Shown here one piece after another: positions 1-64,000 of a stretch of 64,000 nt of DNA (position 1 is its first letter; each line of letters opens with the position of its first letter). The translations under genes were made by a program, and so were the position numbers. Source of the DNA: Mermis nigrescens (lineage: Eukaryota; Nematoda; Enoplea; Mermithida; Mermithidae); contig JAVLUZ010000145.1 of NCBI GenBank assembly GCA_036768485.1, positions 15,772,304-15,836,303 on the forward strand, in the 5' to 3' direction. The notes under the pieces are model-generated. The model worked only from the letters and a program-made list of their open reading frames with translations, was not told the origin of the DNA and ran no database searches.

Positions 1-343
1 CGTACATGCACGCGGTCAAAACCTGTGGAAGGGTTAAACCGACTTTTCTGGGGGCGGGCGGTAATTGAATAATTTTTACCTAATTAATGTCAAAGTTTTG
101 GTGCTTAAAAGGATAATGGAATGATTTTTAATATCAAATATATTCTAAATACTGCAAGAAAGAATTTTGAATAAACAAATGGATCATTCTGCTGCCAGAA
201 AAATAGGAATTTTTTTACTGAAAATTATACTTTTAGGTGCCGTTTTTTTATGGCTTTTTATAGTTTGAGCAACAGGTTTGGTCCCAAAACGGCCTGAGGG
301 GGATATGGCCTTTAAAAAAGTTGTGGTAGGGGGGATACTCCCA
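1..343. other. Unassigned AT-rich sequence
   Basis: I see no gene or recognisable repeat boundary here. A short open frame on the minus strand at 184-405 runs into the adjacent MITE and has no protein-like features. Confidence 0.4.
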
Positions 344-607
344 CAGATAGGTGGGCAGCACCAAAACTGTGGGGAAGAAGGCTGAAAATTTTTAAAGGTC
401 AACAAATGGTCTTGAGAGTGGTCTTATGTATGACGAGAGAAACACAATTTTAGACGTTTCTCATCGAGCACAATGGCATCAAAAAATCGAGCAAAGCAAA
501 AAAATTCAAAATTTGAATTCTGGGGTGGTATTTTGATTTCTGGAGGGGGATATTAAAACTTTTGGGGGTGCATACCCCCCAAACCCCTCCCCCCACGCCC
601 ATGTGTG
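344..607 (-). mobile_element. MITE-A copy a (hAT-type, non-autonomous)
   Basis: This is a member of the ~250-300 bp family found 16 times in the window. In this orientation it begins near ATAGGTGGGCAGCA and ends CACGCCCATGTGTG, with an internal block GACGTTTCTCATCGAGCAC. Imperfect duplicates of CTCCCCACA flank it. It has no coding capacity. Confidence 0.8.
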
Positions 608-783
608 CTCCCCACAGTGTGCATGTTTGGCTAAAGTGGTTTGTTTAAACCCTATTTTGATATTTTTTGCTTTAAACCCCTGAGAGCTAATTCAGTTCTT
701 TTGCTAACCCTTTTACGATACTTTGCAATTTGCACCATGTAAGGAGGAGTACCCATTCTCAGGTTTAGCAATGTGCCAGTTAT

Positions 784-2951
784 TTTTGACTGGAGATACA
801 GTTCTTGTCACGGAAATTGCAAACACAGCGCTACTGTGATCTACTGCGATTGACCAACTACAGCAGAACGTAAGCGCTTCTGGGCGCGTGTTCGGCCACA
901 GAAAGATTTCGTTCGGCGTTAGTAGATTGCAGCTAGCATATTGCGTTATTTGTCACACAAACGGGAAAAAATTCTCAATCTGCTTTGATTTTTTGCATGT
1001 GGTGTCTCAAAAGTATGCATGCATGCTGCAGGTTTAGTCCGAGAAAAAAGTAAAAATAGATTGGAATTTTCGTGCATATCATTATAATTCTGAGCTTCCT
1101 CCATTGGAATCTCATCTAAGAGATAATGGGCATAAAAATGGAAGAAAATAGTATTTCCTGTGTGCGATCAATTGCATATTGCTCTGCCGCAAAGAGCATT
1201 TTAAAATTAATTTCAGGCTGAGAGCGTTCTGCGTTTTAAATCAAATTCATAGCCAATGCAGAGCAAAAGATTCAAAATCATATTGGCCCAACAATTTCTT
1301 TTGCCATTATTTATATGATTTTAAAAGCGCTTCTTTTTGACTACATCAAAATTATGAATAAAATCAAAGCAAATTGCTCTTATCTTCTGGACAAAAAGGC
1401 TTTTTAAAAAGGTATTTTCATTTTTCTACAAACCATATCTTTCACTATTATATTGCGAAATTGGGAAGAGAGATGAATAGTGACTGTAAGCTCTAAGCTA
1501 GATAGAAAATTTAACAAAATAGTGAAATACAGATGGAAAATAGTTTTGCAAATTAATTGTACGTCATCCTTAGTGTATCGCGGATAGTAGAATGAGATGA
1601 CCTTCTTAATGCGTATTAATACAAACATACGGTACGCGTGTCTTTTTCTTTAACCAATCGGAGAGTAATACGAGCACGCCAGCGTAAATCAGAAAGATAA
1701 AAATAGCCAAGCTGGTCGTTCTTTCGACACAGGCATGGAAGAACAAAAATCTATTTTGTTGAAAAAATTAAACTAAATAAGCGTCTGGAGTGATTGGATA
1801 AAATAATTATACTTTTATTACATAATTCTATATTAATATTTACATAATGTTACAATTAGTAATATACCAGCACAGCATGGGGATTCTGGAGGGATGAAAC
1901 CTAAATAATATCGTATTAAAAACACTGTTGATGCTCCTTCCTTCTGGCCACAAATGGCCATGGGAGGGCTGTGACCCCAGAAGTTGAAATACATACCCCT
2001 CCAAATTACTGTAGACGCCAGAATTCTATTTTTAGTTATATTTTTGGCGATTTACCTTATTCTGACCTCCTAAAATTTAGATGCTGCATATTTAAAATTT
2101 TTGTTACATAAAATATGCCTTTAAACTACAAAATTGATAAAAAGTTCCTCATTATCCGCTTTCAAAAATATTTTTTATCTTCGCTTTTTTAATTTATTTA
2201 TGAAATGTACATCAATAATATATTCAGTTCAGGAGTGTAATACATCACATAGTGTCTGTCTCCTCAGGCAAGCATATAGTTCAAAGAATATTGCCCATTC
2301 TATTATTTCGCGCAAATTTTATTCTGACCAGCCAGCTTTCTTCGCAATTAAAGTTCTTATATATGCGTATCTACCATTTTGTATTTATTCTATTCAGCGG
2401 ACACATGTCTAAAAAATGTAATAAAGGCAAGGCTTGAAAACAACAAATTTTTACCTCCTTATAATTTAATACACAAGCTCACAAAGATTTCGCTCGCGTT
2501 CCCTGGGTCTATATGATTTTTAAATCTTTTGCTCTTCATTGGCAATGAATTTGTTTTAAAACGCCGAACGTACTCAGCCTGAAATTAATTTTCAAATGCT
2601 CTTCTGTGGCAGAGCAATATGCAATTGATCGCACACAGGAAATACTGTTTTCTTCCATTTTTATGCCCATTATCTCTTAGATGAAATTACAATGGAGGAA
2701 ATGAGAATTATAATGATATGCACGAAAATTCCAATCTATTTTTATCTTTTCTCGGACTGGACCTGCAGCATGCACACACTTTTGAGACGCACGCATGCAA
2801 AAAATCAAAGCAGATTGAGAAATTCTTTTACCGCTTGTGTGACAAATAACGCAATATGCTAGCTACGTTCTACTTTAGTTGGTCAATCGTAGTAAATCAC
2901 AGCGGCGCTGCGTTTGCAATTTCCGTGACAGGAACTGTATTGTCAAAAAAG
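784..2951. mobile_element. Foldback-like element with ~0.45-kb inverted repeats
   Basis: The left arm (about 784-1278) and right arm (about 2511-2950) are inverted copies that match by eye over nearly their whole length with scattered differences. Both outer ends carry a TTTTTGAC / GTCAAAAA terminus next to the sequence ATACAGTTC or its complement. The ~1.2-kb centre is AT-rich and has no convincing protein. The structure fits a non-autonomous long-TIR DNA transposon whose superfamily I cannot name. Short open frames at 1404-1628 and 2134-2437 are treated as chance. Confidence 0.75.
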
Positions 2952-3057
2952 GGTAAATAAATACTCATAATAAAACACAATACTGAAACTATGGGTCTTA
3001 AATAATATCAAAGTAGGATGTTAACAAATCAACATAGCGCACAAACGGCTGGTAGCT

Positions 3058-3308
3058 CATATGTGGGCAGCAAGAAAATTATGGGGGCGGGTGCAAGATC
3101 TTTTAGAAGGTCAAAAAATGGCCTTAAAAATGGTGATATGGCAAAAAACACCATTTTTCGACGTTTCTCATCAAGCACTATCTATTAGCATCAAAAAATT
3201 GTAGAAAATGCAAAAAATTTAAAAATTGAATCTGCGGGTATTTTGATTTCTGGGGTATTTTGGTTTCTTGGGGGGTGGCGCATTCCCCCCAACCCCCACC
3301 CAGGTGTG
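3058..3308 (-). mobile_element. MITE-A copy b with perfect 8-bp TSD
   Basis: The element runs from CATATGTGGGCAGC to CACCCAGGTGTG. Perfect 8-bp target site duplications TGGTAGCT lie at 3050-3057 and 3309-3316. Confidence 0.9.
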
Positions 3309-3654
3309 TGGTAGCTAGTCTAATTCGCACGGTTCGAACATGGACACATTTTTATCCATCTAATGAAATTGGTTTCAAAGTTTTATGTTCACATAAGCTC
3401 AAGCCTCACGTTATGACATAATTTCTGGTGTAGCTGTTTTTATTTTTTCAATGCTTATGAAATATGTAACTTCAAAATTTTCGTCCTCCCCAAATAGAAT
3501 CCCGGTTATACCTCTGATAGTGTAAGAATTCTATGATTATGTCTTAAATCCATCCCAGCTTGTGACGTACATGAAAATAAAGTTTTTAGAGCATCAGGAG
3601 GGTCAATAAATTTCATTAATGAACTTGTCTCCGCGCGAAGCGCCGTAAAAATTA

Positions 3655-4200
3655 GAAAAATGATAAAAATGCCTAAAATTATCAAAAATTTACATCATCG
3701 CTTAATGTGACCCCTACGACATAGGGCGGGGGGTTTGGAGGAGTATGCACCCCCAGAAGTTGAAATACCCCCAGAAATCAGAACACCCCCCAGAATTTAA
3801 ATTATGAAATTTTTTTTGCTTTTTTGCGATTTTTTAATGCCATTGGATAGCAATCGATGAGAAACGTCGAAAAATGGTGTTTTTTCGCCATACGACCACT
3901 TTTAAGATTATTTTTTGCCCTTTGAAAACTTTTTCACCCCTCCCCGAGAATTTCGTTGCTGCCCACCTATGCCCCTAGCCCCCTCCTCTAAATCTGCACA
4001 TGTTTTTGCCCCAATTTGTTTACACCCTACTTTGATATTGCTAAAACGCTCAATCAAAGTAGGCATTTTTATTGAAAAATGATAAAAATGCCTAAAATTA
4101 TCAAAAAATTTACATCATCCTTTATTGTGACCCCCAGCTCCCTCTGATTCCGCGCATGTTTTTGCCGCGATTTGTTTACACCCTACTTTGATATTGTTTG
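3655..4200. repeat. Direct repeat split by a MITE
   Basis: The sequence at about 3655-3710 (TGATAAAAATGCCTAAAAT onward) recurs at about 4076-4130. The following block with TTTGTTTACACCCTACTTTG recurs at 4015-4035 and 4168-4190. MITE-A copy c is inserted in the first repeat, and the second shows the unoccupied arrangement. Confidence 0.65.
3719..3971 (+). mobile_element. MITE-A copy c
   Basis: Plus-orientation copy running from a degenerate ACATAGGGCGGG end to CTGCCCACCTATG. It is flanked by CCCCTACG (3711-3718) and CCCCTAGC (3972-3979), a 6/8 match. Confidence 0.85.
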
Positions 4201-4548
4201 AATACTCAACACTTGATTGCTGTTTTCATCAATCTGCTCATTTTTTACGGTACATTTTAGTTTTAGCATTTAGTAGGGTGTATGCCTACTCTAGGGCATG
4301 AGAACAATGTCTCTACTCATCTTTTGACTGCATTTGTTGTCAAAAAGGGATATGTATGTACAAAGTATTGTGAAAAATGCAGAAACTCTTGGGTTTAAAC
4401 AATAACAAAGTGAGGCATAAACAGATAGTCTCCGGAGCACGATCTGCTAGAACTGAGCCAAAATTTTGCACGTGCTTCAAACGAACATGTTTTATCTATC
4501 TAATGTAGCTGATGTCAAAATCTCACTGTCCATGGTTGCCCTTCCAAC

Positions 4549-4785
4549 CCCACCTCCGGGCTCCGGGGGGTTAGCGGTAGCGCACACTCCTTGAAAACCA
4601 CAATACCCCCCAGAATTCAATTTTTTAAATTGTTTCGTTTTCTTGCAATTTTTGATGCCAATGTGGGGAAATGTTGAAAAATGGTGTTTTTCCGCCTTAC
4701 CTACATAATACCATTTTTAAGGCCATTTTTTGACCTTTGAAAAATCTTGCATCCCTACAGAAATTTTCGGTGCCGCCCACCTATG
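4549..4785 (+). mobile_element. MITE-A copy d with perfect 8-bp TSD
   Basis: A diverged copy whose left end is CCCACCTCCGGGCTCC and right end GCCGCCCACCTATG. Perfect duplications CTTCCAAC lie at 4541-4548 and 4786-4793, which fixes the boundaries despite the divergence. Confidence 0.85.
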
Positions 4786-4793
4786 CTTCCAAC

Positions 4794-6005
4794 CTATGGC
4801 GATCACGCATGGGCGTCGTGGGATTAAACCCCCTGCCCGAGAATCCAATGGACCCCTTAACATCAATAGATCCCTAAAGCTAAATTTTCGGCATGGTTGT
4901 TTGGACATTTTCGTCAGTTGTACACCAGCTTTGACTCCCAGAATTTGGTCGCCGTCCATATATGACGGCGACTCTTTTTTATAAAATACGGACATGAAAA
5001 GGTATGTGATACTCATCAAAATCCTTCTTTACAATACAGCGAAGGAACAAGCCGAAAAAGCTCAACAAACGCAGAAATTAGCCGGAGGTGTGACCAATAT
5101 GAAACTAAACTAGACCTTTGCTTGTCTGTGTCATTTGTGGTCTGTTTCCGATTTCCAAACCAATCTAAAAGGGAAAAAAGTATTTTATATCTCAAATTGA
5201 AAACTATACTTTAAACTACTTATTGCATGCAGACTTGCATAGCGTGGAAGTTGTGATAATGGGTCAAGCTTTGAAGTGCCTTGTTGGGCTCAAAAATTGG
5301 TGGGTTGGGTACGTTAAATGATCCCAGAGGTTTCACCACCCACCCATTCAAATTTCTTGATCTTCTCCAGCTTTTTTTAAATTTTTATGCTCTAGAAAGA
5401 TAGAGGACCGTCATAAACGGCGAAAAGCGATGTTTCAAACGCATATCCGCCATTTGTTAGCCCAAAAGAGACTTTAAAGTTTCACGCCTACCCCTCTGCC
5501 GCGGAATTCCCATGTTATGCATATGTAATGGGTAGGTTTGCGTCAAAAACATCATTTTTCGGCGTTTCTACTATGCTCAACCTTTTCAATGCTTAGAGAA
5601 ATAATGAAATTTCGAAAAATTTGACACTTCCGAGCAAATAGATGGCTAAAAAGGCTTTAAATAAGCCCTTTTCTGCGAATTTATCGGAAACTTTTGAAAA
5701 ATCGTGAAATTTGGTTTGGGATGAAATACTTTCTGGGGAGGGTGAATGTAACCCTCTTCAGTTGCTAATAAATGTTAATTAGCGACCGGCTTTTCCCTTA
5801 AAATTTAAACATGGTGGCTAGCCAGAAACGGGCCATAACATTGTCAATGTTCATGATATTTTGAATATAATTTCGTTCGCGTTGACGTTGCATTCATTTA
5901 CTACCTACAACTGTCAATTTAATATTTTTTACTGGTGTTTAGAAACTGTGTTCATTCATTTTGCCGTCTTAACATTAATGATTTAATAAATGCTTTCAAA
6001 ATGAT
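4794..6005. other. No gene seen
   Basis: About 1.2 kb without a credible ORF. The open frames at 4717-5019 (minus) and 4730-4984 (plus) are antisense to each other, overlap MITE-A copy d and lack protein-like composition. Confidence 0.5.
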
Positions 6006-6009
6006 TGTG

Positions 6010-6200
6010 TCGTGGGCCACCGACAGTCCCGGGTGACCGACAAATGGTTTTAAAAATAGATCTGTCAATCGAAAAATTCCCGTCTGGTTGACAGTCCCGG
6101 GTGGCCGGCTATACTGGGTGGCCGACAGATCCCCGGGTGGCCGACAGTCCCGGGTGGCAGACTGTACCGGGTGGCCGACAGTCCTGGGTGACCGTACACA
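6010..6200. repeat. GGTGGCCGACAGTCC short-repeat array
   Basis: Seven to eight degenerate copies of a ~17-20 bp motif around GGGTGGCCGACAGTCC. A spaced core (about 6038-6085) contains AAAAATAGATCTGTCAATCG. The same motif and core occur inverted at 29497-29820, so this is probably the repeat-rich end of one transposon family. Confidence 0.75.
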
Positions 6201-6213
6201 GGTGGCTATAATT

Positions 6214-6477
6214 CACACATGGGCGTGGGGTGTGGGGGTATGCACCCCCCAGAAGCTGAAATACCCCCCCCCCATCAGAAATCAAAATACCCCCAGAATC
6301 CCATTTTTGAAATTATTTTTTCGCTTTTTTCGCAATTTTTTGATGCCATTGGATAGTGCTTGATGAGAAACGTCGAAAAATGGTGTTTTTTGCCATACGA
6401 CCACTTTTAAGACCATTTTTTGACCTTTAAAAAATTTCTTTCACCCCCCCCCAGAATTTCGGTGCTGCCCACCTATG
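6214..6477 (+). mobile_element. MITE-A copy e
   Basis: Plus-orientation copy from CACACATGGGCGTGGGG to CTGCCCACCTATG. Flanks GGCTATAAT (left) and GGTATAAT (right) look like a decayed duplication. Confidence 0.85.
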
Positions 6478-6838
6478 GGTATAATAACAGGTTTGTCATA
6501 AAAATTCCCAACTGACTAATGATTTTGGAATTATTGCTTTTTCGAGTAGGTACCTATTTACGGCGCATTACAAGTACTTGCTGGAAAAATGCTCGAAGAG
6601 CACTGGAAAGTTATATGTTTTTGTTCTTTTAAAGAGTCAAAAGTGGAACACAAGCTGCTCAAAACTACGTTGATACCCACAATGAAAATCAAAATGGACT
6701 GAAGCATCTTGATATTCACCCATAAGCAAACATATCTCCGCCTTTTTTCTTTGATTTACATAAGGAACACAAATTAAACCGTTGTCCTTTAAAACTTGTA
6801 GCAGTTTCGAACTTATTTTAATGTTGTACAGTTAGTAC

Positions 6839-7062
6839 CATAGGTGGGCGGCTCCAAAGGTCTGGGGTGCAAAATTTTTTCATAGTCAAATATTGGCCTT
6901 AAAAATGGTGCTATGGCGGAAAAACACCATTTTTGATCGTTTCTCGTCGAGCTCTATTGATTGGCATAAAGAAATAAAATTCTGTGGGTTGTAGCTGGGT
7001 TTTTGCCATTTTTCGTTGGGTATTTTGCCTTCTGGGGGTGCATACCCCCACGCCCAGGTATG
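6839..7062 (-). mobile_element. MITE-A copy f
   Basis: Minus-orientation copy from CATAGGTGGGCGGC to CACGCCCAGGTATG. Flanking 8-mers are GTTAGTAC (6831-6838) and GTTAGTTC (7063-7070), a 7/8 match. Confidence 0.85.
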
Positions 7063-7227
7063 GTTAGTTCGTATTTAAAGCGACGGTCATATAAGATACC
7101 TATATAGCAGATAGGTGTGTATGTAGGTAGCCTGCTAGTTTGTTTCCTTACTAAGACTTTTCAAAACACTTTCTGAACTCTAAGTTTTCATTACAGTTTC
7201 TGATCTATCGACTTCCTGTACTTCATG

Positions 7228-7385
7228 CTGTAGTCTATTTCACGAAACTTTGTGCATGGAAATCAATTTTCAACGATGCTGTGCGCAATATCATGGTTGC
7301 TGCATCAGTTTAAACCGCTTTTTAATCGATTTAAATTCACTTTATATTTAAATTAATGCAAAAGGTTCCATGAAACAGACTGTAG
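7228..7385. mobile_element. MITE-B copy 1 (CTATAGTCTATTTCACGAAA family)
   Basis: Terminal inverted repeats begin CTGTAGTCTATTTCACGAAA and end TTCCATGAAACAGACTGTAG. A longer member of the family lies at 57217-57457 and shares the internal TTTAAACCGCTTTT block. Confidence 0.7.
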
Positions 7386-8251
7386 TCACAATTAAATGGT
7401 TTCCAAGGAAAGAATTATTTATTATTGACTTATATTTTGACAAAGAAACGTGTTTTTAAAACTAAGCTTTTTGATTGTGTCTTTATTAATTTTGATTGAA
7501 ATTTTTTTCTTCATAATTGTAAACACTAAATTAGGATTAAAAAAATTTCGAGTGACTTCAAAACAAATCCGAATTTTCATTTATCTAAGCCACGATTTCT
7601 CATTTTCTTCATTACAGAAAGCCTTTAGTCTATTTCAACATACCTCGTGCATGGACAGCAGTTCTTTAGACGATGTAAACCGACTACAAAAACCTGAAGC
7701 AACAATGGCGATACTGTGCAAAGAAATGAGGAAATATATGAACTTTTACTGTGTAAAGTTCCATTTCAGTAATCTGCGTGGAAACTACTTTTGTAACTGC
7801 TCGTTTAGATCGCTGAGAATTGATTTCCAAGCACAAGAATTCGTGAAATATACTGTACAGATTCCCACAATCCCAACTGACAAGTTTGGCCATTACAATA
7901 TTCGCGATTCAAGTTTAAAAGTTTACACGATTTGGCCATTGTTACATGACATACGAAAAAAGGCGGAGATATGTTTGCTTATGGGTGAATATCAAGATGC
8001 TTCAGTCCATTTTGATTTTCATTGTGGGTATCAACGTAGTTTTGAGCAGCTTGTGCTCCACTTTTGACTCTTTAAAAGAAGCAAAAACATATAACTTTCC
8101 AGTGCTCTTCGAGCATTTTTCCAACTAGTTTCCGACTTTTGACTATCTCCTGTTTACGAGATTAAGAAGAACGTATTATCAAAATGGATACCATTTTGAA
8201 GCTAATTGATACGTTACAGTTGGACAGCTGTCTACTATTATATTTAAAAAC

Positions 8252-9304
8252 TTATTCGATGGTAACTTCGAGCGAACATTCCCTAAGTGGCAATGGCAGA
8301 TGAATGGCCAAACCTTTCAACGCACTGACATTATTTACACTGTTTTTCAGACGTAATGGTTTTAGCTTAACAATATGCATCATCGTACTGGCTTGCTTAA
8401 TTAACAACTTTTCAAATGTGTTCAAACAGCTAATTTCTGACGGTACATCATCAATCCACATATTATTACTTCTGGAAAACAGAGGCAAAGCCCCATCCTT
8501 GAGATCTTTCAAACACCTTGCCTTACAAATGCGAATTGGCAGATCACAACACGTCTTCAAATCGTCTATACAATTAATACAATTAGAAAAATTATTGCCC
8601 GGCATATCTTCCCAATTATCAAAAACCATGCTTTCTTTACACCACATTCTACAAACATTGCAAACTTCACGCAGAAAGCCGTCAAGTTCAGCTAAAAACT
8701 TTTCGTACAGATAACCAAAATTTTTTATAACATACTCATCCAGCTCATTTACGCGTTTTCTATTTTCTTCAGAAATCTGAGGTTTTGCAACAGCTGGTAA
8801 ACTTTTCCCTTTTTTGCTTATGAGCTTGCAAAACATGCTATAGTTGCCCTCAAAACCAGCCCGTTCTGTTTGTAAAGTCCACCGCATACATTTCCTTAAA
8901 CAATATACGTATCGAAGAATATTACGAACTATAGGAAAGTGAGAAGACACGTTCCTTAACATTTTTAGAACATTGCTACACTTATCGCTTAAATCACATT
9001 CTAACTTCGATTCCGTAAAAGAACAAGGACATTTTTCCCAACAATGCAAAATACTTCGTATGTCATGAAATTTAAGGTTTTCTTTACACAAGGCTTTCAA
9101 CAAGCAATGCAATCTTAAAGCCCAATTAATTGGAAACTTACAATCATCATTACATGGTCTACGTTTCCCACGTTTCCACGAATTTGAATTTGATACAACT
9201 TCTTCATTATTAGAGCTTTCGATGTTCACATCAATAAACTCCTTTACTTTCATCTCTTTTGCACTAATTTTCCGCTTTTTCACTTGTGCATTACACAATG
9301 ACAT
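8252..9304 (-). pseudogene. Cys-rich protein with Helitron helicase N-terminal (DUF6570-like) region
   Basis: The 350-codon frame encodes a Lys-rich N-terminus and then a Cys-rich body with CNVCRMWC (about residue 217), NCINC and CCDLPIRICKARC. It ends with a stretch that has the layout of the region upstream of Rep in Helitron proteins (DUF6570-like): a Cys pair, L-x2-G-x-LP, N-x-W-x-DDVP, FEKLLI and LKGLAIHLPLPL. No Rep HUH motif or PIF1 helicase follows, so at most a fragment is left. The same frame continues upstream of 9304 for 16 codons to one in-frame TAG at 9353-9355, beyond which lies a Ser/Asp-rich repeat region. The homology call rests on motif spacing alone. Confidence 0.45.
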
Positions 9305-9352
9305 TACTGAAACATCGTTAACACAATATGAAACTGAATTACTGCTACTTTT

Positions 9353-9958
9353 CTACGATATACTATTAACGCTCAAACCCGAATCAATAATCGAACTAGG
9401 TATATCTCCAGTAACACTAAACCCTGAATCAAATTTCGTACTAGTTATATCACTAATATCCGAATCAAAATTTGTACTACGTAAGTTTCCAACACTCATA
9501 CTAATACCCGAATTAAAGTTAGTACTAGGTATATCACTAAAACCCGAATCAAAATTTGTACTAGGTAAGTTTCCAAGACTACTTATACTAATACCCGAAT
9601 CAATGTTCATACTAGGTCTATCACTAAAACCCGAATCAAAAGTTGTTCTAGGTAAGTCTGCAGCACCAGTAATAACATATCTAGAATCAAAACTCGCACT
9701 ATTTCTAACATGATTAGCAGTAAAACTCGGATCAAAACACGTATTGCGTAAGTTACTAACACCGTTTACAGTAAAATCGGAATCGAAAAGTGTGACAGAA
9801 TCTAAACTCGTTCTACCTCCAAGATGCGAATTAAAACTGGAACTATTTCCAACATTAGCGACGTTAGAACCCGAATAGTTCAATGTATTACATTGTGTAC
9901 TACGAACCTTCCCAACACTAGCAATATCAATTGTCGACGAATACGCTTCGTATGACAA
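9353..9958 (-). pseudogene. Ser/Asp/Phe repeat region upstream of the Cys-rich protein
   Basis: This frame is in register with the downstream 350-codon frame and separated from it by a single TAG. It encodes a run of degenerate ~14-20 residue repeats around NFDSGFSDIPST, where the phase of the repeat is kept. That argues it was translated. At 9880-9970 it overlaps a different frame (9880-10317), so a frameshift as well as the stop would have to be explained. The apparent first codon is TTG rather than ATG. It may be a disordered linker of one broken protein, or an exon of a gene with unrecognised introns. Confidence 0.4.
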
Positions 9959-10317
9959 TAAAATTCTCCGGAAAACACGTCAGTATAAAATATATTCGAA
10001 TAATCAAAACCATACGGTTCGGAAAAAGCTGTATGATAAGCATTTTTCGAATAACATTCGCACAAAACTCTTGAATATTCATATAAATTAACATCGAATC
10101 TACCACAAAGATTTTCAATCCATTCCACAATATTGCGAATATATTTACCATACGAAAGCATAATTTTTATCACTGCAGACCTTATTTTCAAATAACGACA
10201 CATACGCTGCTCAATGGCAAGAATTCTTTCGCTTTTCCTTTGCTCAGAATCTTTAGGAAACATTTTATTCCGCACGGAAATCGCAAAACTCTGCATCGCA
10301 TCAGACTTCCAAGACAA
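9880..10317 (-). pseudogene. Charged helical N-terminal fragment of the same broken gene
   Basis: An open frame of about 145 codons rich in Arg, Lys, Tyr and Ile, with a motif SEQRKSERILAIEQRMCRY. It lies directly upstream of, and shifted against, the Ser/Asp repeat frame, so the three frames together look like one minus-strand coding unit with a frameshift and a stop. The first codon at 10315-10317 is TTG, and the next in-frame ATG comes seven codons later. I do not recognise the family. It could belong to the Helitron-like protein or to an unrelated captured gene. Confidence 0.35.
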
Positions 10318-10356
10318 AATTTCCCAACTTTGCAGGCCTTGCCGGCCAGTCGACGA

Positions 10357-10374
10357 TTAAGTCGACGATGCGAC
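10357..10374 (-). other. Possible terminal exon end (speculative)
   Basis: On the minus strand a T-rich tract and CAG (10375-10377) precede GTCGCATCGTCG and a stop TAA reached in phase 0 after five codons. It could close the small-exon gene described at 15.0-21.5 kb, but the link across ~4.6 kb of transposons is unsupported. Confidence 0.12.
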
Positions 10375-10399
10375 CTGAAAATATTTTGGATTTATCTAA

Positions 10400-11430
10400 G
10401 TATAAATTAAAGTAAATCAAATAACTTTTATTAGATTGTTTGAAACAATCCATCCAAAGCTTTGGCATAAATGCACAATCGAGAACCCGTAATTCCTACA
10501 GCATGTTATAAAACATAGGATAAGGCAACCTATATTGACATTCTCATTTGCATGAGTGACAAAGAAGCGGCCAATAGGTCAAAATTTAGAAGGGCAACTT
10601 CAATGTTTTATTGCAACAAAGCAACGAAAAACGATGCTTTTTAAGATGGCTGAAAAAATTCTGTCCACATAACGCAAAATTTGGTACTTATTACATCCTT
10701 GCTTCACATTTAATTATAATTTCAGAATACGTAGGCTAAGCTAATGGAAAAACGTTTCTTCAGCTGCCACTAATCCAGTGTCGAGCCTTACTGTGCTCGT
10801 AAAGTCTCCTTTAGAAAGTACGGGTCCGTGATCGCGAATTTATGCCAAAAATCTATCAAGAACTAAACGCAGAATATGGGTTCCGTAAGTAAACCGCAAG
10901 ACTAAGCTTTAATACATTGTATTTTTTATAAAACATGCTGAAATCGTTTGTATAAGACGCGATAAATATGTTTTAATTCAAAATTTTTTATGTCTTTCAA
11001 AATATTCCGGATTTTATCGATAAAATCCTTTCTTTCGTGACATAGCACTAGTACTTAAAATACATAATTTTATAGCTAATGTCAAAAGATTAATTTCTCC
11101 TGCCACCTCCGATGTGCTGAAGACAAATTTATTCGTCTTTTTGCTTTATAATATTTTTTACGGGTAATACTTTTCGATTCATGCAAATTCTTGTCCAGAC
11201 ATCTATAAATGGACCTAAGCAACTACAGAATTTCAAAAGTTTACAGCCCTATCATTTCCTCCATATTCAATGCATTTTTATCATTTACTTTTCCACTCCC
11301 TATCCTAATTATTTCCGAAAGTTTTGCGAAAAATCAAATGCTTTCCAAACTTATTTTTGACACTTTCTGATGGAACACACATTCTACTATTCAGCCGAAT
11401 TCCATTTGGTTAAGTTTATTTATCCTTAAG
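10400..11430. other. No gene seen
   Basis: About 1 kb of AT-rich sequence with no long frame, no clear repeat and no RNA gene that I can recognise. Confidence 0.5.
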
Positions 11431-11434
11431 AACA

Positions 11435-12490
11435 AATGAATACGATAGACCAGGTTGGATATAAGGTAACAAACAATTTAGAAATGTGGCCCATTAGGAT
11501 TCCATCTGCTCAACATTTTGATTTTTACGAAAAAATAAGGCGAGTCGGCCAGGTGGGATCATCTTCAATCCGTAAAGTCAAAAAACAATTTAAAAATATG
11601 GTCCATTAGAATTCAACCTGCTCAAGATTTTGATCCTTGCAAAAAAATAGAGCGAGTCGGCCAGGTGGGATGGTCGTTAATCCGCAAAGTCAAAGAACTA
11701 TTCAAAAATATGGCCCATTAGAATTCTGCATGCTCAAGATTTCGATTTTCACAAAAAATAAGGAGAGTCGGCCAGGTGGGCTGGTCATTAATCCGTAAAG
11801 TCAAACAACGATTCAAAAATATGGTCCATTAGAATTCAACCTGATCAAGATTTTGATGCTTACAAAAAAATTCAGCGAATCGGCCAGGGGGGATGGGTCT
11901 TTAATCCGTAAAATCAAAAAAGGATTTAAAAATATGGCCCTTCAGAATTCCGCCTGCTCAACTTTCTGATCCTTACAAAAAAATAAGGCGAGTCGGTCAG
12001 ATGGGATGGTTGTCAACAAAAAAAAATAGAAAAAGAAAAATTCAAAAATTTCATGACTCATAAGTTATTTACGGAAAAAGAAGATAAAGCGACCAGGTGA
12101 GATGATCAGTACGCGGAACGCCAAAAAAACAATTCAAAAATATGACGACTAATTTAAATACCACCTGCTCAAAATTTTGGTCCTCACGAAAAAATACGAG
12201 TCGACCGGGTGGTATGGTCAGTAATCCGTAATGGCCCATCCTTACAAAAAAATAAAGCGAATCAGCTAGGTGGGATGGTTACAAAAAATTGAAAAAATCC
12301 AAAAATCTCAAGGTCAATAATTTATTTACGAAAAAAGAAGTGGGATAATCGTTCACGCGAAATGCCAAAAAATAATTCAAAAATATCATGACAGATTTGA
12401 ATTACACCTCCTCAAAATTTTTATCCTTACGAAAAAATACAACTAGCCACATGGATAGTCGTTAATCCATAGTAAAAAAGCAATTCAAAA
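11435..12490. repeat. Degenerate ~112-bp tandem satellite
   Basis: Monomers carry GCGAGTCGGCCAGGTGGGAT, an ATCCGTAAAGTCAAAAAAC block and an AATATGGTCCATTAGAATTC block. The first motif recurs near 11542, 11653, 11768, 11876 and 11990, a spacing of about 108-115 bp. It then decays in shorter units to about 12480. Confidence 0.85.
12199..12258 (+). repeat. 60-bp block repeated exactly at 12791-12850
   Basis: This satellite segment, starting AGTCGACCGGGTGGTATGG, is identical over 60 bp to 12791-12850, which lies inside the adjacent hAT element. Neighbouring satellite monomers are far more diverged, so the transfer looks recent. Confidence 0.85.
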
Positions 12491-13879
12491 ATATCAATAC
12501 AGAGGCATACCCAGGATTTTGCTTCGGGGGGGGGCACGCAAAAAAATTTTTTAAGACTGCTTTTGCATTGAATGCTTTGATATGGTACTATAACGTGTTA
12601 TACATAGTAAAACGGAGTTTTTACGTTTAGTAGTGTATTCAAGCGAATAAGGTTTTTGGACAATGACGAACATAAAAAAAGTAAACCGGCGTTGATATTT
12701 TCACCATTTTATTGTTGAATTTACGGTCCCAGAAATCATGAATCATTCTGTACCGCCATAAATATTTTTTAAATTTATGAACGTTTATAAAGTCGACCGG
12801 GTGGTATGGTCAGTAATCCGTAATGGCCCATCCTTACAAAAAAATAAAGCTATCTAATTCTAGCAAAACAGTAACATAATGCCATATTAGACATCTCACA
12901 GGAAAACTGCAAATCTCTAGGTTAGTTTGAAGCATCTGAATATTTTGATCGATTCAAGCTTTAATTTACTGCGTCTTCAGAATGAAAAATAACCGTCACC
13001 GGCGCTTGCACCGGAAAATTTTGACTTTTTTGCCCTTTAAATTCAATAATATAATCTAATTGATCAACGGTGCACAAAACTTGTAGCTGACTGCTGAATT
13101 TGAAATGTATTCTTAGCTGAAACGCGTTTTCCAAACTATGATAAGTTAGCTTTGTAGCAAAGCAACGGGTCGCTATAAATAAGATGTAGAAAGACGTATT
13201 ATTGAATATTTAGTTTTTACCGCTTTCAGGCCCATTTTTGAAAGTCTTGAGATGTAGTTCAGAGAAGAAAAAAATGCGAAAAATAAAAGAAAACTTGACC
13301 ATTCTTTGTAATTAGAATAGGATTATGTAACATTGCAAAGAAAGACAGAGAATAGAAAAGCTGGTAAGTATGTAATTATTACCGCAGTTTTCCCACTCAT
13401 CAAGCTTGCTCAGATTCATTTGACCAACAAATAGTGCATAACATCACTAAGCTGGTGTGAGGGGCTGGCTTACAGCTGATTTAAGCTTATATGATCTACT
13501 ATATATTTTTGAAAGTTTGTTTGTTTGTATGTATGTTCGTATGTTTGTGCCGGGTTGGCTCCGCGCAATGAAATTTGGTCGGCTGATATTTTGGGCCGAG
13601 GTCGGTCCAATGGGGGAAGGAGCCGTAGCGATCTTGAAATTTCGACAAACGCACCCATTGGCCCTGGGCAGGGAGGGAGCAGGGTTTGGCCCCTGTGCTA
13701 TAAGCCTCCACGATTTCGGGAGATGGCCGATTTTTTGCTATTTTTTTCAAAAATTAGTTTATACTGTTTGTATAGGGATACCCCGGCCAAGAGGAGCATG
13801 CCTGGCGACACTATGTACATTGTTATATGTTATAGCATTGGTCGGCACTGTGAAACATCAAAATACGGGTTTAACCAAA

Positions 13880-14330
13880 TGATGCTATAACATAGGCAAT
13901 TTTATAAGATAGGCATGGTATGAGATACTATGTGCAACAAGATAAGCAATGCTATAAGATAGGACGTGATATAAGATACTCTGTGCTACAGGATAGGCAA
14001 TACTATAAGATAGGACGTGATATAAGACACCCCGTGCTACAAGATAGGCAATGCTATAAGACAGAACGTTATAAAAGATACCCCGTGCTACAAGATAGGC
14101 AATGCCATAAGATAGGAAGTGATATAAGATACCCCGAGCTGCAAGATAGGCAATGTTATAAGATAGTATGGGATATAAGATACCCTGTGCTACGAGATAG
14201 GCAATGCTATAAGATAGGTTTGGTATAGATACCCTGTCTGTGCCATAACATGCAGTGATATAAGATAGGAGATACCATCAGCTATAACATATCACGTGAT
14301 ATATGCCACCCTTTGCTACAACAAACAAAA
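13880..14330 (+). repeat. ~47-bp minisatellite inside Helitron 1
   Basis: About eight to nine copies of a unit with AAGATAGGCAATGCTATAAG, usually followed by ATACCCCGTGCTAC. The inverted counterpart lies at 58140-58610. Confidence 0.9.
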
Positions 14331-14334
14331 AATT

Positions 14335-14660
14335 TTTAAAACATCAAAAATATGGTTTGACCGAAAAAAATTTTTCAAAACATCCTAAAACATCAAAAAT
14401 ATGGTTTGACGAAAAAATTTTCCAAAACATCCCAAAACATCAACAATATGGGTTTTATTAAAAAAATTTCCAGAACACCCCAGAACATCAAAAATATGAT
14501 TATGGCTAAACAATTTTCAAAACCATCCTGTAACGTCAAAAATATGGATTTGATCAAAAAAATGGTTGACAAAAGACATTTTAAAAAAATCCAAAAAATA
14601 AAATATGGTTTGTACCAACAATTTTTTTAGAAATATCCCAAAAACATCAAAAGTCTTGAA
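14335..14660 (+). repeat. ~50-bp minisatellite inside Helitron 1
   Basis: Five to six copies of a unit around AACATCAAAAATATGGTTTG followed by an A/T run. Counterpart in Helitron 2 at 57640-58110. Confidence 0.9.
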
Positions 14661-15012
14661 AAATAAAAAATACAAGAGACATATTAATTCCATATAGCTA
14701 TCAGGCCTAAGTTCAGCCTCGGGCAACGCCAGGCAGCTCAACTAGTACTAAATAATAATGACTCGGCGCCAAGCGCCGGAAAATTTTGACGTTTTTTGCC
14801 GTTACGAACTCAGTTTTCTGAACATCTTAATCCACTAGAAAGGTCATCAAAATTTCTGAATCATTCCGGGGAGGGCACGTGCCCCTGTGCCCCCCGGCTA
14901 CGCCATAGTATGAATGACTGTACGATTACTAATCAATTTATCATCTTTCTGAAAGAAATATTCGCACGTACCAAATATTGAAAATAGATTCAAAAGCATA
15001 ATTCGACCATAC

Positions 15013-15117
15013 CTTGATGATAGAAGTCGCAGCGGAACATCCTTCATCTTTGCCGTCCACATCACCATCATTTCCTTTACCACCTCGTCCCTTGAGACCC
15101 CCTTTCTTCATTTCGCA
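15013..15117 (-). CDS. Candidate exon 6 of a small-exon host gene
   Basis: A 105-nt, phase-0 open segment with a 3' splice site (TTTAAG) before it and a donor AAG|GTATGG after it. It encodes 35 residues rich in Lys, Gly and Asp (GKGNDGDVDGKDEG), similar in character to exons 4 and 5. I do not recognise the protein. The acceptor is AAG rather than the usual CAG or TAG, which weakens the call. Confidence 0.4.
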
Positions 15118-15300
15118 CTTAAACATGTTTGTATAAAAAATATAAAATTATATAGAAAACATACATAACCACTATATTAAACAAACATGAGGTAAAAAAG
15201 AACATTAAACTACTGAAATGTCTTCTCTTTTTCACAACGTTACATAAACAATAATTGCACATGTTAAACCAATCTCCACTTCTACACATACACAAAAGCC

Positions 15301-15323
15301 CACACACACACACACACACACAC
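15301..15323 (+). repeat. (CA)n microsatellite
   Basis: Eleven CA units in a row. Confidence 0.95.
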
Positions 15324-15850
15324 CACGATTTTTTTTGTATTCGGCAAAGATTTTCCCGATGTACAAAGACTTTTCGGGACCGTCTTTGCACATATACAAA
15401 GATTCTCGGAAATCAAAACACTGTAAAAAAAAGGACAAAATTCGTAAAAATTTTCGGCGCTTCGCGCCGAAATGAGTATTTAACTGTTCTATATGTCTTT
15501 ATAATGGCCAAATTTACATTTAGAAAGCACAAATATCAAATTTTTCGGCGCTTCGCGCCGTTTGGAGGCAATTTTTAGTGTTTTATGCCGTCAGGATCCC
15601 AAAAATCGGCTAAAATTCACTACATAAGGTCAAAAAACGCTGTTTTACCACTCTAAAAACATTTGTATACCATATTGTAGCACGCAAAAATTTGCATGTG
15701 CAAAATGTACAAACACTTTTGGGGACCATCTTTGTACAATGAACCTTGCACAAAAAACACTAACACAATCATACAAAACAGGCGTTTAAAGTTAACAATT
15801 CAACAGTGCTTAAGAATAGACGATTATGACATTCATTTGGTAGGTAATTC

Positions 15851-16161
15851 AGTTTTTCCTGAATTTTCCTTAAGCTTAAGCTTCAGGCACGGATGCAGGG
15901 GGACGGGGAGGAAGCCGCCGCTCCTCATAACTTTTTTGAAAATTTTTTGAGCGGCAGATATACGTAGGAAAGCGCCCGAAATTGCGTTGAAAACGCAAAA
16001 AACCCCAGAAATTTTCGGCGCTTAGCGGCAACATTCTTGTTTCTTCTATGTTTCTCCTCTTCCAGCCCACAATACCGCCCAGAGTTGAGCTTAATTTGCA
16101 CAGAATGCCAAATTTTCCGGCGCTTTGCGCTGAATTTCTTGTTTTTCTTTGTTTCTTGTCT
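15851..16161. repeat. Repeat R1, copy 1 (CAGGCACGGATGCAGG)
   Basis: Sequence from TTTTTCCTGAATTTTCC through CAGGCACGGATGCAGGGGG (15884) to TTCTTGTC recurs at 18728-19048 with moderate divergence. The start resembles a hAT end (CAGGCACGGATGCAGG), but I cannot place the other terminus. A different hAT element (16170-16899) splits this copy from its continuation at 16908-16960. Confidence 0.7.
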
Positions 16162-16169
16162 TCTAGCGC

Positions 16170-16899
16170 CAGTGGCGGATCCAGGATTTTCTGACAGGGG
16201 GGGCGGTTCCAAAAATTTTTCTAAAAGAGTCGAAAATTGGGCACTTCTACAGAATAGTAACTAATGTAGTGCAAAGTATAGCCGCACAATTATTGGTTTT
16301 TTCAAACTTCCTGATTTTTCTTAGGCTTAGGCTTAGATTTATATTTGGTGTGACCAATCCCGCTTAGGTCAGTGTCGCTCCCGCTTAGGTCGGTATCGCT
16401 CCCGCTTAGGTCGAGGTACACGCATTAAATTGTCTGATGTCGTCATAATATAGTTACTATTCTGTAGAAGTACCGAAAATTGCCCGAAAATTCGCGTATT
16501 ACGCTTAAAACAACGGTTTTTCGCTTTTTTTGATAAGCAGAATTATTTCTGATACAAGAAAAGAAGAAAATTTTGGTAAATTTCCAAAGTTTTTTCAGAA
16601 AAACAAGCGAGATTAATGCAGAAATCGACTCAAATCGTTGGAAAACACGCGAGAAATCATTTTAAGAGCTACAAAACCTTTGTTCTGTGCAAAAACTGAG
16701 TTTTCGATGAAAATTTGAGCTTTTTTGAGGTCAGGCGAGTCAATAAATTTATCAATGAGCACAGGAAAAATTTTTAAAAATCATTATAAAAAAATAGCTA
16801 AAATCATAAAAAATACGCATATTTTCTTCACTGCGCCCAAATATTTTTGACGACAGGGGGAGGCGGCCGCCTCCCCCCCCCCCTCTAAATCCGCCACTG
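16170..16899. mobile_element. hAT-type element (CAGTGGCGGATCCAGG)
   Basis: Terminal inverted repeats are CAGTGGCGGATCCAGG and TCTAAATCCGCCACTG. The 8-bp duplications are TCTAGCGC (16162-16169) and TCTAGCAC (16900-16907). The paralogous copy at about 19040-19060 lacks the insertion and has a single CTAGCAC, which confirms both ends. At 730 bp with no transposase it is non-autonomous. Inside are three CCGCTTAGGTC motifs. Confidence 0.9.
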
Positions 16900-16979
16900 T
16901 CTAGCACTGTTGCTCCTGCTTAGGTCAACATATAGTTGCTTAGGTCGACTAATATACGTTCGGACAAAAATTTGCATAA

Positions 16980-17665
16980 ATTTACATTACCCCGTTTACT
17001 TCATGGAAAATAATTAGCGTATTCGTCTTCAGCATGTCCAAAATGACAAGAAAACATTTTTCACCAAATAATTATAAGAACAAAAATTTTATGTAAAATG
17101 ACAAAAAACACGACTTTACGTATAAAATCCGCATTATCCCGTAAAACAATGAACTGTTTTCAATCAAACTTCTTTTCTGCGCTTTATTTTACCGATTTCA
17201 GCGTGTTTCGCAAAAGACTTTCTAAACCCATTCTTACGGATTTCTGACGGAGCCCATATTCTGCATTTACTCCTATGTATTTAGCAAATTAAGCAGCTGC
17301 AAAACAACCCCATTCTATTACCTTTCGTGCATAAATTAACAAAAAAACATTCATATTCAACTCATTCATACACAAAAAAATCCTGAAATTCTGTTTTTTA
17401 TTCAAATTTCATTTCGAATTACCTTTAATAAGATCAAGTATGTCATGTACTCAACTTAGCTTATAGAAAACTAATCGAAGCTTCAACAAACTTTATGTTA
17501 AACATAAAAGTAGCTACTTGAATACCTTCATCGCACGTGTTGAACCAATACATTCTCCGTTTTCGCCCTTCACAACACCGTCACCTTCTCCACTATAACT
17601 TTTTCGATCCCGATTCTTCGCCTGTCCTTTCTTCTTAATTTGTACGAATCAATTTACCTATTTCA
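16980..17665. repeat. Segmental duplication, copy 1 (contains candidate exon 5)
   Basis: This segment matches 20160-20735 from the AATTTACATTA...CGTTTACTTCATGG block through AACATAAAAGTAGCTACTTG to TTTGTACGAATC. The duplication carries a candidate exon plus flanking intron. Confidence 0.8.
17526..17633 (-). CDS. Candidate exon 5 (duplicate of exon 4)
   Basis: A 108-nt phase-0 open segment, donor AAG|GTATTC and acceptor TTAAG. It is a paralogue of exon 4 with the same length and reading frame. Five of the six codon differences I count between the two copies change the amino acid, and the acceptor is weaker than the TTTAG of exon 4. This copy may therefore be under relaxed constraint or skipped. 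Confidence 0.4.
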
Positions 17666-17691
17666 TGAATATTCTGACGAAGCAGAAAACT

Positions 17692-18722
17692 ACCTAATTC
17701 AAGCAAAACAGTGACATAATGTCATATTAGACATCTGACAGGAAAACTGCAAATCTCTAAGTTAGTTTGAAGCATCTGAATATTTTGATTGATTCAAGCT
17801 TTAATTTACTGCGTCTTCATAATGAAAAATAACGATCGCCGGAAAATTTTGACTGTTTTTGCCCTTTAAATTCAATTAATATGGTCAAAATTGATCAACG
17901 ATGCACAAAACTTGTAGCTGACCGCTGAATTTGGAATATGTTCTTAGCTGAAACGCGATTTCCAAACTACGATAAGTTAGCTGTGTAGCAAAGCAACGGG
18001 TCGCTATCAATAAGATATAGAAAGACGTATTATTGAATATCTAGTTTTTACCGCTTCCAGGCCCATTTTTGAAAGTCAGTTCAGACAACAAAAAAATGCG
18101 AAAAATGAAAGAAAACTTGACCATTCTTTGCAGGCACGTAGCTGTGGGGGATAGGGGGGACTAGTCCCCCCAAAATTTTGAAAATACGAATATTTCTCAC
18201 AAGGGTCCTCCAAGGGATAAAACTAAAAATTCATGAAGTATGATACAAAACGCATCTAGAAGAGACTTTGGCACAATTTTGAGCTAATAGACCCAAAATT
18301 TTTGGGCGCTTCGCGCCGAATGTATTGTTTTTAGCCTGACTTTTGTCCTCTAAACAATCAAACTTTGTTTAACCATACTTTTTAATGACAATTAAAATTA
18401 AAACTTTTGTTAATTTTTTAAATTTTTCTTCAGCCAAGTAATGAGCCTGCTGAGAAACGCTCAAAAACGTCATTATTTTCGTCCGTCTACCCGTAGTTCT
18501 TGAGATATATGACTTCAAAATTTTAGTCCCCCCAAATTCGGAAGGCCAGCTACGTGCCTGATTCTTTGTAATTAGAATATGATTATGTAACATTGCAAAG
18601 AAAGCCGAATAAAATAGAGAATAGAAAAGCTGGTAAGTATGTAATTATTACCGCAGTTTTCCGACTCATAAAGCTTGCTCAGATTTATTTGACCAACAAA
18701 TAGTGCATAACATCACTAAGCT
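17692..18722. mobile_element. hAT E-family fragment E2
   Basis: The sequence aligns with E1 from about 12855 to 13455 (GTCATATTAGACATCT, GCATCTGAATATTTTGAT, CGGGTCGCTAT). It lacks the GGCGTAGCCAGG-type ends and is interrupted by MITE-C at 18131-18560. Confidence 0.8.
18131..18560. mobile_element. MITE-C (hAT-type, CAGGCACGTAGCTG TIR)
   Basis: Perfect 14-bp inverted termini CAGGCACGTAGCTG and CAGCTACGTGCCTG. Perfect 8-bp duplications ATTCTTTG lie at 18123-18130 and 18561-18568. The related copy E1 has one uninterrupted ATTCTTTG at 13301-13308, a natural empty site. Length 430 bp, non-coding. Confidence 0.95.
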
Positions 18723-18727
18723 GAATT

Positions 18728-19092
18728 CTGTTTTTCCTGAATTTTTCTTAAGCTTAGGCTTCAGGCACGGATGCAGGGGGGCGTAGAGGAAGCGGCCGCC
18801 CCTCAAAGCTTTTTTGAAAATTTTTTGAGCGGCAGATGTACATAGGAAAGCGCCCGAAATTGGGCTGAAAACGAAAAAACCCCAAAAATTTTAGGCGCTT
18901 AGCGCCAACATTCTTGTTTGCTTCTTCTATGTTTCTCCTCTTCCAGCCCACAATACCGCCCAAAATTCAGCTTAATTTGCACAGAATACCAAATTTTCCG
19001 GCGCTTTGCGCTGGATTTGTTGTTTTTCTTTGTTTCTTTCCTTCTAGCACTGTTGCTCCTGCTTAGGTCGACATATAGTTGCTTAGGTCGAC
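18728..19092. repeat. Repeat R1, copy 2
   Basis: Uninterrupted paralogue of 15851-16161 plus 16908-16960. It ends in GCTTAGGTCGAC motifs. Confidence 0.75.
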
Positions 19093-19620
19093 TTATATAC
19101 TGTTCGGACATAAATTTACCGAGTTTTTTTTGAAGAATATGATGTAGACCGATTTTGCGTCATTCCGGCAGAAACTGCTATACAATTGCGCATAAACGAT
19201 ACTTTGTGTCACTAAAAGACGCGGAAAAAATAATAAACCAAATCCATACAAAACTCATAGAGTTACGGTAGTTTCAAACATCATACTTCGACATTCACCA
19301 TTTTGAGCCACTTTAAGGAATTTTAGCAGTTTATCGAAGGTTTCCAATTTTTATTAAGTAATATTTTCCTGCCATTTTCAAGGTCGCAGATTACAAAAAA
19401 TTAAGCTATACTGCGTTGAAACCAAGATTAAAGAAAAATTTTTTGTAATTTTTTGCCCAAATTTTCGAGAAATTTTTTTTTAATTTCACTATTTTTAGCA
19501 TTGTTTGACATCCAGTTAAAGATTTCTACTTAAATACGATTCAAACAGCAATTTTGGATTATCTTAAAGTTTCAACCATTTGAAGATTCAAACAGTAGAA
19601 TGCAGAATAACATGTACCCA

Positions 19621-19742
19621 ACTTAGGTCGACCTAAGCATCTATACATCGACCTGAGCATCTATACATCGACCTAAGCATCTATACGTTGACCTAAGCAT
19701 CTATACGTCGACCTAAGCGGGAGCGACCTCGACCTAAGCAGC
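19621..19742 (+). repeat. 20-bp tandem repeat GACCTAAGCATCTATACATC
   Basis: Five tandem copies with small changes. Their core is the complement of the GCTTAGGTCG motif scattered at 16360-16430, 16917-16953, 19060-19092 and 29010-29045. Confidence 0.85.
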
Positions 19743-20159
19743 CGAAAACACCTTCTCAGGTAAACTAAGCCTAAGCCTAAACCTCATTTAAGCAGAAACT
19801 TGAATTTCCACATTATCTAGACAGAAAGAACATGCAAAAAATTGTTTTTTTTTCAAATTTAAAAATTTTCAAACAAAATTTTTTTCCATATAATAAAAAG
19901 TTATTTTTTCGTAATCAGCGATCTTAGAAAATGTCAGATACATATGTTTTCAGCCCAAATTCGGAACATGTTTGGTAAACTGTAAAATACCTCACTTTAA
20001 TGTAGCTATATCCTGAGTAACTCTATCTCCACCAATATTGGTCTGTTTTTCATAAATTTTTTTCCGCACTTTCTTTATGCATGTCCTCCTCATTTCAATC
20101 AATATTGTTCCTTTCCACGTACATCTGCAAGTTTTCCGTTCACACCATATAGTAAAGTT

Positions 20160-20735
20160 TAGCCTAAATTTACATTATCACGTTTACTTCATGGAAAATA
20201 ATTAGCGTATTCGTCATCAGCATGTCCAAAATGACAAGAAAAAATTTTTTCACCAAATAATTATTAGAACAAAAATTTTATGTAAAATGACAAACAACAC
20301 GATTTTACGTATAAAATCCGCAATATTCCGTAAAACAATGGGCAGTTTTCAATCAAACTTGCTTTCTGCGCTTTATTTTACCGATTTCAGCGTGTTTCGC
20401 AATAAATTTGAACTTTCAAAACCCATTCTTACGGATTTCTGACGGAGCCAATTTCTGCATTTACTCCTATGTATTTAATTAATTTAGCAGCTGCAAAACA
20501 ACCCCATTCTATAACCTTTCGTGCATAAAAAAGTAATTAAAGTTTCAACAAACTTTATGTTAAACATAAAAGTAGCTACTTGAATACCTTCATCGCACGT
20601 GTCGAACCAATACGTTCATCGTTTTCGCCCTTCACAACACTGTCACCTTCTCCACTATCACTTTTTCGATCCCGTTTCTTCGCCTGTCCTTTCTTCTAAA
20701 TTTGTACGAATCTATTTAACTTTTTCATGAATATT
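20160..20735. repeat. Segmental duplication, copy 2 (contains candidate exon 4)
   Basis: Paralogue of 16980-17665; the order of blocks is the same and both are in direct orientation. Confidence 0.8.
20588..20695 (-). CDS. Candidate exon 4 of a small-exon host gene
   Basis: A 108-nt phase-0 exon. The acceptor is a T-rich stretch ending TTTAG (20696-20698) and the donor is AAG|GTATTC. It encodes 36 residues that begin KKGQAKKRDRKSDSGEG, Lys-rich then acidic, suggestive of a disordered nuclear protein. The motif is repeated in exon 5. The exon is short, as are the other exons of this unit. Confidence 0.45.
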
Positions 20736-21287
20736 AATGAATGAGTATTCACATAAATATGCTTACGCTTCTGGGTTCCTTTAAACACAAAAACGAAAAG
20801 CTCAAGACTTCATATACACAAAGTTTCTTAAATACTATGCTTGTAAATCATAGGTACCCGTACCTAGTCTGCAAATTTAAGTAGAACTAATTTTATTACT
20901 GAGGGAAAACCAAAAAAGCCGAAAGCAGCCCCAAATTACAGAGAAAAATGCCAATTTCTTTCGTCTTTTATAATCAAAAACCATAACTAGTGGCCATTAA
21001 ACAAAATTCATGTTATACACTTTTAAGCAGTGCCGTATTTCGGAGAGAGCAGGTAACACCCAACCCACTATTGGCCGTGAACAATGATTGTTGAAAGGTA
21101 GACAAAGGCCTGATAAGTGATAACATAATTTTATGCTACTTTATCCTGAAAACTATCACATCACCGGACCCTCAAATACGCTAATAATAAATAAATCAAA
21201 GCACTGGCCCTGAAAATTTACAAAAATTATGCGTCTTCAAAAGATTAATAGTTCATTCGAACCAGATTAAACTTTTTTAAATCATAC

Positions 21288-21326
21288 CTTACGACTTTTG
21301 TCCATCGTCTGACTCTTCCTTTTCAA
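21288..21326 (-). CDS. Candidate exon 3 of a small-exon host gene
   Basis: A 39-nt phase-0 micro-exon (13 codons, very basic, ending DKSRK). Acceptor TTATTCAG (CAG at 21327-21329) and donor AAG|GTATGA. Confidence 0.4.
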
Positions 21327-21393
21327 CTGAATAATGCAAAAACCATCACAATTAGAACAAAATATGCGTAGGATAAATAAGCAAAATAGGTAC

Positions 21394-21444
21394 CAGCGCG
21401 GATCGTCGATGAGCCAATTCCTCCACTTTCGCTTTCCTAGTTTT
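21394..21444 (-). CDS. Candidate exon 2 of a small-exon host gene
   Basis: A 51-nt phase-0 exon with acceptor TTGTTTCAG (21445-21447) and donor CTG|GTACCT. It encodes 17 residues with a helical, basic pattern (KAKVEELAHRRS). Confidence 0.45.
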
Positions 21445-21513
21445 CTGAAACAATTTATTTGTTAGAACAAACTATACACACATTTGGAAAACGATAAAAA
21501 ATCTTTCCCATAC

Positions 21514-21549
21514 CACTGCTGCTCGCAAACGTTCTTCTACGGAAGCCAT
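21514..21549 (-). CDS. Candidate first coding exon of a small-exon host gene
   Basis: The ATG at 21547-21549 opens a 36-nt coding segment (MASVEERLRAAV) ending at donor GTG|GTATGG. Exons 1-3 lie within 270 bp and are each a multiple of three in phase 0; exons 4-6 keep the phase across long TE-filled introns. The six exons add up to 149 codons without a stop. An upstream ATG starts a 3-codon frame whose TGA overlaps the nucleotide before the main ATG, a possible brake on translation. Product unknown: a small Lys/Glu-rich, probably nuclear protein. No downstream end is certain. Confidence 0.45.
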
Positions 21550-21599
21550 TCAACTCTTCATTCGAAATACGAAAACCAATTATGTAGGCACGACGAATA

Positions 21600-23478
21600 G
21601 CAGTTGTCCCTGTGTTTCAACAACAATATCGCTTGTTGCCGTTAACAAATTTAAATAGAAGATAAATCGGATATGGTACGCTAATTCCTGTGTGTAACGG
21701 TTTTGCCATGTTTCATCTGCTGCATCATAAACGAACATATAAATTTACATAGGACATGAATCGAATTTTGTGACGCATTTAGCCATTTTTCAACGGAAGC
21801 AAAAATAATAAATTTACGCCAACACGTAGGTATTAAGTTAATTTGATTATTGGTAACCATCAGTATACCTCGTCGCTGAACAAATAATTCAATAATGAAA
21901 TTTAAACTTATATTTCACGACTCTAAATAATTAAAGAACCAATTCAGCTATACCTACCCTACACACGACTTAAGCTTACCGTAATTGACCTAATGATATT
22001 AGTAGGATGAAACTTACCTACATATTCATAGCACATGACATTAAAATTTGCTGTAATACAATTAAAAGAAAGTTTTAAGAAATGGCTAGCATATCAAAAC
22101 AAATTCGGCGAATCTTTGTTTCCTGATCTTTTTCATTTCGCCTTATCGCTCATCTTTTCCTTTATTACTACGTTTTTATCCATCATTTCCATTTTCTGTT
22201 TTCGCGCATTTTACCAAAAAGCTGCGAAAAAATTCTCCTTCATAAAAAATGCAATCGAAGCGCAATTTTTGAAGATTCAATTCTGCAGAATCGTAATTTT
22301 ACGTGAATTCAATTCATTTCAATTCGACACAGTATTGACTATTATGACAAATTAAAATAATTATGAATGACACGCGTGTGATAACATAATCACATAATGG
22401 AAAGATTAGAAATATTGCACAATTTTCTGTGCGGTAGTGCTGCTTCCTTAACCATATCGATACACTTGCTACATAAGTAGATACATCGGTTACCTACATA
22501 CCTACATACTTTTTTCATAATATCGTTTAACAAACGAGTCCTTTCTTATCTATCTTCGCGCAACGAAATACAATGTCAATATTATCGATCTTCGCACAAC
22601 GAAATAAAATGTCAATCTTATCGATCTTCGCGCAACGAAATAAAATATCAATTGTTGACTTCCGAAAAATCCTTAATTCTTTTTCTTTTTTTTAAAGCAA
22701 TACAAACTCAAAACTATGAATTAAAATTGTACAGTAATAGGTAATTTTCATATGATACAAACAAGATGATGGTGTACATACGAAAAAGAACTTTAATTTC
22801 TTTTCCGATTTGCATATGCAAATGATTTAATAAGAAGAAATTAATAATCATAATTTCAGCATGAAAACGATTGTTATTAATTAGAGCAACATAAAAACAA
22901 AATAAAAAATACTTGTTATCGCTGAAAATCCTGAAATAAACGACAAAGTCTTGAAATTTACACTTTTTCCAAAGGTTAAAATGTAATTTAATTACGTCAC
23001 ATTTGATAAAAAAATCTAATATTTTACAGTTAGATGTAATTCTTTTAGACGAACACAATGAGGTATCACACGACTATAAATCTTTTTGTGAGAAAAATTC
23101 AATTTTTTCGTAATTTTAAAATCGGTTTCATTCCTTGAATTCGACTTTTAAAAAAATTATTCAGAGGGGACGTCTCGACTTTTTTCTTAGAATGGTTCAT
23201 AAAAAAAATTTCAACAGTTTCTGTCCATACCACCAGGAGCAGACCCCCGACCACATTTTTCTCAAAATTCGAAATTCACCCTTGAATAAAAACGGCAATT
23301 TTAAACTTGAGAAAAAAATTCAAACCTGCAATGGGATCTGGTTAGAACAACTGATCCTCTAAAATTATTTGAATACGATCAAAGCCAAGGATTTTATCGA
23401 CGTTAGAAATTAAAAAACCCCGCTAATGCAAAACATAGCGAGTCAAACGTATATATAGAGAGCTACCGCTCTCTATAT
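21600..23478. other. AT-rich spacer upstream of the small-exon gene
   Basis: Contains the presumed promoter side of the minus-strand gene. Open frames at 22035-22355 (plus) and 22714-23058 (minus) are Phe/Ile/Lys-rich as expected for AT-rich DNA and are not called. Confidence 0.45.
22543..22655 (+). repeat. Three tandem ~37-bp repeats
   Basis: The unit CGATCTTCGCGCAACGAAAT plus AAAATGTCAATATTAT occurs three times with few changes. Confidence 0.85.
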
Positions 23479-24026
23479 GATAGTCTGTTTCATTTATTCA
23501 AGAGCTTTTTAGTCAATTCTTCTAAGGGCTACAGTAAGCTAAACAAGACGGATTACTGTACTTCGGCAGATCAGCCCAGTGAGGGCGAGTGGCTAGAATT
23601 CTTCCATTTTTAATGCACTAATACGCCCAAATTGATTTAGGCGTTTAATCAGTGCTGGGACATACTACAGTAAGCGCGCTAAACAAAAAGCTATTGGCTG
23701 GAATCGAACCCGGTTTTGCTTCGATTACAAGCAAGAGGTTTTACCACTGAGCTATGCGGGGGTTCACGGCGTCTCTTAACATCTTAGTCGATTGTGTTTA
23801 AAGTGTCGACTCAGGATAAGATGAATAAGCGATTTTTATCAGTAAGTTAATTGATCTGCTGGAAGACGAGAATAAATTATGCCGCAAAAATGTCACTGAA
23901 AAACCCTTCTTTGCTACTGTAGCTAAAGTGATATCTAGCGACTTACAGTAAATAACAAATAAGGGGTTACTGTAACCTCCAAAAACATTTATTGAAAAAG
24001 CTCTCGGATAAATGAAACAGACTATA
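23479..24026 (-). mobile_element. tRNA-bearing MITE, copy 1
   Basis: Inverted termini ATAGTCTGTTTCATTTATTC...GAGCTTTT and AAAAGCTCTCGG..AAATGAAACAGACTATA bound a 548-bp element. A tRNA-like segment lies at 23698-23761 on the minus strand. The same element recurs at 24455-25003 in reverse orientation and at 25690-28977, where it is split by an insertion. Confidence 0.85.
23698..23761 (-). other. tRNA-like sequence in MITE copy 1
   Basis: On the minus strand it has an A box TAGCTCAGTGG and a perfect B box GGTTCGATTCC at normal spacing. The acceptor arms do not pair and the anticodon arm is irregular, so I read it as a tRNA-derived pol III unit rather than a working tRNA. Confidence 0.7.
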
Positions 24027-24208
24027 GTTTTACCAATGCAATAACATTGCTCATATGAATTCATAGCAAATTTAAGACATACAGGATTTTGTAAAAACGG
24101 CTTATCCATTCCATTGCGCATGTGAAACTACACTGTAGGCCGAATTTAACGCGGTCGTGAATGTAGTTAATTCAAGATCTTAACGACGACTGGACACAAA
24201 AATAAATC

Positions 24209-24454
24209 TGATACTATAGTCTGTTTCATTCAGCTTTGAGGTTTTTGTAAAACTTTAATTCAGCTTTGAGGTTTTGTAAAACTTTAAAGTTATTACAAAA
24301 GTGTTTCGAACTAATACGGTAGATATGATATCCTACAGTATAAAGTGTCATATGGAGACTTATGCCATTGCTAAGCTGCATTAAGTACATCAATATTTCA
24401 AAACACTTTTGTAGCTTGATTTTTGCGGAAAAATGCAAATGAAAACCGCAAAGT
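24209..24454. mobile_element. Small element with partial CTATAGTCTGTTTCATT end
   Basis: It starts ACTATAGTCTGTTTCATTCAGC, holds a 30-bp direct repeat (TTCAGCTTTGAGG, 24231-24290) and abuts MITE copy 2. It may be a diverged relative of MITE-B. Confidence 0.4.
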
Positions 24455-25003
24455 TATAGTCTGTTTCATTTATCCGAGAGCTTTTTCACTAAATGTTTTT
24501 GAAGGCTACGGTAGCCGCTTTTTCTTATTTACTGTAGGTCGCTAGATCTCACTGTAGCTACGTACATAGCAAAGAAGGGTTTTCAATTACATTTTCGCGG
24601 CATAATTAATTCTTGTCTTCCAGCAGATCAATCAACTTACAGATAAAATCACGCATTCAGCTTATCCTCAGTTGACACTTTAAACACAATAGACTAAGAT
24701 GCTAACAAACGCCACGAACTCCCGCATAGCTCAGTGGTAGAACATCTGCTTGTCGTCGAAGCAACCCAGGTTTGATTCCAGCCGATAGCTTTTATTTAGC
24801 GCACTTACTGTAGTATGTCCCAGCGCTTATTAAATGCTAAATTAAATTTATATGGACTGAGTAATGCACCAAAAATGTAAGAATTCCAGCCACTCGCTCT
24901 CACTGAGCTGATTTGCCCAGTTACAGTAAATTGTCTTGTTTCGCTTACTCTAGCTCATAAAAAAATTGACTAAAAAGCTCTTGAATAAACGAAACGGACT
25001 ATA
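24455..25003 (+). mobile_element. tRNA-bearing MITE, copy 2
   Basis: 549 bp in the opposite orientation to copy 1, with ends TATAGTCTGTTTCATTTATC and GAAACGGACTATA. All internal blocks align with copy 1 in reverse. Confidence 0.85.
24721..24785 (+). other. tRNA-like sequence in MITE copy 2
   Basis: A box TAGCTCAGTGG at 24727-24737 and B box GGTTTGATTCC at 24769-24779. A possible anticodon stem GCTT/AAGC exists, but the acceptor stem does not form. It is not called as a functional tRNA. Confidence 0.7.
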
Positions 25004-26190
25004 ATTGAAACAGACTATAGAAACTATGCTGTAGGCCGAATTTAACCCATACACGAATATAAGTAATACAAGATCTTAATGTCGACTGGATAAAAACGAA
25101 TCTTTGATACAAAATTTTTAGTTTTGATAGTTTATATTAGATATTAAAGTTTATATTTAATAAGTTAATATACAATATATATATGGCATAAATTTATATT
25201 CACATTTATGCCAGTGAAAACTCAATTGTAGTATTGTAAAAGATAAGGATTTTTTGCAAGATAAAAGATAAAGATAAAGTTGAAATTTTAAAATCTTGAA
25301 GATAAAGATAAAGATAAAGATAAAAAATTAAGAAAGATAAAAGATAAAGATAATTTGCAAGATAAAGGAATCAAAACGATAAAGATAAAGATAAGGATAA
25401 AGATAAACAGTAAATATGGTAACTTGGACCTAGGAAAATGATGTATGTGAAGTGCAATAAACGAGAGTGGGTGATGCAAAACAGCCAAAGGCATTAAGGA
25501 CACATAAATGTTGGTTTGGAAGTTTACCCGTGGTATCTGACTGACACACGTACTACTACTACTGGCTGACAGCAAGTCACTTCTTTCTTTTCACAAGCAT
25601 CAAAACCGTGCTCTGTGCGCCTGTATACAAAGTATAGTCGCAACATTTATTGATTTTTCAAACTTCTCTATTCTTCATAGGCTTAGACTTATAGTCTGTT
25701 TCATTTACTCGAGAGCTTTTTAGTAAATTTTTTAAGGGCTACAGTAAACGAAACAAGACGTATTACTGTAATTCGGCAGATCAGCTTAGTGAGGGCGAGT
25801 GGCTCGAATTCTTCCATTTTTAATGCGCTAATCCGCCTATATAAATTGAATTTAGGCACTTAATCAGTGCTGAGACATACTGTAGTAAGTGCGCTAAACA
25901 AGAAGTTATCGGCTGGGATCGAATCCGGGTTGCTTCGACGCCAAGCAGATGTTTTACCACTGACCTATACGGGATTTCACGGCGTTTCTTGACATCTTAG
26001 TCTATCGTGTTTAAAGTGTCAACTCAGGATAAGCTGAATTGGCGATTTTTATCTATAAGTTGATTGATCTGTTAGAAGACAAGAATAAATTATGGGGAAA
26101 CGATGGGTAAAAGCCGGAAGCGGAAAGGGAAACGACTAAAGCACCGGAACCGGGGTTCCCCAAGTATGTACGCCACATCAGGGTCAACAC

Positions 26191-26452
26191 CATACGTGGG
26201 CAGCAAGAAAATTCTGGGGGTCCAAAGATTTTTTGAAGGTCGAAAAATGGCCTTAAAAATGGTGGTATGGCAATAAAAACACCATTTTTTGACGTTTCTC
26301 ATCAAAAACTATCCATTGGCATCAAAAAATTGCGAAAAAAAAACGAAATAAATTTTCAAAAAATTGAATTCTGGGGGGGGGGTATTTTGATTTCTGGGGG
26401 GGTATTTTGGTTTCTGGGGGGTGCATACCCCCAAACCCCACGTCCAGGTGTG
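26191..26452 (-). mobile_element. MITE-A copy g with perfect 8-bp TSD
   Basis: CATACGTGGGCAGC to CACGTCCAGGTGTG, flanked by GTCAACAC at 26183-26190 and 26453-26460. Lies in the left arm of X. Confidence 0.95.
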
Positions 26453-26487
26453 GTCAACACCCCAACCCCGTTTCCGGCACTTTGGAC

Positions 26488-28225
26488 CAGAGGCGTAGCC
26501 AGGATTTCGGTTCGGGGGGGGCATGAACAAAAATTTTTTTAATACTACTTTTGCATTGCATGTCAGTAACGTTATGTATAGTAAAACTGAGTTTTTCGAC
26601 CTTTAGTAGTGTAGCCTAGCTAATTTATGGGTTTCTGACGATCAAAAATACAAAAAGTGTAAAGCGACGCGAAGTGCCGAAAATTTTTGGAATTTCTACC
26701 GTTTTCATGTAGAATTTACGGCCTTTCTATTAACAAACACTTCGGAAATCATAAGTGGCGCAAAGCGCCAAGAAATTTAGTCATTTTTTACCGCCCTTAA
26801 CATTTTGTAGCTCTGTGGAAACTAATAGTCTGACACAGCAGAAAATTATCACATTTGTACTGAACAATTTTGACACTTCAAGCTTCTAACAAGAAAGATA
26901 TTTTGAGTGATTCGGGCTTTTAAACGCAAACAGAAAGAACAGTAACTGGCGGCCGCTATGCGCCGAAAAATTTTGACGTTTTTGCACTTAAAACTCACTT
27001 TATACCGCGCTTAAATCATACAAAACAGACAAATTGATGCCGGCGCGAAGCGTCGGAAATTTTTAAAAATTCTAACCCTTTTACCTGGCTCGTTCTCCCT
27101 AAAATCTCGTTGCACATGTACAACGACATTTTACAGCTGCGGGGGGTCTGGTGCATACGTGGGCAGCAAGAAAATTCTGGGAGTGCAAGATTTTTCAAAG
27201 GTCAAAAAAATGGCCTTAAAAGTGGTGGTATGACGAAAAAACACCATTTTTCGACGTTTCTCATTGAGCACTATCTATTGGCATCAAAAAATTGCGAAAA
27301 AAACGAAAAAAAATTTTAAAAATTGAATTCTGGGGGAGGGGTATTTTGATTTCTGGGGGAAGGTATTTTGGTTTTTGGTTTCTCGGGGGGGGGGGTGCAT
27401 ACCCCCCACGCCCAGGTGTGGTCTGGCGTGGCGCGCTCAAGCGTTCCCAGCGGGTTTCGGGGCAGAGTCCCGGAAAATTTTGTAAAAAAGCATTTTAATG
27501 TTAAATAGTAACGTTAAAATTTTCGCAAAATCGGCCAAATCTCGGTTCTGAATCAAGCCCAAAAACACTTAAAAATGCTGAACTCCTACATTGCACAAAA
27601 CTTCTGAGCTGAAATGCGTTTTTCGACCTCTGCTAATTTACATAGCGCAGCAACGTGTCGCTGCCAATAAGATAAAGAAAAATGTATCAATGAAAATTTT
27701 GTTCTTACCGTTTTCAGGTCCATTTGTGGCCTTCTTATTAACAAGATGCAGTTCAGAAATTAGGAAATGCGCAAAAACATAAGAAAATTTGGCCATTCCT
27801 TCCATTTAAAATAGGATTATGTCACCTTGTAAAGAAAGACAACAGAGCGAAGAATAGACAAAGTGGTACACAAAAGACAAACAAAGTAGACAATGCACAA
27901 ACTGGTACACAATAATTTTCGCACTTTTACTATTATGCTCAACAAGTATGCGCAGTTTCATTCAACGATTAAATAGTGCATTAAATTACTAAAGTGATGT
28001 GAAGTGCTGGATTATTTTAGCTGATTCAAGCTTTTAAATTCATTGGATCTATATAACAATAAATAATAATGACTCGGCGCGAAGCGCCGGAAAACGTTTG
28101 ACGTTTTTGCCTTTTTAAATTCAGTTTTTTGGGCACAAATTATTGCAACAGAAAAATCAACAATATTTCTGAAAAATTTCGGGGGGGGGCATGTGCCCCC
28201 AATGCCCCCCCTGGCTACGCCTATG
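26488..28225. mobile_element. hAT-type element E3
   Basis: Ends CAGAGGCGTAGCCAGG and CCTGGCTACGCCTATG, flanked by perfect CTTTGGAC at 26480-26487 and 28226-28233. It is the reference for E1 and E2. Length 1,738 bp including MITE-A copy h; no transposase. It holds several GGCGC palindromes. Confidence 0.95.
27154..27420 (-). mobile_element. MITE-A copy h
   Basis: Inside E3. Flanking 8-mers GTCTGGTG (27146-27153) and GTCTGGCG (27421-27428), 7/8 match. Confidence 0.95.
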
Positions 28226-28365
28226 CTTTGGACTACCCCCAGGGCGCAGAAACCCCCGACGGAACCGGGGTCAGCTACACATATGAATCAAGGGCCCCCT
28301 TTCCGAGCCCCTAAACCCCCCTTCAGTAAGACAAATTTTGCCAGAAAAGGGGTTGGGGTGTTGAC

Positions 28366-28651
28366 CAAACATGGGCGTGGGGGATCGGGGGGTATGCACC
28401 CCCAGAAGTTGGAATACCCCACCCCAGAAATCAAAATACCTATTCCCCAGAATTCAATTTTCGAAATTTTTTTGCTTTTTTAGCGATTTTTTGATGCCAT
28501 TTGATAGTGCTCGATGAGAAACTTCGAAAAATGGTCTCTTTTCGCCACGACCACTTTATAGGACCATTTTATGACCTTTGAAAATTTTTTGACCCCCGCC
28601 ACAGAAATTTTTTCACACCCCCCCCCAGAATTTTGGTGCTGCCCACCTATG
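28366..28651 (+). mobile_element. MITE-A copy i
   Basis: In the right arm of X, inverted relative to copy g. Flanks GTGTTGAC (28358-28365) and GTGTTCAC (28652-28659), 7/8 match, and related to the GTCAACAC of copy g read on the other strand. Confidence 0.95.
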
Positions 28652-29496
28652 GTGTTCACCTTGATGTGCCCTACTTGGGGAACCCCGGTTCTGGCGGTTT
28701 GGATCGTTTCCGTTTTCCGGCTTTTACCCATCGTTTCCGTTTCGGTTTCCAGATTTTGCCCACTGTTTCCGTTTCCGGATTTTACCCATCATTTCCGTTT
28801 CCCTTTCCGGGTTTTACCCACACCCTAAATTATTCCGCAAAAATGCTATTGAAAACCCTTCGTTGCTTCGTAGCTATAGTATGACCTAGCGACGTACAGT
28901 ACATAAGAAAGAAGGGATTACTGTAGCCACCGGAAACATTTACTGACAAAGCTCTCGGATAAATGAAACAGACTATAGATTAACGTGGATGCTAGTAGTA
29001 GTACTCCCGCTTAGATTGTTATCACTCCCGTTTACTTAGGTCGATATACAGGCATTAGTTTGGGCCACACGTCTTAGGGTTCAAACAATCGTTTTCTGTT
29101 CTTTTCTTGCATTACAGTAAAACTCGAATGCGTCTAAATGTATTTCACGTCAAACCTGCATTTTGGATTACATGCCATCTTATGTACATACTTTATCTTT
29201 TTTAGCAAGATAAATTCCTATCAAAAAGATGAAGATAAAGATAAAGATGGCCTGTGATTTTTCCAAAAGATAAAGATAAAGATAAAGATAAAATAAAGAA
29301 ATCGTCAAGATAAAGATAAAGATATCTTTATCTTTATCTTTATCTTGCTAGAAAGATAAAGATAGAGATATCTTTTACAACACTACTCAATTGCTATTCT
29401 AAGAGGATGAAAAAATTAAGTATTTCGATTTTGAAAAAATGTATGTGCATATGTACTCGTACATACGTACGTACATATATTCATGGTAATAGTACA

Positions 29497-29820
29497 ACCG
29501 GGTCATTTGGGAATTTATATGCCATCTATCTCCAATCACCGGTACAGTGTCAGCCATCTCGGACTTACGGCCACCTGGTACAGTCGGCCACTCAGGACTG
29601 TCGGCTGCCTGGGGGGACTATTGGCCGCCCAGTACGGTCGGCCACCCAGGATTGTGCGGCCACTCGGAACAGCTCGGTCAGTAGGTACTGTCAGTCAATC
29701 AGGAATTTTTCGATTGATGGATCTATTTTTATACTCATTTGTCAGCGACCCAGGACTGTTGGTCACACAGGACTGTCATTCACCCGGGAAGACTGTCGGT
29801 CTCCCGGGATGTTACCTTCA
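29497..29820. repeat. Array of ACTGTCGGCCACCCGGG-type repeats
   Basis: About a dozen degenerate ~17-22 bp units, inverted relative to 6010-6200. The spacer core with TTTTTCGATTGATGGATCTA (about 29706) matches the core at 6045. Open frames across it (29407-30019) follow the repeats and are not genes. Confidence 0.8.
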
Positions 29821-29829
29821 AAACAGACT

Positions 29830-30712
29830 GGATATGCAGCTTACAATTCGTTTCTCAAAATCTTTAGGTAAATGTCCACTCGTATTCACTAATTCGAGTT
29901 TTTTTTCACAAAGTTTGATGCACATGAATTTCGGCTGCAAAAGAAAAGTTGAGATGTATTCACATCTACATACAAATATTACTGTAGGATATCACTTGTT
30001 GTGTAATATGTTGTATTAGCGAAACTTATATAGCCTTTTTGAGCCATAGGAAGTTCTCGAATTCCTGAAACTGACTGTAGGTCTGGGTTTGTCCGCTTTA
30101 GGTACCCACATAGGTATGCGTGCTCTTAGGCTCTTGTTCCCGGAGCATGGCTGCGGAAGCCCTCCCCACGTGCAAGAGAATTGTCGGCTTGTCCCGCAAA
30201 ATCATCGTAAAAAGGGGCTTTTGTAACCCTCCGTTTATTATCATATTATTGCAATCGAGGGGTACCATCAAAGGACGCCGCCCTCTATTGTAAGCTGCAC
30301 TTTTATATTATATTCTCTGATTATTGCTGCATTATTAATCAAATGCAGTATAAGTATCCAAAACCAGCTAAAAAATTTCAAGTTTATTTTAAATTGTAAT
30401 AAAATTAGAAATTTCTGTTGGGTACCTTTTATTGACTTATGTACATACTTTCGAATTAAAGATTGAGCTCAACACTATTTTCCACCTAAAATGCATATGC
30501 TGTTTCCTTGTGCCTTATGTGCAGAGCATACAAACAGTAAGATGAAATCGTTCCAAGAAATTTTCTGAATGTGTTGCCTTGCCAGTGTCACACCTTGATA
30601 GTGTCGGGCCGAACACTATAAGGCACCTCAAAGTGTCCGGCTCTTCTTTGAAGTGTCCGAGTTACGCTGGAGTATACGTGCGCGTACGCCCATGCATATC
30701 ACTGGCTGTACA
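29830..30712. other. No gene seen
   Basis: Mixed-composition sequence without a long frame, known motif or clear repeat. Confidence 0.45.
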
Positions 30713-31013
30713 CATAGGTGGGCAGCACCAAAATTCTGAGGGGGGGGGTGAAAAAATTTTCAAAGGTCAAAAAATGATCTTAAAAGTGATTGTATGGCGG
30801 AAAAAAACACCATTTATCGACGTTTTTCATCAAGCACTATCCAATGGCATCAAAAAATCGCTAAAAAAAACTAAAAAAGCAAAGAAAATTTCAAAATTCG
30901 AATTTTTGGGGGAGGGGGGGGGGGTTTGATTTCTGGGGGGGGTATTTCGACTCTCTGGGGGGGGGGGGGGGGGTGCATACCCCCCAAACCCCACCCCCCC
31001 ACGCCCATGTGTG
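30713..31013 (-). mobile_element. MITE-A copy j with perfect 8-bp TSD
   Basis: The longest copy (301 bp), swollen by G/C homopolymers. Flanked by GCTGTACA at 30705-30712 and 31014-31021. Confidence 0.95.
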
Positions 31014-31362
31014 GCTGTACAATCAGGTAAGTTGGCATGTACATACACGTACCTTGTTCAATGTATTGAGGTACATAAATACAAGCAAGCTGATACATTA
31101 CAAACTTAATAATTGATTGACTTATGATGCTACAATGTCCATAAAAAAACCTTAAAATACGCAGCAAACAGTATTAAAATTGAGTAGCATAATACTATGA
31201 TTCAGCAAAATATAAAGTAATCAGTCTCTTGTTTCAATAAGAAAAGGAAAGTAAACTGCACTGTACCATTCACTCAGCGATTATAAAAAGACATGCTAAG
31301 ACTTCATTTTCTATATTGCCTCATCATGCATACCATTCATACATGTAACAAGGGGTGGAGAT

Positions 31363-31575
31363 CATATGTGGGCAGCAAAAACATTCTGGGGGAAGTGCAA
31401 GATTTTTCAAAAGGTCAAAAAAGGCCTTAAAAATGATGGTATGGCGAAAATAATACCATTTTTAAACGTTTCTCATTGAGCACTATTTATTGGCATCAAA
31501 AAATTGCAAAAAGCAAAAAAATTTCAGAAATCGAATTCCAGAGGGTATTTTGATTTCTGGGGTATAAACGCAGGT
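31363..31575 (-). mobile_element. MITE-A copy k (3' end eroded)
   Basis: Begins CATATGTGGGCAGC. The far end is shortened to ACGCAGGTAATG and no clear duplication remains. Confidence 0.75.
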
Positions 31576-31579
31576 AATG

Positions 31580-32390
31580 CTTAAGTGCGACTGTAATATA
31601 CTTATTAAAACTCACAAGCGAGGTTTTGAGGACGCATCTTTACTAAAAATATTCCACCATCGAGTTATGAAAAACTAGGGTAAAACTAAACTGAACTCTC
31701 ATATCACGCAACTTAAATATTACTTTATAACACAGAAGAATGGCAGTCACGTACACAGGATATAATTGCATTTCAACTTTATTTTTGAGGTCATAAATTA
31801 AGCACATTGAATTCATATGCGAAAAATGTTGAGAAGGTGTAAAACAGCTTAAAATGAACGTGGACACTGTGACAATTGGGCGACGTTTGTTAACTACGTA
31901 AGAAAAGTAATAAAACGGAATAAAGCGTCAACTAGTTTAAGTCAAAAGAACTAAGTAGCTAAAGTTCATCACGCTGGCTTAGTTGTCTATTTGAATAATA
32001 TACACGTAGACTAATAGTAGTATCTTGAATAGGAAGTTCAGGCTTGTACGTCACATCCCCCTTCTTTAGCTCGGATGATTGAAGCATTAACGATTGGATT
32101 ATATGAAGTGTACAGTTGTAGATGCGACTTGATACGATTGAAAATAAGGATTTCACACGCATATATAACACACAAATGTTTATAGCACTCATAATATTCG
32201 TTCATTAGGTAAATACATTAAGTTTAACTTATAATAAGCACGGATTAATCACATACCTAGCTTAGTACTCTATTTCTGAACTCCGCTTATCTCATCTGTT
32301 TTTGCATCAGAAACGAGTATAGTTTGAACTTGCTTACTAATATTTTTGTGTTGGTATAGAGGGCTGTTTATTGAAATAAGGTTTGTTACG
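31580..32390. other. No gene seen
   Basis: AT-rich sequence. Minus frames at 31643-31867 and 31959-32192 have no recognisable domain. Confidence 0.4.
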
Positions 32391-32562
32391 ATTAACATGC
32401 ACTGTCTCCGACATCAGTAGGCATAGTCATAGACTGTATTGTAACATTTGGGTATTCTATTGAAATAATTTGTAAGTGCCTTGGAAAATCTGTGCACAAC
32501 TTTTTACACAAACCTTGTTTCACTACTTGTGCCTCTTTCAGTACTAAGTCATGAACTTTATA
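32391..32562 (-). pseudogene. Old gypsy integrase C-terminus, distal part
   Basis: The minus strand reads in one frame through a typical post-catalytic integrase segment (YKVHDLVLKEAQVVKQGL, then KKLC). It continues the frame of the relic at 46972-47139 on the other side of the younger LTR element, so the two were once contiguous. Confidence 0.7.
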
Positions 32563-32566
32563 TGCT
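32563..32566 (+). repeat. Target site duplication TGCT (left)
   Basis: Matches TGCT at 46968-46971. The reading frame of the interrupted integrase supports this as the duplicated target. Confidence 0.6.
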
Positions 32567-33638
32567 TGTGTAACTGGCGTAGAGTTGCGACGGTAGGCTG
32601 AACCTGCCTCTCGCAGTCTGCGATAGCCATTACATAGCCAATACTAGTAGCTGTCTATGACGGTGCACTGTGGGCTATGCCTTCGGTCTTCCCATTATTT
32701 TCCCAAATTTTCAACAATAAAAAACATTTAGATACTTGTCCGGTATCGTAGAGTTAAGTGTATGATAATAGTAATTGTTTAATGCATACCGCTCGTGTAA
32801 TCGATAATATTTGATCTGAGATAAAAGCTTATCAGTATTACGTTAATTTGATCGTTGTTTTATTTTACTGTAGGGGCCCTTGAGGCCAGTGTACTTAAGC
32901 TCGGATTGGAGTCTGGCGTTTTTTGGTTTTTCGTTTTGCCAGTCGTACGTGTACATATTCCGTACGTTTACGTTTTTCTTTTTGCTTGTTGTCCGGCTAC
33001 AGGCCGTGAATTATTCGTCGAATTAAAATTATAGAAAACCAACCCAGTGGTTTCTGGTTATACCGAGGGTTAGGTCGGCCACCATCCCTTCGTCGAGGAT
33101 TTCCACCCGTTTAGTGGACTGATAGGTAAATTCCGTATGATAGTTTATTTTATTCGAAAATCATATTTTATTTCTCAAGCCAAAAATTGATCAAAAATAT
33201 TATTTAATCTTTAGGGATGATTGATCAGCATAGAGCTCGTTGTTGTTGTTTTCATTGTTCAGCGTGCTACACAAATTAGGAACCAAAAACATTTCTGATC
33301 AGGTACTGATTGAAAACAAGTTAAATTACAACTTGAGCTTGAGATAGGTCAACTGACCTCCGCGGCAAATTCCGAGACTAGGTAGGTAGCCTTAGGTCTT
33401 AGGGCGTAGCTGCTGAGATCACCCGACCAGAAGCAGCCAGCAATATTAGGGCTGAGGGGATTGAAGCCGTAAGGTCTGTAAGGGTCCAAAGATCGAAAGC
33501 CATCCAGTGCCGCGCGATCGGGGCCAGCACTAAGCGCAGACTTAAGTACCTACGTACCTAGGTAAATCTCGCAGGTGAATGCTAGTGCCGCGTCTGTGTC
33601 GACTCTTGTAGATACAGATCGAACCCGCTACATTTACA
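32567..33638 (+). repeat. 5' LTR
   Basis: A 1,072-bp direct repeat of 45886-46967, starting TGTGTAAC and ending TTTACA. A 556-bp core (33016-33571 against 46340-46895) differs by one base as far as I can see by eye, but the first ~60 and last ~65 bp and two internal patches differ more. A possible poly(A) signal AATAAA lies near 32715 and an initiator-like TCAGTATT near 32833. Exact R/U5 limits cannot be set. Confidence 0.9.
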
Positions 33639-33639
33639 T

Positions 33640-33657
33640 TGGACGTTCCCTCCTTTA
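33640..33657 (+). promoter_or_regulatory. Putative primer binding site
   Basis: TGGACGTTCCCTCC begins one nucleotide after the 5' LTR, the expected position for a tRNA primer site and with the expected TGG. I cannot match it to a specific tRNA 3' end from memory. Confidence 0.4.
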
Positions 33658-34221
33658 GGCTGCTAGCTACAGCCGAGCTGATCAATCATCGTAAAATTAT
33701 TTTTCGATCCAAAAATCATCATTTTGGCCATCTAAAAATGTGTAACGTTTCGTTCACCTTTGTTGTTGTATCGACCGCGATCGTGGCAGTGCGCAATTTA
33801 AGTAAGCGTCCGTGGTAAAGATTTTGTGTATCGTGGTAAAGTCATCGTTATTTTTCTATTTCCGTCGAACTTTTATCGACGAAGGCAGCTCTCACGCTCG
33901 CATTTTTCTATAAACGTCGACCCACAGGCGACGATTCATCATTTTTCTCTCTTGACGACGAAATTCCGTCATTTAGGTGTTTACCTACCTGTTTTTCTAA
34001 CCACGTACACGTTCTTGCGCATTAGGCTTAGTCCTACCTGTTTTCGATCATTTCACGTCTGGTATATCTTACTTCACGTAAGGAAGTACTATTTACGTGG
34101 AAAAACCTGTTTTTCGGATCGACAAAGGCCAAATTCGAAACATTTATTTTGGGAAAAATTTCGACGTACTGAAATTTACTTTACCCAAGGTCACATTTTT
34201 CGACATTTTTGATATCTAAAA
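33658..34221 (+). promoter_or_regulatory. Retrotransposon 5' leader
   Basis: About 560 bp before gag. Candidate splice donors are TTTAA|GTAAGC (GT at 33802) and CTTCAC|GTAAGG (GT at 34078); either could join to the acceptor at 40925. Several short upstream ATGs are present. Confidence 0.4.
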
Positions 34222-36675
34222 ATGGCAGGAAAAAAGGTTTTGCGGACACCGCCCGCTAAATTGAAAAAACCTTCTACGCCACCTACTTCAACTCGCCAAT
34301 TACCTACCGCGCCTGTTGACTCTAATAGCGCGAGTAATTCTGCGAGTAATGACACAATTACGAAAGACGTAACTACTACGGCGAATAATGATAGATTACC
34401 CGCGTCACTAAATGCCGCGAGTAATACACAGTCCGATGATGAATTGTTATTGACAACTGTGCGATCGCGCATTAATCAAACTTCGATAACTAGATCGGAC
34501 CCTAACATTGATAATTCATCAAATCATACAATGATTGATAATACGACTACTCATAACACAGTGAATAATCCTGAAACCAGTTCGGAACGCGAAAATCCCG
34601 ATTCTGACGTCGAAAGTAATCATAGTCACAGCATAAATGCCGACCAAGAGCGTGCTAATGCTAATGCGACTAATGATCTTCTTTTGAAAGCTCTACAAGC
34701 TATTCATTTACAATTTTCGGATCTTTCTACGCGCTTTGAACAAGATAAAAAGGCAAATGCGGATGAAATGCGTAAACTGCGTTTGGAGCTAAGCACTATG
34801 CTTAAACCCCAACCAGTTCTGAATCGCATAGAGAGTAATCCATCTGAGCGCGTTAACCACTCAATCGATAGCGCAAATTTTTCTGAATTCAATGCACAAA
34901 CTGCGAATCGTGCGCAAAGTACGCATCGTGCATCCTCACTGTTGTCTACTAGCAACAGAGCGTCAAATTCACGCTCACCTTCGGAAACCGTTCCTGAAAA
35001 TATAACTCAAAGTTGTACAAGTCGCGCGCCTGTAATGTCTAATTTGTCACAGAATCCTTTAAACACGGGTTTGCAACCAGTGCAAAACTCGGGTTTTTCG
35101 GAAAATATACCTACGATTGTGCAGCCGTCGGTATCGATTTCGCAGACGTCGCGATCTCGACCTTCGCTGTCTTTAAATCGTAATGCGCCTTCTTTTGTAC
35201 CTAGCTCTTCTACTACGAACTCGCAGCAGCAATTAAATCCTCCTCCGCTGCAATATTTTCCACCTCAAGGCGAAAATTTACCTAGTAGCTATGTACCTAA
35301 TCCCATAAATGTGGAAATACCGCTTAATAATAATATTTTGCATTCTTCCAATATCGAAATGCAACCTGTTGAGATAAATCTATCTGGCATTAACACCGAA
35401 TCTGCACCTCCACCTGAATCGTCTAGTAGGAAAAAACATGTCAAATTCTCTGACGACAGCTCATCTAGTAGCTATGATCGCCCGCGCAGTCGTCGCTCGC
35501 GTCGCAAGGGTCGATCGCGCAGACGACGTCATCGGCATAGTTCAGGTTCTTCATCTGAAAGCTCTCGTGGTGACTCGCGTCTTGCTGATTCCTTGAATCG
35601 CGGACCATTTTTGCAGCAAATGCAATTTGCAATTGCTAATAAAAAATTTTTTGATGGCGATAAATCGGATATGAAAGCATATTTTGCAGAATTTGAATCG
35701 CTTGCCAATACCTATGATATTGACAAAGCTGATCGTTTAAAATTCGCTACTGGATTTCTTGATCCTTATGTTTTGCGTTTATACCGTTCGTTACCTGCTG
35801 ACATTCAACAATCGTATTCAAAAACGAAACAAGCGCTAATAGCCGAATTTTGTCCAATGGACACCGGTGCGCTCTTTAATCGTTTTTTGTCACACAAACA
35901 GCAGCCTAACGAATCGGTTAAAGCTTATTATCTCTCGCTTCGCGAAGAATTAATTAAGTCGGATCCTTACCTTGAAATTGATTCGCCACATTTCAATAAT
36001 TTAATGCGACATCAGCTAAAAGAAGGTTTATTACCACACATTTCGAAAGAGGCATATCACAAAAAACCTAGAGCATCATTAGCTGAATTTTTGGATAATG
36101 CGCTAAGCGCTGAATTTGCTAACAAAGAATTTGAGGATAAAAAGGCAGTAACGCCTTATGTATCGGTAACAGCTGCTCCAGTAGGCAGCGCAGTACCTAA
36201 AGATACTCCTCGCGTATCTAACCAAACTGATTCAAATCGCTCACGTTATAAAACGTTTCATCGCTCATCGCGTGCTGAGAAACCAGAAAGTTCTTCTCGT
36301 AAATATTGTACCTTTTGCAAGCGCATAGGTCACATTTATGAGGAATGTTTCACGCGTCAAAGGCAAGAAGTAACTAATAATACTAATCAGAACAATCAAG
36401 CAGAGCGAAATAATAATTCTATGGCTCGCAATCGCAGCCAATCGCGTTCTTTTTCGCGACAAAATTGTTCGCCATCGCGTTCGAATTCGCAAAATAGGCA
36501 GCGATCTCAATCACAATATCGTAACCCTAGTCAACATCGCTCATTTAACTATGCGAATAATGATAATCGCTTTGAATCAAAGCAATCACGATCGAATTTT
36601 CGGCAAAATCGTAATGATTATTACCAAAATTCGCGTGCTAATTATCAAAATTCCGCGTTACGACAATCGCTATAA
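34222..36675 (+). CDS. gag: Gag polyprotein
   Basis: An 817-aa structural protein of the retrotransposon particle. Residues 1-140 are Ser/Thr/Asn-rich and disordered. A charged helical stretch follows at about 150-200. An Arg/Ser-rich basic cluster lies near 415-455. A helical capsid-like region typical of retrotransposon Gag (FFDGDKSDMKAYFAEFESL onward) spans about 472-645. One CCHC zinc knuckle, C-x2-C-x4-H-x4-C, uses C696, C699, H704 and C709. The C-terminus is Arg/Ser/Asn/Gln-rich and should bind RNA. It ends TAA at 36673-36675 inside the pol frame. Pol is in the +1 frame relative to gag, and the two overlap by at least 125 nt. Confidence 0.93.
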   Translation: MAGKKVLRTPPAKLKKPSTPPTSTRQLPTAPVDSNSASNSASNDTITKDVTTTANNDRLPASLNAASNTQSDDELLLTTVRSRINQTSITRSDPNIDNSSNHTMIDNTTTHNTVNNPETSSERENPDSDVESNHSHSINADQERANANATNDLLLKALQAIHLQFSDLSTRFEQDKKANADEMRKLRLELSTMLKPQPVLNRIESNPSERVNHSIDSANFSEFNAQTANRAQSTHRASSLLSTSNRASNSRSPSETVPENITQSCTSRAPVMSNLSQNPLNTGLQPVQNSGFSENIPTIVQPSVSISQTSRSRPSLSLNRNAPSFVPSSSTTNSQQQLNPPPLQYFPPQGENLPSSYVPNPINVEIPLNNNILHSSNIEMQPVEINLSGINTESAPPPESSSRKKHVKFSDDSSSSSYDRPRSRRSRRKGRSRRRRHRHSSGSSSESSRGDSRLADSLNRGPFLQQMQFAIANKKFFDGDKSDMKAYFAEFESLANTYDIDKADRLKFATGFLDPYVLRLYRSLPADIQQSYSKTKQALIAEFCPMDTGALFNRFLSHKQQPNESVKAYYLSLREELIKSDPYLEIDSPHFNNLMRHQLKEGLLPHISKEAYHKKPRASLAEFLDNALSAEFANKEFEDKKAVTPYVSVTAAPVGSAVPKDTPRVSNQTDSNRSRYKTFHRSSRAEKPESSSRKYCTFCKRIGHIYEECFTRQRQEVTNNTNQNNQAERNNNSMARNRSQSRSFSRQNCSPSRSNSQNRQRSQSQYRNPSQHRSFNYANNDNRFESKQSRSNFRQNRNDYYQNSRANYQNSALRQSL

Positions 36676-39600
36676 TAATCAATCGCGCCAAAATACACCT
36701 TTCGTGCAATTTCCAAATGAACAACGTGGGACATACTATAACTCGAACTATCGCAACGACAATAATTCTAATCGCCCTTATGTTACATATACCGCAGATA
36801 ACCAGCCCACCATGAATGCGCCCCCACCGCAGCCAACCCCTACATCTCCTCATGATGTAAACACGGTTACTGCGAAAGGGCCAGAATCTAGCGCGCGTCC
36901 TAATTTATTCGCGTCGCAAGAATTTCTCGAAGAGTACGAACGTTTACAACGTCGTCTTGCAACTTACGAGAAAATAAATCTACCTCCGTCTAAGATCTTA
37001 GATCCTAATATTCCTATTGTAAGTCACGCTGGAACTAATTTACCCACTATTCTCGTCAAAGTTCATGGCGTTGAGGTACCTGCTCTCATAGATACAGGTT
37101 CACAGGTCACCATGATGACCACATCTGCATTCTTGCGTCTTGGTTTTAATTTACCACCTAAACAAGTTTCGCAAGTTGTGCATGGTGTAGGCAAAATTAC
37201 TGCAGTCGTTCGCTATAAAGTAAATATGACTTTAACCATTGCGGAACAATCTATTACTACCTCAGTTGCTATAATTGATCATTTGCCGGAAGACATGCTC
37301 TTAGGATATGATTTTTGCGAATCCGCACTCATGTGGGTTAATCCTATTGAGCGTTGTGCTTTTATAAACGGCATTAAGGTTAATTTACTCTCATCTCATG
37401 AAAAATTGCAATTTCGCACGAAACCCAACGCAACCACCTCTGGTGTTGTGTGTGTACATGTTTCGTTGCCCGAGCCTGTTATCATACAACCTAGGCATGA
37501 ATTAATTACACCTGGCTATATAAGTCATGGTTCTTGCAATTTTGATTTCGCACTATTCGAACCAAATCCTGATTTTATGGAGAAAACATCACTTTTTGTT
37601 GCTCCATCTATAGTCGATGCTTCACAACCTTTAATACCTGTTCGCGTCTGTAACATCTCTAAAGCGCCAATTCGCATTGACTCTGGTGACATAATAGGTT
37701 CTTTAACCACTGATGCCGAGGTTGTGTCACATGTTTCATCTTTGGATGATAGGACACCAGAACTTTTCGCATCAATAAATAAAGCTTTAAACGGCTCCGC
37801 CGTTGATTCTAGACAACAGCAACAAATTCGTGAATTATGTCTAAAATACGACTCAATTTTTGCACTAAAAAACGAACCTCTCGGTCGTACCCCCTTGATG
37901 AAACATCATATCGATACAGGGGATAATCCACCCGTTGTGGGAAAAACTTATCGTGTCGAACATTCTAGAAGGGAATCTATGCAGAAAATTATAAATGAAA
38001 TGCTTGCGGATAAAATTATTCGACCTACAACTAGCCCATGGGCAAGTCCATTATTTCTCATTGGAAAAAAGGACGGTTCCCTAAGGCCAGTCGTCGATTA
38101 TCGACGGTTAAATGACATCACTAAAACGCAAGTTTATCCTCTTCCGCAACTAGATGATTATTTTGATACCTTAGGCAATGCTGCATATTTTAGCACACTA
38201 GACTTGAAATCTGGATACTGGCAGATCCCACTCGATAATAAATCTCGCGAAAAAACAGCATTTATATGTCCTGTTGGTCATTATGAATTCGAAGTTTTAC
38301 CTTTTGGGTTAAAGAATGCGCCCGCAGATTTTCAAAGACTAATGGAGCTTGTGCTCGCAGGTCTAAATTGGAAATCTTGTCTCGTTTACATCGATGACAT
38401 AATTATCTTTTCACGCACTTTCAAAGAACATTTAAAAGATCTCGAAAATGTCTTTATTGCTCTTAAAAAGGCAAACTTACGTGTAAAGCCTGATAAGTGC
38501 CATCTTGCGCATGCAGAGGTAAAATTTCTTGGCCATAGCATAAGTGCAATGGGCATCGCTCCTGACATGTCCAAAGTCGCGGATTTAATCTCGTTTCCCG
38601 TACCAAAAACCGTAAAATCCTTGCAGAAATTCCTTGGTTTAGTCCAATGGTTTAAGAAATTCGTTAAAGATCTCGCTAAAATTGCTAAACCGCTATTCCA
38701 TCTTCTGCGTAAAGATGTCGAATTTTGCTGGAAGGCTGAACACCAAACCGCCTTTGAGCTTCTGAAGAAAGCATTTACGTCCCCACCTATTTTACAATTA
38801 CCGAAATTCGATGATGAGCACCAATTTATCTTAACAACTGACGCAAGTAACTATGCGTTAGGTGCTATTTTGACACAAAAACACTTACCATCAAAAAATC
38901 GTTTTATTCTTAGCTACGCTAGTCGCGTACTAAATTCTGCCAAATGTAATTATGCTACTTCGGAAAAAGAAGCGTTAGCGGTAGTGTGGGCCATCAAGCA
39001 TTATCGACACTATCTTTACGGTAAAAAGTTCATTGTCGAAACTGATCATCAAGCGTTAACCTGGCTAGTAAACGTAAAAGACCCATCGAGTCGATTACGC
39101 CGTTGGGGTCTCAAATTACAGGAATACGAATATGATATCGTTTACGTTCCTGGTGCATATAATTGCGCAGCTGATCTTCTCTCACGTCATCCTAAATATG
39201 ATCATGCAGAACGAAAATATAAAGTCGAGCGCAAAAATATCGTTAACATCGCAAATTTAGAATCAGAAGATTCTGAGTCAGATGATGAATCGGTTCCACC
39301 TGACCGATCGCGCGATAACGCGCCTACTGCACCAATTAATCATCCAAATGCGCAAAATAATGTTCCTACTGCGCAAACCGATCCTACTAATTCTAAACCA
39401 CCTACATTTCGCGAACGCTTGTTACTTACCGATGCCGAAAAAGCTGAAATGCTAACACCTGCGCGTTTACTCGCTGAGCAACGTGCAGATGACGAATTGC
39501 ATAAAATTCGCATCGCATTGAACGACTTAACAACGAAAAAATATCGTGACGAATTTTTTCTCGTAAACGATGTACTTTTTCGTCGTTTCCAACCTAAGCG

Positions 39601-41020
39601 CTCACCAACTGTCGTTCATCAAATAGTCATACCCAAATCTTTGCGTCGCTTCATATTAACGGAATTTCATGACTCTATTTTCGGAGCTCATTTTTCATCG
39701 CGCAAAATCTTGCCCGCCATTCAAATGCGTTATTGGTGGCCGCGCATGGAAAATGATGTGATCGCGTGGTGTCGGAATTGTGATGTGTGCTTACAACGTA
39801 AGGTCGCATTAAATTCCACATCCGTTCCGATGCAACCAATCGAAGTATCCGCACCCTTTGAACTCATTGCGTGCGATTGTTTGCATATGCCGCGATCCCC
39901 CTCCGGAAATGACCAAATTGTAGTTTTTATGGATTATTTCACAAAATACGTGGAAGCTTTTGCTGTTTCTGATATCAAAGCAACAACTATCGCAAATTTA
40001 TTATTACGAGAAATTATACCACGTTATGGAGTCCCCAAGAAATTTTTAACAGATCAGGGGTCAAATTTTACATCTACCCTTATTTCGGAAGTCTGTAAAT
40101 TATTAAACGTTCAAAAAATATTTACAACCCCATATCACCCCCAGTGTGATGGGTTGGTGGAACGTTATAATCGAACTTTGATTGATGGTTTGTCGAAGCT
40201 GAGTGCGCGTTCCCAGTATGATTGGGAGCAATTTTTACCTTTTGCATTATTTGCATACCGCGCGACTCCGCAATCATCGACTAATATATCTCCTTTCGAA
40301 ATGCTTTATGGTCGCGAACCAGCATTTCCTCTTGACACTTTACTAATAAATGACTTCGTGATAAATCCGAATTTACCTTCCGTTGCGGAAAAATATGTCA
40401 TTGATTTAAAGCTGACTTTACAAGACTTGCATGAAATCGCATCTCAAAATCTAACGCAAGCGCGTAAGCAGCAGAAATCACAATATGACAAGTCCGTAAC
40501 GCAAACAAATTTTTCTCTTTCGGATATAGTCTATCTTAATAATACCTCAGTCATTCAACCTGAAATAGGTAAATTATCACCCAAGCGTGTGGGTCCATAC
40601 CGAATTATTGACTTACCTACGCCTGAAACTGCGAAAATCGCATATGTCTATAACCCTCTTATCGTTCATCACGTTCATAGGAATAGACTTCTGCCTGAGC
40701 CTAAACTACCTTATTCTGACTTAATTGTGGAAAAACACGCGTACGTCCCTGGCGATTTTGTGTTGGTAAAATTACCACATCGCCCTCTTGCCCCGGCAGT
40801 TGTCATAAGTTTTGAGGATTTACCGGGCAGGGAACAAAAAGCTAAGGACTGCGCGCCTATACGTTTATTAAATGGCTCTAAAACAGCACATGCCGTACCA
40901 TTATCTAATGTTTTTCCTTTTGCAGACCCATGGCTGCAGAAGGCACCCCAAGCAAAGAGGCATTGCTGGAGGCAGCTGGTCGCCGATGCAAATTCGAAGG
41001 GCGTGATCCCGCGTCCTTAG
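36551..41020 (+). CDS. pol: Pol polyprotein: protease, RT, RNase H, integrase, PWWP-like tail
   Basis: Up to 1,489 aa, probably expressed by +1 frameshift from gag, since the first ~40 residues overlap gag and the real fusion point lies before 36675. Protease active site D181-T-G. RT carries YIDD at 613-616. RNase H has its first Asp in TDAS at 764. Integrase has a zinc domain (H1040, H1047, CDVC) and the catalytic triad D1109, D1168, E1204 with the standard 35-residue D-E spacing. A segment at about 1397-1459 (GDFVLVKLPHRPLAPAVVIS, then a strand ending VFPFAD) has the layout of a PWWP domain, which binds chromatin in host proteins. The last 91 nt overlap the exonuclease gene. Confidence 0.95.
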   Translation: MRIMIIALNQSNHDRIFGKIVMIITKIRVLIIKIPRYDNRYNNQSRQNTPFVQFPNEQRGTYYNSNYRNDNNSNRPYVTYTADNQPTMNAPPPQPTPTSPHDVNTVTAKGPESSARPNLFASQEFLEEYERLQRRLATYEKINLPPSKILDPNIPIVSHAGTNLPTILVKVHGVEVPALIDTGSQVTMMTTSAFLRLGFNLPPKQVSQVVHGVGKITAVVRYKVNMTLTIAEQSITTSVAIIDHLPEDMLLGYDFCESALMWVNPIERCAFINGIKVNLLSSHEKLQFRTKPNATTSGVVCVHVSLPEPVIIQPRHELITPGYISHGSCNFDFALFEPNPDFMEKTSLFVAPSIVDASQPLIPVRVCNISKAPIRIDSGDIIGSLTTDAEVVSHVSSLDDRTPELFASINKALNGSAVDSRQQQQIRELCLKYDSIFALKNEPLGRTPLMKHHIDTGDNPPVVGKTYRVEHSRRESMQKIINEMLADKIIRPTTSPWASPLFLIGKKDGSLRPVVDYRRLNDITKTQVYPLPQLDDYFDTLGNAAYFSTLDLKSGYWQIPLDNKSREKTAFICPVGHYEFEVLPFGLKNAPADFQRLMELVLAGLNWKSCLVYIDDIIIFSRTFKEHLKDLENVFIALKKANLRVKPDKCHLAHAEVKFLGHSISAMGIAPDMSKVADLISFPVPKTVKSLQKFLGLVQWFKKFVKDLAKIAKPLFHLLRKDVEFCWKAEHQTAFELLKKAFTSPPILQLPKFDDEHQFILTTDASNYALGAILTQKHLPSKNRFILSYASRVLNSAKCNYATSEKEALAVVWAIKHYRHYLYGKKFIVETDHQALTWLVNVKDPSSRLRRWGLKLQEYEYDIVYVPGAYNCAADLLSRHPKYDHAERKYKVERKNIVNIANLESEDSESDDESVPPDRSRDNAPTAPINHPNAQNNVPTAQTDPTNSKPPTFRERLLLTDAEKAEMLTPARLLAEQRADDELHKIRIALNDLTTKKYRDEFFLVNDVLFRRFQPKRSPTVVHQIVIPKSLRRFILTEFHDSIFGAHFSSRKILPAIQMRYWWPRMENDVIAWCRNCDVCLQRKVALNSTSVPMQPIEVSAPFELIACDCLHMPRSPSGNDQIVVFMDYFTKYVEAFAVSDIKATTIANLLLREIIPRYGVPKKFLTDQGSNFTSTLISEVCKLLNVQKIFTTPYHPQCDGLVERYNRTLIDGLSKLSARSQYDWEQFLPFALFAYRATPQSSTNISPFEMLYGREPAFPLDTLLINDFVINPNLPSVAEKYVIDLKLTLQDLHEIASQNLTQARKQQKSQYDKSVTQTNFSLSDIVYLNNTSVIQPEIGKLSPKRVGPYRIIDLPTPETAKIAYVYNPLIVHHVHRNRLLPEPKLPYSDLIVEKHAYVPGDFVLVKLPHRPLAPAVVISFEDLPGREQKAKDCAPIRLLNGSKTAHAVPLSNVFPFADPWLQKAPQAKRHCWRQLVADANSKGVIPRP
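40739..40929 (+). other. PWWP-like region at the integrase C-terminus
   Basis: Pol residues 1397-1459. The order is PGD-[hydrophobic]-VLVKLPHRPLAPAVV, a variable loop, I-x-LLNGSKTAHAVP, then LSNVFPF. PWWP domains share PGD-x-V-x-AK, a P-x-x-P element, a strand with F-x-G-[ST]-x-[ET]-[AT] and a closing [DL]-x-PF. The aromatic cage residues are only partly evident. The call is by pattern, without a profile search. Confidence 0.5.
40910..40925 (+). promoter_or_regulatory. Strong 3' splice site before the exonuclease ATG
   Basis: TGTTTTTCCTTTTGCAG has a long pyrimidine tract and CAG at 40923-40925. The exonuclease ATG follows after ACCC. It lies inside pol codons. A spliced RNA from the leader to this site would express the exonuclease as errantiviruses express env. 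Confidence 0.6.
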
Positions 41021-42453
41021 ATGAGTTTCGTTCGGCGTTGACCAGTATGGCTTTAGAGCGGGGTTTGGTTGTACCAGACCCGCTGCCACAAAACGACGAT
41101 AGTCGTGTTAGCGGTTTACAAGCATTCACTGCTAGATGGGTTAAGCACAAAGCAGCACATAAAATTAAAAATCATACTAAGCGTATAAACGATCAACAGC
41201 TCTGGTGGGAGAATAGATTTCGTAGATTTCCTTTGGTAACCCCTCGCGTACCAAGGAACAGGCCTATGCCTACGGTCATAGTCTCCGACGACCAGAAGTC
41301 GTTTGCCGCCATTTTGGCGTTAACTCAACCATCAAATTTGACTAATGGCACACTATTTTTAGGCTACGATTCTGAATTTGTTAATGACAGGAAAGGCAGA
41401 CACTATAAGACCTGGGACTTGCGTTTTCAGCAATTATGTCCCACCTACCAGGACCTCCATGGCCCATTCGTACGCTACGTCCAAGTTGCGAGCGCGAACG
41501 GTCATGTGTTCTGCTGGGACCTGGCGAAGTTCCCGCAACCTCCGTTCGGGCTTCACCAGTTGCTCGAAACACGTTTGCCAAATGTATATATGGTTTGTTA
41601 CGATCCTACGCAAGATCGACTTGCGTATTTTCACGTATACGGTCCAACTTTTGAGGAAATTTTGGCAATCCCAGATGCAGAAATTCGCAATCAACTGCAC
41701 TGGAAGGATCCGTTCATCGCTAATTTTATCGATATTCAGCCATTAGCGAGAGAATTTACTCGTCGTTTTCGCATTACAGCGCGTTCACACACACTGAAGC
41801 GCTTGGCTGAGTTCCTATTTGACATGTATCTTGACCCGAACGCGCCTGATAACTTCGGACAGGCGTGGAGCTTACCTTTAACTCGGGACATGCAGAATTA
41901 TTTAGTGATGGACGCCCTTATAACTATCGATGTTTTTATATTGATAGAAGGGACATCGCAAAATAATCGCATTACTGACGATAGAAAGCCTATGTCAGTC
42001 TCATTTGTAGGCGATGAATTGCACATTAAGGCCACTGGCCCAAAAGCCAGAGTGCGTATACCATTGTCGACTAGCAAACCACCGCAAGGACAGTCGACCA
42101 GCACAGCTGCTGAAGCTGAAGTAGAAGTTGACTCGAATGGCGAAGAATTAATTAGAGTTGAGGACTTCTATGGTCCGGCTCCGCAACTTCCAGCGGCCAT
42201 AGCAGCAGCCACCACCGTTGCCTCAGTAACGGAAGCGTTGGCTCACACTAATGTCTTTGACAATCCTGACCTACAAGTTCAGGGTTCGCAGGCCGTTGCC
42301 GACTCAGTTTCGGGCCCGGCTCATGCACCTGATACCGAACCAAAATCTAAACCAACCAGTTCGAGTACACCTGCATCTGCGTTTTCTTCGCAAACCGATA
42401 TTCCATATGATTCGCCAATGATCGATGTAGAACCGATCTCCACTGAACGATGA
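40930..42453 (+). CDS. DEDDy-type 3'-5' exonuclease (retrotransposon ORF3)
   Basis: A 507-aa protein. Residues 1-130 are a basic, unassigned N-terminus. Residues about 140-340 form a DnaQ-like exonuclease: motif I LGYDSEF (D147, E149), motif II around YDPTQDRL (D229), then a helix SHTLKRLAEFLF, and motif III WSLPLTRDMQNYLVMDAL (Y324, D328). The tyrosine and the WxxPLTxxxxxYxxxD context place it in the DEDDy class near WRN, EXD2 and Rrp6. All five catalytic residues are present, so activity on single-stranded or 3' ends of DNA or RNA is likely. The C-terminus (340-507) is Ala/Pro/Ser/Glu-rich and disordered. The start at 40930 is an ATG in good context (ACCCATGG) just after a splice site. Possible roles are trimming of cDNA or primer ends, or defence against host RNA. 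Confidence 0.88.
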   Translation: MAAEGTPSKEALLEAAGRRCKFEGRDPASLDEFRSALTSMALERGLVVPDPLPQNDDSRVSGLQAFTARWVKHKAAHKIKNHTKRINDQQLWWENRFRRFPLVTPRVPRNRPMPTVIVSDDQKSFAAILALTQPSNLTNGTLFLGYDSEFVNDRKGRHYKTWDLRFQQLCPTYQDLHGPFVRYVQVASANGHVFCWDLAKFPQPPFGLHQLLETRLPNVYMVCYDPTQDRLAYFHVYGPTFEEILAIPDAEIRNQLHWKDPFIANFIDIQPLAREFTRRFRITARSHTLKRLAEFLFDMYLDPNAPDNFGQAWSLPLTRDMQNYLVMDALITIDVFILIEGTSQNNRITDDRKPMSVSFVGDELHIKATGPKARVRIPLSTSKPPQGQSTSTAAEAEVEVDSNGEELIRVEDFYGPAPQLPAAIAAATTVASVTEALAHTNVFDNPDLQVQGSQAVADSVSGPAHAPDTEPKSKPTSSSTPASAFSSQTDIPYDSPMIDVEPISTER

Positions 42454-42475
42454 TTTATCTCCTAAGCGTTTAGTC

Positions 42476-44101
42476 ATGGCGTTATCCGACACCGAGGCGG
42501 AAAGACAAGCTAATTTGTCACCATCGCGTTCTACACGCGTGGCATTGGCCAGAAAAGGGGCTGTTATCGTTTCGCAACCGATTGTCTCACAATCGCTTGC
42601 GGCGGACCAACAAGCGCCCTTGGGCATCAGTTCGCTCGGACCTTTGCCGACTTCACAGCCGGGTCGGGTAGAGCGTGACTCTGAGCCCGATGTGATCATG
42701 ACTGAGATTATAGGTTTTCCGCCGGTGACACAACAAATTTTACCCGCGCACGAAGTACCACAAGTAGCATTGTATACGCAAGTCGCGACTCATTCCGCGC
42801 CACAAGGCGTGTCGGCACCAGATGCTCGTTTTATGGCTCCTATGGCCATGACGGGTGTGTCGAGTACTGTGGCGACTATTCACCCACAGGCAATTCAAAG
42901 TCAGTCATCAAATAGGGAAGTCGCCATACCCCCAATGATGCAAGCTATTCGCGATCGTATGGCCGCGAATGAAAGCGCGAGAGTGCAAAGCCGCTCGCGC
43001 TACGTTCAGCATTTTTTCACCATGATGGAAAATATGACGCGAGAACCTCCGTGCACTGTCGCACCAGTTGTATTGCACGAGTTACATGACAGTTTGGGTG
43101 AGGTTGAAGGAACGCGTGTATATGATCAGCTGGTTGAAGCTGCACAAGTGTACTTCGACCGAGTGTATGCAATCCATTTGCAGCACGCGACTTCAACTGA
43201 TTCCCCGTCGCGTCCATTAGTGTGGCCCTTGACCGCACAGTCTTTGGCTGATGTGGATCGTCCACCCGCACCTCGATTTATCAGCAAATTGAGTGTGTTT
43301 AACCGATTGTTTTATCCCGATCAATATTTTGTGCGCATACGTTTCTTTATTACAACGGGAATGATGTTGTACGAAGTGCCGTTAGAGTATTTGGTGGTGC
43401 ACCCGCACCTTGATGCACCGACTGAAGTGTCTGATGGTGTTGCTCATCAGGTTCGCCCGGAGTTATATCCACACAGGATGTCTCCAGCGCCAGATCACAT
43501 GGCACCCATCTTAATATCGGCACGCCAGATGGTCGATATTTTCGATACTTTCCGAGAATTTCAAGCATTATATGATTCGGAGTATCGACACATGACGGTC
43601 TTTTCTTCCATAGACGTCATGCGCGCTACAGCGCTTTTGGAATTCCTGGACAGGAAGTTCCACTTCTTTGCGTACGCCTACGGAAATCCCGGAATAGGCT
43701 GGCGCATGGTGGAGCAGTTACGTCGCATGTTGCGCGTAGCGTTCCTTGGCGAATCTTATACACCTTCGCCAAGTGAGGCTTTTCCGGAATTCCCGGATTT
43801 AACAGCACGAATTGAAAGTCCTCATGTTTTACATAACATGATTCGGCAAATTCGGCTGGCAACCGATCCGCCGCTCGAAGTTCCGGCTCAGTTCGATCGT
43901 TTTAGAGGTCAACAAAAATCGGTCTTTTTCCTAAAACATCGAATTCAAGGCGAATTAGAAAAAATTCGCAGACAAAGGCGACAGGCATCCTCGCAGGACC
44001 CTAGTGGATCCGTAGCGAGCCTTGAATTGCCAGAAGTCGACCTTTCCTTGGAAGCACAAATTGAGATGCGTAGAACACGCATGACGATCGAGAAACGCTG
44101 A
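42476..44101 (+). CDS. Unknown retrotransposon protein (ORF4)
   Basis: A 541-aa protein in no family I recognise. Residues 1-150 are Pro/Gln/Ser-rich and disordered; about 155-460 look folded and mainly helical with many aromatic residues (HFFTMMENM, FFAYAYGNPGIGW); the last 60 are charged and basic (KIRRQRRQ). No signal peptide, transmembrane segment, zinc knuckle or catalytic motif is visible, so it is not an obvious env, protease or nuclease. The ATG lies 22 nt after the exonuclease stop, with a possible acceptor GCGTTTAG at 42466-42473. The frame is also open back to 42431, so it could be joined to the exonuclease by a +1 shift. Its stop is followed by a basic tail in the +1 frame. Confidence 0.75.
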   Translation: MALSDTEAERQANLSPSRSTRVALARKGAVIVSQPIVSQSLAADQQAPLGISSLGPLPTSQPGRVERDSEPDVIMTEIIGFPPVTQQILPAHEVPQVALYTQVATHSAPQGVSAPDARFMAPMAMTGVSSTVATIHPQAIQSQSSNREVAIPPMMQAIRDRMAANESARVQSRSRYVQHFFTMMENMTREPPCTVAPVVLHELHDSLGEVEGTRVYDQLVEAAQVYFDRVYAIHLQHATSTDSPSRPLVWPLTAQSLADVDRPPAPRFISKLSVFNRLFYPDQYFVRIRFFITTGMMLYEVPLEYLVVHPHLDAPTEVSDGVAHQVRPELYPHRMSPAPDHMAPILISARQMVDIFDTFREFQALYDSEYRHMTVFSSIDVMRATALLEFLDRKFHFFAYAYGNPGIGWRMVEQLRRMLRVAFLGESYTPSPSEAFPEFPDLTARIESPHVLHNMIRQIRLATDPPLEVPAQFDRFRGQQKSVFFLKHRIQGELEKIRRQRRQASSQDPSGSVASLELPEVDLSLEAQIEMRRTRMTIEKR

Positions 44102-44321
44102 TCGTGAGAATTTGGCTACGGAAATGCCACGGCGTGTGACGAAATTACGCGCCGCCGGTTCTCTTACTGAAGCTTCCGAGGTCCGTCATATGCCAGAAGA
44201 CGAACATAAGGCGAAATTGAACCGATTTTATGACACAAAGTCCGAACACGCTTTGCGTCGACTGAAAAACTTGGAAAAGCAACGAGTCAGAAGACTCGTT
44301 CAAGCTGAAAGTTGCAGCTAA
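44085..44321 (+). CDS. Basic tail segment 1, +1 frame of ORF4
   Basis: Open from 44085, so it overlaps the end of ORF4 by 17 nt, and has no ATG near its start (the first start-like codon is TTG at 44112). It encodes Arg/Lys-rich helical sequence (RRLKNLEKQRVRRLVQ). It reads as a continuation of ORF4 after a +1 shift between 44085 and 44101, either programmed or caused by an indel. Confidence 0.55.
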   Translation, partial: RSRNADRENLATEMPRRVTKLRAAGSLTEASEVRHMPEDEHKAKLNRFYDTKSEHALRRLKNLEKQRVRRLVQAESCS

Positions 44322-45084
44322 ATTAAAAGCGCGTTTAGGCCCAAAGGGATCGAGGCGGCAAGAACCGCAATCATCCCGGCAACGCTATGCTGCAACACAC
44401 CACCGATCACAATCGCAAGCACAACAGCAAACGCAAGTAAAACCGCATATACAGCAATATACAAGACCGCAAACCCAACCGCGGCAACAACAGCATTTTA
44501 CGGAATCGCGTGAGCGTTCCGAGGCGTATTCACAGGCCGATGCTGGTCATCTGTCGCGCTCGCGACAGCAGCAGCCTTACGAATATCGCCGCCAACCACA
44601 GTCGAACCGCGGAACTCATCAGGACCGGTCACAATCCCGACAACGGCAGCAATGGGATCAATCGTATCGCTCTCCGTTGGAACAAAGTCAACCAGCCACC
44701 GGGGATTATCAGCCACAACCTCGACCGGGTCCACTTTTGCCAAAACCGTGGCCTGTTAATCAACAACAACAGCGTCCACGCGAACCTTCTCGCCAACGAA
44801 CTTACGGTTTTACGCCGGAGCAATTATTTACTCCGACGCCGCCCATACCGCGTCGTTATGCTGACGACTACGAGGACGATGACGATTTTGAGGACGACGA
44901 TCGACCCGTCGATCCACACCAACGCTTACGCCAACACATGTACGGGCGTAGGCAATCGCCATATCAATATCGTGAGCGTTCGAATACGCGTCGCGAACCG
45001 GAATCCGATCAGGAATATTTTCAACGACAACGACGTCGCGGAAAATCGTATGGCTCGAAGGCCAATTACCGCGATCAATATTAA
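44266..45084 (+). CDS. Gln/Arg-rich tail segment 2, +1 frame of segment 1
   Basis: Open for about 272 codons from 44266, with no ATG until 44677. Composition is Gln/Arg/Ser/Tyr-rich, with an acidic patch DDYEDDDDFEDDD near the middle and a basic end. It resembles nucleic-acid-binding tails such as the gag C-terminus. It overlaps segment 1 by 56 nt and again sits one frame ahead. I infer it is the C-terminus of the ORF4 protein rather than a separate gene. Confidence 0.55.
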   Translation, partial: KTWKSNESEDSFKLKVAAKLKARLGPKGSRRQEPQSSRQRYAATHHRSQSQAQQQTQVKPHIQQYTRPQTQPRQQQHFTESRERSEAYSQADAGHLSRSRQQQPYEYRRQPQSNRGTHQDRSQSRQRQQWDQSYRSPLEQSQPATGDYQPQPRPGPLLPKPWPVNQQQQRPREPSRQRTYGFTPEQLFTPTPPIPRRYADDYEDDDDFEDDDRPVDPHQRLRQHMYGRRQSPYQYRERSNTRREPESDQEYFQRQRRRGKSYGSKANYRDQY

Positions 45085-45880
<796 letters not shown>

Positions 45881-45887
45881 GGGGGAG
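45881..45887 (+). promoter_or_regulatory. Polypurine tract
   Basis: GGGGGAG directly before TGTAAC of the 3' LTR, the site where plus-strand DNA synthesis would be primed. The exact cut (before AG or before TG) is unclear. Confidence 0.75.
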
Positions 45888-46967
45888 TGTAACTGCGAGA
45901 GTTACACGGTAGGCGAACCTGCCTTAGCAGTTCGCGATAGCCATTACATAGCCAATACTAGTAGCTGTCTATGACGGTGCACTGTGGGCTATGCCTTCGG
46001 TCTTCCCATTATTTTCCCAAATTTTCAACAATAAAAAACATTTAGATACTTGTCCGGTATCGTAGAGTTAAGTGTATGATAATAGTAATTGTTTAATGCA
46101 TACCGCTTACGTGTAATCGAGAACATTCGATCTGAGATAAAAGTCATTTCAGTATTATGTTTAATTTGATCGTTGTTTTATTTTACTGTAGGGGCCCTTG
46201 AGGCCAGTGTACTTAAGCTCGTATTGGAGTCTGGCTTTTGGTTTTTGCGTTTTCGTTTTTGCCAGTCGTACGTGTACATATTCCGTACGTTTACGTTTTT
46301 CTTTTTGCTTGTTGTCCCGGCTACAGGCCGTGTATTCTTCGTCGAATTAAAATTATAGAAAACCAACCCAGTGGTTTCTGGTTATACCGAGGGTTAGGTC
46401 GGCCACCATCCCTTCGTCGAGGATTTCCACCCGTTTAGTGGACTGATAGGTAAATTCCGTATGATAGTTTATTTTATTCGAAAATCATATTTTATTTCTC
46501 AAGCCAAAAATTGATCAAAAATATTATTTAATCTTTAGGGATGATTGATCAGCATAGAGCTCGTTGTTGTTGTTTTCATTGTTCAGCGTGCTACACAAAT
46601 TAGGAACCAAAAACATTTCTGATCAGGTACTGATTGAAAACAAGTTAAATTACAACTTGAGCTTGAGATAGGTCAACTGACCTCCGCGGCAAATTCCGAG
46701 ACTAGGTAGGTAGCCTTAGGTCTTAGGGCGTAGCTGCTGAGATCACCCGACCAGAAGCAGCCAGCAATATTAGGGCTGAGGGGATCGAAGCCGTAAGGTC
46801 TGTAAGGGTCCAAAGATCGAAAGCCATCCAGTGCCGCGCGATCGGGGCCAGCACTAAGCGCAGACTTAAGTACCTACGTACCTAGGTAAATCTCGAAGGC
46901 AAATGTTAGTACGGTTCGCATCTGTGACGATTCTTTAGACCCAGATCAAAAACCGGCTACATTTACA
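45886..46967 (+). repeat. 3' LTR
   Basis: 1,082 bp, paired with 32567-33638. It starts AGTGTAAC where the 5' LTR has TGTGTAAC, and its first bases form a perfect hairpin TGTAACT-GCGAG-AGTTACA that the 5' LTR has lost. It ends TTTACA followed by the duplicated TGCT. Confidence 0.9.
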
Positions 46968-47139
46968 TGCTGCATTATGAGCTTTTCTGTTAAAATACTC
47001 CGAATATTTTTGCTGTGATTCCTGTATGCGATTTTGAATAACATACAAAGCTTGTGTGAAGTGTAGCTTGATGATGTCACTGTATGAATGGACATCAATT
47101 AAATAAGGAGATGGCCTCATACAGTACCGAACATGACTA

Positions 47140-47395
47140 ACGACCACAACACACATCTCTTTCCACCGGTTGTTCGAAGCTGGGCAACCGGATGGGCACC
47201 TGGCTGTCTTTTTTCCATGTAACACAACTTTCCACACCCGGTTGGCAGATGACTGGGAAGGTAGAATTTCACTGAGCGATGCAGTAACCCAACCAGTTGC
47301 CTGGCAACCGGTGTGAACAGATGTCTAGCCGGTTGAACCCAGACCTAAAGAATGGCTGGCAAACTGGATGCATTCCAACTGAATGTGTACGTTAG
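47140..47395. mobile_element. CCGGTTG-rich insertion in the gypsy relic
   Basis: About 250 bp with six copies of CCGGTTG or CAACCGG in both orientations, interrupting the integrase frame. Boundaries are approximate and no duplication was resolved. Confidence 0.45.
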
Positions 47396-48573
47396 TTGTG
47401 TTCTCTGGACTGTAGATTAAAGCAACATCTATTGGCAATCTAGGTAAACGCCCATAAGAAGTTCTGATGGAGCAAATTGCAGGAATCCATTTACACTCAT
47501 ATTAATAGCGAATACAGCAAAAGGAAGCTGTTGATCCCAGTTCAACGGATTTGTTTCAATATACATATGCATACGAGTAGCTAAATTTTTTGATTCATTC
47601 TTTTGACTTCTTCATTAGAAATAGGGTGATATGCTGTACTGTGTACCTTTTACTCCTAATATATGTGTGACTTCTTTTTCATAATTTGTGATGTAAAGTC
47701 GGTTCCTTGGTCTGACTGTAAAATTTGTGGTGCCCCATGTTGACAGATAATTTTTGTCACAAATAGTTCAGCAATGGTTGTGGCTAGAATATTTTTGGTC
47801 GCAAAAGCCTTCAATGTACTTTATAAAATTGTCTACAAAAACTACAATAAATCGATTTCCTCTTTCAGTTATAGGTAGTGGGCCCATGCAGTCTACTCCA
47901 AGTCATTTCATTCAAAAGGGCCACTTGAGCGGATCGGCTTCAGGTCTGCTAATATTTGGTGACGCATGGACCTATTTATTTGACATACTTTACAAAACTT
48001 ACAGTACTCCTTTACATCTGTTTGCATCTTATACCAATAGTATCAACGAGATATTAATCAAAGAGTTTTTCATGATCCAAGATGACCAGCTAGCTCATCA
48101 TCATGATGTGTTTGTATTGTGGTATTTCTTAGCTGTTTAGGCACTACAATTTTTAAATTTCCTACTATCTTACGATAAAGGATACCATTATGTAGCTCAT
48201 AAAGTTCGGATTCGGGCGAATTACAATTCATTATTTTCCTTTAAAACGTCGTATGATTGGTTCGAGTTCATGGTCTTCATGTTGTAAAATTTTTAGGCTC
48301 ATGTTTCTGTTTTGAAGTGCACATACCAGACGGTTTTCTTGAGGGCGGTCGCATTCGAACTAGATTCAATGTCAAAGAAAGGTTTTTCGTTTTCTTGGTA
48401 ATCTCAGATAGTGCATCTGCGTTTTCATTAGCACTTCGTTTTTTTGGTAAAATATTCAACTTAGTTTCTGCTAGAGCTAGACCCCAACGCGCAATACGAG
48501 ATCAGGGATTAGGTTTTTCTAATATGGATTAGACTGCAGTATGGTCTGTATACACTGTGATTTCATTAAGATT

Positions 48574-48697
48574 AGTGTTGTAAAAGATAACAAAAGATAG
48601 TGTTATCTTTATCTTTTTAGAAAATAAGATAAAGATAAAGTTATATTAATCATTATCTTTTATCTTGCAATATATCCTTATCTTTTACAACACTAAT
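48574..48697. mobile_element. GATA-type MITE
   Basis: AGTGTTGTAAAAGATAA and CTTATCTTTTACAACACTAAT are inverted ends of a 124-bp palindromic element rich in GATA/TATC. A second half-site, ATCTTTTACAACACTAATTAA, lies at 48776-48797. Relative of the element at 25228-29386. Confidence 0.75.
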
Positions 48698-49909
48698 TTC
48701 AACCCAAGACAAGTCGATTCCACTACCCAGATTTGTGTTTGTGTGTTTGCAAGAGCAGAAAACTCTTATCTTTTTTTATCTTTTACAACACTAATTAAGA
48801 TACAAATAAGGTCAGAAAATATTTAAAACAAATTCAACCACTGCTAAGGTTTCAAGCTCGGTTATTGGATAATTTTTCTCAGCTGGCTTCAAGGTCCTAC
48901 TAGCATAAGCGATTGGATGTGTTCCAATCCATCACTACCTATTTGACTTAAAATAGCTCCCTATGCCTGTAATGGACGCATCAGTTTGAAGCACAAATGG
49001 TTTAGTAAACTCGTGGGATGTATCAAAATAGGCAGTTTAATCAATATATTTTTAAGATTATTGAAAGCTTTTTGCGGTTTGTCTGTCCATGTAAATTTTT
49101 CCCTTTCTTTAATAATTTTGTAAGGGGCTGAGAAATTTGAGCGCAATTTTTGATAAATCTCCTCTAATATGAAATGAGGCCTAAGAATATTTTCACTTCT
49201 TTTGCAGTTTTTGGCTCTTTTAATCGCCTTTATAGCTTCGAATTTAGGCTATCGGAAGAATACCTTCATAAGATACATTATATCCTAAGTACTCTACTTC
49301 TTGTAAAACTGAATTTACATTTATGTAATCAAAGTTTCCATGCCACCACGATGTAAACGACTCAAAACATCTTTTAATCTAATGAGCGATTTCGTCATGT
49401 GTTTTTCCAAAATCAAAATATCGTCAAGGTATACCATACATGTATGCCATTGGAAGCCAGACAAAAAGGATATCCATTAAGCGTTGAAAAGTAGCAGGAG
49501 CATTACATAAAGCCAAATCCTTGGTAAATAATTAAATTCATATAAACCGCTTAGTGTATTAAATGAGGTTTTTTCACGGTCTTGCAATGCAATGGGAATG
49601 GACCAGTATGCTGTTAGCTTGGTCCAAGGTTGTGAAGTATTTTATATTTTTTTCAACGTGTCTAAAATGTCATCTATCCTTGGTAAAAGGATAGACATCC
49701 CCTTTTAGTTACTTCATTTAATCCGCGAAAATCAAAGCATCTAGTCTTCGGCCACCAGTTTTTTTCCTGACTAAAAATACATTAGTGGCCCATGGAGAGG
49801 CACTTTTACTAACCACGCCTTTCTTCTCAAGTGCTTTTACTTTTTGTGTAATTAATTCTTTTTCTTTTGGGGATGTATGGTAAGGTAAATGTCTGACTAG
49901 AGTAGTATA

Positions 49910-50187
49910 CACACCTGGGCGTGGGGTTTGGGGGTATACACCCCCTCAGAAACCAAAATACCCCCCCCCAGAAATCAAAATACCCCCCCCCCCCCCAGAA
50001 TTCAATTTTTGAAAAAATTTTCTCGTTTTTTTTCGCAATTTTTTGTTGCCAATGCGATAGTGCTTGATGAGAAACGTCGAAAAATGGTGTTTTTTATCCT
50101 TCCATACCACCATTTTTAGGACCATTTCTTGACCTTCAAAAATTTTTTGCACCCCCCCCCCCAGAATTTTCTTGCTGCCCACGTATG
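49910..50187 (+). mobile_element. MITE-A copy l with perfect 8-bp TSD
   Basis: CACACCTGGGCGTGGGG to CTGCCCACGTATG, flanked by GTAGTATA at 49902-49909 and 50188-50195. It truncates the visible RT start of the gypsy relic. Confidence 0.95.
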
Positions 50188-50195
50188 GTAGTATA

Positions 50196-50408
50196 CCCTG
50201 TGTCCCTAGGTGTGCAATGTTATAACATCGCCTAGTGTTATAGCATAAGCGGAGAGGCTCAGAATCTGCTCCCCGGTTTTTCTCAGGGAGCAATGCTGTA
50301 GCATAGGCTGTGCTTAAGCATAGGGAAGGTCGGACCTTGCTGGGGAGGGGGCGCGCGCCAGGGGAGGGGAAATTTCACTGGGGGAAATTTCCATGGGGGA
50401 AAACTTGA
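50196..50408. other. G-rich spacer, no gene
   Basis: Contains ATAACATCGCCTAGTGTTATAGC and G-rich runs. No feature is assigned. Confidence 0.4.
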
Positions 50409-50409
50409 A

Positions 50410-50805
50410 ATAACAATAAATCAAGAACCAGTCGTCGGATTGGGCTGAAATTTTAGGGTTAGGATGGACACCTTATCAGCAAACTATTACAAAACTTTTG
50501 AGGGAGCGCCTACAGTAAATCAGCATTAGTTTACACTTGTGCATAAATCGAGAACCAATGGCCGGATTTTGTTCAAATTTTATGGATATGATGTATATAG
50601 GCGAGGCATGCTGCGCAAAGAATTTTTAGCGCGCAGACTACAGTATACCATTTTACTTTACACTTTCTCATATAGCACTATATCTCAAGAACTATAGGGC
50701 GCACTTAGCTCAAACTTTCAGGGTAAGATATTTAGATTGTTGCTGCACTATGTACAAAATTTTAAAGCGCGCAACCCACAGTATATCAATTTTTTGTTTA
50801 CACTG
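50410..50805 (+). repeat. Three degenerate ~131-bp tandem repeats
   Basis: Each unit has AAATC(A/G)AGAACCA...CGGATT, then GCTCAAA-TTT-AGGG, then a GCGCGCA...ACAGTATA block and a TTTACACT block. Starts are near 50412, 50543 and 50684. Confidence 0.6.
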
Positions 50806-50922
50806 CTATTGAGAAAGATTGTGTGCACGCGCTTAGGCAGGGGTCCAGAGTCAGATGGGGGACACTACTGCCACTTTACACTGTATGATTTTCAAGCTGA
50901 TCTACGCACAAACACTCATTGA

Positions 50923-53266
50923 CAGTGTTGCCAGGTCCCAAAATTCAGATTCTCCTGCACAGAGGTAAAATTGGGGAAAAATTCTCCTGAAAACATTTTG
51001 ATTCTCCTGAAAAATTCTCCTGGCTCATAATTTGCAGGGAAAGGCTGTACAGCAGCAGATCTACAATTGTATGTACACATGGATATCAAGCATGCTCAGG
51101 CCAATTACCTTGGTTCACCCAACTATTTTAATTCTGATCTCTTGCCTGTTATGGCCCAAGGACACTCAAGGCTAAATAATGAACATTAATCCTCTCACAA
51201 AAAGCTCACGGAGCATATCTGCATTATACAGGCAGATGCAAAAATAATGGAAGACTAATGCTGCACCACTAAGTATAACATTTTATTCGCTAACATCAAC
51301 AGCTGACAAACATTCAATAACAGATCTCCTGATCTTCATAAGAAGCTACATTTTTGGTCATGTAAATAGAATCCGTAAAGCAGCAACAACATATATAAAA
51401 AAACATGTATCTACTCTACAAAGGCACTCGATCGGCTATCCTGGACAGAGAACAGATAATTTTACATATACTGCTCAAGGGCCTAAACTAAAGAGGTCGC
51501 ATTGTTTACAATACACACTATTCGAAAAAAACATTTTCAGTGCTTGAAACAGTGACCGCCAATTTTCAGTTGCACTTACATTATCAAAAATTTCTGAAAA
51601 GAGCCCTGTTTGCAATGTCTTTTGAAAAAATAAATAATACTTTATTACTAATTGTATGTACTTCAGTAGCAAGCAAATCCTTACGTTTTGAAATATATAT
51701 AGAAAAAATGCGTGTTTATAGGCGCTTTGCAAAACGTCTATGAAACTGATAAAAACAATTAGATGGTGTGTAAAGCTATGTATTTCCTTGCACTTCGTGA
51801 TATTAAGTGAATAAATAAATGAATGAATGAATGATTTACTACGGAAGCACAAAACTTATTTGGATATAGTCACCGTTTTTTCCCAGCGATTTAGTTGACA
51901 TTATAGACCGAACCCAAACTTTTTTTCCACTTTTTCCGACTTTTTCCACGTTTTTTGGGGGGTCTAAAAACGTTTAAAATAGAGCGCCTGTGTTTAAAAA
52001 TCAGTGTTTTTTAAGTAGAAAATTTTATGTACACATGCAATAGCGGTTTTTGATGCACTTTTTGTATAAAAATTTCGCGCTCTACAAGAAATATCATGAT
52101 CAGTATTTATGTTGAAACTTGAATGTCCTTCCTTCAGTAAAGCATTTTAGCCAATTCTGAAGTCGTTTTTGACAATTAAAATTATAATTTATCAAATGGC
52201 GCGAAGCGCCAGAAAATTTTGAAATTTTAGTTTCCTAAATCATTTTTGCATTACAAAAACTGTGCAGAAGGTAAGGATTTTCAATCCAAGTGGAATTCTA
52301 GGACCAGATTATCGATAAAAATGCTGCAATTGGCGCCGCGCGGCTTAAACATCAATAACAAGTAAGAATTAAATCTCCGAAAAATTTTTGTAGTTTCACC
52401 TCTCTAAAACGCATTTTTGCATTACAAAAACTAACGAATCCATGCAGAAGATTAGGATTTTCAGTCGTAGTAAAGTTCTAGATCTAATTGTCAATAAAAA
52501 TGCTGCAGTTGACGCGGCGCGGCTTACAGATTAATAACAAAAAAGAATTAAATCAATTCGGCGCGAAGCGCCAAAAAATTTTTCTAGTTTCACTTCTCTA
52601 AAACGCATTTTTGCATTACAAAAACTGACCGAATCCGTGCAGAAGATAAGGATTTTGAATCGTAGTGAAATTCTAGACCAGATTGTCGATAAAAATGCTG
52701 CACTTGACGCAGCGCGGCTTAAAGGTTAATAATAAGTAAGAATTAAATCAATTCGAGCGCTAAGCGCCAAAAAATTTTTGAAGTTTTAACTCTCTAAAAC
52801 GCATTTTTAACATTACAAAAATTTTCCACAAATGTCAACCAAGCCCAAAAATTTTTTTCCATTTCCCAAAATTTTGGCTGACAAATAGACCAAAAAGTGG
52901 AAAAAAACGGTGGATATAGGTATAACTTAACACTTAGGTCTTAACTATGAACGAAATAAACTCTTAATGTGAAAGATATAAGTATAAAATTATATACAAC
53001 TAACTAACTACAGTAAGTACAGTAAGAAGTTTAATGTATGATAATCATTATAAGTTGCTGTTTAAGTTTTGAAAATTCTCCTGAATTCTCCTAGATTTTC
53101 AGGATTCCACTGAATTCTCCTGACATTTTAAAATTCTTCTGCATTCTCCTGCATGTTTACAACTTCTCCTGAAATTTCTCCTGAAAAGCCCATTCTCCTG
53201 CTCCTGCTCCTGAAAATTATAGATTCTCCTGAATTCAGGAGAATTCTCCTGCACCTGGCAACCCTG
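50923..53266. mobile_element. hAT-like element Y1
   Basis: Ends CAGTGTTGCCAGGT and ACCTGGCAACCCTG with perfect 8-bp duplications CTCATTGA (50915-50922 and 53267-53274). Subterminal regions are dense in ATTCTCCTG and its complement. The centre holds four ~190-bp units, each with a GGCGC...GCGCC palindrome. Length 2,344 bp; no transposase. Confidence 0.92.
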
Positions 53267-53285
53267 CTCATTGATTGATCGTTCG

Positions 53286-54814
53286 TGACATTATAGACCG
53301 GACCCAAAATTTTTTTCCACTTTTTCCGACTTTTTTCCACGTTTTTTGGGAGGTCTAAAAACGTTTAAAATAGAGCGCCTGTGTTGAAAAATCAGTGTTT
53401 TTAAGTAGAAAATTTTATGTACACATGCAATAGCGGTGTTTGATGCACTTTTTGTATAAAAATTTCGCGCTCTACAAGAAATATCACGATCAGTATACGT
53501 TATTTATGTTGAAACTTGAATTTCCTTCCTTTCAGTAAAGCATTTTAGCCAATTCTGAAGTCGTTTTTGACAATTAAAACTATAATTTATCAAATGGCGC
53601 GAAGCGCCAGAAAATTTTGAAATTTTAGCTCTCTAAATCATTTTTGCATTACAAAAACTGTGCAGAAGGTAAGGATTTTCAATCGAAGTGGAGTTCTAGG
53701 ACCAGATTATCGATAAAAATGCTGCAATTGGCGCCGCGCGGCTTAAACATCAATAACAAGTAAGAATTAAATCAATTCGGCGCGAAGCGCCGAAAAATTT
53801 TTGTAGTTTCACCTCTCTAAAACGCATTTTTGCATTACAAAAACTAACCGAATCCGTGCAGAAGATAAGGATTTTCAATCGTAGTAAAGTTCTAGATCTA
53901 ATTGTCGATAAAAATGCTGCAGTTGACGCGGCGCGGCTTAAAGATTAATAACAAAAAAGAATTAAATCAATTCGGCGCGAAGCGCCGAAAAATTTTTCTA
54001 GTTTCACTTCTCTAAAACGCATTTTTGCATTACAAAAACTAACCGAATCCGTGCAGAAGATAAGGATTTTCAATCGTAGTGAAGTTCTAGACCAGATTGT
54101 CGATAAAAATGCTGCACTTGGCGCGGCGCGGCTTAAGGATTAATAATAAGTAAGAATTAAATCAATTCGGCGCGAAGCGCCGAAAAATTTTTGAAGTTTC
54201 AACTCTCTAAAACGCATTTTTAACATTACAAAAATTTTCCACAAATGCCAACCAAGCCCAAAAATTTTTTCCATTTCCCAAAATTTTGGTTGACAAATAG
54301 ACCAAAAAGTGGAATAAAACGGTGTTTGCAAACGTCTATGAAACTGATAAAAACAATTAGACGGTGTGTAAAGCTATGTATTTCTGCACTTCGTGATATT
54401 AAGTGAATGAATAAATGAATGAATGAATGATTTACTACGGAAGCACGAAACTTATTTGGATATACTTATAACTTAACACTTAGGTCTTAACTATGAACGA
54501 AATAAATTCTTAATGTGAAAGATCTAAGTTTAAAATTATATACAACTAACTAACTACAGTAAGTACAGTAAGAAGGTTAATGTATGATAATCATTTTAAC
54601 TTGCTGTTTAAGTTTTGAAAATTCTCCTGAATTCTCCTAGATTTCCAGGATTCCACTGAATTCTCCTGACATTTTAAAATTCTCCTGCATTCTCCTGCAT
54701 GTTTACAACTTCTCCTGAAATTTCTCCTGAAAAGCCCATTCTCCTGCTCCTGCTCCTGAAAATTTTAGATTCTCCTGAATTCAGGAGAATTCTCCTGCAT
54801 CTTTGGCAACCCTG
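53286..54814. mobile_element. hAT-like element Y2 (left end missing)
   Basis: Matches Y1 from GACATTATAGACCG (51896) to its right end TTGGCAACCCTG. The left ~970 bp with the CAGTGTTGCC terminus are absent, so the copy probably arose by unequal exchange or abortive repair. Confidence 0.85.
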
Positions 54815-54831
54815 GTCGAGTATATACCGAC

Positions 54832-57055
54832 CAGTGTTGCCAGGTCCCAAAATTCAGATTCTCCTGCACAGAGGTAAAATTGGGGAAAAATTCTCCTGCA
54901 ATTCTCCTGAAAATATTTTGATTCTCCTGAAAATTCTCCTGGCTCATATTTTGCAGGAAAGGTTGTACAGCAGATCTACAATTGTATGTACACATGCATA
55001 TCAAGCATGCTCAGGCAAATTTACCTTGGTTCACCCAACTATTTTATTCTGATCTCTTGCCTGTCAATCCTAAGGACACTCAAGGCTAAATAATGAACAT
55101 TGATTCTCTCACAAAAAAAAAAAAAAAAAAAAGCTCATGGAGCATATCTGCATTATACAGTGCAGATGCAAAAATAATGGAAGACTAATGCTGCGCCACA
55201 AAGTATTACAATTTTATTCAGCATCAACAGCTGACAAACATTCAATAACAGATTCCTCGATCTTCATCAGGATATACTGCTCAAGGGCCTAAGCTAAAGA
55301 GGTCGCATTGTTTACAATACATATTATTCGAAAAAACAGTTTCTGTGCTTAAAACAATGACCGCCAATTTTCAGTTGCACTTACATCATCAAAAATTTCT
55401 GGAAAGAGCCCTGTTTGCAATGTCTTTTGAAAAATAAATAATACTTTATTACTAATTGTATGTACTTCAGTAGCAAGCAAATCCTTACGTTTTGAAATAT
55501 ATCAAAAAAATGTTTATAGGCGCTTTGCAAACACCGTTTTTTTCCCAGCGATTTGGTTGACATTATAGACCGAACCCAAAACTTTTTTCCACTTTTTCCG
55601 ACTTTTTTCTCACATTTTTTGGGAGGTCTAAAAACGTTCAAAATAGAGCGCCTGTGTTGAAAAATCAGTGTTTTTAGAGTAGAAAATTTTATGTACACAT
55701 GCAATAGCGGTGTTTGATGCACTTTTTGTTTAAAAATTTCGCGCTCTACAAGAAATATCACGATCAGTATACGCTATTTCTGTTGAAACTTGAATTTCCT
55801 TCCTTCAATAAAGCATTTTAGCCAATTCTGAAGTCGTTTTTGACAATTAAAACTATAATTTATCAAATGGCGCGAAGCGGCAGAAAATTTTGAAATTTTA
55901 GCTCTAAATCATTTTTGCATTTCAAAACTGTGCAGAAGGTAAGGATTTTCAATCGTAGTGGAATTCTAGGACCAGATTATCGATAAAAATGCTGCAATTC
56001 GGCGCCGCGCGGCTTAAACATCAATAAAAAGTAAGAATTAAATCAATTCGGCGCGAACTGCCGAAAAATTTTTGTAGTTTCACCTTCTGAAACGCATTTT
56101 TGCATTACAAAAACTAACCGAATCCGTGCAGAAGATAAGGATTTTCAATCGTAGTAAAGTTCTAGATCAAATTGTTGATAAAAATGCTGCAGTTGACGCG
56201 GCGCGGCTCAAATATTAATAACAAAAAAATAAATCAATTCGGCGCGAAGCGCCGAAAAATTTTTGTAGTTTTACTTCTCTAAAACGCATTTTTGCATTAC
56301 AAAAACTAACCGAATCTGTGCAGAAGATAAGGATTTTCAATCGTAGTGAAGTTCTAGACCAGATTGTCGATAAAAATGCTGCAATTGGCGCGGCGCGGCT
56401 TAAGGATTACTAATAAGTAACAATTTAATCAATTCGGCGCGAAGCGCCGAAAAATTTTTGAGGTTTTTAACTCTCTAAAACACATTTTTGATATTACAAA
56501 AAATTTCCACAAATGCCAACCAAGCCCAAAATTTTTTCCATTTGCCAAAATTTTGGTTGACAAATAGACCAAAAAGTGGAAAAACTGTGTTTGCAAACGT
56601 CTATGAAACTGATAAAAACAATTAGACGGTGTGTAAAGCTATGTATTTCTGCACTTCGTGATATTAAGTGAATAAATAAATGAATGAATGAATGATTTAC
56701 TACGGAAGCACGAAACTTATTTGGATATAGTTATAACTTAACACTTAGGTCTTAACTACGAACGGAATAAAGTCTTAATGTGACACAACTAACTAACTAC
56801 AGTAAGTACAGTAAGGAGGTTAATGTATGATAATCATTATAACTTGCTGTTTGAGATTTGAAAATTCTCCTGAATTCTCCTAGATTTTCAGGATTCTCCT
56901 GAATTCTCCTGACATTTTGAAATTCTCCTGCATTCTCCTGCATGTTTACAACTTCTCCTGAAATTTCTCCTGAAAAGCCCATTCTCCTGCTCCTGCTCCT
57001 GAAAATTTTAGATTCTCCTGAATTCAGGAGAATTCTCGTGCACCTGGCAACCCTG
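54832..57055. mobile_element. hAT-like element Y3
   Basis: A full copy with ends CAGTGTTGCCAGGT and ACCTGGCAACCCTG, separated from Y2 by 17 bp. Flanks both contain ACCGAC but out of register, so the duplication is unclear. A 22-bp poly(A) lies at 55110-55131. Confidence 0.88.
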
Positions 57056-57216
57056 GACCGACCGCAGTCCCCCCCACAGTACATCATTCAATGCAGAGAA
57101 CAGTCAATTTTAAATGCGCGAAATGCAATACCTGATATCTATTAGTAGGTAATATCGGGTAAAATTCGGCATAGGATGCAATTTTCAATCAATTTACTAT
57201 AGTCTGTTTTTCTAAG

Positions 57217-57457
57217 CTATAGTCTATTTCACGAAATCTTGCGCATGGAAATTAATTTCCGATGATCTGACAGGCAGTTGTATAAGTGATCCCAGGCAAC
57301 TTACTGAAATGCAATTCAGCATAACCAAACTTCAAATGCTCATCGATCACTATGCAAAGTATAGTGACGCTACTTCAGTTTAAACCGCTTTTGAAATCGA
57401 TTTACATAGACTAAAGAGTTGTGGTCCCTGCACAAAGTTTCGTGAAATAGTTTATAG
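57217..57457. mobile_element. MITE-B copy 2
   Basis: Inverted ends CTATAGTCTATTTCACGAAA and TTTCGTGAAATAGTTTATAG; 241 bp, non-coding. Confidence 0.85.
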
Positions 57458-57505
57458 TATGTATGTACAATGGATCCACTCGAAAACTAATACCTTTATT
57501 ACATA

Positions 57506-58920
57506 CTAGCTGAGCTGCCTGGCGTTGCCCAGGTTGAACTTAGGCCTGATAGCTATATGGAATTGATATGTCTCTTGTATTTTTTATTTTTCAAGACTTT
57601 TGATGTTTTTGGGATATTTCTAAAAAAATTGTTGGTATAAACCATTTTTTGGATTTTTTTAAAATGTCTTGACGTTAAAGAATGGTTTTGAAAATTGTTC
57701 AGCCATAATTATATTTTTGATGTTCTGGGGTGTTCTGGAAATTTTTTTAATAAAACCCATATTGTTGATGTTTTGGGATGTTTTGGAAAATTTTTTTAAT
57801 AAAACCCATATTTTTGATGTTTTGGGATGTTTTGGAAAATTTTTTCGTCAAACCATATTTTTGATGTTTTAGGATGTTTTGGAAAATTTTTCTAATCAAA
57901 CCCATATTTTTGATGTTTTGGGATGCTTTGGAAAATTTTTTTTGTCAAACCATATTTTTGATGTTTTAGGATGTTTTGGAAAATTTTTCTAATCAAACCC
58001 ATATTTTTGATGTTTTGGGATGCTTTGGAAAATTTTTTTTCGTCGAACCATATTTTTGATGTTTTAGGCTGTTTTGGAAAATTTTTTGGTCAAACTATAT
58101 TTTTGATGTTTTAAAAATTTTTTGTTTGTTGTAGCAAAGGGTGTCATATATCACGTGATATCTCATATCACTCATATGTTATAGCTGATGGTATCTCCTA
58201 TCTTATATCACTGCATGTTATGGCACAGACAGGGTATCTATATCACACCTATCTTATAGCATTGCCTATCTCGTAGCACAGGGTATCTTATATCCCATAC
58301 TATCTTATAAAATTGCCTATCTTGCAGCTTGGGGTATCTTATATCACTACCTATCTTATAGTATTGCCTATCTTGTAGCACGAGGTATCTTTTATAACTT
58401 TCTATCTTATAGCATTGCCTATCTTGTAGCACGGGGTATATCTATATCACGTCCTATCTTATAGTAATGCCTATCCTGTAGCACAGGGTATCTTATATCA
58501 CGTCCTATCTTATAGCATTGCCTATCTTGTTGCACATTGTATCTCATACCATGCCTATCTTATAAAATTGCCTATGTTCCAGCATTATTTGGTTGAACCC
58601 AGTTTTTGATGTTTCACAGTGCCGACCAATGCTATTACATATAACAGTGTACACAGTGTCGCCAGGCATGCTCCCCTTGGGCCGGGATATCCCTATACAA
58701 ACAGTATAAACTAAGTTTTAGAAAAAATAGCAAAAAGTCGGCCATCTCCCGAAATCGTGGAAGCTTATAGCACAAGGGCCAAACCCCGCTCCGTCCCTGC
58801 ACAGGGCCAATGGGTGCGTTTGTCAAAATTTCAAAATCGCTACTACACCCCCCATAGGCAGACCGACCTCGGGCCAAAATTTCAACCCCCATCTGCTATG
58901 GGGCTGGAGCCAACCCCGGA
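57506..58920 (-). mobile_element. Non-autonomous Helitron 2 (runs into the gap)
   Basis: Inverted copy of Helitron 1. Its 3' end on the minus strand is CCTGGGCAACGCCAGGCAGC followed by TCAGCTAG, with a clear CCTGG/CCAGG hairpin, inserted between A and T. Both minisatellite types are present. The 5' end is lost in the N gap. Confidence 0.88.
58140..58610 (-). repeat. ~47-bp minisatellite inside Helitron 2
   Basis: Nine to ten units around CTTATAGCATTGCCTATCTT, the inverted form of 13880-14330. Confidence 0.9.
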
Positions 58921-59020
58921 NNNNNNNNNNNNNNNNNNNNNNNNNNNNNNNNNNNNNNNNNNNNNNNNNNNNNNNNNNNNNNNNNNNNNNNNNNNNNNNN
59001 NNNNNNNNNNNNNNNNNNNN
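58921..59020. other. Assembly gap (100 N)
   Basis: A run of exactly 100 N, probably a scaffold gap of unknown true size. It separates Helitron 2 from MITE-A copy m. Confidence 0.98.
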
Positions 59021-59156
59021 TATCCATTGGCATCAAAGAATTGCGAAAAATAAAAAAAATTTCAAAAATTGTATTCTGAGGGGTATTTTGGTTTCTGGGA
59101 AGGGGATATGTTTCTCAGGAGCGCAAACCCCCCCCAACCTCCCACGCCCAGGTGTG
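59021..59156 (-). mobile_element. MITE-A copy m (partial, at the gap)
   Basis: The distal half only, from TATCCATTGGCATCAAAG to CACGCCCAGGTGTG. Confidence 0.9.
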
Positions 59157-59540
59157 CTTTTATCGCCGCTCGATATATATCATTTACAATTTTTCGCTTA
59201 ATCTTTTTTCTAAGAATTGCTTCATGAGCTGTATATTTATGACTAGGACTTTCTTTGCTTCAAACTAAATCTTAAGTAAATTTGTATATCTTTTGGACAT
59301 TGCTATAACTAATAATTATTTCTTCAATTTGTCAATGACAACCTTTTGCTTAGTACAAATGTCTTTGAGAAAATGTAATATGAAAAAGAGGCATTGTTTG
59401 TCTGCTCATAATCAAAGTTAGATTTTCTTTTAATCAATCGTATAGCCGTAACCATTGTCAATTACTCCCGAGCAGATGTGTTCTTGGACGGTTAACCCCC
59501 AGAATGGCAAGCAACCAACCCCCCGCAAAATGGCTGCAAC

Positions 59541-59792
59541 CACACCTGGGCGTGGGGGGTATGCACCCCCCTGAGAATTCAAAATAACCCCCCCCGGAAA
59601 TTAAATAGCTCCGAGAATTCAATTTTTGAAATTTTTTTCGTTTTTTCGCAATTTTTGGATGCCAATGGATAGTTCTTGATGAGAAACGTCGAAAAATAGT
59701 GTTTTTTCGCCATACCACCATTTTTAAGGCATTTTTTTACCTTCAAAAAATCTTGCACCCCCACCTCGGAATTTTCTTGCTGCCCACATATG
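59541..59792 (+). mobile_element. MITE-A copy n
   Basis: CACACCTGGGCGTGGGG to CTGCCCACATATG, flanked by GCTGCAAC and GCTGTGAC (6/8). Confidence 0.92.
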
Positions 59793-59800
59793 GCTGTGAC

Positions 59801-61509
59801 CCCCTCCTAGAATTGTGAATTTTTGTAAAAATTGGTAAAAGTTGTTAAAAAGTGCTTTTTCTGGCGTGTTTAGCTCATTTTTGGCTTGAAAATCTCAAAT
59901 TTTCGGCCCTTTATACACATTTTTTGACTATATTTTGTTTAATTTACTCAATTTTTTTCAAATTTTTTCGAGATTTCTTTTACATTTTTATGTTTTAGAA
60001 AGAGCAAGCATTGTTTGAAACGTCAGAAAACAATCTTTTCGGCGTGTACCCGTCGTTTTTAGCCCCACAAAGGCACTATTTGAAATTCGTTGAGCCTGCC
60101 CCCCAGAATTCCCATGCTGTACACGTATGCTCCCGAGCAGCTACATTTCTTAGATATTTAATATTCCCCACATGACAAAAATTAACAATGACGGTACTTT
60201 TTAGGTGCGGGTTCAAAATAGGAGCATAAATATCGTCTTTCTGATTCAAAGAGCCATGATCTACGCTTTCAATTTCCAAAATAGTGTTTTGTTTTTTTCA
60301 ATTTTTTTTAAATTTGTTCTTTTAGCCTAGAGGTTTTTCGAGGCTTTTGCGTGAGGGGTTGTTTTCCAGAATGTGAGATATTTTACTGAAAAAGGGTTTT
60401 TGTTATATGCAATTTTAGACAATTAGCTACTTACTGTAGCGTTGCATTACTCAACGTCTCACACTCTAATTAAACAATACTGCACATGAGTGTAGAGGGT
60501 CTGGCTGGTCCCCAGAATGTGATGGACTTCCCAGATCGATAGATCTCAGGGCTTAGGTTGGTAACTATGCTCTCTATGTATGTAATTGACGTCGTGTAGT
60601 CCATGTGTGTTGACGACAATTATGCATATTTATTTTGTTTTTATATTAAATGTTAAATTGTACATTGTAATTTTAGGATCATTGACGATATTTCTTTGGT
60701 TTGCTATCCAAGAATATACGACGAAGCATGACTCAAAGGACATTGATACATATTATAATGCGATTTTTTATATTCGTAGAATGATTATTTTTATCTCGTA
60801 ATTTATCTTTTATTCGGATAAAAATCAATTTACCTATGTATAAATAGTTGTGTAAGTGGACAAAGGTACATATACCTAACTATGTATGTAAGTAGTTATA
60901 GTATGTTTCATACAGTTTAGGCGCAAGATTTAAAAACTGTTCAACAATAAGCTGACTGCGATAACAGTGACTTGATATAGAGCTAACATAATCTTGTAGT
61001 CTCTAGTCTCACTGGGTGGGCAGCAATTCCCACCACTAGATCAGCTTTGTAATAGTGACTTACGCCTACCGTAAGTGTACCACACTTTGTCGATAAACGT
61101 TCCTAATTATTTTGCCCCAAGTTCCATACATATGTAGGTAGTGCGCAATAGTCCATTACCCTGGGTGGGAACAGCACAAAAACTGGTTCACCTGATCATG
61201 ACTTGTAAAGGGCAATTTGGTCTGGGGACTGGGTATAGGGCTAATTCATCACATACCTTTGTACATGGAAGCAACTTAATTCTGGAGTCCAATAGGGTAA
61301 AACTACAAAAAATTCAATTCTGAAGGTTCTATTGATTTTTAATTCTCAGATTCTTGGAGAAGGGGCACAGCTGCACCGTACGTACATGCATGGTCAACTG
61401 CCAGGTTATTAGGGTTCGATGGGCGAAATAATTAAAAATCGAATTCTGTGCATCTTCCACATTCCCAGGGATACAAATCGCCCCACACACATTCATCTGA
61501 CTGGCTATG
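59801..61509. other. No gene seen
   Basis: 1.7 kb of mixed AT-rich sequence. The 71-codon frame at 60586-60801 is hydrophobic and AT-driven and is not called. Confidence 0.45.
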
Positions 61510-61517
61510 CTGTGCAT

Positions 61518-61774
61518 CATACGTGGGCAGCAAGAAAATTCTGGGATGGGGGTGTGCAAGATTTTTTGAAGGTCAAAAAATGGACTTAAAAATGGTGGTA
61601 TGGCGATAAAAACACCATTTTTCGACGTTTCTCATCAAGCACTATCCATTGGCATCAAAAAATTGCAAAAAAACGAAAAAATTTTCAAAAATTGAATTCT
61701 GGGGGGGGTATTTTGCTTTCTGGATGGGGGTATTTTGGTTTCTGGGGGGTGCATACCCGCCACGCCCAGGTGTG
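61518..61774 (-). mobile_element. MITE-A copy o with perfect 8-bp TSD
   Basis: CATACGTGGGCAGC to CACGCCCAGGTGTG, flanked by CTGTGCAT at 61510-61517 and 61775-61782. Confidence 0.95.
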
Positions 61775-61782
61775 CTGTGCAT

Positions 61783-63187
61783 CCGCGGTTCAAGATAATA
61801 CATGGGCATAGAAAGTCTGGACCATATATGGGCAATAGCCAAATTCCAGGAGTCTAATGGGGCAAAATTGCCAAAAATAGCACCAACACTTCGATTCTGG
61901 GGCCTATCTGAACAGCTAACCAGAACTGAACATTTAGTGTTATTTTTGTCTATTTGGCCCCATCGGATTTCATTGCTGCCCATGCATGTTCAACACTCAT
62001 CTTTTATGCTTTTCATCAAGCTTTAAACTGCAATCCAAAAAAAACCACGCGCTATAATGAATAATTTTCCTTCAATTCTCTCTCCGCCTACTGTAGGGAG
62101 CCAGGTGAAAGTTGCCAATTAAATGATTAAATCAAGGCACAACTCGCGCCTAAAGGATGGATAGAATGGCCAGGAATGCGGCTTAATGACCAGCAGTAAG
62201 GATGTAGGATATGCGCTTCATGTAAATTAATTCGTGTATGGGACATACATGATTTGCATCAGCTGTGGAACATGTTCTACTATATGCAAGTTTAAAACTT
62301 GAATTATTTGTCACAAGTCAGGAAAATTCACGGGATAACAATAACTGGTCAGGTGTAAAAAAAGAATAGGCGCAGCAAGCATTTGGTGTGTACACCATTT
62401 TTTGTACGAGACAAAGATTTTGAGGTTCGTACAACGTTTTTTGGAGCGATCTTTGTACAACTTTGTACGCAAAGTATAGGCACTTTTTGGCCGATTTTTA
62501 TTGTGCAAAAAAATCGCTAACTCTTCGCAGAAAAAAAGTGGGTGTGTACAATATAGTTATGTATGATGTACATAGGTGCATACACATAAAATCGTATCTA
62601 AGCAATCTGCCATTAAATCGTGTATAGACATTCTGAGTGAACAGTAGGTAGCCAAGTGATTATTCGATTTCCAGCTCATATCTTGCGACTGTTTCCTCAT
62701 GCTAAAACCTTTGAAAATAGTTCGTTTTGTTGATAGGGCGATGCCTATTTTGCAAAAAAGAAGATTTCGGCGCTAAGTTGATGTAAGCCACGGCTTGGAA
62801 TCGTCATGAGCAATTACCATCCTCGTGATTGCTCCCGTTTATTAAATTCTACACTCTTAGCAGGCATACGTTATTCTGCACCCAAATGATTCTAACCCTG
62901 AAAGAAACAACTTTTAGCATTAAACTTTCTATAAAAATTTGGTAAACTTCATTAGATTAGTTACAATTCTCCAAAGAATGTGCAAAATAAATTGGTCAGC
63001 AAGGAATCCATATAAAACAACCTTAGTTACGGAACAATGCATTGTCTGCAATTCTCATGAGCCTTAGCCTTAAAATCGTATTATAAATAAATATCACGAT
63101 GGTCTGCTATGATGTAAATGGGAAGATATTTATATGTCTGTATATAGGATCGGCCAGGGGACACAAACCATGCGTAGGGATGGGGTT
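61783..63187. other. No gene seen
   Basis: 1.4 kb without a credible ORF. TTTGTAC-rich stretches at 62395-62475 recall 15350-15385 and 15700-15745. Confidence 0.45.
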
Positions 63188-63260
63188 CATACCTGGGTGT
63201 GGGGGTAGGAGGGTATGGATAGTGCTCGATGAGAAACGTTGAAAAATGGTGTTTTTTCAC
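63188..63260 (+). mobile_element. MITE-A copy p (internally deleted remnant)
   Basis: CATACCTGGGTGTGGGGG is joined directly to the internal GATAGTGCTCGATGAGAAAC block; the right half is missing. Confidence 0.75.
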
Positions 63261-63467
63261 TTAATAAAGTCATAAATATAAGAAAATCTTTCTGCGCTTT
63301 GCACTATATCAATAAATTTATATTTTTTATAAAAAAGTTACAAATTTAGTCAAGATTTAGTTTGAAGTATCTGAGCAAAGAAAGTCCTAGTCATAAATAC
63401 ACAGCTGATGAAGCAATTCTTAGAAAAAATTGAGCACAAAATCGCAAGTGATATATCGAGCGGCGAT

Positions 63468-64000
63468 GTAAGCCCTTATCATGCAAAATTATCAAATTAA
63501 AAACAACTGAAAAATCTGCCTGCTATAATTCCGCAGTTTTAACGTTTTTCAGGCGCCAGCATATATGTGCAGCATTGAAATTCTGATGAAGAGGGTCAGG
63601 CGTAAGGAAACTTTTAAAAAGTGTCCTTTTTGAGCTAAAAAACGACATGTAGATACCATGCATGGGCAGGGCAGTAAAAAAACATGGGGTCTGGTTGGGT
63701 GAAATTGCAAAAACTCGCCAAAAATGTCAATAAATATAATTAATGGGTCTACAGTAATCTACGGGTTGAATTTAGTGTTCACAATTCTTTCCAATTCAAA
63801 CGACAAAAATGACCAAAATAGCTTTCAAAACGCATTTTTGAGGTGTAATACCATATTTTAATAGTATTTTTGGTCCGTTTATGCTGCATAATATCACTTT
63901 TAAACACTATAAAAATATAGAAATTGATCAATGTCGGACGCTTTCTTGGAGTAAAAAACACATATAAGTATTATTCCGGCGCAGAGCCATAAAATTTTTT
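63468..64000. other. No gene seen
   Basis: AT-rich end of the window; a degenerate GGCGC palindrome fragment followed by AAAATTTT lies at 63978-64000. Confidence 0.4.

What the first reader, a model, noticed from the sequence alone, without database searches (positions are those of the whole stretch)
40930..42453. Ty3/gypsy retrotransposon carrying a complete DEDDy exonuclease gene
Seen: an intact 507-aa ORF after pol with D147/E149, D229, Y324 and D328 in the order and spacing of DEDDy exonucleases, including the WSLPLTRD...YLVMD motif III context. Known: as I recall, DEDDy exonuclease ORF3s were reported in bdelloid rotifer LTR and Penelope-like elements; standard insect gypsy elements carry env or nothing here. 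Inference: an independent or shared capture of a host WRN/EXD2/Rrp6-like gene, perhaps used to process cDNA ends or counter host RNA pathways.
Basis: partly seen in the sequence, partly recalled or inferred. Interest (0 to 1): 0.9.

Follow-up and report, generated by a model that had tools for sequence, protein, structure and literature searches.

The report
Nematode retrotransposon carrying an RNA-trimming exonuclease
A self-copying genetic element, in what is very probably the genome of an insect-parasitic roundworm, carries an extra gene predicted to make a nuclease that would chew nucleic acids from their 3' ends; the same kind of gene sits in several other element families of this genome, and it would give the element a tool to process its own RNA or to blunt the worm's RNA-based defences.

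Summary
The 507-aa ORF and its DEDDy residues (D147, E149, D229, Y324, D328) are there, in a 14.4-kb Ty3/gypsy element (LTRs 32569-33638, 45888-46967). But 507 aa is not the complete gene. Of the 85 best-scoring copies in the same genome, 24 have an open frame of 1,373 codons or more; those read hold one protein of about 1,384 aa, joining the window's 507-aa ORF, its 541-aa ORF and a basic, glutamine-rich tail. The window copy is broken near 42450, 44100 and 44310. The host is a nematode, not an insect: telomeres are TTAGGC, and assembly size fits Mermis nigrescens. The exonuclease call is sound. The window ORF alone misses Pfam's cut-off, but it is homologous to ORFs of other gypsy families here that pass it, and the joint profile finds only DEDD exonucleases in the PDB, WRN first. 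The domain is under purifying selection (dN/dS 0.014 around motifs I-II). A strong predicted 3' splice site precedes its ATG. DEDDy ORF3s are known from bdelloid rotifer LTR elements; my paper searches found none from nematodes. Best reading: an accessory protein, likely from a spliced RNA, predicted to trim RNA 3' ends, perhaps against silencing. Substrate and role are untested.

The parts
32569..33638 (+). 5' LTR (TGTAAC...TTTACA)
   Evidence: pairwise alignment with the 3' LTR, 1037 of 1066 aligned bases identical plus 22 gap positions, differences mostly towards both ends; a TGCT at 32563-32566 and again after 46967 may be a 4-bp target duplication, ambiguous
33639..33656 (+). putative primer-binding site (starts TGG directly after the LTR; length nominal)
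   Evidence: position and TGG start read from sequence; tRNA not identified
34222..36675 (+). gag ORF, 817 aa
   Evidence: PF03732 Retrotrans_gag E=0.0062, below the curated cut-off
36551..41020 (+). pol ORF: protease, RT, RNase H, integrase
   Evidence: RVT_1 5.8e-36, RT_RNaseH 4.6e-35, H2C2 4.7e-19, rve 1.4e-11, Asp_protease_2 8.5e-12; a weak PWWP-like end (0.063)
40911..40925 (+). predicted 3' splice site (TTTTTCCTTTTGCAG), ending 4 nt before the ORF3 ATG
   Evidence: highest score of 488 AG sites in 34222-45084 with a simple recalled weight matrix (9.9; next 7.8); present in 39 of 40 sequences, one T shorter in the other
34078..34079 (+). candidate 5' splice site in the leader (another at 33802)
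   Evidence: weak scores 2.7 and 2.3; not decisive
40930..42453 (+). ORF3 as read in this copy, 507 aa: basic N-terminal part, DEDDy exonuclease domain about residues 120-345, low-complexity linker
41350..41964 (+). DEDDy exonuclease domain core (motif I D147/E149, motif II D229, motif III Y324/D328)
   Evidence: profile comparison with relatives 97.1%, E=5.8e-11; PDB profile search
42476..44101 (+). ORF4 of this copy, 541 aa: in other copies the continuation of the ORF3 reading frame; no known domain
   Evidence: (L007); no Pfam or NCBIfam hit, no protein-database relative
44103..45084 (+). basic, glutamine-rich tail, in two further frames in this copy; C-terminus of the long ORF3 in other copies
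   Evidence: sequence
45888..46967 (+). 3' LTR

Best explanation
A 14.4-kb Ty3/gypsy retrotransposon, very probably of the mermithid nematode Mermis nigrescens, carries after gag and pol a third gene whose first part is a predicted DEDDy 3'-5' exonuclease, which is likely made from a spliced RNA and would trim RNA 3' ends, most likely to blunt the worm's small-RNA silencing. Shown: position, copy number, the long frame of about 1,384 aa in other copies, catalytic residues kept, purifying selection, homology to DEDD exonucleases. Inferred: catalysis, splicing, RNA as substrate (the protein ends in a basic, glutamine-rich tail, which suggests RNA binding), and the role against silencing. Rough weights: anatomy and exonuclease family 0.95; catalytically active 0.75; RNA rather than DNA substrate 0.6; anti-silencing rather than processing of the element's own ends 0.4.
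For: Family: the window domain (with one B copy) against a profile of four other gypsy-borne ORFs gives 97.1%, E=5.8e-11, with motifs I, II and III aligned; those four pass PF01612's cut-off of 23.6 (L064 40.4, L067 35.3, L072 30.9, and a 305-aa frame of L071 30.9 bits); the joint six-sequence profile hits 17 PDB sequences at E<=0.01, all named as enzymes of the DEDD kind or carrying such a domain (partly recalled), WRN first at 1.8e-11. Function kept: catalytic residues 40/40, D229 39/40; A/B dN/dS 0.122-0.128 over the whole frame and 0.013-0.021 for residues 141-258 in three A/B pairs (Fisher against the rest for one pair p=5e-4); 82 of the 85 best-scoring copies lack a stop in ORF3, a set chosen by score and so biased to intact ones. 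Separate expression: best acceptor of 488 directly before the ATG. Accessory behaviour: in two B copies where both were measured, the adjoining 1.5 kb of pol is 96-97% identical to the window but ORF3 only 87.5-88.7%, as expected for a module exchanged by recombination or evolving faster. Recurrence: 9 of 12 loci fetched with PF01612 have integrase just upstream (these nine stand for about five distinct sequences), giving with the window three gypsy lineages. Analogy: ERI-1, a 3'-5' exonuclease, belongs to the endogenous siRNA machinery of C. elegans (PMC3213143, passages); arenavirus ExoN takes part in suppressing host innate signalling (PMC7968707, passages).
Against: Nothing shows catalysis, splicing or an anti-silencing effect. 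The window sequence alone gives no Pfam hit at full length and only E=0.14-0.21 when cut to pieces. Both structure models are unusable (pLDDT 37.5 and 39.4). Over residues 141-345 the selection contrast with the rest of ORF3 is not significant (p=0.098). Related loci L070 and L071 have altered motif I residues, so catalysis may not matter everywhere. Donor sites for the splice are weak. The greater divergence of ORF3 may come from one recombination event and says nothing of silencing; and one search listed only the 40 best pol matches, so B copies with more divergent pol would be missed. In bdelloids the extra ORFs showed no significant departure from neutrality (the table covers env-like and GDSL-like ORFs) and no unambiguous correlation of transcription with copy number (PMC5408684).
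Confidence: 0.4

Rival explanations
1. The exonuclease serves the element's own replication: it trims the 3' ends of element RNA or of cDNA (flaps, untemplated additions) so that ends integrate cleanly.
For: DEDDy enzymes process RNA 3' ends or single-stranded DNA, and Rodriguez et al. propose processing of retrotransposon RNA 3' ends (PMC5408684); nearest solved relative is WRN, which the same paper lists among enzymes that may act on single-stranded DNA; strong conservation of motifs I-II.
Against: The domain lies outside Gag-Pol and likely needs its own RNA; in two B copies ORF3 is more diverged than pol beside it, whereas a replication enzyme should track pol.
Confidence: 0.3
2. A catalytically dead or dispensable nucleic-acid-binding domain, like Maelstrom or EXD1, that tethers RNA to a structural protein.
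For: L070 and L071 have altered motif I; Maelstrom and EXD1 are inactive DEDD derivatives that bind RNA (PMC5408684); basic tail.
Against: In the window family the catalytic residues stay in 40/40 (D229 39/40) sequences although A and B differ at dS 0.45-0.48.
Confidence: 0.15
3. Proofreading: the exonuclease removes mismatches made by the element's reverse transcriptase in trans.
For: The element is long (14.4 kb), and ExoN in nidoviruses goes with large genomes (PMC7968707); the same paper places phage DEDDy domains among DNA proofreaders.
Against: Not fused to pol, and diverging from it in the two copies measured; I recall no retroelement that proofreads.
Confidence: 0.07
4. An env-like protein that merely took over an exonuclease domain.
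For: Position after pol and predicted spliced expression, as for env of Drosophila gypsy (recalled).
Against: No obvious transmembrane segment: highest 19-residue Kyte-Doolittle mean is 1.64 (L036) and 1.69 (L052), and it falls inside exonuclease motif III.
Confidence: 0.03

Closest known systems
DEDDy ORF3 of bdelloid rotifer LTR elements Juno and Vesta, and of Athena Penelope-like elements (Rodriguez et al. 2017, PMC5408684)
   Same: DEDDy-type exonuclease ORF downstream of pol in LTR elements, in more than one lineage of one genome; modular exchange inferred in both
   Different: Nematode host; the exonuclease is the first part of a protein of about 1,384 aa; no dUTPase domain found in pol, which the paper reports for Juno and Vesta; catalytic set DEDD plus Y in the window family, whereas the paper says DEDD is changed to DEED in rotifers. 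Common ancestry not testable here
WRN exonuclease domain (PDB 2fbt, 2e6l)
   Same: best profile match (E=1.8e-11); the stretch through motif II, and motif III, align
   Different: encoded by a mobile element and joined to an unrelated long protein instead of a helicase; motif I was not part of the aligned stretches
Other gypsy families of the same genome (L064, L067, L072; L070, L071)
   Same: integrase followed by a DEDDy ORF
   Different: open frames of 489-499 aa in L064, L067 and L072; L071, and by eye L070, have a PWWP domain at the end of pol and altered motif I

Membership tests
Ty3/gypsy LTR retrotransposon | two LTRs flanking gag and pol | tested here: met
Ty3/gypsy LTR retrotransposon | domain order PR-RT-RH-IN | tested here: met
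   no RT tree with reference elements was made
DEDDy 3'-5' exonuclease (PF01612) | curated Pfam score on this protein | tested here: not met
   no hit at full length; 11.8-12.4 bits on pieces, cut-off 23.6
DEDDy 3'-5' exonuclease (PF01612) | homology to proteins that pass the curated score | tested here: met
   BLASTP 2.9e-10 to L067 in a set of eight; hhalign 97.1%, 5.8e-11; L064/L067/L072/L071 30.9-40.4 bits
DEDDy 3'-5' exonuclease (PF01612) | DxE, D and YxxxD in order and kept across copies | tested here: met
   40/40, D229 39/40
DEDDy 3'-5' exonuclease (PF01612) | DnaQ-like fold | tested here: inconclusive
   single-sequence model pLDDT 37.5
DEDDy 3'-5' exonuclease (PF01612) | exonuclease activity | not testable with these tools
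   needs an assay
Bdelloid Juno/Vesta/Athena DEDDy ORF3 group | ORF3 downstream of pol encoding a DEDDy domain | tested here: met
Bdelloid Juno/Vesta/Athena DEDDy ORF3 group | closer in sequence to those ORF3s than to cellular enzymes | not testable with these tools
   no rotifer sequences at hand
Errantivirus-like env gene | transmembrane anchor | tested here: not met
   hydropathy only, two copies
Host: Mermis nigrescens | assembly size and scaffold number; nematode telomere | tested here: met
   523,963,438 bases in 860 contigs against 524,220,005 in 867 (PMC10989877); TTAGGC. Not proven: no sequence of that species was compared

The most novel reading that the evidence does not exclude
The long ORF3 protein is a retroelement-encoded editing and defence-stripping enzyme: a true 3'-5' exonuclease that several gypsy lineages of one nematode share and swap as a module, either removing reverse-transcription errors of unusually long elements or eroding the 3' ends of the small RNAs that silence them. 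That would be a retrotransposon with its own proofreader or its own RNAi suppressor.
Probability: 0.3. Interest if true: 0.88.

Novelty: new variant of a known kind. Interest (0 to 1): 0.6.

Why it matters
DEDDy exonuclease ORFs in LTR elements had been described, as far as my searches show, only from bdelloid rotifers. Finding them in three gypsy lineages of a nematode, with the domain under strong constraint and joined to a long accessory protein, suggests a recurrent need, and nematodes offer RNAi genetics in which the two main ideas (end processing or suppression of silencing) can be told apart.

Tried and rejected
Pfam and NCBIfam on the window's ORF3 and ORF4: no hit at full length. Protein-database searches with ORF3, with the related L064 ORF and with ORF4 each scored about 8,000 candidates by shared words and found nothing at E<=0.1, 0.01 and 0.01; relatives without shared words would be missed. 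IMG/VR and GTDB contigs: no confirmed relative (61). Two AlphaFold jobs without alignment: too poor, so no fold search was made. Rfam at gathering thresholds on the window: nothing. The part of L036's long ORF3 after residue 509 against window gag and pol and the plus-strand frames of five other loci: no match at E<=1. A piece of L036's long ORF3 after the exonuclease gave no Pfam hit and the whole L036 protein no NCBIfam hit. Rejected: chance motif match; insect host; env; a complete 507-aa gene. Paper searches that turned up no nematode case, judged from listings only unless a paper is named elsewhere: (no paper at all).
Full report
The element. Two LTRs (32569-33638, 45888-46967) flank a 14.4-kb unit; 1037 of 1066 aligned LTR bases agree, with 22 gap positions, and the differences lie mostly towards both ends while long middle stretches are identical. 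Gag (817 aa) and pol (protease, RT, RNase H, integrase) are open. The reported ORF overlaps the end of pol.

The gene is longer than reported. A six-frame search of the window's own genome (524 Mb, 860 contigs) with the 507-aa protein found 2,617 first-look candidates and scored the best 85: a subfamily A of 32 at 96-100% identity, 52 at 88-91% (subfamily B) and one partial match at 97%. Of these 85, 82 have no stop within the match and 24 have an open frame of 1,373 codons or more (counted from the table; the set is chosen by score and so leans to intact copies). Of the 24 copies other than the window that I fetched over the whole stretch (20 A, 4 B; the B ones picked for long frames), 12 read as one protein of 1,383-1,391 aa that contains the window's ORF3, its ORF4 and the basic tail. 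None of the 39 other copies ends at 507 aa. The window copy is broken near 42450, 44100 and 44310. The published assembly of the likely host is built on nanopore long reads and its last step was polishing with mRNA-seq (PMC10989877, abstract and passages), so some breaks may be assembly errors.

It is a DEDDy exonuclease. Alone, the window ORF has no Pfam hit (E=0.14-0.21 on pieces). A PF01612 search of the genome listed 90 places, 46 of them over the cut-off, and 23 of those 46 lie in frames of 444-547 codons, several with equal scores as in repeated copies. Of the 12 loci fetched, nine have integrase just upstream (L064, L065, L067-L073); L064/L065 and L072/L073 read alike and L067-L069 nearly so, so these are about five distinct sequences. 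The other three, L062, L063 and L066, showed none. The window domain aligns to these ORFs by BLASTP (2.9e-10 to L067, in a set of eight) and by profile (97.1%, E=5.8e-11, window plus one B copy against four other ORFs). The six-sequence profile finds 17 PDB sequences at E<=0.01: WRN, Egalitarian, apicoplast polymerase, NrnC, a MUT-7 homologue, EXD2 and DNA polymerase I. A profile without the window finds eight at E<=0.001, WRN first. That Egalitarian and the polymerases carry DEDD domains is recalled.

Selection. In three A/B pairs the long frame has dN/dS 0.122-0.128 and residues 141-258 have 0.013-0.021; in a B/B pair 0.136 and 0.034, and in an A/A pair 0.110 and zero. For L036/L052, residues 141-258 have 2 replacement and 28 silent changes, different from the rest of the frame (p=5e-4), while 141-345 as a whole is not (p=0.098) (counts rounded). 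Catalytic residues are kept in 40 of 40 (D229 39 of 40) sequences. Against this, the single copies of related families, L070 and L071, have N for D and K for E in motif I.

Mosaic evolution. Among the 40 best matches to 1.5 kb of adjoining pol DNA, eight belong to B copies by their coordinates, at 96-97% identity. Two of these eight were also fetched: their ORF3 is 88.7% (L055) and 87.5% (L061) identical to the window. All nine B copies measured lie at 87.2-89.2% in ORF3, and the 30 other A copies at 96.4-99.7%. Since one search shows only the best matches, B copies with more divergent pol may exist. In these two at least, ORF3 is older than, or evolves faster than, the pol beside it; exchange by recombination is the simpler reading. 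Along the long frame A/B identity varies from 78 to 93% per 60 codons in L036/L052 and rises to 94-100% in the last four blocks of L036/L054, a further sign of mosaicism. Within subfamily A the last quarter differs more than the rest in L036/L037.

Lineages. Exonuclease and integrase trees both give three groups: window family; L070/L071; L064/L067/L072 (plus L076 for the exonuclease, where L070 was only partly available). They do not conflict, which fits one old acquisition, but with three unrooted groups they cannot prove it.

Expression. TTTTTCCTTTTGCAG ends 4 nt before the ORF3 ATG and is the best-scoring acceptor of 488 AG sites with a simple matrix. It is present in 39 of 40 sequences, one base shorter in the other. 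The 100 nt before the ATG are identical to the window in 8 of 10 other copies (9 B and one 96% A copy), weak evidence by itself. Leader donors are weak. Splicing is therefore predicted, not shown.

Host. (TTAGG)8 and (TTAGGG)6 are absent; (TTAGGC)6 has 4,772 overlapping matches. TTAGGC as the nematode telomere is recalled. Assembly size and contig number fit Mermis nigrescens, whose paper reports 83.98% repeats and does not use the word gypsy in its main text.

Function. The anatomy argues for an accessory protein: outside Gag-Pol, likely with its own RNA, no obvious transmembrane segment, basic glutamine-rich tail, signs of module exchange, kept catalytic residues. I therefore favour RNA 3'-end trimming, and among its uses the blunting of small-RNA silencing, with the element's own end processing close behind. 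The authors of the rotifer study considered RNA end processing and a silencing role, and say catalytic activity is yet to be demonstrated (PMC5408684).

Novelty. DEDDy ORF3s in LTR elements are known. New here, as far as the listed paper searches show, are the nematode host, the spread over three gypsy lineages of one nematode genome, the joining to a long ORF3 protein, and the selection evidence.

Noticed in passing
L071:3-974 and L070:342-1022; window pol C-terminus about 40751-40927: A PWWP chromatin-reader domain at the end of pol in L071 (E=9e-14), read by eye in L070, and a weak PWWP-like end in the window pol (0.063; 27-residue match to L070 at 4e-4 in a set of two); perhaps an integration-targeting module like the chromodomain of chromoviruses.
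   Followed up: partly
window 32569-33638 and 45888-46967: LTR differences lie mostly towards both ends while long middle stretches are identical, as after gene conversion or recombination between elements.
   Followed up: no
window 8252-9304 (-): 350-aa ORF with DUF6570 (E=1.3e-10), a domain I recall from Helitron-type transposons; further ORFs at 9353-10317 (-) had no Pfam hit but may belong to it.
   Followed up: no
L070 and L071: DEDDy ORFs of related gypsy families with altered motif I residues (N for D; K for E), possibly inactive.
   Followed up: partly
L062 (G000:C728:216624-221285): PF01612 match spread over several pieces as in an intron-containing host gene; by eye Rrp6-like.
   Followed up: no
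G000, one search list: 90 PF01612 places, 46 over the cut-off, many in long frames with equal scores, suggest more DEDDy-carrying element families than the few read here.
   Followed up: partly
window 42998-44098: The middle part of the long ORF3 (about residues 691-1060) is under purifying selection (dN/dS 0.08-0.10 in five pairs), but a protein-database search with the window's ORF4 found no relative.
   Followed up: partly
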